Below, piece after piece: positions 1 through 64,000 of a stretch of DNA of 64,000 nucleotides; the stretch's first letter is position 1; each line of letters starts with the position of its first letter. The notes under the pieces are model-generated. The model made no database searches. It worked only from the letters and a program-made list of their open reading frames with translations, and had not been told where the DNA came from. Where the stretch lies: the NCBI RefSeq assembly GCF_002797815.1, contig NZ_PGFJ01000001.1, positions 1,860,001 through 1,924,000 on the forward strand. Reading direction: 5' to 3'. This DNA is from Mucilaginibacter auburnensis. GTDB lineage: Bacteria > Bacteroidota > Bacteroidia > Sphingobacteriales > Sphingobacteriaceae. Both the position numbers and the translations under genes were made by a program.

Positions 1-479
1 CTAAACCCATCTATTGCGCTCTGGTATTCCTGCTCAATATTGTTAAAGATGCCTTCTATCACTGCTTCCTCACTTTCTGAAAGGTGTAGTGCCTCATGCA
101 GTTCATAAGAAAAAAAATGAAAGCTCTTTATCCTCGCCGCGAGGGCGGTACCGGCAATAAAGTCCGGGTGAAACATCAATGTCATGCCGCCCGGTGGTTT
201 GGAGCCCGAATTGAGTTTCATCAACAACTGGTTGGGTGATATAAAAGCCATCATCCCTTCATCGAAATCGTAATGCCGCTGCCCGTATTTCAACTTGCCA
301 TCATAATCCTTTTTAATTGATATACAATAAAAGTTGAGTGTAAAGTGTTGCAGATCAATCAGACGGCTATAATCCGTATGTTCATGTGTGAACACACTGA
401 TTAAGGGGTGTTTAGGTTTGGACAGACCGAGCAGCCGGTGCTGCTCGGATATAGAGTTGATCAAATACGGCTCTTTCAC
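1..479 (-). CDS. AraC-type transcriptional regulator, N-terminal part (cut by window edge)
   Basis: Reading from a GTG at 477-479 the frame stays open to position 1 (159 codons) and begins VKEPYLINSISEQHRLLGL. The visible part has the character of the N-terminal cupin-like sensing region found in Bacteroidota AraC-family regulators, including the segments GMMAFISPNQ and GGMTLMFHPDF. The helix-turn-helix DNA-binding domain would lie beyond position 1, so the class is inferred from the N-terminal region alone. The gene starts 9 bases after the alcohol dehydrogenase stop on the same strand, so the two are probably co-transcribed and the regulator may control that enzyme. The GTG start was chosen because the preceding in-frame sequence carries no better start and the protein already begins at the usual place. 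Confidence 0.7.
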   Translation of the reverse strand, partial: MKEPYLINSISEQHRLLGLSKPKHPLISVFTHEHTDYSRLIDLQHFTLNFYCISIKKDYDGKLKYGQRHYDFDEGMMAFISPNQLLMKLNSGSKPPGGMTLMFHPDFIAGTALAARIKSFHFFSYELHEALHLSESEEAVIEGIFNNIEQEYQSAIDGF

Positions 480-488
480 ACATTAAAT

Positions 489-1529
489 TTACAAGGTTTT
501 CATGTCTATCACAAACCTGTATTTAACATCACCCTTTTGCATACGATCATACGCCATATGAATATCTTTGATGTCAATCAGTTCGATCTCTGAAACAATA
601 TTGTGTTCTGCACAGAAATCCAGCATTTCTTGTGTCTCCGGCAAACCACCCGCGCCAGATCCTGCAATAGTTTTGTTACCTACAGCCAAAGAAAACGATG
701 AAACTTCCCAGGGCTTAGACGGCAATCCAACGTTAATATAAACTCCGTTAGTTTTCAGTGTATTAAGATAAGGGTTGATATCGGTACTGCTTGCTACCGT
801 ATCCAGCACAAAATCAAAATGCTTAAAAACGTTTTTCATTTGTTCTTCGTCTCTGGAGATCACAAAATGATCTGCACCCAGTTCCCTCGCAGCCACTTCT
901 TTATTAGGCGATGTGCTGATTACCGTCACCTCCGCGCCGAAGGCCTTGCCAAACTTCACACCCATATGGCCGAGGCCACCTAAGCCCACCACGGCTAATT
1001 TGTGTCCGGTACCCACATTGAATTTCTTAAGTGGTGAGTAAGTTGTGATGCCTGCGCATAATAGTGGTGCTACCGCCGCCAGATCCAGTTTTTCGGAGAT
1101 GCGATGTACAAAGTCTTCATTCACCACAATTGAATCCGAATAGCCGCCGTAAGCCGGTTTGCCTTCATGATCAAGATTGTTGTAGGTCTGTACCGGAGCC
1201 ACGGTACAAAATTGCTCTTGTCCGTTTTTGCAGTCCTCACATTCCCGGCAAGCGTCAACCATCACACCCACGCCACCCAAATTGCCTACACTAAACTTTT
1301 TCACGTGTGCACCAACTGCACTGATCCGGCCCACAATTTCATGGCCCGGTACCATGGGGAATATCCCCGGGAACCATTCGTTTCTTGTGAGGTGAATGTC
1401 GGTATGGCAAACACCGCAATACAGAATTTCTATCTGCACATCATGCGCCCCTATATCACGCCTTTCAAAATGCCATGGCGCCAACGGGCTCTCCGCTGTT
1501 TGCGCCGCATATCCTTTTGCTGTTATCAT
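489..1529 (-). CDS. Zinc-dependent NAD(P) alcohol dehydrogenase (cinnamyl alcohol dehydrogenase/YahK-like)
   Basis: This 346-residue protein is a medium-chain dehydrogenase that should interconvert aldehydes and alcohols with NAD(P)H in the cytoplasm. Catalytic zinc ligands are visible as Cys41 in CGVCHTD, His63-Glu64 in GHE and Cys158 in LLCAG. The structural zinc is bound by Cys94, 97, 100 and 108 (CRECEDC..C). The dinucleotide-binding turn GLGGLG is at 182-187. Length and motif order match the CAD/YahK group. The start is ATG. It is followed after 9 bases by an AraC-type regulator on the same strand. The physiological aldehyde cannot be told from sequence. Confidence 0.93.
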   Translation of the reverse strand: MITAKGYAAQTAESPLAPWHFERRDIGAHDVQIEILYCGVCHTDIHLTRNEWFPGIFPMVPGHEIVGRISAVGAHVKKFSVGNLGGVGVMVDACRECEDCKNGQEQFCTVAPVQTYNNLDHEGKPAYGGYSDSIVVNEDFVHRISEKLDLAAVAPLLCAGITTYSPLKKFNVGTGHKLAVVGLGGLGHMGVKFGKAFGAEVTVISTSPNKEVAARELGADHFVISRDEEQMKNVFKHFDFVLDTVASSTDINPYLNTLKTNGVYINVGLPSKPWEVSSFSLAVGNKTIAGSGAGGLPETQEMLDFCAEHNIVSEIELIDIKDIHMAYDRMQKGDVKYRFVIDMKTL

Positions 1530-1616
1530 AGTTCAAAAGTATCTTGCAACTACCAAACCAAATGCGCTCAATCCGGGAACTGTGTAGCCGTTTTGTATTA
1601 TTTAACGAGAAGAGAT

Positions 1617-3053
1617 TTACTTAATGTTAAATACATCGCTCAGTGCGCGTTTTGCGGCGTGGTATCCGCACATGCCATGTACGCCGCCACCCGGAGGGGT
1701 TGATGATGAGCAGATATAAATTCCCTTAGCAGAAGTTTTGTAGGGAGACCAACGCAACACCGGCCTGGTAAACAACTGACCGATATCTATTACCCCACCG
1801 TTAATGTCGCCACCTATGTAATTAGCATTGTACTCCTGCATTTGCGCGGTATTAAAAGTGTGGCGTGCCAATATTCGTTCGCGAAAGCTGGGCGCGAAGC
1901 GCTCTATCTGTCGCTCTATAATATCCGTCATGTCTTTTTTAGAGCCGTTAGGTACATGACAGTAGGCCCAGGCGGTGTGTTTCCCTTCGGGCGCACGGGT
2001 TGCATCAATGAGGCTTTGTTGGGCGAATAATACGTATGGATTTTCGGAGTGCTTGCCTGCCGATGATGACTTCTCCGAAGCTGCGATCTCGGCCAATGTG
2101 CCACCCAAATGAACGGTTCCGGCCAGTTTACATTCATTAGCAGTGAAAGGGGTTGGCCCGTCAAGCGCCCAATCAACTTTAAAAACGCCGTCGCCGTAAC
2201 GGTAACGCTCCAACTGCCATTTATAAATGGAAGAAAATTTATGACCTGCTATCTCTAAAATTTGTTTTGGCGTAACGTCAAATAGCAATGCGTGCGCTGA
2301 GGGTAATTGACTTAACGATTTTACATAAGTGTCAAGCTGAACTGTTCCGCCTAAGTGTTTGAAATAAGCTGTGAGCGCCTCAGCAATTTGCTGTGAACCT
2401 CCCTTGGGTATAACCCATCCGCCCAAATGAGCATTGGCCATCAGCACAAGCCCGATAGCTGAAGTAGCAATATTTGATAAAGGCTGTATGGAGTGAGCCG
2501 CCATGCCGGCAAACAACGCTCTGGCTTTCTCTGTTTTAAACTGTTTGGCAAGCAAAGTTGCAGGCTGTAATGCATTAATACCAAACGCAGCCAGCCTTAG
2601 CGGGTGTTTGGGGAAACTAAGCGGCCCCAAGGTATCTGCATCTATATAAGGCCATTGGTTTACTGCACCACCAATAAGATCAAGGTAAATTTGTTTGTCT
2701 TCACCGAGCTGCGATGCGGTTTTTTCAATATCAGCGTATACGGCTGCGGCAAGGCCACCGTCTAAAGGATGAGCTGCTTCAATTGCGGGGCGTAAATATT
2801 CCAATCCATATTGTTTCAACGGCAGTGTTCTGAAAAAAGGAGACGCAGCTGCAAGAGGGTGAACGGCTGAACATACATCGTGCTTAAAGCCGGGAAGCGT
2901 CAATTCTGCTGTGCGCATTCCGCCACCCGTTGCGCTCTTAGCTTCAATTACCAGCACGCGTAACCCTTTTTGCTGCATTAATATGCCAGCTGCCAGACCG
3001 TTAGGGCCTGAACCGATAACTATTGCATCGAAATCTCTCTTTTCAAGCGGCAT
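1617..3053 (-). CDS. FAD-dependent oxidoreductase, phytoene desaturase/PYROXD2-like
   Basis: A 478-residue flavoprotein with the FAD-binding dinucleotide motif GSGPNG at 14-19 followed by an acidic end to the second beta strand (VLVIEAKSATGGG). Near the C-terminus it has PPGGGVHGMCGYHAAK, the second FAD contact typical of phytoene-desaturase-like oxidoreductases. No carotenoid genes (crtB, crtY) lie nearby, so a carotenoid role is not supported and the substrate is unknown. It lies 35 bases downstream of the YeiH-type transporter on the same strand and may be the tail of that transcription unit. Start is ATG. Confidence 0.85.
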   Translation of the reverse strand: MPLEKRDFDAIVIGSGPNGLAAGILMQQKGLRVLVIEAKSATGGGMRTAELTLPGFKHDVCSAVHPLAAASPFFRTLPLKQYGLEYLRPAIEAAHPLDGGLAAAVYADIEKTASQLGEDKQIYLDLIGGAVNQWPYIDADTLGPLSFPKHPLRLAAFGINALQPATLLAKQFKTEKARALFAGMAAHSIQPLSNIATSAIGLVLMANAHLGGWVIPKGGSQQIAEALTAYFKHLGGTVQLDTYVKSLSQLPSAHALLFDVTPKQILEIAGHKFSSIYKWQLERYRYGDGVFKVDWALDGPTPFTANECKLAGTVHLGGTLAEIAASEKSSSAGKHSENPYVLFAQQSLIDATRAPEGKHTAWAYCHVPNGSKKDMTDIIERQIERFAPSFRERILARHTFNTAQMQEYNANYIGGDINGGVIDIGQLFTRPVLRWSPYKTSAKGIYICSSSTPPGGGVHGMCGYHAAKRALSDVFNIK

Positions 3054-3088
3054 CTTTAAACTAACTGATTTAAAATTAATATGTTATG

Positions 3089-4333
3089 CTAAAACAGCAA
3101 ATAAGCTATTACAAGGGTAACTATTATATTAAACGTTTGGGCAGTTAAAAATGCATAAATAGGTTTTTTGTTGCCACTATGGAACAGGTCTTTAAAATTA
3201 GTTTCCAGCCCTATACTTGTAAACGCCAATGCAAACCATAAACCCTGCAGGTTTTTTAACGGCCCTTTCACTTCGGCGGCCGTCTCAGGCGATAAGGCAA
3301 ACGAGAACAGCAGTGATGCTGCAATAAACCCGATAACAAATTTCGGAAACCTTTCCCAGATCACAGCCAGCGTTGGCTTAGTGCCCTTGTCCTGGGCGTT
3401 TGGATGTTTGGTATATGTCCAGTAAACAGAAATGGCAAATGCGGCAACACCCAATAAAACGTTTTGAGAAAACTTAACAATGGTACTTATTTTCAACGCG
3501 GCATCGCCTACTAAACTGCCCGATGCTACCACTGCGCCAGTGGTATCTATGCTTCCGCCAAGCCAAGCCCCGGTTACTTCCTGCGAAAGCCCCATTGCTT
3601 TTGCGGCGTAAGGCATTAACACCATCATAGGCACAGCTGTGATAAGCACCAATGATATAACCAGAGATAGTTTTTTTGAATCGCCTTTTATGGCACCTGA
3701 TGTTGCAATAGCTGCCGATACCCCGCAGATAGATACCGCGCTTGACAACATCATGGCCAGCTCATCGTCTATCTTCAGCTTTTTACATACCCAATAGGAA
3801 AAATACCATACAGAAACTACCACCGCCAGCGCCTGTATTAAACCCAGTGATCCGGCTTTAAGGATATCGCCAAAAATGATGGTAGTACCTAAGAGTACTA
3901 AACCAATTTTTACAAAAAATTCAGAAGTAAGCGCTTCCCTGAACCAGGTTGGCAGGGTAAACACGTTTCCGATAAATAAACCGATCAGCAAGCTAAAAAT
4001 AACCGCCTCCAGATTATAGTTTTTTACCGTGCTATTGCCAGCTATTATTAGTGCCAGTATGGTAAGCAGGTAAACTACCGGAAATACAGTAGCTACGTCT
4101 TTGATAGGTTTGCCTAACAGTACCACGCCGATAAGGGCAATGGCGAATACATAAATAAATTGTGCTCCAATATTTGCCAGATTGGAGGTGTTAAGCACTT
4201 TTCCGGTAAGTTCATTACTTGTTGTCCAACTAAACTCAGGGGTTGATAAAACGAGCCCTGCTAATGAAAGGCCAATAATACCAAATCCCAATAACACGAT
4301 CACCCAATCTTCGGGCAGTAAACTTTTTGACAT
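3089..4333 (-). CDS. yeiH: YeiH-family putative sulfate exporter (UPF0324)
   Basis: A 414-residue integral membrane protein with about ten hydrophobic segments. It has the family-typical stretches NVFTLPTWFREAL and SAVSICGVSAAIATSGAIK, and a glycine-rich loop GAWLGGSIDTTGAVVASG. The YeiH family is annotated as a putative sulfate exporter. Here it lies 11 bases downstream of a sulfite dehydrogenase, which fits export of the sulfate formed from sulfite. Transport of sulfate is inferred from family and context and is not shown by sequence. Start is ATG. Confidence 0.85.
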   Translation of the reverse strand: MSKSLLPEDWVIVLLGFGIIGLSLAGLVLSTPEFSWTTSNELTGKVLNTSNLANIGAQFIYVFAIALIGVVLLGKPIKDVATVFPVVYLLTILALIIAGNSTVKNYNLEAVIFSLLIGLFIGNVFTLPTWFREALTSEFFVKIGLVLLGTTIIFGDILKAGSLGLIQALAVVVSVWYFSYWVCKKLKIDDELAMMLSSAVSICGVSAAIATSGAIKGDSKKLSLVISLVLITAVPMMVLMPYAAKAMGLSQEVTGAWLGGSIDTTGAVVASGSLVGDAALKISTIVKFSQNVLLGVAAFAISVYWTYTKHPNAQDKGTKPTLAVIWERFPKFVIGFIAASLLFSFALSPETAAEVKGPLKNLQGLWFALAFTSIGLETNFKDLFHSGNKKPIYAFLTAQTFNIIVTLVIAYLLF

Positions 4334-4344
4334 TTTATTTTTGT

Positions 4345-5577
4345 TTATTTAATTATTTCCGGTTTAAAAAGAACTTTACCATCGGGTTTTATCTGCCATG
4401 CGGTGATGGGGTTCATATGGTAGCCGCCCATATCAGGCCCGCGTGCTTCAGCAAGCTGTTTTAATGTTGGCTGTATATACCCGGTTTCATCAGTTACGCG
4501 GCTGAGTATTTCGGTTGCCGCTCCGTTCCAATTCCAAAGATATCTAAAGTAGGTATGCGCCTTACTTAGTACCGGCTCCTGCAAATTTGCCAACTCCCAG
4601 GTTTTGCCTCCGTCTGTGCTAACTTCAACTTTATCAACCTTTCCCCGTCCGCTCCAGGCAATGCCCCTTATTTCTATCCACCCGCTATTTACTTGTTGTG
4701 GATATGACGGATAGGTGATGATGGAACGCGCGTCCATCTCGAAGCTGAACATGCGTATCTTGTCTTTAACCGGATAAGTATATTTTGAGGTGTCTTCACG
4801 CGTCATGTACGGCTCGTCTGATATTTCAATCCTGCGAAGCCATTTTATATTCATATTACCCTCGAAGCCGGGTAACAGCAATCGGATAGGATAGCCTTGT
4901 TCCGGGCGGATAGCTTCGCCATTTTGCGCATATACTATCATCGCATCGTCCCATGCTTTGGCGATGGGGATAGTGCGGGTCATTACAGCGGCATCCGAAC
5001 CTTCGGCCAAAAACCACTTAGCTTTGGCATCCACGCCAGTCTCACGTAATAGGGTTGAAAGTAATACCCCTGTCCATTCGCTTTGGCTGGTTAAACCCAA
5101 TACGTCCTGCGGGGTTAGGTCTTCTTTTCCACCCCTGAAATTACCTGCGCATTCTATAAAACAGATGCGCGAAACGGCGGGAAATTTTTTCAGATCGGAC
5201 ACAGTAAATTTCATAGGTTTATTTACCAAACCATGTATCAACATCTGGTGCTTTGCCGGATCAATTACGGGCACACCGGCATGATGGCGCTCATAGTGCA
5301 GGTCTGAAGGTGTTATTGTACCATACGTATCCTGTAACGGCGTCCGCGATGATATGTCAGACGGTTTACGTACAGGCTGCTCAAATGCCGACCGTTTGCC
5401 CACAGCACTTGGACCTGCCCCGGGTGACTTAGTTGGATCATCTGTAATACCAACGCTTTCTGTTCCCGCATTATGAGCCACTGCCTTGTTTATTGGCAAC
5501 GCTACGGCACCGGCAATAATGCCGAGCAATGTTCTCCTATTGATTTTATGAGAAGTTTGTTTTTTATGTTTTTCCAT
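4345..5577 (-). CDS. soxC: Sulfite dehydrogenase, molybdenum subunit (SoxC/sulfite oxidase family)
   Basis: A 410-residue molybdopterin enzyme expected to oxidise sulfite to sulfate outside the cytoplasm. The N-terminus has a twin-arginine signal (Arg14-Arg15 in KINRRTLLGI followed by a hydrophobic stretch). The molybdenum-ligand cysteine is Cys143 in ECAGNFRGG. The segment ITPSDLHYERHHAGVPVIDP is characteristic of SoxC, and the C-terminal half is the dimerisation domain. ATG at 5577 was preferred to an in-frame GTG at 5580 because it forms a TGATG stop-start overlap with the cytochrome gene, implying translational coupling. No soxXYZAB genes are present, so this is a stand-alone sulfite dehydrogenase rather than a full Sox system. 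Confidence 0.9.
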   Translation of the reverse strand: MEKHKKQTSHKINRRTLLGIIAGAVALPINKAVAHNAGTESVGITDDPTKSPGAGPSAVGKRSAFEQPVRKPSDISSRTPLQDTYGTITPSDLHYERHHAGVPVIDPAKHQMLIHGLVNKPMKFTVSDLKKFPAVSRICFIECAGNFRGGKEDLTPQDVLGLTSQSEWTGVLLSTLLRETGVDAKAKWFLAEGSDAAVMTRTIPIAKAWDDAMIVYAQNGEAIRPEQGYPIRLLLPGFEGNMNIKWLRRIEISDEPYMTREDTSKYTYPVKDKIRMFSFEMDARSIITYPSYPQQVNSGWIEIRGIAWSGRGKVDKVEVSTDGGKTWELANLQEPVLSKAHTYFRYLWNWNGAATEILSRVTDETGYIQPTLKQLAEARGPDMGGYHMNPITAWQIKPDGKVLFKPEIIK

Positions 5578-6176
5578 CACTTAACTTCCGGGCCTCCTTC
5601 GCGGTTATCCATAATAAATAGTTTTTTTGCAGGCATAACTACCTTTGGAAGGGTTTGAGCGTTTATTACGGTGTTGTTCTTGATTATTTTATTTGCGTTT
5701 AAAAGATAGGCTGTTAAACTGTAAACCTCATTGTCTGTTAACGAACCGGGCTGGTTGTAAGGCATTGCTCTTCTGATATAATCAAATAACGTTGTGGCAT
5801 ATGGCCAGTAATTACCAATTGTTTTTGGGCGACTTGTCGCCAAGGTATCTCCAACCAATGCTGCGCCCAAAAGCTTTTCGTCAGGTGCCTGCCTGCCACC
5901 TGCACCATGGCATACAGCGCATTTTAAGGTATAGATGGTGCTGCCTGTTTTGGCATCGCCTTTTCCGGGCGGCAGGCCTTTTCCGTCGGGCCTTACGTCA
6001 ATATCCCAGGCTGCTATCTCAGCAGGAGTGGCTTGCCTTCCAAATTCAAAGCTGGCCGGCCATTTTGTTGTATCGGCTTGAGGCAGTTGAATAGCTGACC
6101 TATTGTTATCAACAATAAGAGCTGAAAAAGCCATTATTGACGGAAACGTAAGCGCAACAAATATTTTGCTTTTCAT
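5577..6176 (-). CDS. Monohaem cytochrome c, electron acceptor partner of sulfite dehydrogenase
   Basis: A 199-residue exported cytochrome c with an N-terminal hydrophobic segment (about residues 5-22) and one haem-binding motif CAVCH at 86-90. A methionine near residue 139 (RRAMPYNQPGSLTDNEVYSLTAYLL region) is the likely axial ligand. The lead-in GKGLPPGKGDAKTG resembles SoxD/SorB-type cytochromes that take electrons from SoxC-type sulfite dehydrogenases. Its TGA stop shares one base with the soxC ATG, so the two products should be made together. It ends 2 bases after the upstream DoxX-like gene in transcription order. The SoxD-like role is inferred from position and motif context. Confidence 0.87.
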   Translation of the reverse strand: MKSKIFVALTFPSIMAFSALIVDNNRSAIQLPQADTTKWPASFEFGRQATPAEIAAWDIDVRPDGKGLPPGKGDAKTGSTIYTLKCAVCHGAGGRQAPDEKLLGAALVGDTLATSRPKTIGNYWPYATTLFDYIRRAMPYNQPGSLTDNEVYSLTAYLLNANKIIKNNTVINAQTLPKVVMPAKKLFIMDNREGGPEVK

Positions 6177-6178
6177 TG

Positions 6179-7978
6179 TTAGTTGTATTTACCGGCAACC
6201 AATGTGCTCTTTGGTAGCGTATATTTTCTATCATACCTGTCTAACACCACATAAATGGAGTCTTTCTTCTCGTTAACTCCCGATAGAATAACTCTTGAAC
6301 CGTCAGTAGTTTCATATTTCAATATCATGCGGTTACGCTTCGTTTCACGCGCCGGTACAGCAAATTCACGGTCCCTGCGTGCAGACCATGCCCGTTTATC
6401 TATCATGTGGTTTTCATCGCCTACGTGTTTCCATGCCGCGTCACTTATCCACTTATCTTTCTTTGCTTTTTCGTCCTTTTTATCGGTATTACCTCTTCCT
6501 ACGCGCCGGCCGCCACCTCTTGAGGCTACAGCATTTTTATCCTGAAGATAAAGTACATTATCTACAGTATCGGCATAGTAATGATAGGCGCGCTGACCGC
6601 CGGCTACACCGCTTATCTCAAATGTGCGTTGGATATCGCGCATTGGGCTGCCGCCGCCGTTTGATGGGTCTATCAGTACTGGCTTATTCACCCGAAAGGT
6701 TAGCGTGGTCCAGTTCTCAAAAGTTGCCTCCTGCCATCTAACCGAGTCAAGCGGGTTGTAAGGTATTACTTCACCATTAATTTTGAACTCGGTAACCCGG
6801 TAATTACCTCTCAGTTTTTTTACACCTGCGGTTGATGGTTGCTTGTAAGGATCATACTTAAAATTGATCACTTCGGTATAGGTGAGTACACCAAAGAAAA
6901 TAATGAACGTAAGCGCTTTTAAACCAACGCGCGTATATTTAAGCCATGGCTTTCTAAAATCCGGATAAATTTTGTGTGGTACCGTGTATTTTTCGCGTAT
7001 CAGTAAGTTGTATAAGTCAGGCACATCATCCGCGATCAGGAAGAGGCTTAAAAAAACAAAGTAAAAAGCATAAACGTGTACGCCGCCATCATAAGCATAG
7101 TTAACAAAAGTGATATCGCCTAAAGCAGCAGCAAGTAAAATAGCCCCATATGTGGTTGTTTTTCTGAAAAATAATAGTGCTCCTGCAACAATTTCTACAA
7201 CACCACCAAAAACCTGATACCAAGGCACAATGCCTACGGATAGCCAATAAATTTTTTGTGTGGTGAAATCGCCGAAATTGGTATTTAACAAGCCCAACGA
7301 CGGGTAAGGCATTTGCGTAGGGAAGAGCTTGGTAAAACCAAAGCCTATAATACCTATACCTGCTCTGTAACGTACTATTACCCTTATCCAGTAGTACAAT
7401 ATATCATATGATTTGCTTTTGCGATCAACCAAGGTCCATATTAAGCCACCTATTACACCTATCAACAAGGCTATCCCCCAGTCAATATAATCTAATAGCC
7501 AGTGCCTTTCCGGTGGGAAAACTTCTGATTGCGCAGTATTGTCTTTTTTCTTGGTTAAAGATGATTTAGCAAGCGTTTTGTCCATAGAATCAACAGACGT
7601 GCTGTCATCGTGATTTGCGCGCCTGCCTGAGTGTTCTGCATTATTTTGATTCGTTTTTAGAGTTTTAGATTTTTTACCGTCTCTTTCTCCGCCAGAGCCT
7701 GGAGCGTCTGCAATGTCACCACCGCGCTGTCCGCCGAATAACGACACGAAGCTGGGTTGAAAACGCGCAATATCATACAGGTCGCGGTAATGCGGACGCA
7801 GCCAATTTAGCGTGAAAACGTTTTTATACCAACTGCCCGAAAAAGGAATGCACATGGCCAGCAGGAATATAAACAGCACGCGGAAGCCAAATTTTTTTGA
7901 CGCCGACCATGGTTTTTTTGCTTCGGTAACTTTACCTGTTGATCCAGTATTTTCTGAATGGTGTTTATTTATAGACAT
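6179..7978 (-). CDS. DoxX-like membrane protein with soluble C-terminal domain (long paralogue)
   Basis: A 599-residue membrane protein. After one N-terminal membrane segment comes a charged, low-complexity linker of roughly 80 residues (rich in K, D, S, G), then a four-helix DoxX/DoxD-like region (YWIRVIVRYRAGIGIIG to AFYFVFLSLFLIADD). A soluble C-terminal domain of about 200 residues follows, ending near RDSIYVVLDRYDRKYTLP. The same C-terminal domain is present in the neighbouring gene. DoxD is the small subunit of an archaeal thiosulfate:quinone oxidoreductase, so a link to quinone reduction in sulfur oxidation is plausible but not shown. Compared with its paralogue it carries two extra inserts, the linker and a basic Gly/Arg/Lys-rich stretch in the C-terminal domain. 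Confidence 0.75.
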   Translation of the reverse strand: MSINKHHSENTGSTGKVTEAKKPWSASKKFGFRVLFIFLLAMCIPFSGSWYKNVFTLNWLRPHYRDLYDIARFQPSFVSLFGGQRGGDIADAPGSGGERDGKKSKTLKTNQNNAEHSGRRANHDDSTSVDSMDKTLAKSSLTKKKDNTAQSEVFPPERHWLLDYIDWGIALLIGVIGGLIWTLVDRKSKSYDILYYWIRVIVRYRAGIGIIGFGFTKLFPTQMPYPSLGLLNTNFGDFTTQKIYWLSVGIVPWYQVFGGVVEIVAGALLFFRKTTTYGAILLAAALGDITFVNYAYDGGVHVYAFYFVFLSLFLIADDVPDLYNLLIREKYTVPHKIYPDFRKPWLKYTRVGLKALTFIIFFGVLTYTEVINFKYDPYKQPSTAGVKKLRGNYRVTEFKINGEVIPYNPLDSVRWQEATFENWTTLTFRVNKPVLIDPSNGGGSPMRDIQRTFEISGVAGGQRAYHYYADTVDNVLYLQDKNAVASRGGGRRVGRGNTDKKDEKAKKDKWISDAAWKHVGDENHMIDKRAWSARRDREFAVPARETKRNRMILKYETTDGSRVILSGVNEKKDSIYVVLDRYDRKYTLPKSTLVAGKYN

Positions 7979-8001
7979 AACAGTAATTTTAACTGTGATT
8001 G

Positions 8002-9333
8002 TTAAAGTTTGAGTGATTTACGGCGACTAAGCTGCACTGGATATTTTTTGTCAATTTTATTGAGCACCACATAAATTGAATCTCGTTTTTGATCAACTCC
8101 TGTGAGGATGATGGTTGCTGTATCAGGCCGCGTATAATGCAGTATCAGTTTATCGCCTTTATAATGGTGGTTTTTGTTTTCCAATAAAAGCACATTGTTA
8201 ACACTATCAATTTTGTAACTGTAGTAATGTCTTCCTGCCGTGCCGGCCGACTCATAGTTGCGATCATGATCTTTGTTGAATATTTGCTCGTAATTGGCAG
8301 AATCTACCACTACTGGCGTGTTAGTGCGTATACTTATGGTTGCCCATTTCTCAAATACCACGTCTTTCCACCGAATAGGATCGGTAGCGGAGTAGGGTAG
8401 GTCCTTGTTATTGATCTTGAACACGCTTACATTATAAAGGCCTGCTGCCGATGTTAAGCCAGGCGTGCGCGGAAACTGGTAGGCATCTTGCTTAGCGCCT
8501 GTACTGGCTTTGAAGCCATATAGTAACACGAAGAAGAATAGTACAAACGCTTTGCCTGCAATCCTGATTGGCGCTAACCGACCGGGCAATGCAGGCTTGA
8601 ATTTATTAGGTAGTGTAGGGTGCTCAAGCGACAGAAGATTATAAATTCTTAAAGCATCAAACCATAAAACAAACAGCGCTAAAACAATCAAATAGAAGGC
8701 ATAAACATATTCGCCACCCTCATAGGCCAGGTTAGAGATGAATACGTTGCCCGTAAATACCAATATAATAGCAGCGCCAATAGTTGCGGTTTTTCTGAAT
8801 AGTAACAGCAAGCCGGCTAATACTTCTACTCCACCTAAGAAAGCTTCGTAACCAGGTACAATACCTAAACTCATTGAGAATATTTTCCAGTCGGTAAAAT
8901 CGCCATAAGCTGTGTTGAGATTGCTGATTGAAGGGAATGGCGATTGTAGCGGGAACACTTTAATAATACCATAACCAATTATGCCAATAGCTAACCTGTA
9001 ACGTGCTATTACTCTCAGCCAGTAATACAACTCATCGTAATTGGCATTTTTGAATTTTGAACCTGCCCAGGCAAACGAACCTATTAAAGCAAGTACCGCA
9101 ACTATCAGCCAGTTGATAAAGCTGTCGGGCCCCGGAATAAATTTTGGTGACAAACGGGTAATATTAAATATATCGCCGTAGTTGATATGCAGCCAGTTAA
9201 CACCAAAAATAAACTGAAAAAGATCAACGCTTAACGGAAGCGACAGGAGCGCAAAAAAAAGAAAGACGAAACGAAAGATGGTTTTTTCTCTCTCTGTCCA
9301 ATGTGATGTTTGTTGTGTATCAGTAATACTCAT
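8002..9333 (-). CDS. DoxX-like membrane protein with soluble C-terminal domain (short paralogue)
   Basis: A 443-residue paralogue of the adjacent downstream gene. The two match over the membrane region (YWLRVIARYRLAIGIIGYG; NTAYGDFTDWKIF; LGIVPGYEAF) and over the C-terminal domain (ILTGVDQKRDSIYVVLNKID). It lacks the long charged linker of the other copy. It is the first gene of the 9333-3089 run, with 23 bases to the next gene. Two DoxX-like paralogues plus a cytochrome and a sulfite dehydrogenase suggest a membrane module that passes electrons from sulfite into the respiratory chain. That role is inference; DoxX-family proteins have diverse or unknown functions. Start is ATG, and tRNA-Cys lies 25 bases upstream on the same strand. 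Confidence 0.75.
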   Translation of the reverse strand: MSITDTQQTSHWTEREKTIFRFVFLFFALLSLPLSVDLFQFIFGVNWLHINYGDIFNITRLSPKFIPGPDSFINWLIVAVLALIGSFAWAGSKFKNANYDELYYWLRVIARYRLAIGIIGYGIIKVFPLQSPFPSISNLNTAYGDFTDWKIFSMSLGIVPGYEAFLGGVEVLAGLLLLFRKTATIGAAIILVFTGNVFISNLAYEGGEYVYAFYLIVLALFVLWFDALRIYNLLSLEHPTLPNKFKPALPGRLAPIRIAGKAFVLFFFVLLYGFKASTGAKQDAYQFPRTPGLTSAAGLYNVSVFKINNKDLPYSATDPIRWKDVVFEKWATISIRTNTPVVVDSANYEQIFNKDHDRNYESAGTAGRHYYSYKIDSVNNVLLLENKNHHYKGDKLILHYTRPDTATIILTGVDQKRDSIYVVLNKIDKKYPVQLSRRKSLKL

Positions 9334-9358
9334 ACGTTTAATTAATTGAAGTTTTTTG

Positions 9359-9429
9359 ACGCCGGGGGCAGATTCGAACTGCCGTAAAAGGTTTTGCAGA
9401 CCTTAACCTATCCGCTCGGTCACCCGGCT
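9359..9429 (-). tRNA. tRNA-Cys(GCA)
   Basis: The minus strand folds as a 71-base tRNA. D stem ACC/GGT, anticodon stem AAGGT/ACCTT around loop CTGCAAA (anticodon GCA), and T arm GGCAG-TTCGAAT-CTGCC are all visible. The discriminator base is U73, a known CysRS identity element. The acceptor stem pairs at positions 2-7 (GCCGGG/CCCGGC), but positions 1 and 72 are A and G and do not pair. CCA is not encoded. Confidence 0.93.
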
Positions 9430-9434
9430 ATTTT

Positions 9435-9471
9435 AAAAAGATCACTTAAGCCTTACTCAAGTGATCTTTTT
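9435..9471 (-). terminator. Terminator-like hairpin after the S51 peptidase gene
   Basis: A perfect 13-bp inverted repeat (9435-9447 and 9459-9471) with an 11-base loop begins 5 bases after the S51 peptidase stop on the minus strand. Its arms end in A/T runs, so in the minus direction it ends in T residues. It would end the susC-susD-peptidase transcript just before tRNA-Cys. Confidence 0.7.
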
Positions 9472-9475
9472 GTTA

Positions 9476-10408
9476 TTAGTTGCTGGCGCTGTTTGCACTT
9501 CTGTTAGTTGCTTTAGGTTGCTCTTTTATTACTTCTCTTTTGGCCAGGTCATACTTTTGACCGGCCCTTAGAAAGAAGAACGGACCGTTTGATGCCGTAA
9601 AATCTTCACGGTTGTTAACTACATGTTTATCGCTGTTGATGATGTTGGCATGATCATATATCGCAACGAACGAAGCGCCCAGAACTTGCAAAGTGTCGCG
9701 TTGTACCAATACTGCTGTAGCTTCATTGAGGCCAAGACCAATCAGATCAGGAGATTTACGAATAAAATCTACCAGGTCAAACTGGCGGTTACGAACCAGC
9801 AAGTGCTGATCAATAGCTGAGTTTTTAAGGAAACCCAATCCCTGCGTATGATCGCCAACTAAAATATGAGCACCTCTGGTATCACCTCGCCATAAGAATG
9901 ATCCCAATATTGAAGCTCCCGCCGAACTGCCTGCAATTACCCCACCGCGGTTAAGCACATCAATAAAAGCCTGATGGGTAAGCGTATTGAGGTAAGAGTC
10001 GGCAATGCGCCATTGGCGGCCACCTTCAAAGTAAACGCCGGTAGCATTTTTTAAAGGAGCAATAAACTTCTCGCTGTTGGCTTCTTTCAGGTCGTTGGTG
10101 TGCAGTAGCGTTACGTTTTTAGCACCCGTCTGCTTCTTTACCTGTTCAACACTGCGCGTATCAAAAGCTGCTGAATCTCCTGATGCAGTAGTAACCACTA
10201 CCAAAACAGCTTTGTCTTTGCCGCCTGCCAGTTCGGTAAACTTATCCCATATATCTTTTTGCGAACCTACGTTGCCGCCAATTATGAGCAGGCTGCCTTT
10301 TTCAGGTCCGTGCCTTGTATCTGATTTTTTAACAGTTATTGGCGATCTCTGGGCAAACCCGGCATAACTCAATGCCGTTGCCAGTATAAAAATGCTTAGT
10401 CTTTTCAT
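9476..10408 (-). CDS. Secreted cyanophycinase-like peptidase (S51 family)
   Basis: A 310-residue protein with a signal peptide (hydrophobic residues 4-18, cleavage probably near FAQ20). The nucleophile motif is GSSAGA, with Ser162 as the likely catalytic serine. Other S51 landmarks are GGRQ at 129-132, IDQHLLVRNRQFDL and GLGLNEATAVLV. S51 enzymes include cyanophycinases, which release beta-Asp-Arg dipeptides from cyanophycin, and Asp-specific dipeptidases. Export and linkage to susCD (12 bases after susD) suggest a surface or periplasmic peptidase feeding an uptake system. The substrate is not proven. A terminator hairpin follows it. Confidence 0.87.
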   Translation of the reverse strand: MKRLSIFILATALSYAGFAQRSPITVKKSDTRHGPEKGSLLIIGGNVGSQKDIWDKFTELAGGKDKAVLVVVTTASGDSAAFDTRSVEQVKKQTGAKNVTLLHTNDLKEANSEKFIAPLKNATGVYFEGGRQWRIADSYLNTLTHQAFIDVLNRGGVIAGSSAGASILGSFLWRGDTRGAHILVGDHTQGLGFLKNSAIDQHLLVRNRQFDLVDFIRKSPDLIGLGLNEATAVLVQRDTLQVLGASFVAIYDHANIINSDKHVVNNREDFTASNGPFFFLRAGQKYDLAKREVIKEQPKATNRSANSASN

Positions 10409-10420
10409 GGTGATATTGTT

Positions 10421-11788
10421 TTAATAGCCTGGATTCCGGTTGTTACCTGCTAATTGCGGGTCAACCAGCGTTTCGTTATATGGAATAGGGAAGAGGTACA
10501 AATGCTTGTCTGGTAGGGCCAAAACAGTTTGTGCACGGTCTGTTCTCACCAGGTTGAACCAACGGTCGGCTTCAAACGGAAACTCAACCTGACGCTCATT
10601 TTCAAGCGCTGTTAAAAATTCGGGTAGGGTGGTGGCTGTGGTAGCGCCTACACCTGCACGAGTTCTAACCGCATTCAGATCTGACTGTGCGCTGTTAGCG
10701 CCAACCAAGTTGCCTTGATAAGCCCTTGCTTCTGAGCGTATGAGGTACAATTCTGATATCCTGATCACGTACGCAGGATCTGTACCCAAAGGGTTACGAT
10801 AGTAAAGTTTGCCATACCATAAGTTGCCCGGAGGCGCAGTTTGCGCAATTAAAGCGTTACGGTTTCCACCAACAGCCGGATTGTTAAGCAAGGCTACCAA
10901 GGCATCGTTTGGCGACCACTCCCTGCGGCCACCCAGTGCCGGTGGTAACCACCAGTTGCTGTGTCCGTTGGTGTTTGATGTGGTATAAGCTAATTCTAAA
11001 ACAGACTCGTTGGTAGTTACAGCGTTATTGGCAAAAAAAGCGCTGTAAGGTGTTACCAGTGAGTAATTGGCATTGTCGCCAATTACAGCGGTTGCAAATT
11101 GCTCCGCTAATGCCCAGTTTTTTTGGTAAAGGTAGAAACGTGCTTTCAGCGCCTGTACCGTTCTGAGTGTAATCCTGTTACGGTTTACGCCTGTTGGTAC
11201 CAATGTTTCAGCAGTGTTAAGATCTTTTAAAACCTGCGCATACGTATCATTAAGACTGCTACGTGGTATACCCGCATTATCTGTCGAGGCATAAGTTGGT
11301 TTTAAAATTAACTGAACGCCACCCCAGCCACGTGCAAGGTCAAAATAGGCCAGGGCACGCACAAAATAAGCCTCACCAAGATATTGGTTTTTTACTGCTG
11401 TTGTTAAAAGGGGGTCTGCAACCCCCGGCACCTTATCGATAATATAATTTGCTTGCGCTATTGTACGATAAATAGCTGTCCATGCCGACTGAACATAGCC
11501 GTTAGTTGCTGATGTTAAGTGTTTCGTTATCTCATTTGGGTCGCCCTGAGAACCTGACCATTGTATATCTCCGGCAGATAAATAAGATAACGCAGGAAAG
11601 TTTGACCCGTAATACCCATTTGCACCCAGCAAATTAAACAAGCCGTTGACTGCGGTAGCAGCTGTACCGGCGTTAATGATAGCCTGTTGTTGGTCTACCT
11701 GTTGCTGCGGCTGCACTTCCAGAAACTTCTTGCACGAACCGAATACGAAAAGTACTAACAGCGAAAATATGTATGTTATTTTTTTCAT
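10421..11788 (-). CDS. SusD/RagB-family substrate-binding outer-membrane lipoprotein
   Basis: A 455-residue lipoprotein with signal peptide and lipobox FGSC (Cys19), followed by KKFLEVQPQ, the usual SusD beginning. TPR-like helices (YFVRALAYFDLARGWGGV; LKARFYLYQKNWALAEQFA) and a C-terminal RagB region ending QLAGNNRNPGY are visible. It should cap the SusC channel on the cell surface and bind the nutrient. It lies 18 bases after susC and 12 bases before the secreted S51 peptidase, so peptides or cyanophycin fragments are likelier substrates than glycans. Start is ATG. Confidence 0.93.
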   Translation of the reverse strand: MKKITYIFSLLVLFVFGSCKKFLEVQPQQQVDQQQAIINAGTAATAVNGLFNLLGANGYYGSNFPALSYLSAGDIQWSGSQGDPNEITKHLTSATNGYVQSAWTAIYRTIAQANYIIDKVPGVADPLLTTAVKNQYLGEAYFVRALAYFDLARGWGGVQLILKPTYASTDNAGIPRSSLNDTYAQVLKDLNTAETLVPTGVNRNRITLRTVQALKARFYLYQKNWALAEQFATAVIGDNANYSLVTPYSAFFANNAVTTNESVLELAYTTSNTNGHSNWWLPPALGGRREWSPNDALVALLNNPAVGGNRNALIAQTAPPGNLWYGKLYYRNPLGTDPAYVIRISELYLIRSEARAYQGNLVGANSAQSDLNAVRTRAGVGATTATTLPEFLTALENERQVEFPFEADRWFNLVRTDRAQTVLALPDKHLYLFPIPYNETLVDPQLAGNNRNPGY

Positions 11789-11806
11789 GATTTTGCTTAT
11801 TGATGT

Positions 11807-14800
11807 TTAGAAAGTAATATTGGCACCTACCTGAACAGACCTTGGTACTGGCGGGGTTCCAAGGTCATAACCTAACACTGTTTGTGATGATGACACATTG
11901 ATCTCAGGGTCAGGACCTGTGTATTTTGTCCATAACCAAAGGTTGGAGCCGCTTACATAAAGCCTTACAGACGACAGTTTAGCCTTTTGAGCAAGGGCTT
12001 TTGGTAGGTTGTAACCAAGCGTGGCGTTGCTTAAGCGCAGGAAAGATCCATCTTCAATGTTACGTGTGGTTGGACTAATGGTATAGTTCTGACCATAGGC
12101 TGTCAACCTTGGCAAGTTGGTTATATCGCCAGGTTTTTGCCAGCGGTTGAGCTGGTTAGCACTCATAGCCCTGTTGGCATCACGTGTGCCGCCACCTTCT
12201 AAAAAGAACTGGTTGTTGTTGTAAACTTTGTTGCCATAAACAAAGCTGAAGAATACAGACAGGTCAAAACCTTTGTAGCGGAAACTGTTGGTTAAGCCAC
12301 CATTAAATTTAGGCAGTGCGTTACCTACCGGAACAATGTCGTTGGCATTAATTACACCATTTTTGTCTGCATCTTGATAAACTGCATTGCCTGTTTGCGG
12401 ATCAACGTACAATTGCTTGTAGGTGTAAAAGGTGTACATTGACTGGCCCTGAACCATGCGTTGTGCAGCATAAGCGGCAACAACCGGAGTAGGCAGCTTT
12501 TCAATTTTGTTTACGTTGCGTGATATGTTGAAATTGGTGGTCCATCTAAACTCACCATCAAGGTTAACGCTTGACACACTTAGCTCAACTCCGCGGTTAC
12601 TGATCTCGCCGGCATTGGTTAATATGGATGAAAAACCCTTGCTTGAAGGCAGCGGCAAATTCAATAATAAATTGCTGGTATATTTATCATATACATCGCC
12701 TGTTACGGTTAAACGGTCATTGAATAAACTCAAGTCGAAACCGATATTGGTTTGCCGGGTGCTTTCCCATTTCAGATCAGGATTGGCGAGTTGAGAAGGT
12801 ATAGTTCCCGGGTTATTGAGATAGTTAGCACCTGCTCCCCATAAACCTCGTGATGCAAAATCATTTATACCGTTTTGGTTACCGGTTACGCCAATACTTC
12901 CGCGTATTTTTAAATCGCTTATAGCCTTCACATCCTCCAGGAAGCTTTCTTTTTTAACTCGCCATGACAATCCCGCTGATGGGAAGTAACCCCACTGATT
13001 ATTGGTACCGAAGCGAGATGAACCATCAGCCCGAATGCTGAAAACAGCGTAGTACTTTGAATTGAAATTATAGTTTGCGCGGGCAAAAAATGATGATAAT
13101 TTGTAACGCGACTCCGAGGCTGATGCAGTAGTTGTAGCAGCCGACGCTATTTGCTGAAATGAGTCATTCGGGAAATTGGTGCCCTGGGCCAGCGTTTGGC
13201 TGGTTACTGATCCTTGTAATGAATTACCTACCAACACACCAAATGAATGGGCACCAAAAGATTTGGTGTAGTTTAGCGTTTGTTCGTTAGTCCAAATAGT
13301 ATTGTTGCTTACACTTGAAGTACCCAGGTTTTTATTGGCTATACCCAAATTGGTTAAACTATTCCAGTATTGAAATTCGTTGTACTGGTTGTAGTCGACA
13401 CTCCAGCTGGTTTTAAAAGTGAGGTTCTTTGATATTTTGACTTCGCCATACAGATTGCTGATCAGCCTGTTGCTCGTACTGTTCATATTGGTGTTGTTCA
13501 GCAGTACGTCAAGGTTATCAAAGCCGGCCCATTTAGCAGGGCTGCCATCAGCATTAAACTCAGGTAAGTAAGTTGGCGTATGTAAAGCCGACTGAAGAAC
13601 ACCGCCCTGAGGGCCATCACCAACACGCGCATTTGTTCTGTAGGTTTGGCTTAAAGTGTTGCTTGTACCAACAGTTACATAGTCGCTTATTTTTTGATCA
13701 AGGTTGATCTTAAAGGATGCGCGCCTGAAGTCATTAGTTTTTAAGCTGGCTTGTTGCTTATTTAAGCCGGCACCTATATAGTAGGTGGTTTTATCATTAC
13801 CGCCAGACAATGACAAGTCGTAATTCTGTAGATAACCTGTACGAAAAGCCTTATGTAAACGGTCATACGTGTTCTGATCCTGCGGCAATCCCCGTGGCGC
13901 AGGCGAAGCTGTAGGATTGTCAGTTAATGCCCTGAATGGCTGAAAGCGATAGGTGGTAGCAGGCGCAGTTCCGTTAGTATTTGCAATAGCAATTGCATCG
14001 GCGTTAGAGTTTCTGTAAAACTCGTTGATCAGTTCGGCATGTTGCGGACCGGTAACCAGATCCCAGAGTTTTGGCGCCCATGCGCCACCAAAATAAGTGC
14101 TTAAGCTAACTTTGGGTGCAGTATTATACTTGCCACGTTTGGTAGTTATAACAATAACACCATTGGCAGCCCGCGCACCGTAAATAGCAGTTGCATCAGC
14201 ATCCTTTAAAACAGTAATGCTTTCTATATCATCCGGATTAATATCAGATAATGGGTTGTTGGCCTGCCCCTGAGTGGTGATGCGTTGCTGAGATCCGCTA
14301 TTAATGTATACACCATCTATTACATATAATGGATCATTACTGGCATTGATTGAGGTAGTACCACGAACGCGAATAAACATACCATCGCCGGGAATGCCGG
14401 TAGACGTGCTCACCTGTAAACCGGATGCTTTCCCCTGTAATTGTTCAGCAAAGGTTGCAGTTGGTTTATTACGTACCTCATCAACCGCTATAGTGGCTAC
14501 AGAACCGGTTAATGATTTACGCGTTTGTGTTCCGTAACCTACAACAACAACATCATTTAATTGATTAATAGCTTCTTTGAGCCTTATGGTTACAGGGCTA
14601 CCATCAACCGCAATTTCTTTCGGCTCATAGCCAACGTAGCTTACAACAATAACAAAAGGTAGTTTTTGCGCAGTGATCAATGTAAACTTTCCGTTCACAT
14701 CAGTACTGGCACCATTCGTAACACCTTTTATGCGTACAACAGCTCCTGGCAGGCCAATTTTTGATGCAGAATCGAGCACAAAACCGTCTATTTTTGAGTT

Positions 14801-14911
14801 TCCTGGCGGTACATTTTGCGCATGCGTTTTATTGGAGAAGGTTAGGGCAGATAAAATAAAAACAAAACCTAACCGTATAATGGTTTTCTTCTTATGGATA
14901 AATATGTCCAT
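11807..14911 (-). CDS. SusC/RagA-family TonB-dependent outer-membrane transporter
   Basis: About 1,034 residues. A signal peptide is followed by a carboxypeptidase-regulatory-like domain (IDGFVLDSASKIGLPGAVVR...), a TonB-box-like and plug region (NDVVVVGYGTQTRKSLTGSVA; ATAIYGARAANGVIVITTKRG) and a C-terminal 22-strand-type barrel ending VQVGANITF. It imports nutrients across the outer membrane using TonB energy. The ATG at 14911 was taken; an in-frame TTG lies 9 bases further upstream. It leads a three-gene unit with susD and the S51 peptidase. No sigma/anti-sigma pair or hybrid two-component regulator lies beside it. Confidence 0.95.
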   Translation of the reverse strand: MDIFIHKKKTIIRLGFVFILSALTFSNKTHAQNVPPGNSKIDGFVLDSASKIGLPGAVVRIKGVTNGASTDVNGKFTLITAQKLPFVIVVSYVGYEPKEIAVDGSPVTIRLKEAINQLNDVVVVGYGTQTRKSLTGSVATIAVDEVRNKPTATFAEQLQGKASGLQVSTSTGIPGDGMFIRVRGTTSINASNDPLYVIDGVYINSGSQQRITTQGQANNPLSDINPDDIESITVLKDADATAIYGARAANGVIVITTKRGKYNTAPKVSLSTYFGGAWAPKLWDLVTGPQHAELINEFYRNSNADAIAIANTNGTAPATTYRFQPFRALTDNPTASPAPRGLPQDQNTYDRLHKAFRTGYLQNYDLSLSGGNDKTTYYIGAGLNKQQASLKTNDFRRASFKINLDQKISDYVTVGTSNTLSQTYRTNARVGDGPQGGVLQSALHTPTYLPEFNADGSPAKWAGFDNLDVLLNNTNMNSTSNRLISNLYGEVKISKNLTFKTSWSVDYNQYNEFQYWNSLTNLGIANKNLGTSSVSNNTIWTNEQTLNYTKSFGAHSFGVLVGNSLQGSVTSQTLAQGTNFPNDSFQQIASAATTTASASESRYKLSSFFARANYNFNSKYYAVFSIRADGSSRFGTNNQWGYFPSAGLSWRVKKESFLEDVKAISDLKIRGSIGVTGNQNGINDFASRGLWGAGANYLNNPGTIPSQLANPDLKWESTRQTNIGFDLSLFNDRLTVTGDVYDKYTSNLLLNLPLPSSKGFSSILTNAGEISNRGVELSVSSVNLDGEFRWTTNFNISRNVNKIEKLPTPVVAAYAAQRMVQGQSMYTFYTYKQLYVDPQTGNAVYQDADKNGVINANDIVPVGNALPKFNGGLTNSFRYKGFDLSVFFSFVYGNKVYNNNQFFLEGGGTRDANRAMSANQLNRWQKPGDITNLPRLTAYGQNYTISPTTRNIEDGSFLRLSNATLGYNLPKALAQKAKLSSVRLYVSGSNLWLWTKYTGPDPEINVSSSQTVLGYDLGTPPVPRSVQVGANITF

Positions 14912-14957
14912 ATTTAACAAGTTTTATGTTAATGATTAATTCATTGCTAAGACTGGG

Positions 14958-15028
14958 AATGAGTATCAGTGAGTGATTGCCGTTACGTAACTGATACTCA
15001 TTGTGACCGGCGAGGCGTCCTTGCCGGT
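14958..15028. promoter_or_regulatory. Two inverted repeats upstream of susC
   Basis: A perfect 13-bp inverted repeat (14958-14970 and 14990-15002, 19-base loop) lies 47 bases before the susC start. A second, 6-bp G+C-rich one (15006-15011 and 15023-15028) follows at once. On the susC strand both lie in the leader or promoter zone. They could be a regulator-binding site or a leader RNA structure; sequence alone does not decide. Confidence 0.45.
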
Positions 15029-15519
15029 TTATTTTTATTTTAATTTCAACACATAATCTGAGTGTAATAGGGGTTTTGGGATCTTTATAAGTAGCTGGTC
15101 TGTTACTTAGATTAACAGCAGCATAAAGCCATCGCGTTTAGCTCTGGCGACATTGTGAACAATTTCATGTTCAACGTAGGATGGAGTACTTTAAGTAGCA
15201 TCATAATATATTGTAGTGCAAACATAAATTTTATAATTAAGTCTACCAAATCTATAGACAAAATTATTTTTAATTATTTTAACAAGAAAGGGGGCGAAAA
15301 CTATCTGCGCTTGAGTTTTTCAACGGAATGGTGCTATATAGCAAATATAAAACTGGCGGGTGTTTAACCGGGTAAAGTGCTTGGCGGAAGATCTTAAGAT
15401 GCTACAGTTGCCTGCTTAATTGGCTGTTTTTATTAAAATGGGGGATAATAGTAGACACAAGGGTTATATAGCAGCGTACTATGAGCCGAACAGAATGACC
15501 GTGCCTAACGCGTTTATGG
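15029..15519. other. AT-rich stretch without a convincing gene
   Basis: About 490 bases between the susC leader and a doubtful small ORF. One plus-strand frame of 70 codons is open (15155-15367), but its composition looks like translated AT-rich spacer and no domain or start signal supports it. No tRNA or clear repeat was seen. Confidence 0.5.
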
Positions 15520-15678
15520 TTAGCAGTCAGGATATTTAATGTAGTTAACATGGAAACCACCAATGCATAAAATATAATTTTCCGTTCTTAATTGAAAGAT
15601 TAATGTGCCGTCAGATATGTTGTTGGCATCTTCTCTTAGTTGTAATACTTGAAGTTTGCCCTGATCGGCAACGTCCAT
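15520..15678 (-). CDS. Small hypothetical ORF, uncertain
   Basis: An open frame of 52 codons from ATG (MDVADQGKLQVLQLRED...), or 66 from an upstream TTG. The residue mix looks more protein-like than its surroundings, and it could be the tail of a degraded gene. No family is recognised, no upstream ribosome-binding site is seen, and it is isolated from other genes by several hundred bases. Confidence 0.25.
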   Translation of the reverse strand: MDVADQGKLQVLQLREDANNISDGTLIFQLRTENYILCIGGFHVNYIKYPDC

Positions 15679-16006
15679 TATGCCTATGCTTTTAGCGGCA
15701 TTAGGAAATATTCTGTGCAAATTGGTAAGTGTTGTAACGAGTGCAAAGGTGCCGTGGCAGACCTGCCTTTGCTATTGATTTTTGGTTGGAAAAAGTTAAA
15801 GTTTTGCATTGCCGGTAGTCATCAATAGACTAATGCTCGTATTTTATCATAATATTTGATACAATATGGGCACACCATAATTGCACATATCAATCAAGGT
15901 GATGCTTTACCTGTATTCAATTTTGTTGTTATGATCTTTTAATCGTTCTACCACTTTTCCAGTAATTGATAAAAGGCTGGTTCTTCTAAACAGATAACTT
16001 CCATAT

Positions 16007-16294
16007 TTAAGGCATTTCAAGAGGTTTATAACCTGTCATTAGATCAATGTTTTTAATAAGGTCTCTTATGGTTGCTCTTATTTCCGCATTGCCGCTGCCG
16101 TTTTTAGTTTTCTCTAAAAAGGTTTGAACATTTATTTTGAATTTCGAAACATCATCTTCGGTAATAGATAAGCGTTCCAGTGCCATATCTAATCCGTTCA
16201 GTTTTTGTGTAAGCCATTTTCTATCTTTAAATAAAGCAATATCAGCGTCGTGACTTGCTATACCATTAAGACAGGCTCTTATTGTAGCTTTCAT
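16007..16294 (-). CDS. Small hypothetical helical protein, 95 residues
   Basis: A 95-residue frame from ATG (MKATIRACLNGIASHD...). It has no signal peptide or membrane segment. It is rich in charged helical sequence with balanced K/D/E, which is compatible with a real soluble protein. It lies alone between the susC region and the tRNA-Leu-linked accessory unit, just outside the left repeat. No function can be given. Confidence 0.5.
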   Translation of the reverse strand: MKATIRACLNGIASHDADIALFKDRKWLTQKLNGLDMALERLSITEDDVSKFKINVQTFLEKTKNGSGNAEIRATIRDLIKNIDLMTGYKPLEMP

Positions 16295-16570
16295 TAATGA
16301 GGTTTTAGGTAAAATAAATAATAGAAACTATCGATTTTATCAAATATAGCGAATGGCTCTTGGGAACAGAAGGATACAACAAATAATTTGTGGTTAAGAA
16401 CATTTGTAAAATGTTGTCCTATTGTTGTCCTGAAACGAAAAAAGGCACTTAGTGTCTTTCACCTAAATGCCTCATTTTCAAGTACGCGAGGAGATACAGC
16501 TTTCTGAACACTTTATTGAAGATTTGAAATTAATTTCCGGTTTAATGGACCCGAAATAGGATTTTTTTAG

Positions 16571-16583
16571 CAGAGCGGGAATC
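16571..16583. repeat. Left attachment-site-like repeat (partial copy of tRNA-Leu 3' end)
   Basis: The 13 bases are identical to 23639-23651 within tRNA-Leu. Beyond them weaker gapped similarity to the tRNA seems to continue (CCGTT-ACGG, then GGATTTT..GTC). The adjoining 16580-16598 forms a 7-bp inverted repeat with a 5-base loop. Confidence 0.6.
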
Positions 16584-16665
16584 CGTTACGGACGGATTTT
16601 GGGTCATTAGATTTGAAAAGAAATGGATCGTAGATTGGAAGTTGAGTGATTTGTGCGTTTAGTTA

Positions 16666-18666
16666 CTATTCTCGCTTTTTGAATGTGAGCTTAGGCAAAA
16701 TGATCATGACCTGATGTTGAGCGCCTTCTTTTTGCCACCAAACCACATAATTAACTGTGGCTTCTTTTAGGTTGAAGTTTTTAGATTTTAAGGACACTAC
16801 CTTTTCCATGAACTGCCTGGAGAATCTGAGTACCGGATAACCATTGCTTTCCAGATATTCGTCGCCCCGATATTGCAAGTTATCACCTGCTAATAATTTA
16901 GCGATCTGTGGTTGCACATTGTAGAAGTGATTGAGCTGAACATCTTTATGTGTCAGGTGCATGGATAGTTGATCAGCAGGCGGGTTTTGTCCTGTTACCT
17001 CTGTTCTATGCATACTCGTGGTTTGGATATGATCGAAATGCCCACTGTTCAAGTGTATCGTCAAGCTATGTTTAGCCCTTGTGATCGCTACATAAATTTC
17101 TCGTTTTTGCTGTTCGCTGATCATGTTCGTTAGCCCATCCAGCATAAGAAACAAATTGTCAAATTCTCGTCCTTTAGCTTTGTGAATGGTTGAAACAAAA
17201 ATGGTTTCAGTATCACGTTTATAAAAGTCTTCTAAATGCGACTCGCGAATAAAAACATCAAGGTCCGACCGATATTTCTTTTTGGAATTCACAGTCTCGA
17301 AGTCTGTTATCAACTGTTCCAATATGGGCCAGTTTTCACTCTTTGCAAACTTTGTTTTAACTGACCTTTTTGCGGCATCCCAGACTTTGTCTGGTATTAC
17401 GGGAATGTCATCTGTGGTATCCAACTGATCAATAAAGTATTTGATCTCAGCCAGATTGTGAATTGCGAAGCCGTCGTTAGAACGAATAAGTTTAGCCTTT
17501 AGCCCATGTCTTAAAAGCAATCCAGTTATTTCTTCAGCTTCGTTGTTATTATGAGTAAGTACGCACGTGCTGCCAGCTAAGGGAGTGTTTACGATTTCAG
17601 TTACCGTCGGCACTATCAAACTGTCGCTTGTATACCTGAATATCTTTATGATCCCATCATCAGCTTGTTGCGCCACTATCGGAGCGTTTTTTAATCGCCC
17701 TTGTAAGCATTTGACGAATTGATTAGCGAACTCCACAATGTTTTTCTTGCTGCGGTAATTTTCGGTCAATTCATAAATTTTACCTCCATCTAGTGCAGCT
17801 AAAGTTTTGAGATGTTTGGAATCTGCGCCGCGGAATTCATAGATATTCTGGTCGTCGTCCCCAACAGCTATTACCCGCATATCCTCATTTTCAGCCATTA
17901 GCGCGCTTACCAAATTGAAATTATCCTCGTCCATATCTTGGGCCTCATCTATCACCAATACGGTCTTGGTGATCCTGTTCGGTTCAACCTCGTTACTTTT
18001 TATCTTTTCAATAGTTCGCTTAATGATCGTATCAGCTCCATCAATACTTCCAACTTTGCCCAGCAGGTCAAAGCAATAGGAATGGAAGGTTTTTATTTCG
18101 ATGAAGTTGGCCGCATTACCCACCAATTTCAATAAACGCTTTTTAAACTCAGTTGCAGCCGCACGCGAGAAGGTGAGCATTAACAATTGCTCATGCTTAA
18201 CATCTTCCAGCATCATCAGCGATGCCAGTTTGTGCACCAATACCTTGGTCTTCCCACTACCGGGCCCGGCTGCAACCACAATATATTTCGAGGTTTTATC
18301 GCTAATAATAGCTGATTGCGTTGGCGAAAGCTCGCCGATAAGCTCTCTGTATTTTGCCGGTGTAAGGTTCAGGCTTATCTCTTGTTGCCTGCTGCCCTTA
18401 AAATATTTGTTTAGGAACGATGGATAATTGAGTCGGAAATAGTCGTCAACAAACTGCAGGGCTCCTACATAGTCGTCGATCATCTTTTGCGCGTATTCGC
18501 CAACAATGTGTATTTGCTGGGTACGGTTCTGATAAAATTCGTCAAGCTTTTGATAATCGTCCTCTTTGTATTGGATGCGGGTATTCTGTTCAATCCGTTC
18601 AATGGTCAGCCGGTTGTAAACGACTAAAAATCCGCCCTCTATCTTCAAAGCTTCTATGCGTGACAA
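16666..18666 (-). CDS. UvrD/PcrA-type superfamily 1 helicase, probable C-terminal half of a frameshifted exo-RecQ-UvrD protein
   Basis: All SF1A helicase motifs are present. In the frame counted from 18666, Walker A is GPGSGKT at 134-140. Others are Walker B VIDEAQD, GDDDQNIYEFRG, LTENYRS, VSTIHKAKGREFDNL and YVAITRAKHS. It should be an ATP-driven DNA translocase/helicase. The frame has no ATG before 18483, which is about 60 residues inside conserved-looking sequence. The segment ahead of it (IDDIEDALFYLSRIEALKIE, reaching back to 18789) reads as coding and looks like the continuation of the RecQ protein upstream. RecQ ends at 18768 in the other frame, so one -1 shift between 18789 and 18771 would join them. 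It could also be translated separately from a TTG (18666) or ATG (18483). Confidence 0.85.
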   Translation of the reverse strand: MSRIEALKIEGGFLVVYNRLTIERIEQNTRIQYKEDDYQKLDEFYQNRTQQIHIVGEYAQKMIDDYVGALQFVDDYFRLNYPSFLNKYFKGSRQQEISLNLTPAKYRELIGELSPTQSAIISDKTSKYIVVAAGPGSGKTKVLVHKLASLMMLEDVKHEQLLMLTFSRAAATEFKKRLLKLVGNAANFIEIKTFHSYCFDLLGKVGSIDGADTIIKRTIEKIKSNEVEPNRITKTVLVIDEAQDMDEDNFNLVSALMAENEDMRVIAVGDDDQNIYEFRGADSKHLKTLAALDGGKIYELTENYRSKKNIVEFANQFVKCLQGRLKNAPIVAQQADDGIIKIFRYTSDSLIVPTVTEIVNTPLAGSTCVLTHNNNEAEEITGLLLRHGLKAKLIRSNDGFAIHNLAEIKYFIDQLDTTDDIPVIPDKVWDAAKRSVKTKFAKSENWPILEQLITDFETVNSKKKYRSDLDVFIRESHLEDFYKRDTETIFVSTIHKAKGREFDNLFLMLDGLTNMISEQQKREIYVAITRAKHSLTIHLNSGHFDHIQTTSMHRTEVTGQNPPADQLSMHLTHKDVQLNHFYNVQPQIAKLLAGDNLQYRGDEYLESNGYPVLRFSRQFMEKVVSLKSKNFNLKEATVNYVVWWQKEGAQHQVMIILPKLTFKKRE

Positions 18667-18767
18667 ATAAAACAGGGCATCTTCAATGTCATCAATAGTA
18701 ACTGGCCTGCTAAAGAATTGTAATTGTTTCTGATATTCTTTTTGTAATTCCTGAATGGAGAACTCGA

Positions 18768-21467
18768 TCAGTATTTCTTCCTTGTAGGTTCATCGGTCTT
18801 AATGGTGTTCGCCTTTTTATACAAAAACTCGACAATAAAAACAGACAGTGTGTGTCGGTTTTCGAATCGTTCTTTTGTCAAGTCGGCAGGTTGTTTAGCC
18901 TTGGCCTTAAAATAGTCTTTAGAACGGTTGGAATTGGTGCGGTCTATCCAGTTTTTGATAGCCCAAAAGTTGATGATCGTTTTGATTCTGTTTGGCGATA
19001 CATCGCTGCACCCGGCTGCCTCTAAACTTTCATTCAACTCTTTCAGGTTAAACACTCTGTCATATTCATCAATAAAGTTCAACAGGCAACGCTCTATCGC
19101 ACCAAATGAGTTGACCGCCTTCAATGAACTGGTTTTAGCTTCGCCACGTTTTATAAAGGCGGTTAGGTCAAACCCATCGGCCAATATTCGTTCTTCACGC
19201 AATAAATTGACAATTCTGATCACGTCATCCCGTGCCATGCCTAAGTGATCGCTGATATAATCGACGCGCGATTCGGCAGCCTCATCACTTGATAGCCGTT
19301 TGCTTTTGCTCGAAAAGAGCTTTTTAATGATTCTGACCGCCATCCCCTTTTGTTTTTCAGAGAAGCGTTCAGATCGCATAATCTTGTCAATTGCTTCTTG
19401 CGCATTTTTCGACTGGATGCTATTGGCAAAAACACGCGGCTGATTCTGCCCACGCTTAAGGTAGCCGGCATCTTCAAGTGCGGCGATGGCGGTTGTTACC
19501 CTTGTTTCCATATTGTCCACACTGTCATCCCAACCTGCCTTTCGTGCAATCTCTAAAGCTGAGTTGGACATTTTATCCCGAAAACGGGTAAGACTTTTGA
19601 TGGTCCTCCATATTTGCTGTATTTCCTTGATAGATATCTTGGTTTGACTAAGCATGATGAAATGTTTGCTCAGGTCTTCTTCATTAAAAAGCACATAGCA
19701 ATCAGCCTCAATATTTTCATCACGTCCGGCGCGTCCAGCTTCTTGTACATAGTTTTCGAGCGAGTCCGAAATATCATGATGGATGACAATACCCACATCC
19801 TTTTTGTCCACGCCCATCCCAAAAGCAGATGTAGCCACGATAATACCTACTCTCCCCGAAAGAAATGCATCTTGATTGGCTACCTTTTCCGCGGCATCCA
19901 ATTTGCCGTGGAATGCCCTGGCGTTCAAACCATCGGCCGTCAACCGTTTTGCCAGGTTTTCGGCCCGTTTGGTACGCGACACATAAACGATGGCGGGCCT
20001 GTCCTGTTCCTCTATCAGTTCGCGCGTCGCCTGATATTTTTCTTCGTCGCTACCTTTAGCTAAGACTTTATAGTGCAGATTGGTACGCGACGCGGAAGAC
20101 GTAAATCGATCTAAGCTCAAATCCAGTTTGTCTTCAAAGTATTTACAAATGTCTTCAATAACCTGTGGTTTGGCCGTAGCTGTAAAGCAGGATACCGGTA
20201 TGGGATAAGTCAGCTGTTTGGACTCGCGAATCAGTTTGATCATCTCGCCGATGTAAAGATAATCCACCCTGAAATCCTGTCCCCATGATGAAAAACAGTG
20301 GGCCTCGTCTATCACGAACCGCGCTATCTTGCGGCTTAACAACAAACGGTATATGGTGGGCGATCTTAACGATTCAGGAGATATGTAAAGCATACAGGCA
20401 GAACCATCAGCTACGCGTTCGATAGCTTTGCTACGTTCGATCGGGTCGAGCAGGCCGTTGACGGTCACTGCTGTGGTAATACCGTTCTTTTCCAAGTTAT
20501 CTACCTGATCTTTCATAAGTGATTGCAGTGGCGATATCACTACAGTAAGGGCGTGTGCATTTTCGCCAGCGAGCAAGGCCGGCACTTGAAAAGTAATGGA
20601 CTTGCCACCACCGGTAGGGAAAACTGCTATGAAAGATTTGGAGTTGATAGCAGCGTTGACTGCGTTTAATTGCAATGGCTGACCGCCATATTCACGAAAG
20701 GAACGATAACCAAAATAACGGTCTAACGCACGATGTGCATCTAACGCCTGGTCACAATAGGGGCAACCTGTAACGCAGGGTTTTTGTCGCAATAAAAACA
20801 TTAAACGCTCTACTTCCTTAAAATGAGCCAATACCCAACCCGGAGTTACAGAAGCAGGTTCGCTTGCATTGATTAATGATAGGCAATAAGCCAGCTCTAT
20901 GGGCGTACGCTGTACAAATAGTTCAACATCAGCATTATTGCAAATGCGGTTACTAAATAGCTTTCGAATCAGCGTTGCTACGTCACCCTCTGCTTGGTAG
21001 TCGAGATATTTAAAAAATCCGCCAAAACGATCATCGTCGCCGACAAGGAGGTATAGCAGCCGTTTTATATCTTCATCTAAATCCTTAAATATGGCTACCT
21101 CATCGTAAAAAAGGTCTTGGGCCTTTATGGCGTCATTCAGTGGATTGTTAAGTTCGTCGGTTTGTAACTTGTCATCTTTAAGTAGCGCATGGTAAGGTCT
21201 GGACGGAAATAGTAATGGCGACAAGTACAAGGTATCAATAATATTGTTATTGCTGATGCCAGCCTTTTCAATGAAACTGCCGATATACTTCAGATCGTGC
21301 TGGGTAATGAAATGCCCGCAAATGAACTGTGTGCCTCTCAGAAAGTCAGTCAACTCAACACCAGAATTTTTATGGAATTTTGCGCCATCGTTTCGGATCG
21401 CCCCAATGTCCTTAACCTGCTTGGTTTTAGGTGCGACTTCGGTATCTATAAAGGCAATTGTATTCAA
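18768..21467 (-). CDS. DnaQ-like exonuclease fused to RecQ helicase
   Basis: An 899-residue protein. Residues 1-120 form a DEDD-type 3'-5' exonuclease: Asp8 and Glu10 in FIDTE, Asp58 in GHFITQHD, and a third motif around His93-Asp112. Then comes a linker with CVTGCPYC (possible zinc site, 231-238). The RecQ core follows: Walker A TGGGKS 285-290, DEAH 387-390, CFTATAKP and YVQEAGRAGRD. C-terminal winged-helix-like sequence ends the frame. This order recalls eukaryotic WRN. No ATG precedes the exonuclease motif after the upstream stop, so TTG at 21467 is the likely start. The frame ends PTRKKY-stop, and the -1 frame continues directly into the UvrD helicase. Confidence 0.88.
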   Translation of the reverse strand: MNTIAFIDTEVAPKTKQVKDIGAIRNDGAKFHKNSGVELTDFLRGTQFICGHFITQHDLKYIGSFIEKAGISNNNIIDTLYLSPLLFPSRPYHALLKDDKLQTDELNNPLNDAIKAQDLFYDEVAIFKDLDEDIKRLLYLLVGDDDRFGGFFKYLDYQAEGDVATLIRKLFSNRICNNADVELFVQRTPIELAYCLSLINASEPASVTPGWVLAHFKEVERLMFLLRQKPCVTGCPYCDQALDAHRALDRYFGYRSFREYGGQPLQLNAVNAAINSKSFIAVFPTGGGKSITFQVPALLAGENAHALTVVISPLQSLMKDQVDNLEKNGITTAVTVNGLLDPIERSKAIERVADGSACMLYISPESLRSPTIYRLLLSRKIARFVIDEAHCFSSWGQDFRVDYLYIGEMIKLIRESKQLTYPIPVSCFTATAKPQVIEDICKYFEDKLDLSLDRFTSSASRTNLHYKVLAKGSDEEKYQATRELIEEQDRPAIVYVSRTKRAENLAKRLTADGLNARAFHGKLDAAEKVANQDAFLSGRVGIIVATSAFGMGVDKKDVGIVIHHDISDSLENYVQEAGRAGRDENIEADCYVLFNEEDLSKHFIMLSQTKISIKEIQQIWRTIKSLTRFRDKMSNSALEIARKAGWDDSVDNMETRVTTAIAALEDAGYLKRGQNQPRVFANSIQSKNAQEAIDKIMRSERFSEKQKGMAVRIIKKLFSSKSKRLSSDEAAESRVDYISDHLGMARDDVIRIVNLLREERILADGFDLTAFIKRGEAKTSSLKAVNSFGAIERCLLNFIDEYDRVFNLKELNESLEAAGCSDVSPNRIKTIINFWAIKNWIDRTNSNRSKDYFKAKAKQPADLTKERFENRHTLSVFIVEFLYKKANTIKTDEPTRKKY

Positions 21468-21838
21468 GTTTGCGGTCGGTTCTTGGTATTGTCTATACCT
21501 CTCGGCATAAGTTTTTTATGCAAGATAGTATTTTTGATAAAACGCTTCAAGTAGATCGTAAACAATAGAGCAGCGACGACTGGAAGCACGACGCTTAAAT
21601 AAAATCAACACTTTCGTATTAATCTTGGAACGCTTATCCCAATTAAGTACGAACAATTTTCGAGGCCATTTTCTGCGTGTGGCGGGGTTACATTTTAATA
21701 TTAGTAGCGATGGGAAAGGATATATTGATAAGTAGCGGCTTTATTATTAGTGCATTTAAGAGAAATTATTGATGTAAGCCGTAAGTTAATATAACGAATA
21801 TTAATTGCTTATTGTGGGAGAAGTTAGGTTGGATGGAC
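21468..21838. other. Intergenic region inside the accessory unit
   Basis: About 370 bases between the divergent exo-RecQ and DUF2971 genes. It must hold the promoters for both. Apart from the candidate promoter at its right end no repeat, RNA or ORF with support was seen. Confidence 0.5.
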
Positions 21839-21873
21839 TTTGCATAAATGATAATATTTATTTGGTAAGTTTG
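21839..21873 (+). promoter_or_regulatory. Candidate Bacteroidota promoter for the DUF2971 gene
   Basis: TTTG at 21839-21842 and TAAGTTTG at 21866-21873 match the TTTG / TAnnTTTG consensus with a 23-base spacer, slightly long. The -7 element ends 17 bases before the ATG at 21891. Confidence 0.45.
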
Positions 21874-21890
21874 ACAAAACCTTGTCGAAT

Positions 21891-22736
21891 ATGCCTCCAA
21901 CTATTCAGCGTGTCCGGGACGAAAAGCGTGTAATAATTGATTCCAGAGATTATCCAGCGGAATTAATTCGAAAGTTTATACCGAAGAAACTGTACAAGTA
22001 CCATACTGTTACGAAATATTTTCTTGAAGGCTTGACTAACAATGAGCTTTGGTTTTCGTCACCATTGGATTTTAACGACCCCTTTGATTGTAAGGTGAAC
22101 TTAAAATTCGGCAACGATCAGAAAGCTGTTAGAAAAAATTTTGCAAAGGTATTCCCAGCCGAACGCTTTAGTGAAATTGTTGATATTGACAACTTTTACC
22201 AAAAACTCCTCGACAAGCCGGAGATGTTTCAATACCTACTAAATGAGACAACTAAACTGGCATTTGGCGACCAACTCGGTGTTTGTTGTTTTTCCGAGAA
22301 CCGGGACCACATTCTCATGTGGTCGCATTATGCGGGAAATCATGCTGGTGTGTGTTTACAGTTTAATGGCGCGAGACGCGGCCTTATACATGACAATATT
22401 TTACCTGTCAATTATTACGATAAGTACCCCGTGATCAAACTTTCTAATTATAAAAGTGATGAACTTAAAACTTTCTATTTCCAAGCTATTTGCTCCAAAT
22501 CTGATCATTGGGACTACGAATTTGAATGGCGCGCGGTTGTAGTAGGAGGCCGGAAAACTTATCCATATAAACCAACTGATCTAACAGGAATTATTTTTGG
22601 AGTAAATACAACCAAAGAGGATTTCAGCAAGATTGATACCATCATTCAAACGAATAAGTTGGATCATGTTCAATATTACCAAGCAGAAATGAGCGAGAAA
22701 GCTTACAGATTGAACATAAAAAAAATCGACAGATAG
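21891..22736 (+). CDS. DUF2971-family protein
   Basis: A 281-residue soluble protein from ATG at 21891; a TTG three codons earlier is possible. It shows the DUF2971 pattern: KLYKYHTVTKYFLEGLTNNELWFSSPLDFNDPFD near the N-terminus, then GVCCFSENRDHILMWSHYAG and GVCLQFN. A later EFEWRAVVVGG segment is also typical. The molecular role of the family is unknown. It lies between the divergent helicase pair and the recombinase remnant, so it is cargo of the same element. Confidence 0.8.
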   Translation: MPPTIQRVRDEKRVIIDSRDYPAELIRKFIPKKLYKYHTVTKYFLEGLTNNELWFSSPLDFNDPFDCKVNLKFGNDQKAVRKNFAKVFPAERFSEIVDIDNFYQKLLDKPEMFQYLLNETTKLAFGDQLGVCCFSENRDHILMWSHYAGNHAGVCLQFNGARRGLIHDNILPVNYYDKYPVIKLSNYKSDELKTFYFQAICSKSDHWDYEFEWRAVVVGGRKTYPYKPTDLTGIIFGVNTTKEDFSKIDTIIQTNKLDHVQYYQAEMSEKAYRLNIKKIDR

Positions 22737-23594
22737 TTTATAAAATTTGCAATGCAAAAATAACCCTTTAGCTTGCATCGCCATTAAGTAGCTTTGTGAC
22801 AACCAGTTGTTAATCCTATTGTTTCGGTACTTTGTACCATAAATATTATTACCGATGATCTGTTTTATCGTGTTCAGGATATTTTACAAGGTCGTACCAA
22901 GGTGTTGAGATTACAGGCCGTAAAAATCAATGAGTGTTTGCCATTACAGGGCTTTATTGAATGTGCTATGTGTGAGCGGCAATTAACGGCTAGTGCATCA
23001 CGCGGCAGGAAAGGTGGGTTTTATTATTATTACCATGCGCAGCATTCCTATGGCTGTGGTTGTCGGTATAAGGCTGATGAAGTAAATAAACTGATTATAG
23101 AGGAACTGGTAAAATTCGTTCCTAAGCCTGGAATGGCTGAATTATATAAGATGGTTGTCATTGATGTTTACAAAGGGTTTAGAAACAGCGCAGCAGATGG
23201 ACCGAAAAGTATTACGGATCAAATCGCTGTCATTCACACCCGGATGGCGAACGCCAGGGAAATGTTATTTGATGAAAAGCTGGAGCCGGAAGACTATGCG
23301 TTGATGAAAAAAGAATGTGATGAAAAGCTAAAAAGGCTGGAGGCAGCCTTGTCGGACCTGAAGATACAGAAATCGAACACGGCAAGTATAGATAGCATGG
23401 TTTTAAAGGCTGTAAAGGCACTTTCTAGGTTGGAAAGTATATATGAGGACGGGAACGCTATCATGAAAAGAACCTTGCTGGGTTCGATATTTCGGGAGAA
23501 ATTGCAATTTGACGGGAAAAGTTATCGAACCCGTCGAATCAATGAAGTAGCGATGTTAATATATCAGATAAACAATGAGTTAGGGCAAAAAAGA

Positions 23595-23631
23595 AACGGG
23601 AAAGATCGCGAGCCATCGCGTCTTTCCCGTT
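23595..23631 (-). terminator. Intrinsic terminator of the tRNA-Gly/tRNA-Leu transcript
   Basis: A hairpin of 15 bp with one bulged base (arms 23595-23610 and 23617-23631, loop 23611-23616) is followed on the minus strand by a run of T residues. It starts 4 bases beyond the tRNA-Leu 3' end. Confidence 0.8.
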
Positions 23632-23634
23632 CAG

Positions 23635-23719
23635 TACTCAGAGCGGGAATCGAACCCGCACTCCGTTTACGGGAACAGGATTTTAAGTCCTGCGTGTCTA
23701 CCAGTTCCACCATCTGAGC
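23635..23719 (-). tRNA. tRNA-Leu(TAA)
   Basis: An 85-base class II tRNA. The acceptor GCTCAGA/TCTGAGT has a G-U first pair. The anticodon arm is CAGGA-CTTAAAA-TCCTG (anticodon TAA), with a long variable arm and T arm GCGGG-TTCGATT-CCCGC. The discriminator is A. CCA is not encoded. It is the probable attachment site of the element to its left. Confidence 0.95.
23639..23651. repeat. Right attachment-site-like repeat within tRNA-Leu
   Basis: The 13 bases in the T arm/acceptor 3' strand of tRNA-Leu are identical to 16571-16583. Confidence 0.6.
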
Positions 23720-23775
23720 AGGTGTTAACCTTTTAAAAATAAAACCCCTCTGTTTGATCAGAAGGGAGTTATTGG

Positions 23776-23848
<73 letters not shown>

Positions 23849-23887
23849 ATTGGTGTTTCCGTGTCTGCGTTTCTGCGTTGCGGTGTG

Positions 23888-23917
23888 CAAATATAGACAG
23901 AATTGAACATCCCGCAA
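23888..23917 (-). promoter_or_regulatory. Consensus promoter for the tRNA-Gly/tRNA-Leu pair
   Basis: On the minus strand TTG (23917-23915), a 19-base spacer and TATATTTG (23895-23888) match the Bacteroidota housekeeping promoter TTG-N19-TAnnTTTG exactly. It lies about 40 bases upstream of tRNA-Gly. Confidence 0.75.
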
Positions 23918-23945
23918 GGAAAAAATAAACTTTTTTTTAATGTTT

Positions 23946-24428
23946 TCATAACTCGCTGGCTTTCAAAATATCTAAAATCAAGTCGGCCTCAAAACCACGG
24001 CTCAAAGCATATTGCTGCAGCTTGTAACGGCGTTTATAGCCATCTTTTTCTTTGAGCAAAACTGCTTTTTTTTCAATAATGGTCCTTAAAGTTACTTCGT
24101 ACGCATCGGCATCAATGGTATTTAGCGCCTTTTTTATCAAAATATCAGGTACTCTTTTGAGCTTCAAACCTTGTTTAATTTTGATCTTACCCCAGCCTTT
24201 CTGCCTGAATTTGCCGGTTGCATAAGCTTTGGCAAAGCGTTCTTCGTTTAAAAAACCTTCTTCTATCAGTTTAACAATAATGTTTTCAACTGCGGCCGGC
24301 CAGAGCCCCCAATCATATAATTTATCTCTAACCTCCTGTTGCGAGCGCTCTTGATAGGCGCAGTAATGCCCCGCTTTTTCAAGCGCTAACTTCTCATCTA
24401 TAATTTTTTGTTTTTTTGGAACGTCCAT
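23946..24428 (-). CDS. recX: Regulatory protein RecX
   Basis: A 160-residue helical protein with the three-helix repeats of RecX: HYCAYQERSQQEVRDKLYDWG, LIEEGFLNEERFAKAYATGKF and RRYKLQQYALSRGFEADLI. RecX binds RecA filaments and limits recombinase activity in the cytoplasm. The ATG at 24428 (MDVPKKQK) is preferred to an upstream TTG. It is divergent from murF-alr with a 64-base shared upstream region. No recA is in this window. Confidence 0.88.
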   Translation of the reverse strand: MDVPKKQKIIDEKLALEKAGHYCAYQERSQQEVRDKLYDWGLWPAAVENIIVKLIEEGFLNEERFAKAYATGKFRQKGWGKIKIKQGLKLKRVPDILIKKALNTIDADAYEVTLRTIIEKKAVLLKEKDGYKRRYKLQQYALSRGFEADLILDILKASEL

Positions 24429-24492
24429 TAAAACCAAAATTGCCAAAAATTTCTTCTATTGCCGGGAAATATAAGCAAATTAGCATCTACTT

Positions 24493-26955
24493 ATGCTCAG
24501 CAATCAATACTCTATTCAGCAGGTTAAAGATATTATTAAAGCCGATGGCGACATTATCAACGATGATGCTATTAGCATATTACTTACAGATAGCCGCCGT
24601 ATTACAAACGCAGCGGATGGCTTGTTCTTTGCGTTAAGCGGACGGCGCAATGGCCATGCTTTTATTGCTGAAGCATATGCTGCCGGTGTACGCAATTTTG
24701 TGGTTAAGCAGGGGCCGGAAATTAAATTGCCTTCGGCCAATTTTTTAATTGTTCCGGATGTTTTGACTGCCTTGCAGCAATTGGCTACCTATCATCGCGA
24801 AAGGTTTGATCTGGAGGTTATTGGCGTTACGGGCAGTAATGGTAAAACCATTGTTAAGGAGTGGCTCTACCAATTGTTCGCTATTGACAAAAATGTAGTG
24901 CGTAATCCAAAAAGCTATAATTCTCAGATAGGGGTACCGCTTTCTGTTTGGCAGATAACCGAAAAGAACGATCTGGGGATTTTTGAAGCAGGCATTTCTA
25001 TGCCGGGAGAAATGGGCCGGCTTAAAGAAATTATTAAACCTTCAATTGGCGTACTTACGCACCTGGGTCCTGCGCATAACGAGGGTTTTGAAGACTTTAA
25101 AGACAAAATACGCGAGAAGCTAAAGCTGTTTGTGGGTTGCAAATTGGTTATTTACAACTATGACCAGGTAACGCCATTTAAGGATGAAATTGTGGCGGAT
25201 AAATGCTTCACCTGGAGCCGTACCTTCCGCCAGGCCGACCTTTATGTATTTAGCGAGACGGTTATTTCCAAGAGTTATTATCTGCGCGCTATATATAATG
25301 AGCAGGAAATTGAGTGCCTGGTGCCTTTTACAGATCAGGCTTCTGTTGAGAATGCTGTAACTTGCTGGGCAACTATGCTGGCAATGGGATGTTCGGCAGT
25401 GGAGGCAGATAAGCGCATAGAACGGCTTAGTGCGGTTAGTATGCGTTTAGAACTTAAAACAGGTACTAATGACTGTTCTGTTATTGACGATAGCTACAAC
25501 TCCGACATACAATCTTTAGAGATAGCGCTTAATTTTTTAAATCAGCAAAATCAGCACAAAAAACGAACACTAATCCTGTCTGACATTTTCCAATCAGGTT
25601 TGCCGGAGGATGTGTTATACGCTCAGGTGGCAGATCTGGTAAAGAGTAAAAGCATAGACAGATTTATAGGGGTAGGCGAAGCCTTGATGAAAAGGCAGGA
25701 AATGATACAGTTGGCGGACAAGCATTTCTTCGCCGATACCAACGCCCTGTTAGCTCAACTACAAAACCTCAGATTCAGGGACGAAACCATCCTGATCAAA
25801 GGCTCCCGCAGTTTTGAATTTGAGCGGATAAGCAGGTTGCTTTCTCAAAAAAATCATGAAACTGTGATGGAGATCAACCTCAATGCTTTGCTGAACAACC
25901 TCAACTATTATAAGGCTAAATTAAAGCCCGGCGTTAAAGTGATGGCAATGGTGAAGGCTTTCTCCTATGGCAGTGGCACTTTTGAACTGGCCAATATGCT
26001 GCAATATAACAAGGTTGATTATTTAGCCGTAGCCTATGTAGATGAAGGTGTTTCCTTACGGCAAACCGGTATAACAGTACCTATTGTGGTGATGAATACC
26101 GAGTATTCGGCTTTTGAAAAAATGGTAGAATACAAACTTCAACCAGTGATGTACAGCTTTGCCTTGCTTGACGAGTTTGTAAAATACGCGCAACTTAACG
26201 AAGTATCATCATATCCGGTTCATATTAAGATTGATACCGGTATGCATCGGCTGGGGTTTGAGGACTTTGAGATAGATACGCTATGCGATATGCTGGAGAT
26301 CAACAAATACATTCGCGTAACATCTGTGTTTTCTCATTTGGTAGCAAGTGATGCTGCTGAACATGATGGTTTTACCAGTATACAGATAAGTCGTTTTGAA
26401 GCTGCTTTCAAAAAAATTGAGGAGGCTTTGGGCTACACCGTTATTAAACATTTGTGCAACACCTCCGGCATTACCCGCTGGCCAGCTGCACAATATGATA
26501 TGGTGAGATTAGGTATTGGTCTCTATGGTGTTGATGCGGCTATTTCGCCTACCGATAATGGTTTACAACCCATAGCAAGTTTAAAAACAAGTGTATCGCA
26601 AGTGCGCAAAGTTATTGCCGGCGATACAGTTGGTTATTCGCGCAAAGGCATGATGGCCGACAACGGCAAAATTGCTACGGTGCGTATAGGCTACGCGGAT
26701 GGATATTTGCGGGCGTTTGGCAATGGTGTTGGCAAAATGCTGGTAAACGGTAGCTTGGCACCAACCATTGGCAATATTTCAATGGACATGACCATGATTG
26801 ACGTTACAGGTATTCCGGTAGAAGAAGGTGATGAGGTAATAATATTCAACAACGTTTATCGCATAGAAGAGCTCGCTACGCAGATTGGGACTATACCTTA
26901 TGAAATTTTAACTAATATTTCACAAAGAGTAAAAAGGGTGTACTTTTACGAATAG
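24493..26955 (+). CDS. murF-alr: Bifunctional UDP-MurNAc-tripeptide:D-Ala-D-Ala ligase / alanine racemase
   Basis: An 820-residue fusion. The first ~455 residues are a Mur ligase with ATP-binding GSNGKT at 114-119. The rest is a fold-type III PLP alanine racemase: PLP lysine Lys488 in MVKAFSYGSG, HIKIDTGMHRLGF, catalytic tyrosine in VGYSRKGM and GNISMDMTMIDVT. One chain makes D-alanine and attaches D-Ala-D-Ala to the peptidoglycan precursor. The fusion is common in Bacteroidota. The racemase VKAFSYG replaces the more usual VKADAYG. A DUF502 gene follows 17 bases later. Confidence 0.95.
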   Translation: MLSNQYSIQQVKDIIKADGDIINDDAISILLTDSRRITNAADGLFFALSGRRNGHAFIAEAYAAGVRNFVVKQGPEIKLPSANFLIVPDVLTALQQLATYHRERFDLEVIGVTGSNGKTIVKEWLYQLFAIDKNVVRNPKSYNSQIGVPLSVWQITEKNDLGIFEAGISMPGEMGRLKEIIKPSIGVLTHLGPAHNEGFEDFKDKIREKLKLFVGCKLVIYNYDQVTPFKDEIVADKCFTWSRTFRQADLYVFSETVISKSYYLRAIYNEQEIECLVPFTDQASVENAVTCWATMLAMGCSAVEADKRIERLSAVSMRLELKTGTNDCSVIDDSYNSDIQSLEIALNFLNQQNQHKKRTLILSDIFQSGLPEDVLYAQVADLVKSKSIDRFIGVGEALMKRQEMIQLADKHFFADTNALLAQLQNLRFRDETILIKGSRSFEFERISRLLSQKNHETVMEINLNALLNNLNYYKAKLKPGVKVMAMVKAFSYGSGTFELANMLQYNKVDYLAVAYVDEGVSLRQTGITVPIVVMNTEYSAFEKMVEYKLQPVMYSFALLDEFVKYAQLNEVSSYPVHIKIDTGMHRLGFEDFEIDTLCDMLEINKYIRVTSVFSHLVASDAAEHDGFTSIQISRFEAAFKKIEEALGYTVIKHLCNTSGITRWPAAQYDMVRLGIGLYGVDAAISPTDNGLQPIASLKTSVSQVRKVIAGDTVGYSRKGMMADNGKIATVRIGYADGYLRAFGNGVGKMLVNGSLAPTIGNISMDMTMIDVTGIPVEEGDEVIIFNNVYRIEELATQIGTIPYEILTNISQRVKRVYFYE

Positions 26956-26972
26956 AAATATTCGGAAAAGAA

Positions 26973-27569
26973 ATGAAGAAGGTTCTTGGTGCGCTGTTAA
27001 ATTATTTTCTGAAAGGCGTTATCGTAGTTGTACCCATTGGTGCAGCTATTTTTCTCATTTACTGGGCCGTTTCTACTATTGATAACGCCCTTAATATTAG
27101 TGAAGTAATTCTCGCCGACAGCAAAACCGGTAAGCCTATACATATTCCGGGGCTGGGTATCCTGAACGTTTTTGTGCTGATCATGATAGCTGGCGTGCTG
27201 GTTACCAATGTGGTTACTGATCCTATTAAAAAATGGTTTCACCGTTGGATCAATAAGTTGCCGCTGTTTAAATTTCTATATTCTTCCATAAAAGATCTCA
27301 CCGTTGCTTTTGTAGGCGATGAAAAAAAATTCAGTGAAGCGGTAATTATAGAGGTGAATGAATTTGGCTTGAAAAAGATCGGTTTTTTAGTTCAAAAAGA
27401 TCTGACAAAACTTGGGCTGCCTGGCGAGGTAGCGGTATATCTTCCAATGTCGTACTCATTTGCGGGACAAGTGGTTATAGTAGCGGCAGACAAAGTAAAA
27501 CCAATTGATAAAAACGCTGCGGATATGATGAAATTCGTTATTTCGGGAGGGGTAAGTGGTCTGGAGTAA
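26973..27569 (+). CDS. DUF502 family membrane protein
   Basis: A 198-residue protein with two N-terminal membrane segments (about residues 10-34 and 60-82) and a soluble C-terminal part. The segments IVVVPIGAAIFLIYW, GLGILNVFVLI, PLFKFLYSSIKDLTVAF and the VAVYLPMSYSFAGQVVIV region match the DUF502 family, whose role is unknown. It follows murF-alr closely on the same strand and is probably co-transcribed. Its 3' end overlaps the convergent MFS gene by 32 bases. Confidence 0.85.
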   Translation: MKKVLGALLNYFLKGVIVVVPIGAAIFLIYWAVSTIDNALNISEVILADSKTGKPIHIPGLGILNVFVLIMIAGVLVTNVVTDPIKKWFHRWINKLPLFKFLYSSIKDLTVAFVGDEKKFSEAVIIEVNEFGLKKIGFLVQKDLTKLGLPGEVAVYLPMSYSFAGQVVIVAADKVKPIDKNAADMMKFVISGGVSGLE

Positions 27570-28845
27570 CCGCGCTGTTTTTTCTCCCCTCGTACTTTTT
27601 AAATATTCTTATTAAAATAAACAGGGCTATTAACACCATTCCTGCACCTATAGCGTAAGAGAAGCCAGGGAAATACCACGTGTCTTTATTGTTGGTAGAA
27701 GCATAAAATGTATAACCAAACAATAGCGGACCAATAATAACACTCAAACTTTGTACAATAGTAATGGCCCCCTGCAGTTCACCCTGCTCGTTTTTGTGAA
27801 CGCGCTCTGTAGCGAAGGCCTGTAGTGCCGGGCCGCCTATACCGCCAAGGCAATAGGGGATCATAAATACATACATCATCCAACCTTTATTGGCAAAGGC
27901 TATAAGTATCAGCCCGATAGCGTAAAAAATAAATCCGGCTATAATGTTTTTTTGCTGACCGAATTTAGGTATTGTATACCTTATTAACCCACCTTGTATG
28001 GCTGCCAGCACTACACCTATAAAAATGCCGAGTGTACCAACGCTTTTTATTGTCCACTCAAATTTTTCAAACAAATAAAATGACAAAAGGTATTCAACCG
28101 ACTTCTGTGCCGTGTAAACCAGCGTTAGTACGCTAATCAATCCGCCAAGTTCAGGGTGGCGTTTAAATATGTTTACTAAGGCGCCAACAGGGTTAGCCCT
28201 TTTCCAGTTAAAGCTGCGGCGATGTTCTGGTTTTAATGATTCGGGTAGTACAAAAAAGCCATACAATGCATTAAAAAATGCAAAACCGGCTGCCGCTAAG
28301 AACGGAAATTTAAGATTAAGGTCACCCAGATAGGCACCCAACCCGATACCGATAATTAGTCCGAAGCCTGAAGCGGCTCCCACTAATCCGAAGTTGGCAG
28401 CGCGTTTGTCACCTGTACTGATATCAGAAATGTATGCTGTAGCCGTGGCGTTGCTGGCACCAGCCACACCCGCTATAAAACGCCCTACAAACAGCCAGGC
28501 GATAGTAGGTGCGAAGGCCATAAATAAATAATCAATACTAAAGCCCAGTAAAGAGATAAGCAATACCGGCCGGCGCCCGTATTTATCGCTTAAACTACCA
28601 ATAACTGATGCAAACAGTAATTGCATGCTGGCATAAACAAAGTTGAGCCAGCCGCTGTATTTTGATGCCGTACTCACATCAATATGGCCAAGAGTTTCTA
28701 AAAGCTTGGGTAATACAGGCACAATAATGCCTAAACCCAATACATCAATAAAAATGGTTATGAAAATAAAGCCAAGCGCAGCCGACCGCTTTTTAGGTTT
28801 GTTATTGGATGTTGAATCGTGGTCGGGCGTTAGCAGTTCGGGCAT
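27538..28845 (-). CDS. MFS transporter, TetA/TCR-like
   Basis: A 435-residue transporter with twelve expected membrane helices. The MFS signature GSLSDKYGRRPVLL lies between helices 2 and 3, and DVLGLGIIVPVLPKLL in helix 1 is typical of TetA-like drug:H+ antiporters. It is a paralogue of the next gene upstream in transcription order. A TetA-like fold does not by itself imply tetracycline resistance and the substrate is unknown. Its last 32 bases overlap the end of the DUF502 gene. Confidence 0.88.
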   Translation of the reverse strand: MPELLTPDHDSTSNNKPKKRSAALGFIFITIFIDVLGLGIIVPVLPKLLETLGHIDVSTASKYSGWLNFVYASMQLLFASVIGSLSDKYGRRPVLLISLLGFSIDYLFMAFAPTIAWLFVGRFIAGVAGASNATATAYISDISTGDKRAANFGLVGAASGFGLIIGIGLGAYLGDLNLKFPFLAAAGFAFFNALYGFFVLPESLKPEHRRSFNWKRANPVGALVNIFKRHPELGGLISVLTLVYTAQKSVEYLLSFYLFEKFEWTIKSVGTLGIFIGVVLAAIQGGLIRYTIPKFGQQKNIIAGFIFYAIGLILIAFANKGWMMYVFMIPYCLGGIGGPALQAFATERVHKNEQGELQGAITIVQSLSVIIGPLLFGYTFYASTNNKDTWYFPGFSYAIGAGMVLIALFILIRIFKKYEGRKNSAVTPDHLPLPK

Positions 28846-28885
28846 AATTGTATAAAGTGCTGAAATTAAATTATACCAATAACCA

Positions 28886-30112
28886 TTAAGTTAACTTAGT
28901 GTTTCTTTTAAAACTCCTTATTGCTAAAAGAGCGCCTGTTAACATTACCAAAGAACCGATGGCGAACGGCGCCCCTGGGAAATGTAAATTGCCGGGAGTT
29001 GTAAAAACATGAAAGGCTTCTGTCATTAACAACGGTCCAAATATTGAGCTAAGGCTCATTAAACCGGTTAAGCCGCCTTGCAAGTTGCCCTGTTCATTGG
29101 CTGGTACGCGGTTACTCATGTATCCTTGTAAAGCAGGCCCGGCTATGCCACCTAAACAATAGGGCACTAAAATGGCAAACATCATCCACCCCTTAGTAGC
29201 GAAAGCGAATAGCAACAATCCTGTAGCATATAACAATAGCCCGATCCATATAGCGCGCTCTTCGCCTAACTTTGGTAATATTACTCTGATAAGTCCGCCT
29301 TGTACGGCGCCGATCATTAGGCCCACAAAACCAAGCGAGTAACCCACCCAGTCTTCGTTCCATTTAAACTGGTACATGGTATAAAAGGTCCATACGCTTT
29401 GAACAGCCTGTGCTCCAAAATACACCAGGAATAATACAACAGCTAATCCTAATACAGCATCATATTTACGCAATTGAAAAACAGAGGTAAACGGATTTAT
29501 CTTTTTCAGATCAAGCGGACGGCGGTTCTCTACAGGTAAAGATTCCGGTAACGTAAAATAACCATATATAGCATTTATAAATGCCAATATACCAGCTGCG
29601 ATAAACGGATAATGCATGTCATATTTACCCAGTATACCACCAATAACAGGGCCTACTATAAACCCCACGCCAAACGCTGCGCCCACCATGCCAAAGTTTT
29701 GGGCGCGTTTTTCTGGTTCGCTAACATCGGCAATGTAGGCAGTTGCGGTTGTAAAACTTGCACCGGTAATACCTGCCACAATACGTCCTACAAATAGCCA
29801 CGCAATAGTTGGCGCAAAAGCCGAAAAGAGGTAGTCAATACCAAACCCAACTAACGAACATAGCAGCACCGGCCTGCGGCCAAACCTGTCGCTTAAATTA
29901 CCTATTAACGGCGCGCAAGCAAACTGCATTATGGCGTAAGATGCCGTTAGCCAGCCTGCGTAGGCAGAGGCATGGCTCAGATCGCCATTAATTAGGTGAG
30001 CTATCAATTTTGGCACCACCGGAATGATAATGCCCAAACCTGTAACATCAATTAATAGCGTGGCAAAAATAAAACCTAACCCGGTTTTCTTCTGCGTTTT
30101 AGATAATTCCAT
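28886..30112 (-). CDS. MFS transporter, TetA/TCR-like (paralogue)
   Basis: A 408-residue paralogue of the neighbouring transporter. It shares the helix-1 motif DVTGLGIIIPVVPKL, the loop GNLSDRFGRRPVLL and the helix-11 region ANEQGNLQGGLTGLMSLSSI. The tandem pair (40 bases apart, same strand) looks like a local duplication. The substrate is unknown. Start is ATG. Confidence 0.88.
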   Translation of the reverse strand: MELSKTQKKTGLGFIFATLLIDVTGLGIIIPVVPKLIAHLINGDLSHASAYAGWLTASYAIMQFACAPLIGNLSDRFGRRPVLLCSLVGFGIDYLFSAFAPTIAWLFVGRIVAGITGASFTTATAYIADVSEPEKRAQNFGMVGAAFGVGFIVGPVIGGILGKYDMHYPFIAAGILAFINAIYGYFTLPESLPVENRRPLDLKKINPFTSVFQLRKYDAVLGLAVVLFLVYFGAQAVQSVWTFYTMYQFKWNEDWVGYSLGFVGLMIGAVQGGLIRVILPKLGEERAIWIGLLLYATGLLLFAFATKGWMMFAILVPYCLGGIAGPALQGYMSNRVPANEQGNLQGGLTGLMSLSSIFGPLLMTEAFHVFTTPGNLHFPGAPFAIGSLVMLTGALLAIRSFKRNTKLT

Positions 30113-30184
30113 TGGGCGCCAAAAATATTATATCCAAGCGGTTTAACGAAAAAAATAAATACAAACCTGCTGTTTTATAATAGC

Positions 30185-30892
30185 TTAGAAGTTTGGCTTC
30201 AATACATACTTGTTGTAGAAACGGAAAATGTGTTCTGTTGCTTCTTCAGCCGTATCTACCAAACGGTATAAGTTCAAGTCATCCGGATGAATGTTGTGCT
30301 CTTTCTCTAACATATTTTTGGTTACCCAATCAAACAAGCCTCCCCAGTAGTCGGTACCAACAAATACAATCGGGAAGCGGGCTATCTTGCCTGTTTGTAT
30401 CAGCGTCATGGCTTCAAAAGCTTCATCCATAGTGCCAAAACCGCCGGGCAGTACAATAAATCCCTGCGAGTACTTCATGAACATTACTTTGCGCACAAAG
30501 AAGTAATCAAACTCTAACAGCTTATCGCGGTCAATATATTTATTATGAAATTGCTCAAAAGGTAGTTCTATATTTAAACCTACTGATTTACCACCGGCCT
30601 CGTAAGCGCCTTTATTTGCAGCTTCCATAATACCGGGCCCGCCGCCCGATATAACACCGTAACCGCGTTCGGTTAGCATACGTGCTATATCTTCGGCCAT
30701 TTGATAATAAGGATGATCTGTTTTTGTACGTGCCGAACCAAATATGGAAACACATGGGCCAATTTTAGCCAGCTTTTCAAACCCATCTACAAACTCAGCC
30801 ATTATTTTAAATATCTGCCACGAGTCGCTAACCTTTATTTCCTGCCAGTTTTTGTTATCAAATGCTCTTCTTAATTTTTCTTCTCCTGTCAT
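30185..30892 (-). CDS. LOG-family protein (TIGR00730; cytokinin-activating phosphoribohydrolase-like)
   Basis: A 235-residue Rossmann-fold protein with the family motifs GSARTKTDHP, ISGGGPGIMEAANKGA and the signature PGGFGTMDE. Members cleave nucleoside 5'-monophosphates to a base and ribose phosphate. In bacteria the role is usually nucleotide salvage and only sometimes cytokinin activation. Start is ATG, and the gene lies 57 bases downstream of the solute symporter gene on the same strand. Confidence 0.88.
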   Translation of the reverse strand: MTGEEKLRRAFDNKNWQEIKVSDSWQIFKIMAEFVDGFEKLAKIGPCVSIFGSARTKTDHPYYQMAEDIARMLTERGYGVISGGGPGIMEAANKGAYEAGGKSVGLNIELPFEQFHNKYIDRDKLLEFDYFFVRKVMFMKYSQGFIVLPGGFGTMDEAFEAMTLIQTGKIARFPIVFVGTDYWGGLFDWVTKNMLEKEHNIHPDDLNLYRLVDTAEEATEHIFRFYNKYVLKPNF

Positions 30893-30949
30893 AGCTCTCT
30901 TTAACCTTAATTGTTGTGTGTCTGTTTCAAAAATATTAATGGCGAAATT

Positions 30950-32428
30950 TTACGCCGCAATAAACTGCTTTTTTTGTGAGGTAAGCAGTAACCCAATAAA
31001 CGTAATAATGCCGTTAACCAATATCAACTCGTTGTCAAAAGTATAACCGAATAATTCCGTTGAATGCGAGCTGAGGTAATAACAAATACCCGGCGATATT
31101 AAACAGATAAACGGCACCAATTTATCTCTAACCTGCCTGTTCTTCATAAACAACCCGAACGAGTATAAGCCTAACAATGGCCCGTACGTGTATGATGCCA
31201 CTTTGAATATGGCGCTTACTACAGCATCGTTATTTATCGAATTAAAAATAACTATAGTTAACAACAGTAGCACGGAAAAGCCGATGTGCACATAGTGCCG
31301 CGTGGCAACGTTGGCTTTGCTGTTAACATCTTTTCCTTTGTTAAAATTTAAAAAGTCAACACAAAACGAGGTGGTTAACGCGGTAAGTGCCGAATCGGTA
31401 GTGGCAAAGGTAGCAGCGGTTAGCCCCAACATAAAAACTATAGCGGGTATCACTCCTAAATACTTTAAGGCGATGGTAGGGTAGAGGTAATCGGTTTTTT
31501 CAACCGTAACGCCGTATTTTGTTGCGTACATATACAACATGGCGCCTACACATAAAAAGAAAATGTTGATCACTACGAAGACCCCGGTGAAGCTAAACAT
31601 GTTTTTTTGCGCTTCGCGGATGTTTTTAAGACTGAGATTTTTCTGCATCAGGTCCTGATCAAGGCCCGTCATGCCTATGGTGATAAACATGCCGCCAATA
31701 AATTGTTTGCCGAAATGAAAGTGACTGGTGAGGAAATTATCAAAGAAAAACACTTTAGAGTAGCTGCTGTTCTTTACTGCTTCGGCAGCTTCAAAAACGC
31801 TCATATCCAAACTTCGGCAGATGAAGTAAATGGACAAAAATACTGATGATACCAGGAACAGCGTTTGCAAACTATCGGTTATAATAATGGTTTTTAAGCC
31901 GCCTTTAAAGGTGTAACCCCATATCAGCAGCAAACAAATTATCACTGTTGCGAAAAACGGAATGCCGTAACTATCGAATATAAATCGCTGTAAAACAATA
32001 ACCACTAAATAGAGCCTAAATGCTGAACCAATTGTGCGACTGATCAGGAATATGCCCGCAGCGGTTTTATAACTCCAGGTGCCCAGTGCATGTTCAATGT
32101 AGCTGTAAATTGATGTCAGCTTCATGCGGTAATACAAGGGCAGTAATACCGTTGCTACTATGATGAACCCCGCCGCGTTACCCAAAATGAACTGAAAATA
32201 AGCAAACTGGTCACCGCTTGGCGCGCCAACTTTACCCGGTACAGATATGAACGTTACACCGCTTAAGGCAGTGCCTATCATACCGAAAGCTACCAGATAC
32301 CATTTAGAGTTTCGGTTGGCAACAAAAAAGGTGTCGTTATCTGCTGATTTACGGGAGGTGAGCCATGAAATGAGTAACAACACTAAAAAGTAGCCTATAA
32401 TGAACGATAAAAGTATGCCGGATGTCAT
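30950..32428 (-). CDS. Sodium:solute symporter family protein
   Basis: A 492-residue membrane protein with about thirteen helices in the SSS pattern. The N-terminal segment [34 protein letters not shown] and the helix-6 region [20 protein letters not shown] are diagnostic. It imports a small solute with Na+; the solute cannot be read from sequence. Start is ATG. Confidence 0.87.
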
Positions 32429-32457
32429 GATTTATTTGTAGGTATTTTTAACCCAAG

Positions 32458-32540
32458 CGTCATTGCGAGGTACGAAGCAATCTCTGAAAAGGGCATTCCG
32501 GCCTGCAAAGTTTGGGATTGCTTCGTACCTCGCAATGACG
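32458..32540. repeat. REP-like element with perfect 25-bp inverted arms
   Basis: Arms at 32458-32482 and 32516-32540 are perfectly complementary around a 33-base spacer. The arm (core TTGCGAGGTACGAAGCAA) recurs at 41895-41918. It lies between the divergent symporter and recR genes, as expected for a dispersed extragenic palindrome. Confidence 0.8.
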
Positions 32541-32593
32541 GTTTGTGTTTGCGAACTGTAAGCGATTTACCTAATATTTCTTACTTTCGCAAC

Positions 32594-33211
32594 ATGAATT
32601 TCTCCTCCAAACTTTTGGAAAATGCAGTAGCCGAGTTCTCGAAATTGCCGGGCGTGGGCCAAAAAACCGCCTTGCGTTTAGTGCTGCATCTGCTTAACCA
32701 AAATAAGCAGGAGGTTGAACAATTCAGTGGCGCTATAACTAAACTCCGCAACGAGATACAGTTTTGTGCTACCTGTCATAACATATCAGATACCGCTATT
32801 TGCGAGATATGTTCATCCCCCAAACGCGATGCGGGTGTAATATGTGTAGTGGAAGATACCCGCGACGTGATGGCCATTGAAAATACCAGTCAGTTTAACG
32901 GATTGTACCATGTATTAGGCGGTTTGATATCGCCAATGGATGGCGTAGGTCCAACCGATCTTCAGGTGGATTCGCTGGTGGAACGCCTTAAAGATGGAGA
33001 GGTGAAAGAGGTGATATTCGCCCTGAGCGCTACCATGGAAGGTGACACCACTATATTCTATCTGAACAAAAAATTAAAACCCTTTAACATCACCATTTCA
33101 ACTATAGCCCGTGGCATAGCTTTTGGAGGAGAGTTGGAGTACGTAGACGAGATCACCTTAGGCAGATCTATCGTAACGCGTGTTCCTTACGAGAACTCTT
33201 TAACCAAGTAA
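32594..33211 (+). CDS. recR: Recombination mediator protein RecR
   Basis: A 205-residue protein: helix-hairpin-helix ([17 protein letters not shown]), zinc finger [16 protein letters not shown] and Toprim domain [14 protein letters not shown]. RecR with RecO loads RecA on gapped DNA. The ATG at 32594 gives the usual RecR length; the frame is open further upstream, but that would add a non-family extension overlapping the REP-like element. A promoter-like TACTTTCG (32582-32589) ends 4 bases before the ATG. Confidence 0.95.
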
Positions 33212-33212
33212 T

Positions 33213-34046
33213 ATGAAGCTATCAGTTGTTGTTGTAAATCATAACAGATGTGATCTGTTGAAACTTACGCTTAATTCGGTTATCAAATCGCTAAATGATA
33301 TTGATAATGAAGTTATTATAGTAGATAATGCTTCAACAGATGATAGTGTGATCATGCTTGAAACGCAATACCCGCAGTTCCGTACAATAACAAATCAAGC
33401 TAACGAGGGAATGGCTAGGGCTGCAAACCGTGGTATACAGGCTTCAAGAGGCGAGTATGTTTTAATAGTCAACCCTGATGTTATTTTAGGAAAAGAGACC
33501 TTAGAAAAGGTCACTGCCTACCTGAATGAACACAAGGATGTTAGCGGCCTGGGTGTACGTATGTTAGGACCGCAAGGAACATTTTTACAAGAGTCAAACA
33601 GAGGACTTACCAAGCCCTGGGTGAGCTTTTTTAAGCTTACCGGTTTGGCAAAACATTTTCCAAAATCGCGTTTAACCAATCGTAATCATAAGGAGTGGGT
33701 GCAGGAGTTTCAAACTTCAGAAATTGATATTTTGAATGGCGCATTCATGTTAGTACGCCGTTCTGTTTTTAATGAGATAGGTGGCTTTGACGAACGTTTT
33801 CTTCAATATGGTTATGATATTGATTTCTCCTACCGTATGCGCTTAGCCGGTTTTAAGAATTTTTACTACCCGAAAACCTACGTCATTAACTTGAAAAGTT
33901 CGCACGCACCAAAATTTAGCTGGACTTTCATAAAGCAATTTTATGGTGCTATGTTTATCTTCGCTTCCAAGTACCTGTTTAAACTGCCTGAAATAAAAGT
34001 ACCGGGCATACAGCTGTACCCGGCGCAATATGAAGTTGAAAGATAA
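33213..34046 (+). CDS. Glycosyltransferase family 2
   Basis: A 277-residue GT-A fold protein. LSVVVVNHNRCDLLKLTL opens the nucleotide-sugar domain, VIIVDNASTDDSV gives the first acidic motif and VLIVNPDVIL the DxD-like site. GGFDERFLQYGYDIDFSYRM resembles rhamnosyltransferase-like GT2 enzymes. It likely adds a sugar to a surface glycan, with donor and acceptor unknown. It starts one base after recR and overlaps the next gene by 17 bases, so it is probably co-transcribed. Confidence 0.88.
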   Translation: MKLSVVVVNHNRCDLLKLTLNSVIKSLNDIDNEVIIVDNASTDDSVIMLETQYPQFRTITNQANEGMARAANRGIQASRGEYVLIVNPDVILGKETLEKVTAYLNEHKDVSGLGVRMLGPQGTFLQESNRGLTKPWVSFFKLTGLAKHFPKSRLTNRNHKEWVQEFQTSEIDILNGAFMLVRRSVFNEIGGFDERFLQYGYDIDFSYRMRLAGFKNFYYPKTYVINLKSSHAPKFSWTFIKQFYGAMFIFASKYLFKLPEIKVPGIQLYPAQYEVER

Positions 34047-34845
34047 AACGGTAATTATTACAGGTGCCTCATCGGGCATTGGAAAAGCATTAGCTACAGA
34101 ATTTGCCAAACGCGGCGCTAATTTAGTTTTAGGAGCGAGGCAATACGTTACACTTTGCGAAATAGCACAATCTCTTGAAAAACAATATAATATTAAAGCC
34201 GTAGCTGTACAGTGCGATGTTGTGAATGAAAGCGACTGCGAGCAACTTGTAAAGCAAACCGTCCTAACTTTCGGAAAAATAGATGTATTGGTTAATAATG
34301 CCGGTATCTCTATGCGTGCATTGTTTAATGATGCCGATGTGCAGGTGCTCAAATCGTTAATGGATGTTAACTTTTGGGGGATGGTGTACTGCACCAAATA
34401 TGCCATGCCAGAACTTTTAAAAACCAAAGGCACCGTCGTAGGTGTATCGTCCATTGCCGGCTACAAGGGTTTGCCTGGTCGTACTGGTTACTCGGCTTCT
34501 AAATTTGCTATGAATGGTTTTTTGGATGCACTGCGCGTAGAGAACCTAAAAACCGGTGTAAATGTACTTACGGCTTGTCCGGGTTTTACGGCATCCAATA
34601 TACGTAACACCGCATTAAACAAAGACGGTATTCAACAGGGCGAAAGCATGCTGCAAGAAGAAAAAATGATGACCGCAGAACAGGTAGCCACTATAATTGT
34701 GGATGGCGTTGAAAACCGTGCTCGCACTCTCATCATGACCGGGCAGGGAAAACTTACCGTGTTGTTAAGTAAACTAATTCCCGGTGTACTGGATAAATTG
34801 GTTTATAACGTATTTGCTAAAGAGAAAGACCCGCTGTTAAAATAA
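34030..34845 (+). CDS. Short-chain dehydrogenase/reductase
   Basis: A 271-residue classical SDR with cofactor motif TGASSGIG at 10-17, NNAG (VLVNNAGISM), catalytic SSIAGYKGLPGRTGYSASK with Tyr and Lys, and a C-terminal extension seen in the DHRS7-like subgroup. It is an NAD(P)-dependent oxidoreductase of unknown substrate. It overlaps the end of the glycosyltransferase by 17 bases and the convergent kinase gene by 9 bases. Confidence 0.9.
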   Translation: MKLKDKTVIITGASSGIGKALATEFAKRGANLVLGARQYVTLCEIAQSLEKQYNIKAVAVQCDVVNESDCEQLVKQTVLTFGKIDVLVNNAGISMRALFNDADVQVLKSLMDVNFWGMVYCTKYAMPELLKTKGTVVGVSSIAGYKGLPGRTGYSASKFAMNGFLDALRVENLKTGVNVLTACPGFTASNIRNTALNKDGIQQGESMLQEEKMMTAEQVATIIVDGVENRARTLIMTGQGKLTVLLSKLIPGVLDKLVYNVFAKEKDPLLK

Positions 34846-36975
34846 CGTTTGAGCTTGCTTACTGCCCGGCAGCGTTATAGTAAAGGTAGTACCAATACCC
34901 AATTTGGTTTGTAAGGTCAAACTACCGTTATTTTGAGCTATCATATCCCTGCAAAGTATTAAACCCAGTCGGTTGCCTTTTTCGCCCTGATCAGTTAAGC
35001 TAACTGCATGTTCCAGACTAAATAATTTTTCAACCTCCGCTTCGTTTATGCCAGGGCCGGTGTCTTTAATTGTAATAACGGCATCATTCCCGTCAATTTT
35101 TGAAGCTATCTCAATCTTATCGCCGGTACTGCAAAATTTAACACTGTTTGACAGCAGGTTCCTGATCACTAAACGGATCATGTTAGGGTCGGCATATACA
35201 ATTACGGGATGCTTTACCTTGTTATTTACTTTAAGTCCTTTAAACTCAATTTTGGTTTGGAAAAGGTGCAGATTATCCGTGATGGTGTCTTTTACATCAA
35301 AATCTTCGGCTCTAACCACTATACCCTCCAGTTGACTCTTTGACCACTCTAACAAATTATCAAGGAATGCACCCGTTGTTAGTATAGTATCTTCCAACCG
35401 GCCAAGCAGCGCGCGCAACTCATCCTCTTTGATATCTCCTTCGCGGTATATTTTGAACAATGTATGCAGGGTGTTGAGCGGCCCACGCAGATCATGAGAT
35501 ATAATAGAGAAGAATTTATTTTTTACGGAGTTGAGGCGTTCCAATTCGGCATTCTGACTAGTGGTAAGCTCCATTTGGGCGTTGATCTCTTCATTAAGCA
35601 ACTCCAGCTCTTTGTTAATGTGAGCTATTTCTTCCTTTTGTTGAATGAGCTGCTTATTTACAATTTGCTTTTCCTTATTGCGCTTGTAAAGTACCACAAC
35701 AGCAAGCGTTACAAAGGCTAATGTTGCTATAATAATAACCAATATGTTATTATACTGCTGTAATTTAGTTAGATAGCCCGTGTTTTCTGATTTTATAGTT
35801 CTGTTATTATCGGCAAGGGCCGTGTTCTCTTGTTTAACCCTTTTAAACTCAACAACAGTAATATCCTTTACCAGCTTTTCATTTCGTAAGCTATCTATTA
35901 TATCAACATATTCTGATTGATACGCAAATGCTTTATTTATATCTTTTTTCTGTTTATAAACCTTGATCAGTTCGTGTAGCATTAATGAAATGCCATTTTT
36001 GGTTTTTATTTCGCGACAAATTTTCAAGCCTTTAAGGGCATTATACTCCGCCTTTACATAATCTCCCGTCGCCCTGTAAACTTGTGAAAGAGCCAGCATA
36101 ACTGCTGCCTGCTGATAGGTATCCTGAAGGGTTACCATTGCGGTTAGTGCACTGTCTAAATTAGCTATGGCTAAATCATACTCTTTTAAATGTAAATAGG
36201 CCAAACCTTTGGCACGCTGTACCAAACCTACACCATTAACATCATTAAGCTTTTTACGTATTGTTAAACTTTTATCCAGGTAGGTTAGTGCAAGTTCATT
36301 CTTGTTTAAGTCCTGGTAACAATTGCCTAAATTATAAAGTGCGTAGGCAATACCTCGTTCATCTTTGTCGGCCGTATAGGTTTTAAGGCATTCGTCAAAG
36401 TAAGTTTTTGCTAAAGCGGGTTGCCCACGGTCAAAGTACAACGAGCCGATGTTGGTATAGCATTGATTTATACCAGGCAGGTATTTTATTTTTTTGAATA
36501 TATTAAGCGCAACAAAGTAACAGCTTATAGCTTCTTTTGCATTATCCAGTTTGTCATTTGCAAAGCCCATGTTGGTTTGGCTTTTACCCATAACCATTTC
36601 ATAGTTTATTTTAGCGGCTGTGCTGTAGGCTTTTTGAAAGTACATAATACCGCTATCAAGCTTACCCTGTATTCCGTATGCGGTACCAATGCTCAAGTAT
36701 GCATCAGCAATTGATCTTTGGTCGTGAAGTTTACCCGCCAGCTGTGCCGCTAATTTTGCATATTTTAATCTTTGATTTAGGTCAACCTGTGTATAAGCTG
36801 AGGCAATTTCTTTTAAAAGGACGATGCGGGATGTGTCTTGTTTGGTTTTGTTAAGCGCAGTTTTTAAACTGTCAATCTGTTTGTTTTGTGCAAAGCAGGG
36901 TAATGCCAATAAAAGCAATAGCCAATGCAAGCTATGCTTTATAGCGTTTTGGGGATTCGCGAGAAAGTTGGTCAT
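34837..36975 (-). CDS. Tetratricopeptide-repeat sensor histidine kinase
   Basis: About 712 residues from ATG at 36975. Signal peptide (WLLLLLALPCFAQ), six or seven TPR repeats in the periplasm (e.g. AYLSIGTAYGIQGKLDSGI; GIAYALYNLGNCYQDLNKNE), one membrane segment (NILVIIIATLAFVTLAVVVLY) and a coiled coil follow. Then come the HisKA domain with phospho-acceptor in FSIISHDLRGPLNTLH and HATPase_c (NLLSNSVKFC; DTGPGINEAEV; GLILCRDM). No partner response regulator lies beside it. An upstream in-frame TTG was rejected because it adds nothing before the signal peptide. Confidence 0.9.
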   Translation of the reverse strand: MTNFLANPQNAIKHSLHWLLLLLALPCFAQNKQIDSLKTALNKTKQDTSRIVLLKEIASAYTQVDLNQRLKYAKLAAQLAGKLHDQRSIADAYLSIGTAYGIQGKLDSGIMYFQKAYSTAAKINYEMVMGKSQTNMGFANDKLDNAKEAISCYFVALNIFKKIKYLPGINQCYTNIGSLYFDRGQPALAKTYFDECLKTYTADKDERGIAYALYNLGNCYQDLNKNELALTYLDKSLTIRKKLNDVNGVGLVQRAKGLAYLHLKEYDLAIANLDSALTAMVTLQDTYQQAAVMLALSQVYRATGDYVKAEYNALKGLKICREIKTKNGISLMLHELIKVYKQKKDINKAFAYQSEYVDIIDSLRNEKLVKDITVVEFKRVKQENTALADNNRTIKSENTGYLTKLQQYNNILVIIIATLAFVTLAVVVLYKRNKEKQIVNKQLIQQKEEIAHINKELELLNEEINAQMELTTSQNAELERLNSVKNKFFSIISHDLRGPLNTLHTLFKIYREGDIKEDELRALLGRLEDTILTTGAFLDNLLEWSKSQLEGIVVRAEDFDVKDTITDNLHLFQTKIEFKGLKVNNKVKHPVIVYADPNMIRLVIRNLLSNSVKFCSTGDKIEIASKIDGNDAVITIKDTGPGINEAEVEKLFSLEHAVSLTDQGEKGNRLGLILCRDMIAQNNGSLTLQTKLGIGTTFTITLPGSKQAQTLF

Positions 36976-37060
36976 CAATAGTGGCGGCAACCGGAAAAAT
37001 ATTTTCGTTTACCGATAGCTAATATAATGATAACCTACTATTCGCCAAATAAAAGACGCT

Positions 37061-37384
37061 TTATTTGCCTGATTGCTGGTATTTGTAATGCAGGCGTTTT
37101 AGTGTTTCTTCGGATGCTTCATCTGCTGAAGCGCCGTAGCCATCTACCAATATACCTTTAACGCCCGATGGTGATGCCAATGCATAAACAGTTGCTTCAT
37201 CAGCAGGATCGGTTTGGCCTTCGTACCTGTACACATCAACTATCTCAAATTCATCAGCAGTATAAGCCTGCTCGCCAACCATCAATTGGTTTTGCTTTAG
37301 GTTGAAATCGCAGCTGAAACCTTGTTTGCGGAGTTGTTCAATAGCATCAGATACGGTAGCGTAGTGAAATTTTTGTCTTTCCAT
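37061..37384 (-). CDS. Small conserved-looking cytoplasmic protein, 107 residues
   Basis: A 107-residue soluble acidic protein from ATG with two apparent halves: SDAIEQLRKQGFSCDFNLKQ (helix-strand) and DEFEIVDVYRYEGQTDPADE followed by a C-terminal helix. It has no signal peptide or membrane segment. No function is recognised. It lies 35 bases downstream of prmC on the same strand, so it could be the second gene of that transcript. Confidence 0.75.
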   Translation of the reverse strand: MERQKFHYATVSDAIEQLRKQGFSCDFNLKQNQLMVGEQAYTADEFEIVDVYRYEGQTDPADEATVYALASPSGVKGILVDGYGASADEASEETLKRLHYKYQQSGK

Positions 37385-37419
37385 GGTAGTAAGTTGGGAT
37401 GTATAAAGCTACAAAAATA

Positions 37420-38277
37420 TTATAATACAGCTTTGATCATACGGTCACGACCGCTCAAATCTTTTCGTAACTCAATTTTTTCAAAGCCCTTGTTTTTCAG
37501 CATGTCAACAGTTTCATTGCCATAACTTTCGTTGATCTCGAAAAACAGCAGTCCGCCTTTTGTGAGTTTTTTCAAAGCCAGGTCTGCTATTGCCTTATAA
37601 AAAAGCAAAGGATCATGTTGCGGAACAAACAAGGCAGTGTGCGGCTCAAAATCTGTTACGTTAGTATGCATTTGGGTTTTATCAAACGGCGTTACGTATG
37701 GCGGGTTAGAGATGATGAGGTTAAAGGTAAAAGGCAAAAGGTTAAGGGTGGATTGTTGCAGAACATCTGTTTCAATAAAGTTTACTTCAACTTCATTGAG
37801 TTCAGCATTTGCTTTTGCGGTTTGCAAAGCCTCGTTCGAAATATCCATGGCCCATACCTTTGCATTAGCTAAGATCTTTTTTAAGCTGATGGCAATGCAG
37901 CCGCTACCCGTGCCAATATCTAAAATATTGGGACTATCAACGCTTAAATCGCTTTTCAATACCCAGTCAACCAGCTCTTCAGTTTCGGGGCGGGGTATCA
38001 GTACAGCAGGGTTTACTTTGAAGGGCAGCCCATAAAACTCAGTATGCCCTAAAACATATTGAAGCGGCTGGCCTTTAGCCAGCTCCTTTAATATATCTGA
38101 AAGTCTGGTTTGCTCTTCAGGTGTTATATCATCGTCAGGAAATGCTTTGATGTAAGCGCTTGATCGTCCGGTTATCTCCCTTAGCGCCGTTAAAGTTATT
38201 GCGTCGGCTTCTTGTTTGTCATACAGGTCGCTCAACTGTGCTGAATAGCTCACAAATACATCTTTAACGGTTTGCAT
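37420..38277 (-). CDS. prmC: Peptide chain release factor N5-glutamine methyltransferase
   Basis: A 285-residue class I methyltransferase with an N-terminal helical domain. The AdoMet motif is ILDIGTGSGCIAI and the glutamine-binding motif is NPPY (IISNPPYVTPFD). Before it come QPLQYVLGHTEFYG and VLIPRPETEELVDW, both diagnostic of PrmC/HemK. It methylates the GGQ glutamine of release factors RF1/RF2. ATG at 38277 (MQTVKD) was chosen; another ATG lies five codons upstream at 38292. It is divergent from ribD with a 34-base gap. Confidence 0.93.
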   Translation of the reverse strand: MQTVKDVFVSYSAQLSDLYDKQEADAITLTALREITGRSSAYIKAFPDDDITPEEQTRLSDILKELAKGQPLQYVLGHTEFYGLPFKVNPAVLIPRPETEELVDWVLKSDLSVDSPNILDIGTGSGCIAISLKKILANAKVWAMDISNEALQTAKANAELNEVEVNFIETDVLQQSTLNLLPFTFNLIISNPPYVTPFDKTQMHTNVTDFEPHTALFVPQHDPLLFYKAIADLALKKLTKGGLLFFEINESYGNETVDMLKNKGFEKIELRKDLSGRDRMIKAVL

Positions 38278-38299
38278 AGTGCAAAGTAACATAAAAAGC

Positions 38300-38307
38300 T
38301 ACTTTTG
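38300..38307 (+). promoter_or_regulatory. -7 promoter element of ribD
   Basis: TACTTTTG matches TAnnTTTG and ends 4 bases before the ribD ATG, which would give an almost leaderless mRNA. A TTTG at 38271-38274 is upstream with a rather long 25-base spacer. Confidence 0.45.
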
Positions 38308-38311
38308 TACT

Positions 38312-39358
38312 ATGCCATCCCACGAAATATACATGCGCCGCTGCCTTGACCTTGCAGCGCAAGGTAAAAGCTCTGTTAGTCCTAACCCCATGGTAGGATC
38401 GGTGATTGTGCATAATGGTATTGTTGTGGGAGAGGGATACCATCAAAAATATGGCGGTCCACATGCAGAAGTGAATGCTGTAAATGATGTGTTTTGCCGT
38501 TTTGATAACGCCGCTGAGATACTTCGCGAATCTACAATATACGTTTCTCTTGAGCCCTGTGCTCACTATGGCAAAACGCCGCCATGTGCTGATCTCATCA
38601 TCAAACACCGCATACCCAAGGTGGTTGTAGGCTGCCGCGACCCGTTTGACCAGGTAGATGGAAAAGGTATAGAGAAGTTACAGCAAGCAGGTATTGAGGT
38701 AGAATTAGGTGTGTTGGAGCAGGAGTGCCGCCACCTTAACCGCAGGTTTTTTACCCGCGTGCAACAGCACCGGCCCTATATTATTTTAAAGTGGGCGCAA
38801 ACTGCCGATGGCTTTTTCGCGCCTGGTGACAACAGTCAGTTTTGGATAACCGGCGCTGAATCACGCCAACTGGTGCACCAGTGGCGCACGGAAGAGGATG
38901 CTATTTTAGTAGGTAAGAATACCGCCGCCATTGATAACCCACAGTTGAACGTGCGCTATGCAGAGGGCCGTAACCCCAAACGTGTGGTGATTGACCGTAG
39001 GTTAGAACTCGATCCTAATTTGCATCTGTTTGACCAATCTGTAGAGACGCTCATTTTCAATGAGATCAAGACCGATACACACGGTAAGAATAAATACATC
39101 GCCCTGGAAGATTTTAACCGATATGTACCACAGTACATCATGTATCAGTTGTATTTGCAGGATATACAGTCGGTTATTATTGAAGGGGGCGCGCATACCT
39201 TACGCACTTTTATTGAGGCGGGGATGTGGGATGAGGCCCGTGTATTCACCGGCAGGCCCTTGTTACACCATGGCATACCGGCACCACTTTTAACCGGAAC
39301 CAAAACAGACGAAGTACAATGCGGCAATGACCTGCTGCAAGTTTGGTATAATGCTTAG
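38312..39358 (+). CDS. ribD: Bifunctional riboflavin biosynthesis deaminase/reductase RibD
   Basis: A 348-residue protein. The N-terminal cytidine-deaminase-like domain has zinc ligands in GPHAEVNA and EPCAHYGKTPPC. The C-terminal reductase domain starts near RPYIILKWAQTADG and includes SRQLVHQWRTEEDAILVG and EGGAHTLRTFIEAG. It performs the deaminase and reductase steps of riboflavin synthesis. The start at MPSHEIYMRRC fits family length; the frame is open upstream. No other rib genes are adjacent. A YigZ-family gene follows 9 bases later. Confidence 0.95.
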   Translation: MPSHEIYMRRCLDLAAQGKSSVSPNPMVGSVIVHNGIVVGEGYHQKYGGPHAEVNAVNDVFCRFDNAAEILRESTIYVSLEPCAHYGKTPPCADLIIKHRIPKVVVGCRDPFDQVDGKGIEKLQQAGIEVELGVLEQECRHLNRRFFTRVQQHRPYIILKWAQTADGFFAPGDNSQFWITGAESRQLVHQWRTEEDAILVGKNTAAIDNPQLNVRYAEGRNPKRVVIDRRLELDPNLHLFDQSVETLIFNEIKTDTHGKNKYIALEDFNRYVPQYIMYQLYLQDIQSVIIEGGAHTLRTFIEAGMWDEARVFTGRPLLHHGIPAPLLTGTKTDEVQCGNDLLQVWYNA

Positions 39359-39367
39359 TTTGATTTT

Positions 39368-39982
39368 ATGCTGTTTGACGATACCTATCATACTATAAAA
39401 GCACCCAGCGAAGGTCTGTTCCGCGATAAAGGGAGTAAGTTTTTAGCTTTTGCTTATCCTATTACCTCAGATGCGGAGATCAAAGAGCATGTTAGTCGTT
39501 TAAAGGCCGAGCATCCCAAGGCCAACCACCATTGCTGGGCCATGCGTTTGGGTACAGACCGCTCTGTGTTCCGCGTTAATGACGACGGCGAGCCCTCTGG
39601 AACCGCGGGAAGGCCCATTCTGAATGTTTTGTTATCCCGGGACATCACCAATATACTGGTAGTTGTGGTGCGCTATTTTGGGGGTACCTTGTTAGGGGTT
39701 CCTGGGCTGATCAATGCATATAAACACGCCACAATTGATGTGCTTGAACATGCTTCGGTCATTGAACGCTCTGTTCAGGATGTGTATGAGGTGGCCTTTG
39801 CTCATGAACACATGAACGAGGTTATGCGAATGGTAAAAGACAACCAATTAACCGTACTGGCGCAAGACTTTGATACCCTTTACCGCATGCAGTTAAGTGT
39901 GCGCAAAATGAAGGTAAACGAGGTTTTAGGGCGTTTGGAAAAGTTGCCTAACATCCAGATCAATTACCTCAGAACCGTTTAA
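39368..39982 (+). CDS. YigZ/IMPACT family protein
   Basis: A 204-residue protein with the UPF0029 N-terminal domain: FRDKGSKFLAFAYPI, then HHCWAMRLG, DDGEPSGTAGRPIL and VVVRYFGGTLLGVPGLI. A small C-terminal domain follows. The family is related to translation regulator IMPACT and its bacterial role is not settled. It follows ribD by 9 bases and is probably co-transcribed. Confidence 0.9.
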   Translation: MLFDDTYHTIKAPSEGLFRDKGSKFLAFAYPITSDAEIKEHVSRLKAEHPKANHHCWAMRLGTDRSVFRVNDDGEPSGTAGRPILNVLLSRDITNILVVVVRYFGGTLLGVPGLINAYKHATIDVLEHASVIERSVQDVYEVAFAHEHMNEVMRMVKDNQLTVLAQDFDTLYRMQLSVRKMKVNEVLGRLEKLPNIQINYLRTV

Positions 39983-40092
39983 ATCGTTTCAGTGAGTATA
40001 TGAAACGATGTGAGACGATATTTTATTTAATTGGCTAATAGTTAGCTGTTTAATTAAAAATAGTGAAACGAAAATGAAACGGGTGAAACGAT
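39983..40092. repeat. Cluster of TGAAACG repeats between convergent genes
   Basis: A perfect 9-bp inverted repeat (39983-39991 and 40001-40009) built on TGAAACGAT is followed by direct copies of TGAAACG at 40064, 40075 and 40084, plus a variant GAGACGAT near 40012. It starts right after the YigZ gene stop. It could be part of a terminator region or a protein-binding array. Confidence 0.55.
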
Positions 40093-40171
40093 TTTTCTCA
40101 AACTTTTAAGTAGGTAACATCAGGTTTAAATATATAATAACTGATTGAGAGTAAGCTGATTGTTTAAATTG

Positions 40172-40582
40172 CTACTTTTTCAAAATTACATTAATAACTT
40201 TTTGTCTTTTTCTGTTGTCAATACCGGTAAACGCATCCTGATCTGCAAGGCGCCAGTAAACTTTTACCAGTTCTACCTTATCGGCTCTTAAAATATGTGC
40301 TGCTGTGGCTGGCGAATCACTATAAAATTCTTCACCATCTACAAATATGCGTGCAATGGTATCGCCCTGCGCTGTTATCTTACCATCTCGCTGAATGGTA
40401 AAAGAGATCATTTTCTTCAGCAGGTCATCCAGTTTATCATTGGGTTGAATAACATAAGTGCTTGCTTTAAATATTGCAGTGTCGGTCCGTGCTACGGTTC
40501 CGTTGTTGGCTTGTGCGAATGTTTTGTTGCTGATTGATAAAGTACTTGAAATGATCAGGAGGTTTAGGGCAAGTTTATTCAT
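40172..40582 (-). CDS. Secreted stand-alone plug-like domain protein, 136 residues
   Basis: A signal peptide (MNKLALNLLIISSTLSI..FAQA) precedes a single small domain: KKMISFTIQRDGKITAQGD, IARIFVDGEEFYSDSPATA and TGIDNRKRQKVINVILKK. This matches the pattern of the plug-like region of large outer-membrane barrel proteins in Bacteroidota (VDGEEFF..DP..A...L), but here no barrel follows. It may be a truncated receptor, or a small protein that uses the domain alone. The gene is single and convergent with the YigZ gene. Confidence 0.7.
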   Translation of the reverse strand: MNKLALNLLIISSTLSISNKTFAQANNGTVARTDTAIFKASTYVIQPNDKLDDLLKKMISFTIQRDGKITAQGDTIARIFVDGEEFYSDSPATAAHILRADKVELVKVYWRLADQDAFTGIDNRKRQKVINVILKK

Positions 40583-40818
40583 TGTAAGGTAATGATGTGA
40601 AAAGATTATTTAAGTTACTCAAATTTTCAGTTAAAACAATACAAATTTTAAATCATAAAATAATAGATGTTTTATCAAGATAAATGCGCAATACCTGATA
40701 TGATCAATATAAATCTAAATATTAACTATTGGTAGTTTTTTACGTGATTTTATGCTATTAATAATTAATTTTTTTCTTTAAAGAATATTATCTACATTGA
40801 TTTAAAATAAACGTTATC

Positions 40819-41157
40819 ATGAAAAAAATTATCTATGTATTTGGAGCATTAGCGCTTACATGCGCGTCTCCCTACGTTAACGCTAAAGCGTTGGCAACAG
40901 AAAAAACCTTTTTAACAACCGTTCAGGAGCAGTCTTATTTAGCAGGCTATTTCACTAAAAACAGCAAAATTTACGCGGTTTGGGTTGAAGATGATCCGGA
41001 CGGCTTTAGCACAGTGGTTGCTGTTTACAATTATACAGATGGAATTGATGAGCCGGATTTTTACGGCGTTATTGAACCTGGCGGGTGGAGCCATGTAACC
41101 GTTATTTATGATACGGGTTCTGTACAATATGTTGGATATTTGAGAGCGACACCATAG
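40819..41157 (+). CDS. Small secreted hypothetical protein, 112 residues
   Basis: An N-terminal signal peptide (MKKIIYVFGALALTCASPYVNA) is followed by about 90 residues rich in Tyr, Gly, Asp and beta-type sequence (KIYAVWVEDDPDGFSTVVAV). No cysteines remain after cleavage. It has its own terminator and a clear ATG preceded by AT-rich DNA. No family is recognised. Confidence 0.65.
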   Translation: MKKIIYVFGALALTCASPYVNAKALATEKTFLTTVQEQSYLAGYFTKNSKIYAVWVEDDPDGFSTVVAVYNYTDGIDEPDFYGVIEPGGWSHVTVIYDTGSVQYVGYLRATP

Positions 41158-41172
41158 ATCTTCTCTATACGA

Positions 41173-41205
41173 GAAAAGCATCTAAAAAACAGGTGCTTTT
41201 CTTTT
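41173..41205. terminator. Terminator hairpin between the small secreted gene and the Sua5 gene
   Basis: An 11-bp stem with one G-U pair (41173-41183 and 41191-41201), a 7-base loop and a T run on the plus strand. It terminates the 112-residue gene. The Sua5-family stop at 41204 lies within it, so it may serve both convergent genes. Confidence 0.75.
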
Positions 41206-41824
41206 ACAAATACATCTCCAGATCGCCCTTGCCCTCACGTATAATCTCAAAATCACCTGTGGTGCAGTCAACTACTGTTGACGGAATGTTATCGCCGTAA
41301 CCGCCGTCAATTACCATATCAACCAGCCCCTCGTACTTCTCATGTATCAATTCCGGATCAGATGAGTACTCAATCACATCGTCGTCATCATGAATAGAGG
41401 TAGACAAGATAGGGTTACCCAGTTCTTTCACAATGCAGCGGGCTATGTTATTATCGGGTACACGTATACCTACGGTTTTTTTGTTGGAGCTAAGCAGTTT
41501 GGGCACCGCGTGGCTTGCATTAAATATAAAAGTAAACGGACCCGGCAATGCTTTTTTCAGTACCCTAAACGTGGTGTTGTCAATGGGTTTTATATAGTCG
41601 GAAATATGGCTGAGGTCGTAACAGATAAAGGAAAAGTTAGCCTTTTCGGGTTTAATGTTTCTTATTTTACATATCGCCTCAATAGCCCTGTGGTTGGTAA
41701 TATCGCACCCCAAACCATAAACCGTATCGGTAGGGTAAATAATAATGCCGCCTTTGCGCAGCACCTCCACTACCTGTTGTATGGTTTTTTCGTTTCGATT
41801 TTCAGGGTATATTTTAATTAACAT
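41204..41824 (-). CDS. L-threonylcarbamoyladenylate synthase (Sua5/YrdC/YciO family)
   Basis: A 206-residue YrdC-domain protein with GGIIIYPTDTVYGLGCDI near the N-terminus, then RNIKPEKANFSFICYDLSHI and GPFTFIFNAS. The family makes threonylcarbamoyl-AMP for the t6A tRNA modification. The KRxxxxP motif of TsaC is here replaced by KPEKANF, nearer the YciO-like branch, whose activity is less certain. No tsaB/D/E gene is adjacent. Confidence 0.85.
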   Translation of the reverse strand: MLIKIYPENRNEKTIQQVVEVLRKGGIIIYPTDTVYGLGCDITNHRAIEAICKIRNIKPEKANFSFICYDLSHISDYIKPIDNTTFRVLKKALPGPFTFIFNASHAVPKLLSSNKKTVGIRVPDNNIARCIVKELGNPILSTSIHDDDDVIEYSSDPELIHEKYEGLVDMVIDGGYGDNIPSTVVDCTTGDFEIIREGKGDLEMYL

Positions 41825-41894
41825 GTTATGACTTCGTATTTAATTAAACGCAGCTGCCGATTTTCTGTTTGCAATATACGCTAAAACCGAGTTT

Positions 41895-41994
41895 GTCATT
41901 GCGAGGTACGAAGCAATCTCACGCTGCCAAGTATCCCGGTATGAATAGTTCGCGATGCATAGTTCACGATTGCCACGCTATCGCTCGCAATGGC
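41895..41994. repeat. Second REP-like element (one conserved arm, one degenerate arm)
   Basis: 41895-41918 repeats 24 bases of the arm seen at 32459-32482. Its partner (about 41968-41994) is a diverged inverted copy with the same beginning (GATTGC) and end (TCGCAATG). It lies between the Sua5-family gene and the terminator of the next gene. Confidence 0.7.
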
Positions 41995-42008
41995 AATACA
42001 ACAAAAAA

Positions 42009-42036
42009 GCCCTCCCGGAAAGTTTCCGGAGAGGGC
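42009..42036 (-). terminator. Intrinsic terminator of the FG-GAP gene
   Basis: A strong G+C-rich hairpin (arms 42009-42021 and 42023-42036, one bulge) lies 25 bases after the FG-GAP gene stop. On the minus strand it is followed by a run of T residues. Confidence 0.85.
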
Positions 42037-42061
42037 CCATTATACAATTTGACCGAAAAAA

Positions 42062-44014
42062 TTATTTTTTACTTGACGCTCTTGCAGCGCCTGCTTTTGT
42101 GGTGTTCCAGTAAATAAACACACCGCGATTAGTAGCCGTAACAATGTCAACGGCACCGTCCTTATTCAGATCTGTAGCCAATACGTCCGAACCTACGCCT
42201 GAGCGGTTATGCACCAGCTCAGGTACAAACCTTGCGCCTCCCGGCGCTTTAGGGTCGCGCACGGTTTTGTACACATACGTTACCGGAGGTCCGTACGGAT
42301 CAGGATCTAAAAATGTATCCAGGTGACTGAAATAGCGCTTCCCTGTTATAAAATCTGGAATGCCATCTCCGTCAATATCGGCAAATGCTGCGCCATGTGC
42401 TTCAGAGAAGGTTACACCGCCGGCATTTTTTGCGCTGTAATCATCCATTATCATGTGGCGCACAAAGCTAATTTTACCTGCGGCATCGCATTTTTGCTCA
42501 AACCAGGCCAAGCCAAAACCGTGGGCATTTAGGCTGGTCACCACATCGGGCAGTTTATCTCCGTTCACATCATAAATGCCCATGGTAGCGCCGCCCACGT
42601 TTGAGCCACGGTGACCGTAGCGGCCAAATGCTACAGGGTGATACTCCCACAGCATTACGCCATCATCATTTTTTGGATGTTCCCACCAGCCATTAACGTT
42701 GGTAATGTCCATCAAGCCATCGCCGTTAATATCGCCTACGCCAATGCCGTGGGCATTAGCTAACCCACGTTCAGAAATAGCACGTTGTATCCACGGTTTG
42801 GTTGGGTCTGATGGATCGGGCTTGGCATATTTCATTTGTCCGCCACCGCCAAAAACCAACTCTGGTTTACCATCGCCATCAACATCGCGGAACAATGTAA
42901 TTTCCGACTGTACCCCTGTAACAACCGTGTATTTTTCCCAACGGCGCGATTCACCCTTCGGATTGATGAACAGATAGCTGGTTGATGGGCCGGTTAAAAT
43001 ATCGGGCCAGCCATCGCCGTTAAAATCGTACGTATATTGACAATTGTAGGCTGTAAAGTTTTTTGACGGACTTACCGAAGATGCAAACTCGATCTCACGC
43101 GAGCGGGTAAATTCCGGTCCGTAATAGATCATGGGTCCGGCTACTACATCCATTACGCCATCACGGTTAAAATCGCCCGCTCCCGCAGCCCATGAGTAAT
43201 ACATATCCTGTATTTGCTGTACCTTAAAGCGTGCCGAACTTTGCTCTTTGAGCAGGGTTTTGATGCCAACATCCTGATAGCTTAACTCATTAAACTGCAC
43301 CTGCCCGTTACCATTCACCATTAAAGCAAACGCACCGAAATTGCCATCAGTTTCCTCGGCTGCAACGCCGCTTTCGCCACCATCATTAAAATAAGCGCGC
43401 AGCATGTTAAGGTCAATAATTCCTTCAAACTGGTTCCATTGGCCGGGCACAACAGTAGTAACGGGTCGGGTAATCGGTAATGTTACAGCCGGAGCAGCGC
43501 CGCCGGGACCGCTGGGGCGCGGTGCTCCGCCACTGGGTCGGGCAGGAGCATTGGGATCAAGTGGTGGTGCCTGGCGGATAATGCCGCCTACGTTACGCAA
43601 TTTTTCACGACTTTTTTCTTTCCCCTGCGCATCTAAGGTGACTTTATATGAACCTGTTTCAGCACCTTTTACAGATACCAGAAAGCCTTTGTACCCATCG
43701 CTGGTTTTTTCCATGCGAAACAAAAAGCCAACTTCTGTATTTGCATCTGCTTTAAAAAGTGTGTGTAATTGTATATCCTGAAATGATTTGTCGGAAACTA
43801 AGTAGCCAACGCCATTTGCTTTGACTGTTACAAGGCCGTTTGCAGCCTGCCAGCTACCACTACCGAGGGTGTGGAAACCATTTAAGGCAGAAGCTTTAAA
43901 AGTATAATCAGGAATGAGGCTCATGCCTCGCCCTGTAAAATCGCCGGGCGTGCCTTGCCCGTATGATAGGGCAGTTAAACCGGCTAATATGATGGTTGAA
44001 ATGATACGTTTCAT
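42062..44014 (-). CDS. Secreted FG-GAP/VCBS repeat protein with DUF1080-like N-terminal domain
   Basis: A 650-residue exported protein with signal peptide (IISTIILAGLTALSYGQ). About residues 30-230 look like a DUF1080/LamG-type sandwich domain, interrupted by a Pro/Gly/Ala-rich insert near 155-185. The rest contains FG-GAP calcium-binding propeller repeats: AGDFNRDGVMDVVAG, YDFNGDGWPDILTG, DVDGDGKPELVFGGG, DINGDGLMDITNVNG, DVNGDKLPDVVTS and DIDGDGIPDFITG. It probably binds or processes a carbohydrate outside the cell. The 26-base gap to the PQQ enzyme on the same strand suggests one transcript. Confidence 0.85.
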   Translation of the reverse strand: MKRIISTIILAGLTALSYGQGTPGDFTGRGMSLIPDYTFKASALNGFHTLGSGSWQAANGLVTVKANGVGYLVSDKSFQDIQLHTLFKADANTEVGFLFRMEKTSDGYKGFLVSVKGAETGSYKVTLDAQGKEKSREKLRNVGGIIRQAPPLDPNAPARPSGGAPRPSGPGGAAPAVTLPITRPVTTVVPGQWNQFEGIIDLNMLRAYFNDGGESGVAAEETDGNFGAFALMVNGNGQVQFNELSYQDVGIKTLLKEQSSARFKVQQIQDMYYSWAAGAGDFNRDGVMDVVAGPMIYYGPEFTRSREIEFASSVSPSKNFTAYNCQYTYDFNGDGWPDILTGPSTSYLFINPKGESRRWEKYTVVTGVQSEITLFRDVDGDGKPELVFGGGGQMKYAKPDPSDPTKPWIQRAISERGLANAHGIGVGDINGDGLMDITNVNGWWEHPKNDDGVMLWEYHPVAFGRYGHRGSNVGGATMGIYDVNGDKLPDVVTSLNAHGFGLAWFEQKCDAAGKISFVRHMIMDDYSAKNAGGVTFSEAHGAAFADIDGDGIPDFITGKRYFSHLDTFLDPDPYGPPVTYVYKTVRDPKAPGGARFVPELVHNRSGVGSDVLATDLNKDGAVDIVTATNRGVFIYWNTTKAGAARASSKK

Positions 44015-44040
44015 TTTCTTCTCTTAAGTTTTGGAAAGGA

Positions 44041-46371
44041 CTATTTCTTTTTGTCGGGGAGAGTGAATACCACGTAGCCCGATGGATAAGCGTCCGGTAG
44101 CTTTGCTCTGTCGCCCGCTTCGGGGCCAAAGGCGCTTTGCGCGGGTACTATTAAGTATTGCTTGCCGTTAACCTGGTAGGTGCTCATTGGCGCGTCGGTA
44201 TCCCGCGGCAGATCATATTTCCACAGCACCTTTCCGTTTTCTGCATCAAAAGCATAGATCTGGCCGTTAGCAATGGTGGCAAATAATATTCCTGTTGAGG
44301 TAACGATCATGCTTTTACGCTGCGAACCTGCAGGCACACCCATTTCTTCCTGACCTGTTTTTAAAGGGATGCGCGCATCCTGACCAATAGGTTTTTTCCA
44401 AAGTACGGTGCCTTTGTTCAGATCGTACGCTGTAATGGTGGTCCATGGCGGCGTAACCAGATCGGTGTTGGCCAAGCCATATGGTGTGGTATACCTATCA
44501 AAGTTTTTTACGCCTTCTGGATAGTCTGTTAACATTTTGGTAGGGCGCTGCGTGTTAAAAGCAACAGCATCCGGCGCGCCACCTGATGCTACCACGGGGC
44601 CGGTCACGGGTGTAGCTGTGCGGGCGCTACCAAAACCACCCGGACGACCAGCACCGCCCGGAGGACCACCTGCAGATGTATTACCTGTTATAAAGCGGTA
44701 AATGCCATTAAGCGTTTGCTCATCAATATGCGCGAAAGGTGGCATTTGGCCTTTACCTGTAGCAACTAACGATTTAAAAGCTTCTAAAGTAACGCGGTTG
44801 CCAATGTTATTGATAGCCGGGCCAACGGCACCTTCGCGGTTAGCGCCATGGCAGGTTTGGCAATTTTGTACATATGCTGTTTGCGCTGCAGATATTGCCT
44901 GTGCAGACATGGCTGTATTGCGGGGCGGCGTTTTAGTTAATCTGTAAATAGAACCATGATTCATGGAGGCCACATACACAATGCCTTTTTTAGGGTTGGA
45001 TGCGGTGTTGCCCCAATTAGCGCCGCCTACGGCACCGGGCATAGCAATCACGTCGTATTTATCGCTCAATGGCGTAAATAATCCTGATCTGGCCGCGGCT
45101 ACTTTGCGTTTTATGCTGTCGGCGTGGCCGGGAGTCCAGTAAGGGTTCAAATCTTCAACTGTAACTTTCTGACGGGTGAATGGAGGTAGTGTAGAGTGCG
45201 GTTGTGTTGGCCAGGCCTGTTCGCCCGCAACATCGCTCGGCGGAACAGGGCGTTCTTCTATCGGAAAAAGCGGATCACCGGTTACTCGGTCAAATACATA
45301 CAAAAATCCTTGTTTGGTAGCTATGGCAACCGCGTCAACGCTTTTGCCGTTTTTATCAACGGTGATCAATTGTGGCGCGGCGGTGATATCATAATCCCAA
45401 ATATCATGATGAACCGTTTGATAGTGCCATAACCTTTTACCGGTGCGCGCATCCAAAGCCACAATACAATCACTGAACAGGTTGGCACCAATACGATCTG
45501 CGCCATAATAATCATAAGTTGGGGAGCCAAGCGGTACGTAGACAATGCCGCGCTGCTTGTCTAACGACATTTCGCCCCAGCAGTTAACGCCGCCTATGTA
45601 TTTATAAGCCTCTTTGGGCCAGGTATCATAACCATATTCCTGTGGTTGGGGTATGGTATGAAATATCCATTCCAGTTTGCCGGTGAGCACATTGTAGGCA
45701 CGAATATGTCCGGGCGCAGAAAACAAGCCCTCACCCGGAGCCGAACCCAGTATGATGGTATTTCCAAAAAGCTGTCCCGGTGTGGGTGAGGCACCTCTAC
45801 TCACGGTTTCCGGGTCGCGGCCCAGGTCATTTTTTAAGGAGATGAAGCCATTGTTGCCAAAGCTGAGGATAGACTTGCCTGTAAGCGCGTCAATTTCCTG
45901 AAGCGTATTGTTCAGGGAAAATATAAGGCGGCGATCTTTTCGGTCGGCACTTTCCCAGTAGTTCACCCCTTTACGGGTAATGCCTGCCAGGCCGCTGTGT
46001 ATCCAGATTTCTTTACCGTTGACTGCGTTCACAGCTATCAACGAGTTGTTCTTGCCCATCAGGTACATAACGGTATCCACCACAATGGGGTTAAAGTTAT
46101 ATTCCACATTGTCCATGGTGGGGTAGTGCCAGGCTACCTGCAACTGGTTAACGTTGTTTTTGGTAAACTGATTCAACTCGGTATAGCGCGACATATCAGG
46201 TCCGCCGCCATAGGTGGTCCATGTTTTGTATGGAATGATGCCGGTAGGGGTGTTAACAATGGCACCTTTACGGGCCATACACCCCGCAACAACCGCTGCC
46301 AGGGTAAGCGCAAAGATGCCTACATAGATCCACCCTTTGAGTGGTGGTTTTTTGTAGAAATTTGAGTTCAT
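44041..46371 (-). CDS. PQQ-dependent dehydrogenase with inserted cytochrome c domain
   Basis: A 776-residue exported quinoprotein. One N-terminal membrane segment or lipoprotein-like signal (LTLAAVVAGCMARK) is followed by an eight-bladed PQQ propeller. Propeller signatures include VNGKEIWIHSGLAG, ARTGKRLWHYQTVHHDIWDYD and, near the end, AENGKVLWKYDLPRDTDAP. A cytochrome c domain with CQTCH is inserted in the later part (about residues 500-560), followed by a Gly/Pro-rich linker. It should oxidise a sugar or alcohol and pass electrons by its own haem. No pqq biosynthesis genes are in this window. Confidence 0.88.
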   Translation of the reverse strand: MNSNFYKKPPLKGWIYVGIFALTLAAVVAGCMARKGAIVNTPTGIIPYKTWTTYGGGPDMSRYTELNQFTKNNVNQLQVAWHYPTMDNVEYNFNPIVVDTVMYLMGKNNSLIAVNAVNGKEIWIHSGLAGITRKGVNYWESADRKDRRLIFSLNNTLQEIDALTGKSILSFGNNGFISLKNDLGRDPETVSRGASPTPGQLFGNTIILGSAPGEGLFSAPGHIRAYNVLTGKLEWIFHTIPQPQEYGYDTWPKEAYKYIGGVNCWGEMSLDKQRGIVYVPLGSPTYDYYGADRIGANLFSDCIVALDARTGKRLWHYQTVHHDIWDYDITAAPQLITVDKNGKSVDAVAIATKQGFLYVFDRVTGDPLFPIEERPVPPSDVAGEQAWPTQPHSTLPPFTRQKVTVEDLNPYWTPGHADSIKRKVAAARSGLFTPLSDKYDVIAMPGAVGGANWGNTASNPKKGIVYVASMNHGSIYRLTKTPPRNTAMSAQAISAAQTAYVQNCQTCHGANREGAVGPAINNIGNRVTLEAFKSLVATGKGQMPPFAHIDEQTLNGIYRFITGNTSAGGPPGGAGRPGGFGSARTATPVTGPVVASGGAPDAVAFNTQRPTKMLTDYPEGVKNFDRYTTPYGLANTDLVTPPWTTITAYDLNKGTVLWKKPIGQDARIPLKTGQEEMGVPAGSQRKSMIVTSTGILFATIANGQIYAFDAENGKVLWKYDLPRDTDAPMSTYQVNGKQYLIVPAQSAFGPEAGDRAKLPDAYPSGYVVFTLPDKKK

Positions 46372-46777
46372 ATATAATTTGAGTAAAAACGGGTTTCGTA
46401 ACGGGTATTTAGCAAAAAACCAATAGCACCAAAAGGGCGTGTAAAAACGTCCTCGTCAAATCAAAAAAACAAACCTCGCGGCTTTAGGTAATTGGTATAA
46501 TTGCTGGCTAAATGCAGTTGGTATGCAGTATGGGGGATATGCTCAACCAACTAATTAGCTGGCTACAAATTAGTAAGATAAACAGCTATAAAGCAACATA
46601 TAGCCTAAATGTTACACGGTTGGTCATTAGGCATTCGTCATTAGGCATTAGTCATTGGGATTGGTCATTTGTCATTAGGCATTTGTCATTAGTCATTAGT
46701 TGCACGGTTGAGAACATTGCTTACTGCGATACCCAATAGCGATCAGATAAGCCCAATGACAAATGACAAATGACCAA
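46372..46777. repeat. Degenerate GTCATTAGGCATT repeats forming a 16-bp inverted repeat
   Basis: Between 46623 and 46703 the unit GTCATT(A/T)GGCATT or GTCATTTGTCATT recurs several times. A 16-bp stretch (46661-46676) is perfectly complementary to 46762-46777, which abuts the stop codon of the hemoglobin gene. The rest of this roughly 400-base spacer is AT-rich with no credible gene. It must also carry the promoter of the PQQ enzyme. Confidence 0.6.
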
Positions 46778-47164
46778 TTAAATAAGCGGTTTGGTTTGCC
46801 GCTCTCTGAAATAGCTTATTTTGGCCATAAACATTTCGGCCATGGCTTTACCGCGCCATTTGGCTTCTTCGGCTTTCTCGCCTTTAAAAAACATATCAAC
46901 AGTTGAGCGCCACAAAAACAACCAGCGTTCAAAATGTTCGGGTTGTACAGGCAGTTTGGCATGAGGTGGAAAAGGACTGCCGAAGTAAGTATGATCGCCC
47001 AATAAAACAGTTTGCCAAAACGTATACATCTTTTCCAGGTGTGGTGTCCAATCCTGAATAATATTATTGAATATAGGGCCTATTAGTTTATCCTCTTGTA
47101 CACCACCGTAAAAGGTATTCACTAAAAGTTTTATGTCGTCAAGGCTGCTGATATCCTGTTTCAT
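46778..47164 (-). CDS. Group III truncated hemoglobin
   Basis: A 128-residue cytoplasmic globin of the 2-over-2 fold. LLVNTFYGGVQEDKLIGPIF is the typical B-helix start with Phe/Tyr B10-type residues. MYTFWQTVLLG and PPHAKLPVQPEHFERWLFLW follow, with the proximal His in PEHFERW. Group III members bind haem and O2/NO; the physiological role is unsettled. Start is ATG. Confidence 0.88.
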   Translation of the reverse strand: MKQDISSLDDIKLLVNTFYGGVQEDKLIGPIFNNIIQDWTPHLEKMYTFWQTVLLGDHTYFGSPFPPHAKLPVQPEHFERWLFLWRSTVDMFFKGEKAEEAKWRGKAMAEMFMAKISYFRERQTKPLI

Positions 47165-47265
47165 GGCTGGTGATTTTTGAACAAAACTATTTATAAAACA
47201 TGTTAGCAGTGTCTTTTAATCGCCATAAATTATGATGATGTTCATCACTTTTTTTAATAGCCGAC

Positions 47266-48357
47266 TTAATAAAAATCCCACCAAACATCGGTTTTAGGTT
47301 CGTCACCCAAGGCATAAGGTTCACCAATGCGAGGTATGTTTAAAGGTACGCCTAATTTTTCGGCAGTTGGTATCAATTTTTTTATGGCCTCATTCCAGGG
47401 GTGATCGGCTTCAACAAACTTTCCCCAATGAACAGGCTGCAATAAATTGGCTTGCAGATCAATAGCTGCTTTGGCGGTTTCGCCAAACACCAAATGTGTC
47501 CATGGCCAGTTGGGGCTGAACTGCCCGCATTCCAGAAGCGCCAGATCAAAGGGGCCATATTTGTTGCCAATTTGTTTAAAATGCGGGCCATAACCGCCGT
47601 CTCCGCTGTAAAATATCTTGTACGGGCCCGATTGTATAATATACGATGCCCAAAGCGTTTTGTTGGTGGAGCCAAACGTACGGTTACTTTTGTGCTGCGC
47701 AGGCGTAGCGGTTATGTGTAAACCACCCGGTAGGGTTACATCCTGCGTCCAATTGAGTTCAATTATTTTTTTAGGATCGAAACCCCAGTATATTAAGTCG
47801 GCACCTATGCCTACAGGTACTACAGCCATTTTAATGCGGCTTTTTAGTTTTTTTAAAGTGCGATAGTCAAGGTGGTCATAATGATCATGCGATATTACCA
47901 GCACATCTATAGGCGGCATGTCTTCGGCCTTGTATTCTTTGGTCCCCTTAAAAGCGGTTACAAAACCCGGTACCGGTCCGGCATGGTTACTAAAAACCGG
48001 ATCGATCAATATGTTGCCTTGTTCTGTTTTAATCAAGATAGATGAATGCCCAAACCATACAATAGTAGGCGTGGAGGCTTTCAAAGTTTTCAGATCGGTT
48101 TTTATAAAGGGAACAGCAGCCGAGGGCCTTTTAGTGCCCGGGCGACTTTTTAGAAATAGCCAACGTTGCCTGTCGACCGCCGAATCAAGCCTTTGGCCTG
48201 TATTCTGAAAAGATCCGTTTTTGTAATTATGCAGAGTGTCATATCCGGCAAGTATCTCACCTTGCGGCTTTCTACCAACCGAACGTACAAGCCCGCATGC
48301 CGCAATAGCTGTTATCAAAAGGCTTGCAATACCTAAATTTAGCCAACTATGTTTCAT
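47266..48357 (-). CDS. MBL-fold metallo-hydrolase lipoprotein (UlaG/NAPE-PLD-like)
   Basis: A 363-residue lipoprotein (signal LLITAIAAC, Cys21). Its metallo-beta-lactamase domain has the metal motif SHDHYDHLD, preceded by TIVWFGHSSILIKTEQGNILIDPVFS. Later ligands are in GDGGYGPHF and LQPVHWGKF. The HWGKF and WPWTHLVFGE segments match the NAPE-PLD-like or UlaG-like group of phosphodiesterases or lactonases. The substrate is unknown. It diverges from the cupin gene. Confidence 0.87.
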   Translation of the reverse strand: MKHSWLNLGIASLLITAIAACGLVRSVGRKPQGEILAGYDTLHNYKNGSFQNTGQRLDSAVDRQRWLFLKSRPGTKRPSAAVPFIKTDLKTLKASTPTIVWFGHSSILIKTEQGNILIDPVFSNHAGPVPGFVTAFKGTKEYKAEDMPPIDVLVISHDHYDHLDYRTLKKLKSRIKMAVVPVGIGADLIYWGFDPKKIIELNWTQDVTLPGGLHITATPAQHKSNRTFGSTNKTLWASYIIQSGPYKIFYSGDGGYGPHFKQIGNKYGPFDLALLECGQFSPNWPWTHLVFGETAKAAIDLQANLLQPVHWGKFVEADHPWNEAIKKLIPTAEKLGVPLNIPRIGEPYALGDEPKTDVWWDFY

Positions 48358-48427
48358 ACCCTCCTAAATGCAAATAACGAGCCATTACGAGGTATTGTTA
48401 CTTATCTTAGTCGCAAAATCTACAGTT

Positions 48428-48826
48428 ATGGAAATTAAACGCATCGGCTCACAGCCATCTACCTATGCATCGCCCGAATATTTTACCGGACAAGTGCGTA
48501 TTGACCCACTGTTTGAACCACCGGCACCTGCAAGGGTATATTCCCTACTGGTTACCTTTGAACCCGGTGCGCACACCTGCTGGCACAGCCATCCGCTGGG
48601 GCAAACGCTTATAGTTACCGCCGGAGCGGGTTGGGTGCAGAAAGAAGGAGAGGAGCGCCTGAATATTTTTCAGGGGGATGTGATTTACATTCACCCTGAT
48701 GAGAAGCACTGGCATGGTGCAACGGCTACAACCGCCATGAGCCATATTGCAGTGAACGAGAAACTAAATGGTTCGCCGGTTGACTGGATGGAACCGGTAA
48801 CCGAGCAGCAATATAACGGCAATTAA
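48428..48826 (+). CDS. Cupin-domain protein
   Basis: A 132-residue protein from ATG at 48428 with both cupin motifs: GAHTCWHSHPLGQTLIVTAG (metal ligands His, His and Gln/His) and GDVIYIHPDEKHWHGA. Such single cupins occur with carboxymuconolactone decarboxylase-like proteins or as small metal-dependent enzymes. The frame is open 20 codons further upstream, but the ATG fits the family start. The function is unspecified. Confidence 0.85.
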   Translation: MEIKRIGSQPSTYASPEYFTGQVRIDPLFEPPAPARVYSLLVTFEPGAHTCWHSHPLGQTLIVTAGAGWVQKEGEERLNIFQGDVIYIHPDEKHWHGATATTAMSHIAVNEKLNGSPVDWMEPVTEQQYNGN

Positions 48827-48893
48827 AAACGTCAACACGCAAGGTGCAAATAGGTTTATAGCCGCTTGCATCTTGTTTTAGTTGCAAAATTTA

Positions 48894-49958
48894 TCAGTTG
48901 CTATAGTATTTTGTTCTAAACCAAAATGCGAGGTTAACCAGCGCTATAAGAGCGGGTACCTCTACTAACGGACCGATTACTCCCGCAAATGCCTGACCGG
49001 AGTTGATGCCAAATACTCCAATTGCAACAGCAATTGCCAACTCAAAATTATTACCTGTGGCTGTAAACGCAATTGATGTAGCCTTTGAATAATCTGCTCC
49101 AAAATACTTGCCAGCGAAAAAGCTTGCAACAAACATCACCGTAAAATAAATTACTAAGGGTAATGCTATTCGCAGTACATCAAAAGGTATATTTACTATC
49201 AGGTTACCTTTCAAGCTGAACATAAGCATTATGGTAAACAGTAAGGCAATAAGGGTTATGGGAGATATAAGCGGTACAAAACGGTTTTGAAACCAGTCCT
49301 CGCCTTTTAGTTTGATAAGTGTGTAGCGCGATATGATACCCATTGCAAAAGGTACACCCAAATATATACCAACGCTTTCGGCTATTTGTACAATAGTAAT
49401 ATCCACTTCTAAGCTTTTTAACCCGAAGTAGGGCGGAAGTACAGTTATGAAAAGGTAAGCAAAAATGCTGTAGAACAACACTTGAAATATACTGTTAAGT
49501 GCTATTAATCCGGCTGCATATTCGCGGTTACCTTCTGCCAGCTCGTTCCAAACCACTACCATGGCAATGCAACGTGCAAGGCCTATTAATATAAGGCCAA
49601 TCATGTATTCAGGGTAATCTTTTAAAAATGTAATGGCCAAAAAAAACATGAGCAGCGGACCAATAACCCAGTTCAACAGCAGCGATATGCTTAAAACCCA
49701 TGTATTTTTAAAAACCTCGCCCATGTTTTCGTATTTTACTTTGGCCAGCGGGGGGTACATCATCAATATTAAACCAATGGCCAGCGGTACATTAGTGGTA
49801 CCGATTGAAAGCGAACCAATAAAGCCTGATGTTGAGGGTAGGAAGTAGCCTATGCCCACACCAATAGCCATAGCTAAAAATATCCATAGCGTTAAATATC
49901 TGTCTAAAAAACCAAGGCGCTTACGCTCTGCAGCAGGTGCACAGTTATTTGCGCTCAT
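48894..49958 (-). CDS. acr3: Arsenite efflux transporter, ACR3 family
   Basis: A 354-residue membrane protein with ten expected helices. It has [34 protein letters not shown] (the conserved Cys for arsenite) and [18 protein letters not shown]. It extrudes arsenite and is the last gene of the ars operon. Its ATG overlaps the arsC gene by 14 bases, so translation is coupled. Confidence 0.94.
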
Positions 49959-50379
49959 TGCTTTGATTGATAAAGCTGTTTACAAAATTGAGTGAATAAA
50001 CCTTGATGAGGTCTCGCACCTGCCTGAATTCGGCCAACACTTCCTCAGCGGTTCCTGTAGCTTTTGCCGGGTCGGGAAAGTTGTTGTGAAAACGTTTTAC
50101 CTCGCCGGGAAAATAAGGACAAGCTTCGTTTGCATTATCGCATACGGTAATAACCGCGTCAAAAGGGATACTTGTGTATTCATTAACATTGTTTGAGGTA
50201 TGGTGCGAGATATCAATATGGTCTTCGGCCATAACCTGTATGGCTTTTGGGTTAACACCATGGGTTTCTATACCTGCACTATATATGCGGGCGGCATTGC
50301 CTGCAAAATGTTGAAGATAACCATGCGCAATCTGGCTGCGGCAGCTGTTGCCGGTACACAGAACTAATATATTTTTCAT
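49945..50379 (-). CDS. arsC: Arsenate reductase, thioredoxin-coupled (low-molecular-weight phosphatase fold)
   Basis: A 144-residue protein with the P-loop CTGNSCRSQ (Cys8) and the later conserved [15 protein letters not shown] containing the second and third redox cysteines. It reduces arsenate to arsenite for export by the overlapping acr3 product. It follows the DUF6428 gene by 32 bases. Confidence 0.94.
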
Positions 50380-50411
50380 AAAACCTGTTACTTATCTATA
50401 TGGTGAAATTG

Positions 50412-50942
50412 TTAACAGCATCCGGAGCCGGGCGCACATGATGTTGCAGGTGCGGCTAAGTTTTGTAATTGTATTTTAGGTTTAGCGGCAATTTCGGGTG
50501 TACCACAGCTGCCGCCGCGATCGTTCGCCTTACATTGAACTGTATCAGGACGAAGATCAACTATCAAATTTTCGCCGTCGTTAATAAATCCCTGTGGCAG
50601 CATTTGGCGGGTATCAAACTTTGAATTACCAAATTCAATTTTAACTATAGCGTTTGGATGTAACGGCAGTGCCTTTTCAACCACATTAATAATAGAAAGC
50701 GCCTTGCTAACTTTCATGGCGCGGTCTGTTTGCTCATTAAGCGGTTCGTATAGCTGTACAATTATTTCTGTCCAGGCATTCATAACACCTCCGCAATCTA
50801 CAGAGGTTATGGGGGCCTGCTTTACTTCGGTAATATGGTAGGCTGCATCTACCCATTTACCTTCCGCATATTGAAATTGCAGCGTTAGTTCGGTATTGGC
50901 ATTTAGTTGTTCTTTAAACTGATGCCATTTCAAATGTTCCAT
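50412..50942 (-). CDS. DUF6428 family protein of the ars operon
   Basis: A 176-residue soluble protein from ATG at 50942 (MEHLKWHQFKEQL). It contains DCGGVMNAWTEIIVQLYEP and a Cys-rich tail (CKANDRGGSCG...TSCAPGSGCC). This gene recurs between arsR and arsC in Bacteroidota ars operons, and the name is from memory of that context. A metal-binding or arsenic-sensing role is suggested by the cysteines, not shown. A palindromic operator precedes it. Confidence 0.8.
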   Translation of the reverse strand: MEHLKWHQFKEQLNANTELTLQFQYAEGKWVDAAYHITEVKQAPITSVDCGGVMNAWTEIIVQLYEPLNEQTDRAMKVSKALSIINVVEKALPLHPNAIVKIEFGNSKFDTRQMLPQGFINDGENLIVDLRPDTVQCKANDRGGSCGTPEIAAKPKIQLQNLAAPATSCAPGSGCC

Positions 50943-50965
50943 TCTTAATAGAGTTAAATATATAT

Positions 50966-50981
50966 ATTGCAATATTGCGAT
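50966..50981. promoter_or_regulatory. Second ArsR operator (before the DUF6428 gene)
   Basis: ATTGCAATATTGCGAT differs by one base from the palindrome at 51334-51349. It lies in the short gap between arsR and the DUF6428 gene, suggesting an internal ArsR-controlled promoter for the distal genes. Confidence 0.7.
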
Positions 50982-50999
50982 AGATTAATTCAAATTTTT

Positions 51000-51329
51000 T
51001 TAACAGCAACTTTTAGGTTCGGTATATGAATCAAAGAATATGTTGAGCTGTTTTTTTAACAGCGCCCATGCCTTTGGTTCTATACAATAACATACACTCA
51101 CGCCATCTATCGTTCCCTGTATAAGTCCTGCGCTTTTCAGCTCCTTTAAATGCTGGGATATGGTTGCCTGTGCCAGGCCCAGTTCATCTACCAGGTCGCC
51201 GCAAATGCAGGCGTTGGCTTTTATAATATATTGCAGTATGGCAATACGCGCGGGGTGGGCAAGGGCTTTCAGCATTACCGCCAAGTGGTTTTGCTCATCG
51301 TTAAATATATCTGTACGTGTTACGCCCAT
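51000..51329 (-). CDS. arsR: ArsR-family metalloregulator
   Basis: A 109-residue winged helix protein. The recognition segment is [19 protein letters not shown] and the preceding [12 protein letters not shown] carries the CxC metal site. The wing is [12 protein letters not shown], and extra cysteines end the protein (KSCC). It represses the operon until As(III) binds. The gene begins 5 bases after its palindromic operator. Confidence 0.93.
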
Positions 51330-51333
51330 GTCT

Positions 51334-51349
51334 ATCGCAATATTGCGAT
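51334..51349. promoter_or_regulatory. ArsR operator upstream of arsR
   Basis: ATCGCAATATTGCGAT is a perfect 16-bp palindrome directly before the arsR start codon. A near-identical copy lies at 50966-50981. Confidence 0.8.
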
Positions 51350-51710
51350 TAATTTATTCTATTACAATATTTAAATCCAACTAAATGTAATAACAGTGTT
51401 AATTATGTAAAAAAGATATATTTTTTGATGAATTTTTTTTTCTAAAATGTCACAAAAATGTAATGTATCAGCTACGTTACCTCAATATTAAAATGGTATG
51501 AAAATGGCGTTTATTAAAAACTGTGGCACTTTTTTGTAGTACAATGAGTTTTGTTAGTGTGTTTGTTACACAACTGAAATTTATGCATGTATTTTGTACA
51601 CTAAGTAAATTGAAGATATTGTAATAGATACACTATTTTGATTGAAAATATTGAAAAATACCAACGTTTTCGTAACTGTATTATGAAATTTTTATAAAAA
51701 TTCAATTTTA
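51350..51710. other. AT-rich spacer between arsR and the PepSY-like gene
   Basis: About 360 bases with very high A+T. It must hold the arsR promoter, but no clean consensus was seen for it. No ORF, tRNA or repeat is supported. Confidence 0.5.
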
Positions 51711-51742
51711 TTTGCCAAATCGTTAATGTTGCCTTACTTTTG
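51711..51742 (+). promoter_or_regulatory. Consensus promoter of the PepSY-like gene
   Basis: TTTG at 51711-51714, a 20-base spacer and TACTTTTG at 51735-51742 match TTTG/TAnnTTTG. The -7 box ends 23 bases before the ATG at 51766. Confidence 0.7.
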
Positions 51743-51765
51743 TTATGGATTTAAAATTTAAGACT

Positions 51766-52233
51766 ATGAAAAAGTTATTTATTACAGCAGCAATCGCAGC
51801 AATGTTTAGTGTTAACGCTTTTGCAGATGGTGGAAAAAAAGCTAAAGCCGAAGGCGAGAAAAATGTATCATACAGTGCCCTTAACAAATTCGCTGTAGAT
51901 TATGATAATGCTTCGAACGTAGTTTGGACAGTAACTCCAAACTGCCAGAAAGTTGACTTCGTTTTGGAAGGCGCAAAATATACTGCTTTTTATGACCTTG
52001 ACGGTGAGTACCTTGGCCGCACTCAAGAAGTTGCTTTATCAGCTTTGCCTGAAAGCAGCCGTAAAGAAGTAACAGCTAAATATGCTGATTATACTGTTAG
52101 CCATGTTATTAAATATGAAACTAACACTGTTGAGCCACTTGTTTATTTTGTTGACCTTTTAAAAGGCGATAAAGAAATTGTGTTAAAAGCAACGCCAAAT
52201 CAAAATCTTGCTTTTTTCCAAGCTATTAAATAA
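51766..52233 (+). CDS. Secreted PepSY-like/BLIP-like domain protein
   Basis: A 155-residue exported protein with signal peptide MKKLFITAAIAAMFSVNAFA. The domain has the PepSY-like pattern of Bacteroidota proteins: ALNKFAVDYDNASNVVWTV, then FVLEGAKYTAFYDLDGEYLG and a strand-rich end VEPLVYFVDLL. The family may bind other proteins or inhibit peptidases; the function is unproven. The ATG at 51766 was taken over an upstream in-frame start because the signal peptide and promoter fit it. A strong terminator follows. Confidence 0.8.
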   Translation: MKKLFITAAIAAMFSVNAFADGGKKAKAEGEKNVSYSALNKFAVDYDNASNVVWTVTPNCQKVDFVLEGAKYTAFYDLDGEYLGRTQEVALSALPESSRKEVTAKYADYTVSHVIKYETNTVEPLVYFVDLLKGDKEIVLKATPNQNLAFFQAIK

Positions 52234-52265
52234 GCCCACTACAATTTACCCTTTTAGTTTTTGTG

Positions 52266-52301
52266 ATCCGCTCCGGGATATGTACCGGAGCGGATTTTTT
52301 T
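52266..52301 (+). terminator. Intrinsic terminator of the PepSY-like gene
   Basis: A perfect 11-bp G+C-rich stem (52266-52276 and 52285-52295), an 8-base loop and a T run. Confidence 0.92.
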
Positions 52302-52333
52302 GTGCGCTGAGCTTGCAAAACAGTGTAAATAAA

Positions 52334-52359
52334 AACGCCTGCCAAAATAGGCAGGCGTT
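52334..52359 (-). terminator. Intrinsic terminator of the small LTPEQ-motif gene
   Basis: A perfect 10-bp stem (52334-52343 and 52350-52359), 6-base loop, and T-rich sequence after it on the minus strand. It starts 24 bases past the gene stop. Confidence 0.88.
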
Positions 52360-52383
52360 CTTATTTACATAAACAACAGTTTA

Positions 52384-52749
52384 TTAGCGAGGACCGCCGC
52401 CCATTTGAGCGCGTCTTTCAGCCTGCTGTTTCTCGTAAGCAGCGTACTGCTCAGGAGTTAAAATGCTTTTCAGTTTTGCAGTTACCGCAGCGGTAAGAGG
52501 AGCCATTTTTTCTCTCATTGAACCCATATCACCGTTAGCTGCAGCCATTAAGCTGTCTCTGCTTTTAGCTTGTGCTTTGTAAACATCAAGTAATTTTGCA
52601 GACTGAGCATCAGTAATACCTGCAAGTGATGTTTTTAGCTGTTCAACAGATTGCTCAGGTGTACGACGCATGCCACCACCTGGTCCTTGCGCGAAACTTA
52701 CAGCGCTAACGCCTAATACAAAAGCGCCAACTAATAATACTTTTTTCAT
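52384..52749 (-). CDS. Small periplasmic helical protein with LTPEQ motif (Spy/CpxP-like)
   Basis: A 121-residue exported protein: signal peptide MKKVLLVGAFVLGVSAVSFAQ, then a Gly/Arg segment and two helical repeats (SLAGITDAQSAKLLDVYKAQ; KLKSILTPEQYAAYEKQQAE). The I/LTxxQ pattern recalls Spy/CpxP-like periplasmic chaperones or sensors. The evidence is a motif only, and the function is uncertain. Confidence 0.75.
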   Translation of the reverse strand: MKKVLLVGAFVLGVSAVSFAQGPGGGMRRTPEQSVEQLKTSLAGITDAQSAKLLDVYKAQAKSRDSLMAAANGDMGSMREKMAPLTAAVTAKLKSILTPEQYAAYEKQQAERRAQMGGGPR

Positions 52750-52848
52750 TTTTTACGGTTTTTATTGTTTTAGTATATGATAAAGATATACGCTAAAGGT
52801 TTAACTTTTAGTATGTAACTTAAATGTTGCCGTAAAAAAAAGTACAAA

Positions 52849-53625
52849 TTAGTTATTACCCTGCTGTAATTTACTTATTGATCTTTGCATCTGGGCCATC
52901 ATATTAGTAAGGCTTTCCATAGTAGGCTCAGGCGTTGGCTCGGGTAATTGCATAGATATATAGGCTTTGGCTTTCCATATTTCCAGCACATCCTCGCCGC
53001 TTACTTCGTAAGGCTCATAAACCGGGTTGTCTGATATTAACTTTAGCTTTTTATTGTCTTTAAACTTATTGCCTATTCTTTTATAAACAACGCCTTCGGT
53101 TTTTGATACCACCACATAGGTTTGGCCAGGTTTAACATCGGCCCAGTTCTCCACATATTCACCTATAATAGTAGTGCCTGATGGTAGGGGAAGCATAGAG
53201 TCGCCATTTATTTCGAACGCCCGATAGGTGCCTTGCTTGAACATAGGGAGATAAAACTTAGGCAACTTAGCCACATACTCCGGATCTGCATAACCATTAA
53301 GGTAACCGGCGCTGGCTTTTACAGGCACCATTTCTATATTCTCGTTATCTTCCTTATCAACAGATATACTTAATATGCGAAGGTTATCAGGATTACCTTT
53401 TGGCTTAGGCGCCCATTTCTCATTTATCTCCTCGTTTATAAAATCATCCAGACTAATATCAAAATACAATGCTATTTTTTTTAGTAATTCGTATTTTGGT
53501 TCAGCGCGCTCTTCTTCATAAGCGCCCACTAAAGAACGTTTTATACCTATCTCATCTGCAAACTGTTGCTGTGTAAGACCTTTCTTCTTCCTGAGGAATT
53601 TAATATTTTGAGAAATATTTGCCAT
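52849..53625 (-). CDS. XRE-type repressor with S24/LexA-like peptidase domain
   Basis: A 258-residue regulator from ATG at 53625. HTH residues 3-60 are NISQNIKFLRKKKGLTQQQFA...GIKRSLVGAYEEERAEP. The peptidase-like domain has a cleavage-type Ala-Gly in KASAGYLNGY, serine nucleophile in NGDSMLP and general-base lysine in GVVYKRI, so self-cleavage looks possible. It resembles phage CI-type repressors but no phage genes are nearby. It is divergent from the GIY-YIG gene with palindromic sequence between. The ORF is open a further 28 codons upstream, but the HTH starts at the chosen ATG. Confidence 0.88.
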   Translation of the reverse strand: MANISQNIKFLRKKKGLTQQQFADEIGIKRSLVGAYEEERAEPKYELLKKIALYFDISLDDFINEEINEKWAPKPKGNPDNLRILSISVDKEDNENIEMVPVKASAGYLNGYADPEYVAKLPKFYLPMFKQGTYRAFEINGDSMLPLPSGTTIIGEYVENWADVKPGQTYVVVSKTEGVVYKRIGNKFKDNKKLKLISDNPVYEPYEVSGEDVLEIWKAKAYISMQLPEPTPEPTMESLTNMMAQMQRSISKLQQGNN

Positions 53626-53635
53626 AAAATTTGGA

Positions 53636-53681
53636 ATTGCTAATTTAATTAGTAATTTTATGCTCATAAAGTTAGTAATTA
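53636..53681. promoter_or_regulatory. Candidate autoregulatory operator of the XRE/S24 repressor
   Basis: ATTGCTAAT (53636-53644) and ATTAGTAAT (53648-53656) form a near-perfect palindrome. A further half-site-like TTAGTAATTA begins at 53672. All lie in the 84-base gap between the divergent repressor and GIY-YIG genes. Confidence 0.5.
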
Positions 53682-53709
53682 TTTTTTCATCAGCAAATTT
53701 TATTATCAA

Positions 53710-54066
53710 ATGAAACGCTTTATCTATATAATAACCGACAGAAACCGCAATAACTTACATGTTGGCTTGTGCTCTGATCTGCTAAAAACCATCAAATTTT
53801 ATAATGAGATGCCTACGTTGTTCTTTGACAATTCAAAGCAGCTAAACCGTTTGGTTTATTTTGAAGAGATCAATAACGAAGAAATGGCTATGGAGCGTTT
53901 TAAAACAGTGAGTACTTTTACGCGCCCGCAAAAAGAAAGATTGATAAGACAGGTCAATGCTGATTGGATAGATCTGACCGCAGCACTTAATTTTGAGAGT
54001 GGAGTAAGAAGGCCGCAACTGGTACGACCTTCTATTAATATAAGCAGAACGCCGCTTAGCGCTTAA
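53710..54066 (+). CDS. GIY-YIG domain protein
   Basis: A 118-residue small protein. Its first 75 residues follow the GIY-YIG fold (FIYIITDRNRNNLHVGLCSDL; NRLVYFEEINNEEMAMERF). The classic GIY and YIG triplets appear as YII and HVG, so nuclease activity is doubtful. It diverges from the XRE/S24 repressor and may be under its control. Its 3' end overlaps the convergent msrB gene by 11 bases. Confidence 0.75.
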   Translation: MKRFIYIITDRNRNNLHVGLCSDLLKTIKFYNEMPTLFFDNSKQLNRLVYFEEINNEEMAMERFKTVSTFTRPQKERLIRQVNADWIDLTAALNFESGVRRPQLVRPSINISRTPLSA

Positions 54067-54532
54067 TAAATTTAAGTGCTCCGGAGTTCATGCAGTATCT
54101 TTTACCGCCGCGAGATACGGGGCCGTCATCAAAAACGTGGCCCAGGTGCAGGCCGGTGCTGCGCTCAATTACTTCGTCGCGATCCATACCGTAGCTGTTA
54201 TCTTTAACTATTTCTATTTTGCTTTCGTCAACAGGTTTAACAAAGCTCGGCCAGCCTGTACCGCTGTCATATTTATCATCTGACGAGAATAAAACCTCGC
54301 CGGTTGCAGCGCTAACGTATACGCCTTTTTGGTGATTATCATAATAGGCGTTACGGAAGGGAGATTCCGTGCCTTTTTCTACCATGATATGATACTGATT
54401 TTCATTTAATATCTTCTTCCATTCGGCATTGGTTTTTGCCGCCTTTCTTTTTACCTGTTGCCCGTTACTATTCTCACAGCTAAAGGCTGCCAGCGTAACC
54501 AGTATTAATAATACTCCTGTTATTTTTTTCAT
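54056..54532 (-). CDS. msrB: Peptide-methionine (R)-S-oxide reductase, lipoprotein form
   Basis: A 158-residue protein from ATG at 54532: lipobox LAAFSC, then the MsrB domain with GTGWPSF, STGLHLGHVFDDGP and the catalytic cysteine in RYCMNSGAL. The two CxxC zinc motifs of many MsrBs are absent (here GEVLFSSDDKYDSG), so this is the zinc-free type. It repairs methionine-R-sulfoxide in envelope proteins. Confidence 0.92.
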   Translation of the reverse strand: MKKITGVLLILVTLAAFSCENSNGQQVKRKAAKTNAEWKKILNENQYHIMVEKGTESPFRNAYYDNHQKGVYVSAATGEVLFSSDDKYDSGTGWPSFVKPVDESKIEIVKDNSYGMDRDEVIERSTGLHLGHVFDDGPVSRGGKRYCMNSGALKFIKR

Positions 54533-54598
54533 AACTATAAATACATTTATCAAAAATACGCAAAACGCCACGTATCAGTTTGTCACAATAAGGTATAT

Positions 54599-55198
54599 TT
54601 ATATAGGCTGAAGCCTGGGCATCAGCACTGCAGACACAATGTGGACCACACCGTTTTTTTGCTTCAGATTACTTGTTACTATATTACTTTTTCCACCTCT
54701 TTCATCGGTTAAAATAATATCGCCATTGTTGTTAAACGTGGCAGTAACCCAGGCACCGGCAATGGTTTGAAAGCTCGTTTTTCCTTTCCCCCGCTTAATA
54801 TGTTTGGCTATATCTTTTTCGCGCACGTTACCGGGTAAGGCATGGTAGGTTAAAAGTTCTATAAGGTCGTACTTGTTTTCGGGCATTAACAACGAATCAA
54901 GCCTTCCTTTTGAAAATTTATTGAAGGCGCTATCAACTGGTAAAAACACAGTGAGCGGGCCGGTGTTGTTAAATGTCTCCACCAGATCTGAAGCTTTTAA
55001 AGCTTTTAAAAAGAATTCAGAGAAATTAACTGCTGACAAATTCTCCGGAATATTTTTCTTCGGATCCATAGCATCTGCTTTTGGTTTGACCGCATTTGCA
55101 GACTGTGTTTTTACTGTATTGTTTGCTAAAAGAGCCGATTGAGCTTTACCTGTAGTTATTATAGCGCAAAATGCAAGGCTTAACAGTATTACTTTCAT
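54599..55198 (-). CDS. Secreted fasciclin-domain protein
   Basis: A 199-residue protein from ATG at 55198. A signal peptide is followed by one FAS1 domain: FLKALKASDLVETFNNTGPLTVFLP, VDSAFNKFSKGRLDSLL, the YH motif in LLTYHALPG and the end VVHIVSAVLMPR. FAS1 domains mediate adhesion or protein binding. It overlaps nothing and lies 44 bases after the large propeller gene on the same strand. Confidence 0.88.
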   Translation of the reverse strand: MKVILLSLAFCAIITTGKAQSALLANNTVKTQSANAVKPKADAMDPKKNIPENLSAVNFSEFFLKALKASDLVETFNNTGPLTVFLPVDSAFNKFSKGRLDSLLMPENKYDLIELLTYHALPGNVREKDIAKHIKRGKGKTSFQTIAGAWVTATFNNNGDIILTDERGGKSNIVTSNLKQKNGVVHIVSAVLMPRLQPI

Positions 55199-55242
55199 AA
55201 TACCGCTATAAAAACCAATACCGTGCCTTGTTAGGGTGTTAA

Positions 55243-58200
55243 TTACCAACCCGGTGTAAAACCTAAGCCAAATACAGGCTTTTTCACTTCTGTACGGTTA
55301 AGCGGGAAAGCAAAATAAGGTTCTAACACAAAGTACCCAAACAGGTTAACACGTAATGACAGACCTGTACTTAGTGCAGGTACACGCTGGTTGGTGTTGT
55401 AAACCGCAAGGCCGTTGGCATCGGTGCCGATCCTATCAGGCGCGAGGCCAAATTTGATCTCATTGCCCGCATTCCAGGCTAAACCTGCATCAAAAAACAC
55501 GTTCAGGTCTGAGAACAGGAATTTTGATTTTATTGCAGAAAGTTTTTCCGGTCCGGTAAAAGGTAACCTCACCTCAAAGCTTCCAACTGCTATGCGAGAG
55601 CCAGATAACTGATCAATGGTGAAACCATTGGTTGGGCGGCTTGCGTTATTGCTGTAAAAGGTTTGCGATTCGTAACCTCTTATCAGGAAAGGATAGCCCA
55701 AAAATAACGGGTACAATGCATCAGCCTTGCCAAACCTGCCATAGCCGTACAGGCGCATGGCCAGGGTAACAGGGGCAAGGCGGGCGTATTTACGCAGATC
55801 AATTGTTGGCGCGAAAAACTTAAAGCTACCTACATTATAAGCAGCCTCTACACGATACCTGAACCCGCTTAGCGGAGCCGCTACCCCGAAAAATGAATTG
55901 TCGCCGACTAAAGCTGTGCTAAGTTGAAAAACCGAAAATGAGCGTAAACTGAACCCGCTATTAGCCGGATCGGCATTATATTCATTGAGGCCCACGTTCT
56001 TTCTTTCACTGCCTAAATAGTAAGTTATTTGTTGATTTTGATACTTGTAATAGGTGCTAAACCTATCAACCCTGTAGTAATACTTTGAAGCCGCTGCACC
56101 AAATTCCAGGCGGTGAACTTTTGAAAATGGGTAGGAAGTAAATGCTGAAAGCTGATCTTGAAAAGTGCGTATAATGTCATACCTTTCTTCTAAGGCATCT
56201 ACCGGCTGATTATTTTCAGGATATTTTGTTATTACGTTATTATAAGTTGCAAAACGGTATGGAATATGCGATACCCCACCACCCCAGTTCCAGCGGCTTT
56301 CCTGATTGATGTACATAAATTGACCACCAAAATCGTACAATTCGCCGTTAACAGCTAAACCTGCATATATTTGGTTCCGACCTAAAATATCGCTGAAAAC
56401 TCCCTGTACACCACTGGCCAGGCCCGTGTAACCAAATGAATTTATGCCTACGCCTATACCACTACCAGCCAGATAATCCATTTTAAACTTCGACCTGAAT
56501 TTGACTGATTTGATAGAATCGGCAGGTAGTTTAGGATAAGCCAGGAAATTATTCAGATTAGAGTTGATCAGGTCAACACCTACTGAACGAGGCGGCGGAA
56601 GCGTGCCTGCTGCGAAGTTGGTCTGCGTGGGATCAACGGTCGCAGCTGTAAAGTCTGATTCCTTAGCGTTATACAAGGTATATTTTTGCGCGCGATAATA
56701 AGAATAGGCAACGTCGCCACTTGCGGCTACGCTCAATGCCGGCGAAAACTCGGTGATTCCGCTTATACCTGTAAACAGGTTGGTCATTTGTTTTACCTGA
56801 GCCGTCGCTACATCGTACAGGTATAGGTTGCGGAAACCGTCGCGGTTAGACAAGAAGTAAATACCCGACCCATCTGCCGAATATTGCGGATTTAAATTGT
56901 TAGCGCCGTTAAATATATTCAGGTTAGTTACGGCCCCGGTTTCCATATCATAAACAGCCAGATTGAAGGTAATGGCTTGCGACAGGGTTTGGTCGTAAGT
57001 TGTTCTGTCGGAAGAGAAAACTACTTTCTTCCCATCTCTCGAAAAGCTAGGCTGGTAATCTGAGTATTTATCATTGGTTAACTGTGTTACTTTTTTTGTG
57101 TCGAAGTTATAAGTGTATAAGTCACTTTGACCTTCGGCCATCCCCTGGAAAACTATTTCCTTGCCATTTGGTGACCATGATAAGTTGCCAAACTGTTCAG
57201 CCTTTTCCATGGACACATTATACAGAACTTTTCCGCTCGGTACCTCAACCACTAACATGCGGTTGCGCCCCTTGCTGAAAATACTAAAGGCGAATTTCTT
57301 CCCATCCGGCGACCATGTACCGGCAGATTCCAGGAAGTTGAACTCGTCAACGTGCGTGTTGGTGGTTCTACTGGTGAGTTTCTTCAGGATACGCCCCGTT
57401 CGGTTATCCGCCAGGAAAAGGTCAATGGATAGCAGATTCTTTTCGGATAAAAATGCCATGTACTTACCATCCGGACTGATTGAGGGAGCGAGATTCATCT
57501 TACCCGAATTTTTCTCGTCAATCAATACCTGACCGATAGGTTTCTGTACCGTATCTGTTAAAAAAGGTTTGTAAGTTGTTTCGATAGATTTTTTCCAAAG
57601 CTCCGAAAGGGTTTTATCATCGTAACCAAAGGTGCGGCGTATGGCGTAAGGCAAACCAAAACGTGCTGTATTTTTAAAGAACGGCACAATTACTGTATCG
57701 CCATAAGTTGAGCCTATGAATGACCAAAAAGCCTCGCCATAACGGTAGGGAAAGTATTTGTTGCTTTCGGTAAGGTCGCGTATGGTTGGGATGTCTTTGT
57801 TTAGGTAGGCATCCCGCATCCACATAGATGTGTACGTGTCTTTTTTACCAATGGAAAGGTACTCGGCCATACCCTCAATCATCCACAAAGGCACGTTGTT
57901 CATGTTCTCAAACTCTTCGCCCTTACCCAACAAAATATGATATTGAAACGCGTGCACCAGCTCATGGCCCAATACGTGGCGGGTTACGTGGTTGTTCTCC
58001 ATTACCGGCATCACAACACGGTTTTTTAAACCTTCGGTAACACCGCCTGTACCTACTTCAATATCGCCATCAATAGCTGTTGTTTGCTGAAAATCAGGGT
58101 GATTGGCATATAATATAACCGGATTGGCTACTTTAAAAGTGTCTTTAAAAACCTGCTGATGCAAGGTATACCACAGTTCACTTTCCTGCGCCATGCGTTT

Positions 58201-58404
58201 TATCAGGCTATCATTTTTGAGGTAGTAGTACAGCTCAAAATGGGGCGTTTTATAAACCTGAAATTTTAATTTTTTATAGCGAACCTTATTCTGCCCGAAG
58301 TACTGCGCTTTAGCGTTCAGCGCGCCCAATAATGAAATGGCAATAGTTAAAAATACAACAAATTTTTTTGCTGTTTTAGTAATTAAGGAGCAGGATTTGG
58401 CCAT
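55243..58404 (-). CDS. Metallopeptidase-like, beta-propeller and outer-membrane barrel chimera
   Basis: A 1,053-residue exported protein in three parts. (1) Residues ~30-270 contain the zinc motif HELVH (VLGHELVHAFQYH) and a downstream Glu in WMIEGMAEYLS, like gluzincin/MA-clan peptidases. (2) About 300-610 is a TolB/PD40-type propeller (ISPDGKYMAFLSEKN; WSPNGKEIVFQG; FSRDGKKVVFSSD). (3) About 660-1053 resembles a BamA/surface-antigen barrel (DLNVFFDAGLAW, ending FGLGFTPGW). The parts imply a surface-anchored protease whose barrel sits in the outer membrane. Each match is by motif only. Confidence 0.82.
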   Translation of the reverse strand: MAKSCSLITKTAKKFVVFLTIAISLLGALNAKAQYFGQNKVRYKKLKFQVYKTPHFELYYYLKNDSLIKRMAQESELWYTLHQQVFKDTFKVANPVILYANHPDFQQTTAIDGDIEVGTGGVTEGLKNRVVMPVMENNHVTRHVLGHELVHAFQYHILLGKGEEFENMNNVPLWMIEGMAEYLSIGKKDTYTSMWMRDAYLNKDIPTIRDLTESNKYFPYRYGEAFWSFIGSTYGDTVIVPFFKNTARFGLPYAIRRTFGYDDKTLSELWKKSIETTYKPFLTDTVQKPIGQVLIDEKNSGKMNLAPSISPDGKYMAFLSEKNLLSIDLFLADNRTGRILKKLTSRTTNTHVDEFNFLESAGTWSPDGKKFAFSIFSKGRNRMLVVEVPSGKVLYNVSMEKAEQFGNLSWSPNGKEIVFQGMAEGQSDLYTYNFDTKKVTQLTNDKYSDYQPSFSRDGKKVVFSSDRTTYDQTLSQAITFNLAVYDMETGAVTNLNIFNGANNLNPQYSADGSGIYFLSNRDGFRNLYLYDVATAQVKQMTNLFTGISGITEFSPALSVAASGDVAYSYYRAQKYTLYNAKESDFTAATVDPTQTNFAAGTLPPPRSVGVDLINSNLNNFLAYPKLPADSIKSVKFRSKFKMDYLAGSGIGVGINSFGYTGLASGVQGVFSDILGRNQIYAGLAVNGELYDFGGQFMYINQESRWNWGGGVSHIPYRFATYNNVITKYPENNQPVDALEERYDIIRTFQDQLSAFTSYPFSKVHRLEFGAAASKYYYRVDRFSTYYKYQNQQITYYLGSERKNVGLNEYNADPANSGFSLRSFSVFQLSTALVGDNSFFGVAAPLSGFRYRVEAAYNVGSFKFFAPTIDLRKYARLAPVTLAMRLYGYGRFGKADALYPLFLGYPFLIRGYESQTFYSNNASRPTNGFTIDQLSGSRIAVGSFEVRLPFTGPEKLSAIKSKFLFSDLNVFFDAGLAWNAGNEIKFGLAPDRIGTDANGLAVYNTNQRVPALSTGLSLRVNLFGYFVLEPYFAFPLNRTEVKKPVFGLGFTPGW

Positions 58405-58477
58405 GTAAAATAATATTATGCAAGCGCTAATTTAGTTAAATGCGCTGTTAAATAATGTTAATTTTTGTTAAGGCGGT

Positions 58478-60772
58478 TTATGGTGCTACGGCCGGAACAG
58501 GTTCTGTTTGAAGTGTATCATACGGAACTTCCATCAAACTGTCAACCACCGCTGTATCAACCCTGATGCGTGGAGACGGGCACTCATACTGTTTGGTGAT
58601 CTTAACCCATGGTTTTGGGAAAGGCCCAACGGTATAACCCGACTTCGGATCGGCGTATACTTTTTCCATAAAGCGGCCAAAAATAGGTAAGGCCGTGCGC
58701 GAACCTTCGCCGGTTTCTGAAGAGTTAAAGTGAACGCTTCTGTCATCCGCGCCAACCCAAACACCGGTTACCAGGTCTTTGGTAATACCCATATACCAGC
58801 CGTCAACATAATCTGATGATGTGCCGGTTTTGCCGCCTATCTGGTTGTTTTTAGCCCACAGGTTGTACTCCCAAAGAGCCTGCGAAGTTCCTCCGGGCTC
58901 TTCCATACCTCCGCGGAACATGTACAGCATCAACCATGCTGTTTCTTCGCTTATTGCACGTTCGCTGTTCAGTTTGAACTCTTTTAACAAATTGCCATCC
59001 TGATCTGTTATTCTGGTAACCAGCAATGGATCGATTTTTTCTCCTTTATTTAAAAACGTGCTGTAGGCACGCACCATTTCGTAAACAGAAACATCATTAG
59101 AACCTAATGATACAGATGGTACGGGCTTTAATTCGCTTTCAATGCCCACTTTGTGCGCGTATTCAACAACTTTATCCCAACCCACTTGTTCGGTTACCTG
59201 GGCTGTTATGGAGTTAACAGACTTACCCATGGCCCAACGTAAAGACATTTCACGACCGGAAAAATTCCAATCGGCGTTATTAGGCTCCCAAACTTCGTCT
59301 TTACCACCATATTTATATTTTATGCTAACGCGCTTGTCGGTAAATTTATCGCAGGGAGTGAAGCCGTTATCCAGTGCAGTTAAGTAAGCAAAAGGTTTAA
59401 AGGTTGAACCCGCCTGGCGTTTGGCCTGGTTAACGTGGTCGTAGTTAAAGTGTTTAAAATCAATACCGCCCACCCAAACTTTAATTTTACCCGAAGCCGG
59501 CTCAATACTCATCATCCCGGTGTTTAAAATGCGGGCGTAATATTTTATAGAATCTACAGTTGAAAAAGTGGTGTCTTTATCGCCATTCCAGGTAAAAACC
59601 TTCATGCGTTTAGGCGTTTCAAAGTATTTTTTTATTTCAACGGTATCGCCTTTGTATTTCTTTTTTAACAGCTTATAAATTGGCAGGCGTTGCTCAGCTT
59701 TCAAAATAAAATCCTTTATCTCGTTACCTTTTGAATCGCGCCAAGGGTTTTTATCGCCCCAAACATTGTTAAAACGTTTTTGAAGCATCTTCATTTTTTC
59801 GGCAACTGCTTCCTCGGCGTACTGTTGCAGGCGAGAATCAATGGTAGTGTAAATTTTCAGACCGTCCTCATATAGGTCGTAATCATTTTCCTTGCACCAG
59901 TCTTTTAACCAGCGTTCCACAGCCTCGCGCAGGTAAGAGTCGCCGTGCGAGGTGTTCTCAACGTAGCGCAGATCCAGATTTACAGGCTGCTTGCTGTACG
60001 TTTCATATTGCTGTTTGGTAATATGATCATATTTCAACATCTGGCTCAACACCACATTACGGCGTTCTTTAGCTTTCTCGGGGTTATTGATAGGATTGTA
60101 AGTTGATGTTGCCTTTAACATACCTACCAGTGTGGCAGCCTCGGCAGGATTAACGTTATCGGGGTTTTTATTGAAGAACTTTAGGGTAGCTGTTTTTATA
60201 CCGAATGAATTATTACCAAAAGGAACGGTATTGAAATACAGTGTTAATATTTGCTCTTTGCTATAAACATGCTCCAGCTTAAAGGCGGTTAACCATTCCT
60301 TAAACTTAAAAACAACAGTGCGCAAACCTGGCACATGACTGATAACCCCCTGCGATTTACGCTTGCGGGTGGAGAAAAGGTTTTTGGCTAATTGTTGTGT
60401 AATGGTACTTCCGCCGCGCCTGTCGCCGGTTGCGGTGGATAACATACTTGTAGCGAAGCCAAAAAAATCAACTCCGCCGTGTTTATAAAAACGGATATCT
60501 TCTGTGGTAACAAGCGCGTTGATAAGATTAGGGGAGATATCTTTATATTCTACCGGCGAACGGTTCTCGCGGTAATATTGGCCTATTAATTTGCCGTCGG
60601 CAGTGTAAACCTGTGAGCCTAATGATAATTGGGGTTGCTTAATATCCTCCATATCAGGCGAGTATCCGAACAGCCACAAAAAATTAAGTTCAATACTGCA
60701 GAAAAACAGGATCGTGAAATAAATGAGTATGAGCGTATACCTTAAGAATTTGTTATGTATGCGTTTAAACAT
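58478..60772 (-). CDS. Penicillin-binding protein 1A (bifunctional transglycosylase/transpeptidase)
   Basis: A 764-residue class A PBP with an N-terminal membrane anchor. The glycosyltransferase 51 domain has TTEDIRFYKHGGVDFFG and GGSTITQQLAKNLF. The transpeptidase domain has SxxK in AGSTFKPFAYL, SxN in SVNSI and KTG in GGKTGTSSDYVDGW. It polymerises and cross-links peptidoglycan in the periplasm. A C-terminal tail is rich in Pro/Val/Thr. Confidence 0.95.
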   Translation of the reverse strand: MFKRIHNKFLRYTLILIYFTILFFCSIELNFLWLFGYSPDMEDIKQPQLSLGSQVYTADGKLIGQYYRENRSPVEYKDISPNLINALVTTEDIRFYKHGGVDFFGFATSMLSTATGDRRGGSTITQQLAKNLFSTRKRKSQGVISHVPGLRTVVFKFKEWLTAFKLEHVYSKEQILTLYFNTVPFGNNSFGIKTATLKFFNKNPDNVNPAEAATLVGMLKATSTYNPINNPEKAKERRNVVLSQMLKYDHITKQQYETYSKQPVNLDLRYVENTSHGDSYLREAVERWLKDWCKENDYDLYEDGLKIYTTIDSRLQQYAEEAVAEKMKMLQKRFNNVWGDKNPWRDSKGNEIKDFILKAEQRLPIYKLLKKKYKGDTVEIKKYFETPKRMKVFTWNGDKDTTFSTVDSIKYYARILNTGMMSIEPASGKIKVWVGGIDFKHFNYDHVNQAKRQAGSTFKPFAYLTALDNGFTPCDKFTDKRVSIKYKYGGKDEVWEPNNADWNFSGREMSLRWAMGKSVNSITAQVTEQVGWDKVVEYAHKVGIESELKPVPSVSLGSNDVSVYEMVRAYSTFLNKGEKIDPLLVTRITDQDGNLLKEFKLNSERAISEETAWLMLYMFRGGMEEPGGTSQALWEYNLWAKNNQIGGKTGTSSDYVDGWYMGITKDLVTGVWVGADDRSVHFNSSETGEGSRTALPIFGRFMEKVYADPKSGYTVGPFPKPWVKITKQYECPSPRIRVDTAVVDSLMEVPYDTLQTEPVPAVAP

Positions 60773-60851
60773 TCGGTAAATATGTAAAAATATGGCTCAA
60801 AAACATAAGCCATTCATAATTCAGTAACAACGAAATAACAGCAAATAAATT

Positions 60852-61211
60852 TCAGCTGCCGGCCTTTGTTTTTTTACTTTTTGTGGCTTTGGCAAATTTG
60901 TTAAAAGCCAGCGAGGTATCTATCCAATAATTGAAGGTTTTATCATCATTCAAAAGTTCAGGACTCACATAAATATAGTCCTTTAAAGGCTTCCCATTGC
61001 GTATCATTCCCCTTATGCCATGTATCTCCAAAGCTTCTAAATACATTGGGCCAACGCGACAAAGCATCTCATCATCGCTGGCGCAAACACACATTTTACC
61101 ATCCACCATAAAACACATACCGCTGAACATTTTTTTCTCTTCAACATTCGTTATGCCCTTATTAAAAAGCGCTTCCCTTATGCGATTTGCCAATGCTTCG
61201 TTTAGTGCCAT
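60852..61211 (-). CDS. TfoX/Sxy N-terminal domain protein
   Basis: A 119-residue cytoplasmic protein: VEEKKMFSGMCFMVDGKMCVC and a C-terminal YVSPELLNDDKTFNYWIDTSLAFNK match the TfoX N-terminal domain. The C-terminal domain of true TfoX competence regulators is absent, so a competence role is not implied. It begins 10 bases downstream of the GH92 stop on the same strand. Confidence 0.85.
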   Translation of the reverse strand: MALNEALANRIREALFNKGITNVEEKKMFSGMCFMVDGKMCVCASDDEMLCRVGPMYLEALEIHGIRGMIRNGKPLKDYIYVSPELLNDDKTFNYWIDTSLAFNKFAKATKSKKTKAGS

Positions 61212-61221
61212 GTTTTTTTGA

Positions 61222-63792
61222 CTATTTAAATGTAGCTGTTGTTACAAAACTTGATACACCATTTTTAACTGCTATCGCTTTTATGGTCATGCCCGCTGCT
61301 AATGGGATGGGTTTGCTGTAAACGGCAGAAGCTGTGGTAGGTGTGGTGCCATCAGTTGTATAGTAAAGAACGTTTTCTTCAACATCATTAGCAGTGATAC
61401 TCACCTGTGTAGGCGGCACCAACGTTTGTAAAACAGTAATAACAGGATTAGGTACGATCAAATTATCAGCTATTTTTGATGTGGGCCTTTCCATATCCTG
61501 CATGGCCATGCGGTTAGGCAACCTGCCGGTAAATACTTCCAGATCACCACCATTGGCTATATCATCATGATTAATATAGAGCTTATTGTGCGATTTTTTA
61601 TTGAAGTTAATGCCCTGCACATAAATATTATCTCTGCCCGCAACAGCGCCGCTGTTGGTAATGGTGAGTTTTTTGCCGTTTTCCAGATGTACTACAGCTT
61701 TGGCAAATTGCGGTAATCCTATTTGATATTGCTGTTGGCCGGGCGCAATGTTATACAAACCTAAAGCCGACATAATATACCATGCCGACATCTGTCCGCA
61801 GTCTTCATTACCGGTCAGGCCATCGGGTTTGTCATTATAAAACTCGTTGAAAATACGGTTAAGGTAAAGCTGTGTTTTATCGGGCGTATTAGTGAAATTA
61901 AACAAATAAGCCAGGTGATGGCTGGGCTCATTGCCATGCGCATACATGCCTATTAAGCCGGTAATGTCTGGCAACTCGGTTCCGGTTAGCTTGGCTGTTG
62001 TGGTAAATAACTCATCAAGCTTCGCGGCAAAATTGTCTGTTCCGCCGTAGCTTTTTATCATGCCCTCAACATCCTGCGGTACATGAAAATTGTATTGCCA
62101 GGCGTTGCCTTCAACGTAAAATTTCTGGTCAACCTCGTTCGGGTCAAAAGGGGTTTTCCATGCACCGTTAACGCGCGCCTGCATAAAACCGTTTTGTTTG
62201 TTAAAGTTGTTCTTCCAGTACTGTCCTCGTTTTATGTAGGTTTGATAATCTTTTTGTTCGCCCAGCATTTTAGCCATTTGCGCAATGCACCAGTCGTCAA
62301 ACGCGTACTCTAAGGTTTTGGAAACTACTTCGGTCTCGTCTTTAGCGGTGGCAACATAACCGCTGTTACGGTAGCTTTCTAACCCAAAATGATTTTTATT
62401 GACAGCCGACTTCATGGCCGCATAAGCTTCCTTCACATCAAAGTCTCTTATACCCTTGGCGTAAGCGTCAACAATAACCGGGATGGCGTGATTGCCTATC
62501 ATGCAATACGTTTCATCAGATGCCAGCGGCCAGATAGGCAACAAGCCACCTTCGCGGTTAATAGCCAGAAAGCTTTTAATAAAATCGGCAGTGCGTTTTC
62601 TGTCTATGATATTTAAAAGCGGGTGTTCTGCCCGGTAAGTATCCCAAAGCGAGAAAACAGTATAGTAGTTAAAACCATCAGCATAATGAATGCGACCGTC
62701 CAACCCACGGTACTGCCCGTCAACATCGTTATAAACATTTGGCGCCAGCATTGCGTGATACATAGCCGTATAAAATACCCGCTGTTTTATTTTAGCATAA
62801 TCCGGCGGAGCAACTGGTTTTTTGGTTTTATCGGCTTTTGATCTTTGCATTGCAGGGTCAGCCATACCCGGTGGCATTGTGCGCTGGTTGGAGGGGGGCG
62901 CGCCGCCTTCTACCTCAATTTTTGAAAGCTCAACGTTCCATGCTGCTTTAGCGGCTTTTTCAACGCGCTTAAAATCAAAATCGGGCACCTCCTTATCCAG
63001 GTTTTTTAAAGCCCCCTCCGCGCTAACAGATGATATGCCAACCTTGCTGATCACCTCGTTGGGGTCATCAAACTGAAGGAACATTTTAATGTTTTTGCCT
63101 TCGGCTTTTTTTATTCCATCTTTTACTGCATCATTAACAGCTATTCCGTAAGTTTTAAACGGCTTTGAAAATTTGGCGTAGAAATAAACGTATTGGTCTT
63201 TAGCCCAGCCTTTTGATTGCCGCATGCCGCGTATCTCGTGGTCATTAATAACTTCAATCCATGAATTGGTAACCTGGTCGCGGTGTTGAAGGTCAATTAT
63301 GATGTTGGCCTGTTTGGTTGATGGGAAATTGTATTTATGAACACCAACGCGCGTTGTGGCGGTTAGCTCCACATCTATATCATATTTATCTAAATGCGTT
63401 TTATAATAACCAGGCGATGCTTCCTCATTTTTCTTTTGAAATATCGAGCGATATTCCGTGTTTTTAAATTGCGGCTGCCCGGTGGTGGGCATAAACAACA
63501 CATCGCAATAATCGGGTACGCCGGTGCCGCTTAAGTGGGTATGCGAAAAGCCATAAACAAGCGAATCTGTATAGTGATAGCCCGAGCAGCCATCCCAGCC
63601 GGTAAGGCGGGTATCCGGGCTCAATTGCATCATGCCAAATGGCATCACTGCGCCCGGGTAGGTGTGGCCGTGACCACCTGTGCCTATAAATGGGTCTACA
63701 AATTTGGTGTAATCCTGTTTTTTTTGTGCCGATGCGTGGAGCGTAAAGGCGAGTGTTGACGCGGTAAATATTACAGCACGAAATAACCTCAT
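61222..63792 (-). CDS. GH92 alpha-1,2-mannosidase-like glycoside hydrolase
   Basis: An 856-residue exported enzyme with signal peptide (VIFTASTLAFTLHASAQ). The N-terminal domain has VDPFIGTGGHGHTYPGAVMPFGM and GWDGCSGYHY. The catalytic (alpha/alpha)6 domain has the GH92 acid in TGNEDCGQMSAWY. A C-terminal CHB_HEX-type Thr-rich domain follows (VLYYTTDGTTPTTAS). GH92 enzymes remove mannose from N-glycans or mannans and need calcium. No SusCD pair lies beside it. A proline-rich insert is near residues 300-330. Confidence 0.94.
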   Translation of the reverse strand: MRLFRAVIFTASTLAFTLHASAQKKQDYTKFVDPFIGTGGHGHTYPGAVMPFGMMQLSPDTRLTGWDGCSGYHYTDSLVYGFSHTHLSGTGVPDYCDVLFMPTTGQPQFKNTEYRSIFQKKNEEASPGYYKTHLDKYDIDVELTATTRVGVHKYNFPSTKQANIIIDLQHRDQVTNSWIEVINDHEIRGMRQSKGWAKDQYVYFYAKFSKPFKTYGIAVNDAVKDGIKKAEGKNIKMFLQFDDPNEVISKVGISSVSAEGALKNLDKEVPDFDFKRVEKAAKAAWNVELSKIEVEGGAPPSNQRTMPPGMADPAMQRSKADKTKKPVAPPDYAKIKQRVFYTAMYHAMLAPNVYNDVDGQYRGLDGRIHYADGFNYYTVFSLWDTYRAEHPLLNIIDRKRTADFIKSFLAINREGGLLPIWPLASDETYCMIGNHAIPVIVDAYAKGIRDFDVKEAYAAMKSAVNKNHFGLESYRNSGYVATAKDETEVVSKTLEYAFDDWCIAQMAKMLGEQKDYQTYIKRGQYWKNNFNKQNGFMQARVNGAWKTPFDPNEVDQKFYVEGNAWQYNFHVPQDVEGMIKSYGGTDNFAAKLDELFTTTAKLTGTELPDITGLIGMYAHGNEPSHHLAYLFNFTNTPDKTQLYLNRIFNEFYNDKPDGLTGNEDCGQMSAWYIMSALGLYNIAPGQQQYQIGLPQFAKAVVHLENGKKLTITNSGAVAGRDNIYVQGINFNKKSHNKLYINHDDIANGGDLEVFTGRLPNRMAMQDMERPTSKIADNLIVPNPVITVLQTLVPPTQVSITANDVEENVLYYTTDGTTPTTASAVYSKPIPLAAGMTIKAIAVKNGVSSFVTTATFK

Positions 63793-63818
63793 TACAATAA
63801 ATTAAATTGAATGTGAAA

Positions 63819-64000
63819 TTAAGGTTTTATCTCAAAATCATCCGCATCTTTCAAAAAAGGCATAGCCGCCCTGATCTTGGTTACCTCGTCGGCCACAATA
63901 GTGAAGGTATAAATATCTTCTTCGTCTCGTTTATAGTAAACTGTTTTTCCGGTAGGGTCAATGCAACTTGAGTCGCCTGAGTGATAGATCTCATTTCCAT
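63819..64000 (-). CDS. Nitrilase/omega-amidase family protein, C-terminal end (cut by window edge)
   Basis: Only the last 60 codons are present. They read NEIYHSGDSSCIDPTGKTV, then YYKRDEEDIYTFTI and end PFLKDADDFEI, the usual C-terminus of carbon-nitrogen hydrolases of the omega-amidase/YafV type. The gene ends 26 bases before the GH92 start on the same strand. The catalytic Glu-Lys-Cys region lies outside the window. Confidence 0.75.
   Translation of the reverse strand, partial: GNEIYHSGDSSCIDPTGKTVYYKRDEEDIYTFTIVADEVTKIRAAMPFLKDADDFEIKP

What the first reader, a model, noticed from the sequence alone, without database searches (positions are those of the whole stretch)
16666..21467. Exonuclease-RecQ and UvrD helicases encoded as one polypeptide broken by a single -1 frame step
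The RecQ frame stops at 18768. The -1 frame is open from 18789 and runs without a stop through IEFSIQELQKEY and IDDIEDALFYLSRIEALKIE into all UvrD motifs. The UvrD half has no ATG until 18483, inside conserved-looking sequence. The step must occur between 18789 and 18771. Either one base was lost and the gene is broken, the sequence has an error, or frameshifting makes a ~1,600-residue exonuclease-SF2-SF1 helicase. Such a three-activity chain on a mobile unit would be a candidate anti-phage or DNA-processing system. No classic XXXYYYZ slip site is visible there, which favours mutation over programmed shifting.
Basis: partly seen in the sequence, partly recalled or inferred. Interest (0 to 1): 0.82.

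Follow-up and report, generated by a model that had tools for sequence, protein, structure and literature searches.

The report
Broken copy of three-part DNA helicase
A large bacterial DNA-unwinding enzyme that related bacteria make as one piece (a probable DNA-trimming part plus two motors) is split in this genome by a one-base frame break, most likely an ordinary inactivating mutation in an accessory, possibly defensive, gene.

Summary
On the minus strand the RecQ frame ends at 18768 and the UvrD frame, one step back (-1), is open from 18789 to 16666. Relatives show the ancestral protein is one chain. In 25 of 400 genomes searched in the order, the UvrD half lies in one open frame of 1,543-1,670 aa. 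In 19 intact relatives the chain crosses the joint without a break. Breaks found in other copies fall elsewhere, and none of 12 heptamers tested is a slip site. So neither conserved frameshifting nor two ancestral genes fits. The window copy is a lineage-specific break, probably a mutation. A local sequence error is not excluded, but 0 of 66 orthologues tested in 400 kb of the same genome were split. The closest copy found (G402) has lost the whole RecQ half at a rearrangement, yet its UvrD part gives dN/dS 0.066 against the window: decay looks recent, or the UvrD half still works. 'Exonuclease' rests on weak but consistent profile evidence. The intact family is solo, patchy, sometimes on plasmids, and nearer to defence genes than a rough control: plausibly an anti-DNA defence or repair enzyme, untested.

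The parts
18768..21467 (-). Exonuclease-like domain plus RecQ half of the broken gene (899 aa, TTG start, TGA stop)
   Evidence: N-terminal domain
16666..18789 (-). UvrD half, open in the -1 register (707 aa as far as open); Walker and other UvrD motifs intact in the sequence
18768..18791 (-). Joint: stretch open in both frames where the frame step must lie; in the relatives a poorly conserved linker just before a conserved KEE(V/I)L(V/I)EFS block
18483..18485 (-). First ATG of the UvrD frame (complement), 9 bases inside the point (18492) where homology to the G402 remnant begins
21882..22736 (+). DUF2971 protein (PADLOC candidate family PDC-S31); neighbour, not a conserved partner
   Evidence: no match in 111 helicase loci
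22902..23717 (+). C-terminal fragment of a large serine recombinase (zinc ribbon part only)
23634..23719 (-). tRNA-Leu (taa); edge of the conserved chromosome, variable segment lies below 23634

Best explanation
A lineage-specific pseudogene, or one in the making, of a single-chain enzyme: an N-terminal DEDD-type exonuclease-like domain, a RecQ (SF2) motor and a UvrD (SF1) motor. A net loss of one base (or gain of two) in the linker before the second half split it. Shown: both frames, the single-chain ancestry, absence of the break in intact relatives, breaks at other places in a few other copies. Inferred: that the break is a mutation rather than a sequence error; that the RecQ half may still be made alone while the UvrD half is made poorly or not at all; that the intact enzyme uses two 3'-to-5' motors to open DNA and its exonuclease-like domain to trim the strand; and that it serves as a stand-alone accessory defence or repair enzyme carried in variable segments and on plasmids.
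For:: 28 of 400 genomes match (own included); 25 have one open frame of 1,543-1,670 aa; 19 intact relatives align through the joint; 81 of 88 loci have an open frame of at least 1,450 aa; annotated as one CDS (1,624 and 1,599 aa) on plasmids of Bacteroides finegoldii and Aliarcobacter cibarius; other copies broken at other residues (L056 numbering): about 115 (L060), 487 (L076), 1243 (L081), 284-310 (L108), 1155 (L117), 1328 (G095/L054); joint is near 893-903; 0 of 12 heptamers fit XXXYYYZ; 0 of 66 (and 0 of 67 in the reverse test) orthologues split, so the assembly is not generally frame-broken; 11 of 149 genus genomes hold the UvrD half, a patchy accessory pattern; largest neighbour cluster 7 of 80 loci, so no fixed partner; 149 PADLOC models hit among 125 nearest neighbours against 27 among 125 random ORFs.
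Against: No reads were available, so a local error cannot be excluded; 66 orthologues only bound the error rate. No independent assembly of this species was found. Both halves keep their motifs and there is one break only, so decay is not advanced: 15 of 457 near-invariant residues are changed, tied highest of 82 with an intact copy (GL053) of similar divergence, thus not diagnostic. The UvrD part in G402 without any RecQ half is still conserved (dN/dS 0.066), which could mean the UvrD half works alone; dS 1.16 is near saturation. The PADLOC control came from two genomes, not matched ones. No activity was tested.
Confidence: 0.78

Rival explanations
1. Sequence or assembly error: the gene is intact in the organism.
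For: One single-base step in an otherwise intact 4.8-kb gene; both halves keep motifs; dN/dS of the UvrD part against G402 is low.
Against: 0 of 66 and 0 of 67 orthologues split in 400 kb compared with G006; the joint has no run longer than three equal bases in the printed sequence; sporadic real breaks are seen in other copies.
Confidence: 0.2
2. Gene fission: RecQ and UvrD halves are now two working proteins, the second begun by coupled re-initiation at the stop (CTGA overlap) or from an internal TTG/ATG.
For: The stop TGA overlaps a CTG in the UvrD frame (sequence); TTG 18666 and 18648 and ATG 18483 are in frame; the G402 copy keeps a conserved 609-codon UvrD part with no RecQ half.
Against: No intact relative has this arrangement; starting at 18483 would drop conserved residues of the linker domain; the AAGGAAG that looks like a ribosome site is the coding of the conserved KEE; G402's junction is a rearrangement against a truncated histidine kinase; no start-site evidence.
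Confidence: 0.1
3. Programmed -1 frameshifting makes the full chain.
For: The two frames overlap by a short open stretch, as frameshift cassettes do.
Against: Relatives are in one frame; no XXXYYYZ heptamer (0 of 12). No stimulatory fold was tested.
Confidence: 0.02

Closest known systems
Single-chain proteins annotated 'RecQ family ATP-dependent DNA helicase' of about 1,600 aa (e.g. WP_022275194.1, WP_151029446.1)
   Same: Order of parts, length, sequence: UvrD half 48% identical over 93% of the query in B. finegoldii, 36% over 79% in A. cibarius
   Different: The window copy is split by a frame step
Exonuclease domains on RecQ helicases (cluster F.14 of the RNase H-like superfamily survey, PMC3985635; passages seen)
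   Same: RecQ helicases carrying a PF13482-type 3'-5' exonuclease-like domain were already clustered there
   Different: That passage mentions no UvrD part; I did not test that its members are these proteins
WRN (exonuclease plus RecQ)
   Same: Exonuclease-like domain before a RecQ core; WRN RecQ core matches at E 4e-49 or weaker
   Different: No UvrD motor in WRN (recalled); the family profile found no solved exonuclease
DpdF and PsyrT RecQ-like helicases of defence systems
   Same: RecQ core: PADLOC DpdF E 9e-98, PsyrT E 6e-76
   Different: NCBIfam DpdF 216.9 bits against a cut-off of 550; no Dpd or Psyr partners recognised among the flanking ORFs scanned
Gabija GajB
   Same: UvrD-type motor: PADLOC GajB E 8e-47, solved GajB E 8.2e-13 by fold
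   Different: No GajA among the flanking ORFs scanned; PcrA/UvrD/Rep score better by fold

Membership tests
Single-chain exonuclease-RecQ-UvrD family | One uninterrupted open frame over all parts | tested here: not met
   stop at 18770-18768, -1 step
Single-chain exonuclease-RecQ-UvrD family | RecQ core with sequence homology to the family | tested here: met
   68% and 65% identity to G161 and G293 over nearly the whole half
Single-chain exonuclease-RecQ-UvrD family | UvrD core with sequence homology to the family | tested here: met
   52-61% identity to 15 aligned relatives
Single-chain exonuclease-RecQ-UvrD family | N-terminal DEDD exonuclease-like domain with acidic residues D8, E10, D58, D112 | tested here: met
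   alignment (window row included): D8, E10, D58 invariant, D112 at least 90%; window reads DTE, QHD, NNPLND. Near-invariant N53 is F in the window
DEDDh exonucleases | Histidine five residues before the last aspartate | tested here: not met
   the aligned position is N107 in the family; H93/D98 is another H-x4-D but was not the aligned one
DEDDh exonucleases | Profile or fold similarity | tested here: inconclusive
   probability 91.7%; 41 of 44 PHROGs; but no solved exonuclease at E 10, no RNase_T hit; Foldseek's 50 listed hits cover the motor only
RecQ (TIGR01389 equivalog / TIGR00614 family) | Curated score cut-offs | tested here: inconclusive
   TIGR00614 273.6 bits over 219.8 (met); TIGR01389 312.8 under 640.2 (not met)
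Dpd system (DpdF) | NCBIfam DpdF cut-off | tested here: not met
   216.9 under 550
Gabija | GajA next to GajB | tested here: not met
   the flanking ORFs scanned are DUF2971, a recombinase fragment and a 95-aa ORF
Programmed -1 frameshift gene | Slip heptamer | tested here: not met
   0 of 12 heptamers
Programmed -1 frameshift gene | Frame step conserved in homologues | tested here: not met
Anti-phage defence system | Protection against phage | not testable with these tools
   Context only:

The most novel reading that the evidence does not exclude
The chain is undergoing fission: in this lineage and in its nearest relative the UvrD half has become an independent, selected protein, freed once by a frame step and once by loss of the RecQ half.
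Probability: 0.08. Interest if true: 0.45.

Novelty: new member of a known kind. Interest (0 to 1): 0.27.

Why it matters
The break itself is ordinary. The intact family is the interesting part: a widespread, solo, about 1,600-aa chain with two helicase motors of different superfamilies and an exonuclease-like domain. In the five search listings that paired RecQ with UvrD and fusion, defence or domain-architecture terms (open-licence library only) I saw no title or abstract start that describes the fused chain. If it defends against phage or plasmid DNA it would be a one-gene analogue of multi-gene helicase-nuclease systems.

Tried and rejected
Programmed frameshifting: rejected, since relatives run in one frame and no slip heptamer is present. 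Two ancestral genes: rejected for the same reason. A fixed operon partner: not found; the DUF2971 gene, the recombinase fragment and the 95-aa ORF of the window have no match in 111 helicase loci. An attachment repeat at 16571-16583 against the tRNA-Leu: 13 bases, E 0.13 in the window; a genome-wide search found no second tRNA-Leu copy and equally short chance matches, so it is not claimed. Relaxed selection: inconclusive; 15 of 457 near-invariant changes, tied highest of 82; the RecQ half is slightly more diverged relative to the UvrD half than usual (ratio 1.10, rank 3 of 82, median 0.95, sd 0.076), a weak hint; lineage changes are even between window (27) and G402 (31), 31 ambiguous. Exonuclease by solved structure: nothing. 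Phages: 80 records matched the UvrD half, none over 80% of it. E. coli genomes: no match for a 1-kb piece. Viral contigs: 80 loci kept of 201; eight (L136-L143) match nearly all of the UvrD half at 44-50% identity, and their viral nature was not checked. One search kept only the best 80 of at least 533 relatives. Neighbour scan: 125 of 143 nearest neighbours were given; 18 were left out by hand to fit the residue limit, as pieces of broken helicase genes, or as short ORFs.

Full report
Observation. The minus-strand RecQ frame begins at TTG 21467 and stops at TGA 18770-18768. The UvrD frame lies one base back; its own upstream stop is at 18792-18790, so it is open from 18789 to the stop at 16666. 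The frame step must lie in the stretch open in both frames, 18791-18768. The first ATG of the UvrD frame is at 18483, with TTG codons at 18666 and 18648 before it. Several relatives also begin at the aligned N-terminus with TTG or ATG, so the start at 21467 is likely right.

What the parts are. The RecQ half hits DEAD and Helicase_C, the RecQ family model TIGR00614 over its cut-off, and the RecQ equivalog TIGR01389 under its cut-off. The UvrD half hits UvrD-helicase and UvrD_C. Predicted structures of an intact relative (L056) gave mean pLDDT 84.9 for residues 1-655 and 77.4 for 640-1605. The best solved matches were the RecQ core (1oyw, E 4.3e-25) and PcrA/UvrD/Rep (1pjr, E 2.3e-24). The N-terminal domain is only weakly recognised. 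PHROGs 'DNA polymerase exonuclease subunit' hits 41 of 44 members at E <= 1 (best 5.2e-7). hhalign with 18 RNase_T domains gives 91.7% and E 7.7e-7, against 0.5% for the UvrD profile as control. The acidic residues D8, E10, D58 and D112 are conserved, but in that alignment the usual histidine is an asparagine (N107). Against it: no solved exonuclease was matched at E 10, no RNase_T hit in Pfam, and the window's own domain has no PHROGs hit at E 0.01.

Relatives. In 400 genomes drawn from the order, 28 (the window's genome included) match the UvrD half at E 1e-20; 25 have it in a single open frame of 1,543-1,670 aa, G095 is broken elsewhere, and G238 is split across contig ends. In the genus, 11 of 149 genomes match. 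A scan of the species collection found at least 533 relatives, of which the best 80 were kept. With eight loci from viral contigs, 81 of 88 have an open frame of at least 1,450 aa. Of the seven shorter ones, three (L101, L111, L132) run off a contig end and four (L076, L081, L108, L117) are broken; L060 counts among the 81 but has a stop near residue 115. These breaks, and that of G095, lie near residues 115, 487, 1243, 284-310, 1155 and 1328 in L056 numbering; the joint is near 893-903. In 19 intact relatives of the same family the joint region is a poorly conserved linker followed by a conserved KEE(V/I)L(V/I)EFS block, and the window's two frames fit on either side of it. In the model the block is a strand that opens a small helix-strand domain; calling it winged-helix-like is my inference. 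RefSeq annotates such chains as one CDS on plasmids of Bacteroides finegoldii (1,624 aa) and Aliarcobacter cibarius (1,599 aa). More distant proteins of 1,668-1,756 aa annotated as RecQ occur on plasmids of Scytonema, Nostoc and Allochromatium, the last beside a type I restriction locus; their N-terminal domains were not examined.

Why it is not programmed. The intact relatives show no frame step, and 0 of 12 heptamers over 18803-18768 fit the XXXYYYZ rule. The AAGGAAG just before the stop, which could be taken for a ribosome site, is the coding of the conserved KEE. I did not test for a stimulatory fold.

Mutation or error. Using G006, 66 orthologues could be compared full-length in 400 kb around the window, and none was split into two frames; the reverse test gave 0 of 67. 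So the assembly is not generally frame-broken, but one local error cannot be excluded without reads. No other assembly of this species was found.

Closest copy. G402 has a UvrD part 85% identical. DNA homology starts at about window 18492. Upstream lies a histidine kinase gene on the other strand (its H-box SHELKTPL and ATP-binding motifs named by me from the sequence), truncated at the same point, and no family RecQ half is found elsewhere in G402 (best 39% identity over the motor only). So G402 carries a rearrangement remnant, or an assembly chimera. Over 608 codons window and G402 differ with dN 0.076, dS 1.16, dN/dS 0.066 (dS is high and thus rough). Most of their divergence arose under strong constraint, so both breaks are recent, or the UvrD part still serves on its own. 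The two are sisters with a long shared stem (0.419) and equal tips (0.095, 0.100).

Surroundings. Between the SusC-like gene ending the chromosomal block (11807-14920, minus) and tRNA-Leu (23634-23719, minus) lie only this gene, a 95-aa ORF, a DUF2971 gene and a recombinase C-terminal fragment. In five of six relatives compared, DNA similarity from recX through the tRNAs stops at 23633-23643; in the sixth (L220) the tRNA-Leu itself lies apart from recX. The 3' end of tRNA-Leu is thus the edge of a variable segment, as expected of an integration site. The recombinase has lost its N-terminal part, so the segment looks stranded.

Function of the family. It has no fixed partner: the largest neighbour cluster covers 7 of 80 loci, and the window's own neighbours have no match in 111 helicase loci. 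Among 125 nearest neighbours, 149 PADLOC models are hit at 1e-5, an HNH restriction model four times; among 125 random ORFs of two Mucilaginibacter-type genomes, 27 models are hit. The control is not matched by genome, and models are redundant, so this is a hint. The genus name is inferred from a contig of identical length and place (G214 and Mucilaginibacter pedocola L135). With the patchy spread, plasmid carriage and repeated inactivation, an accessory role in attacking or processing foreign DNA is my best guess; DNA repair is the alternative. Mechanism (inferred from the families, not shown): two 3'-to-5' motors on one chain open DNA from a 3' tail or nick while the exonuclease-like domain trims the exposed strand.

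Literature. Nine searches of the open-licence library ran. I saw listings, and passages of PMC3985635 (RecQ helicases in an exonuclease cluster), PMC5512222 and PMC9122126 (a reference entry only). No listing or passage that I saw describes an exonuclease-RecQ-UvrD chain; subscription papers and preprint servers are largely outside the library.

Verdict. A real but ordinary break in one copy of a widespread, annotated and apparently uncharacterised single-chain helicase family.

Noticed in passing
window 22902-23717 (+): Fragment of a large serine recombinase; only profile positions 372-569 of 651 match. Its frame runs into the complement of tRNA-Leu.
   Followed up: partly
window 21882-22736 (+): DUF2971 protein, PADLOC candidate defence family PDC-S31 (E 8.4e-64) and phrog_1762 (E 3.2e-49); no match in 111 helicase loci.
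   Followed up: partly
L216 9468-12002 (G402): UvrD remnant head-to-head with a 5'-truncated histidine kinase; real rearrangement or assembly chimera.
   Followed up: partly
L219 9915-9964 (G006): Second 50-bp copy (94%) of the tRNA-Leu 3' end about 650 bp from the tRNA, as left by another integration.
   Followed up: no
L108, L054: Other copies of the helicase gene broken by frameshifts (near residues 284-310 and 1328); L060, L076, L081, L117 carry in-frame stops.
   Followed up: partly
L136-L143: Eight IMG/VR contigs encode near full-length relatives of the UvrD half (44-50% identity); whether the contigs are truly viral was not checked.
   Followed up: no
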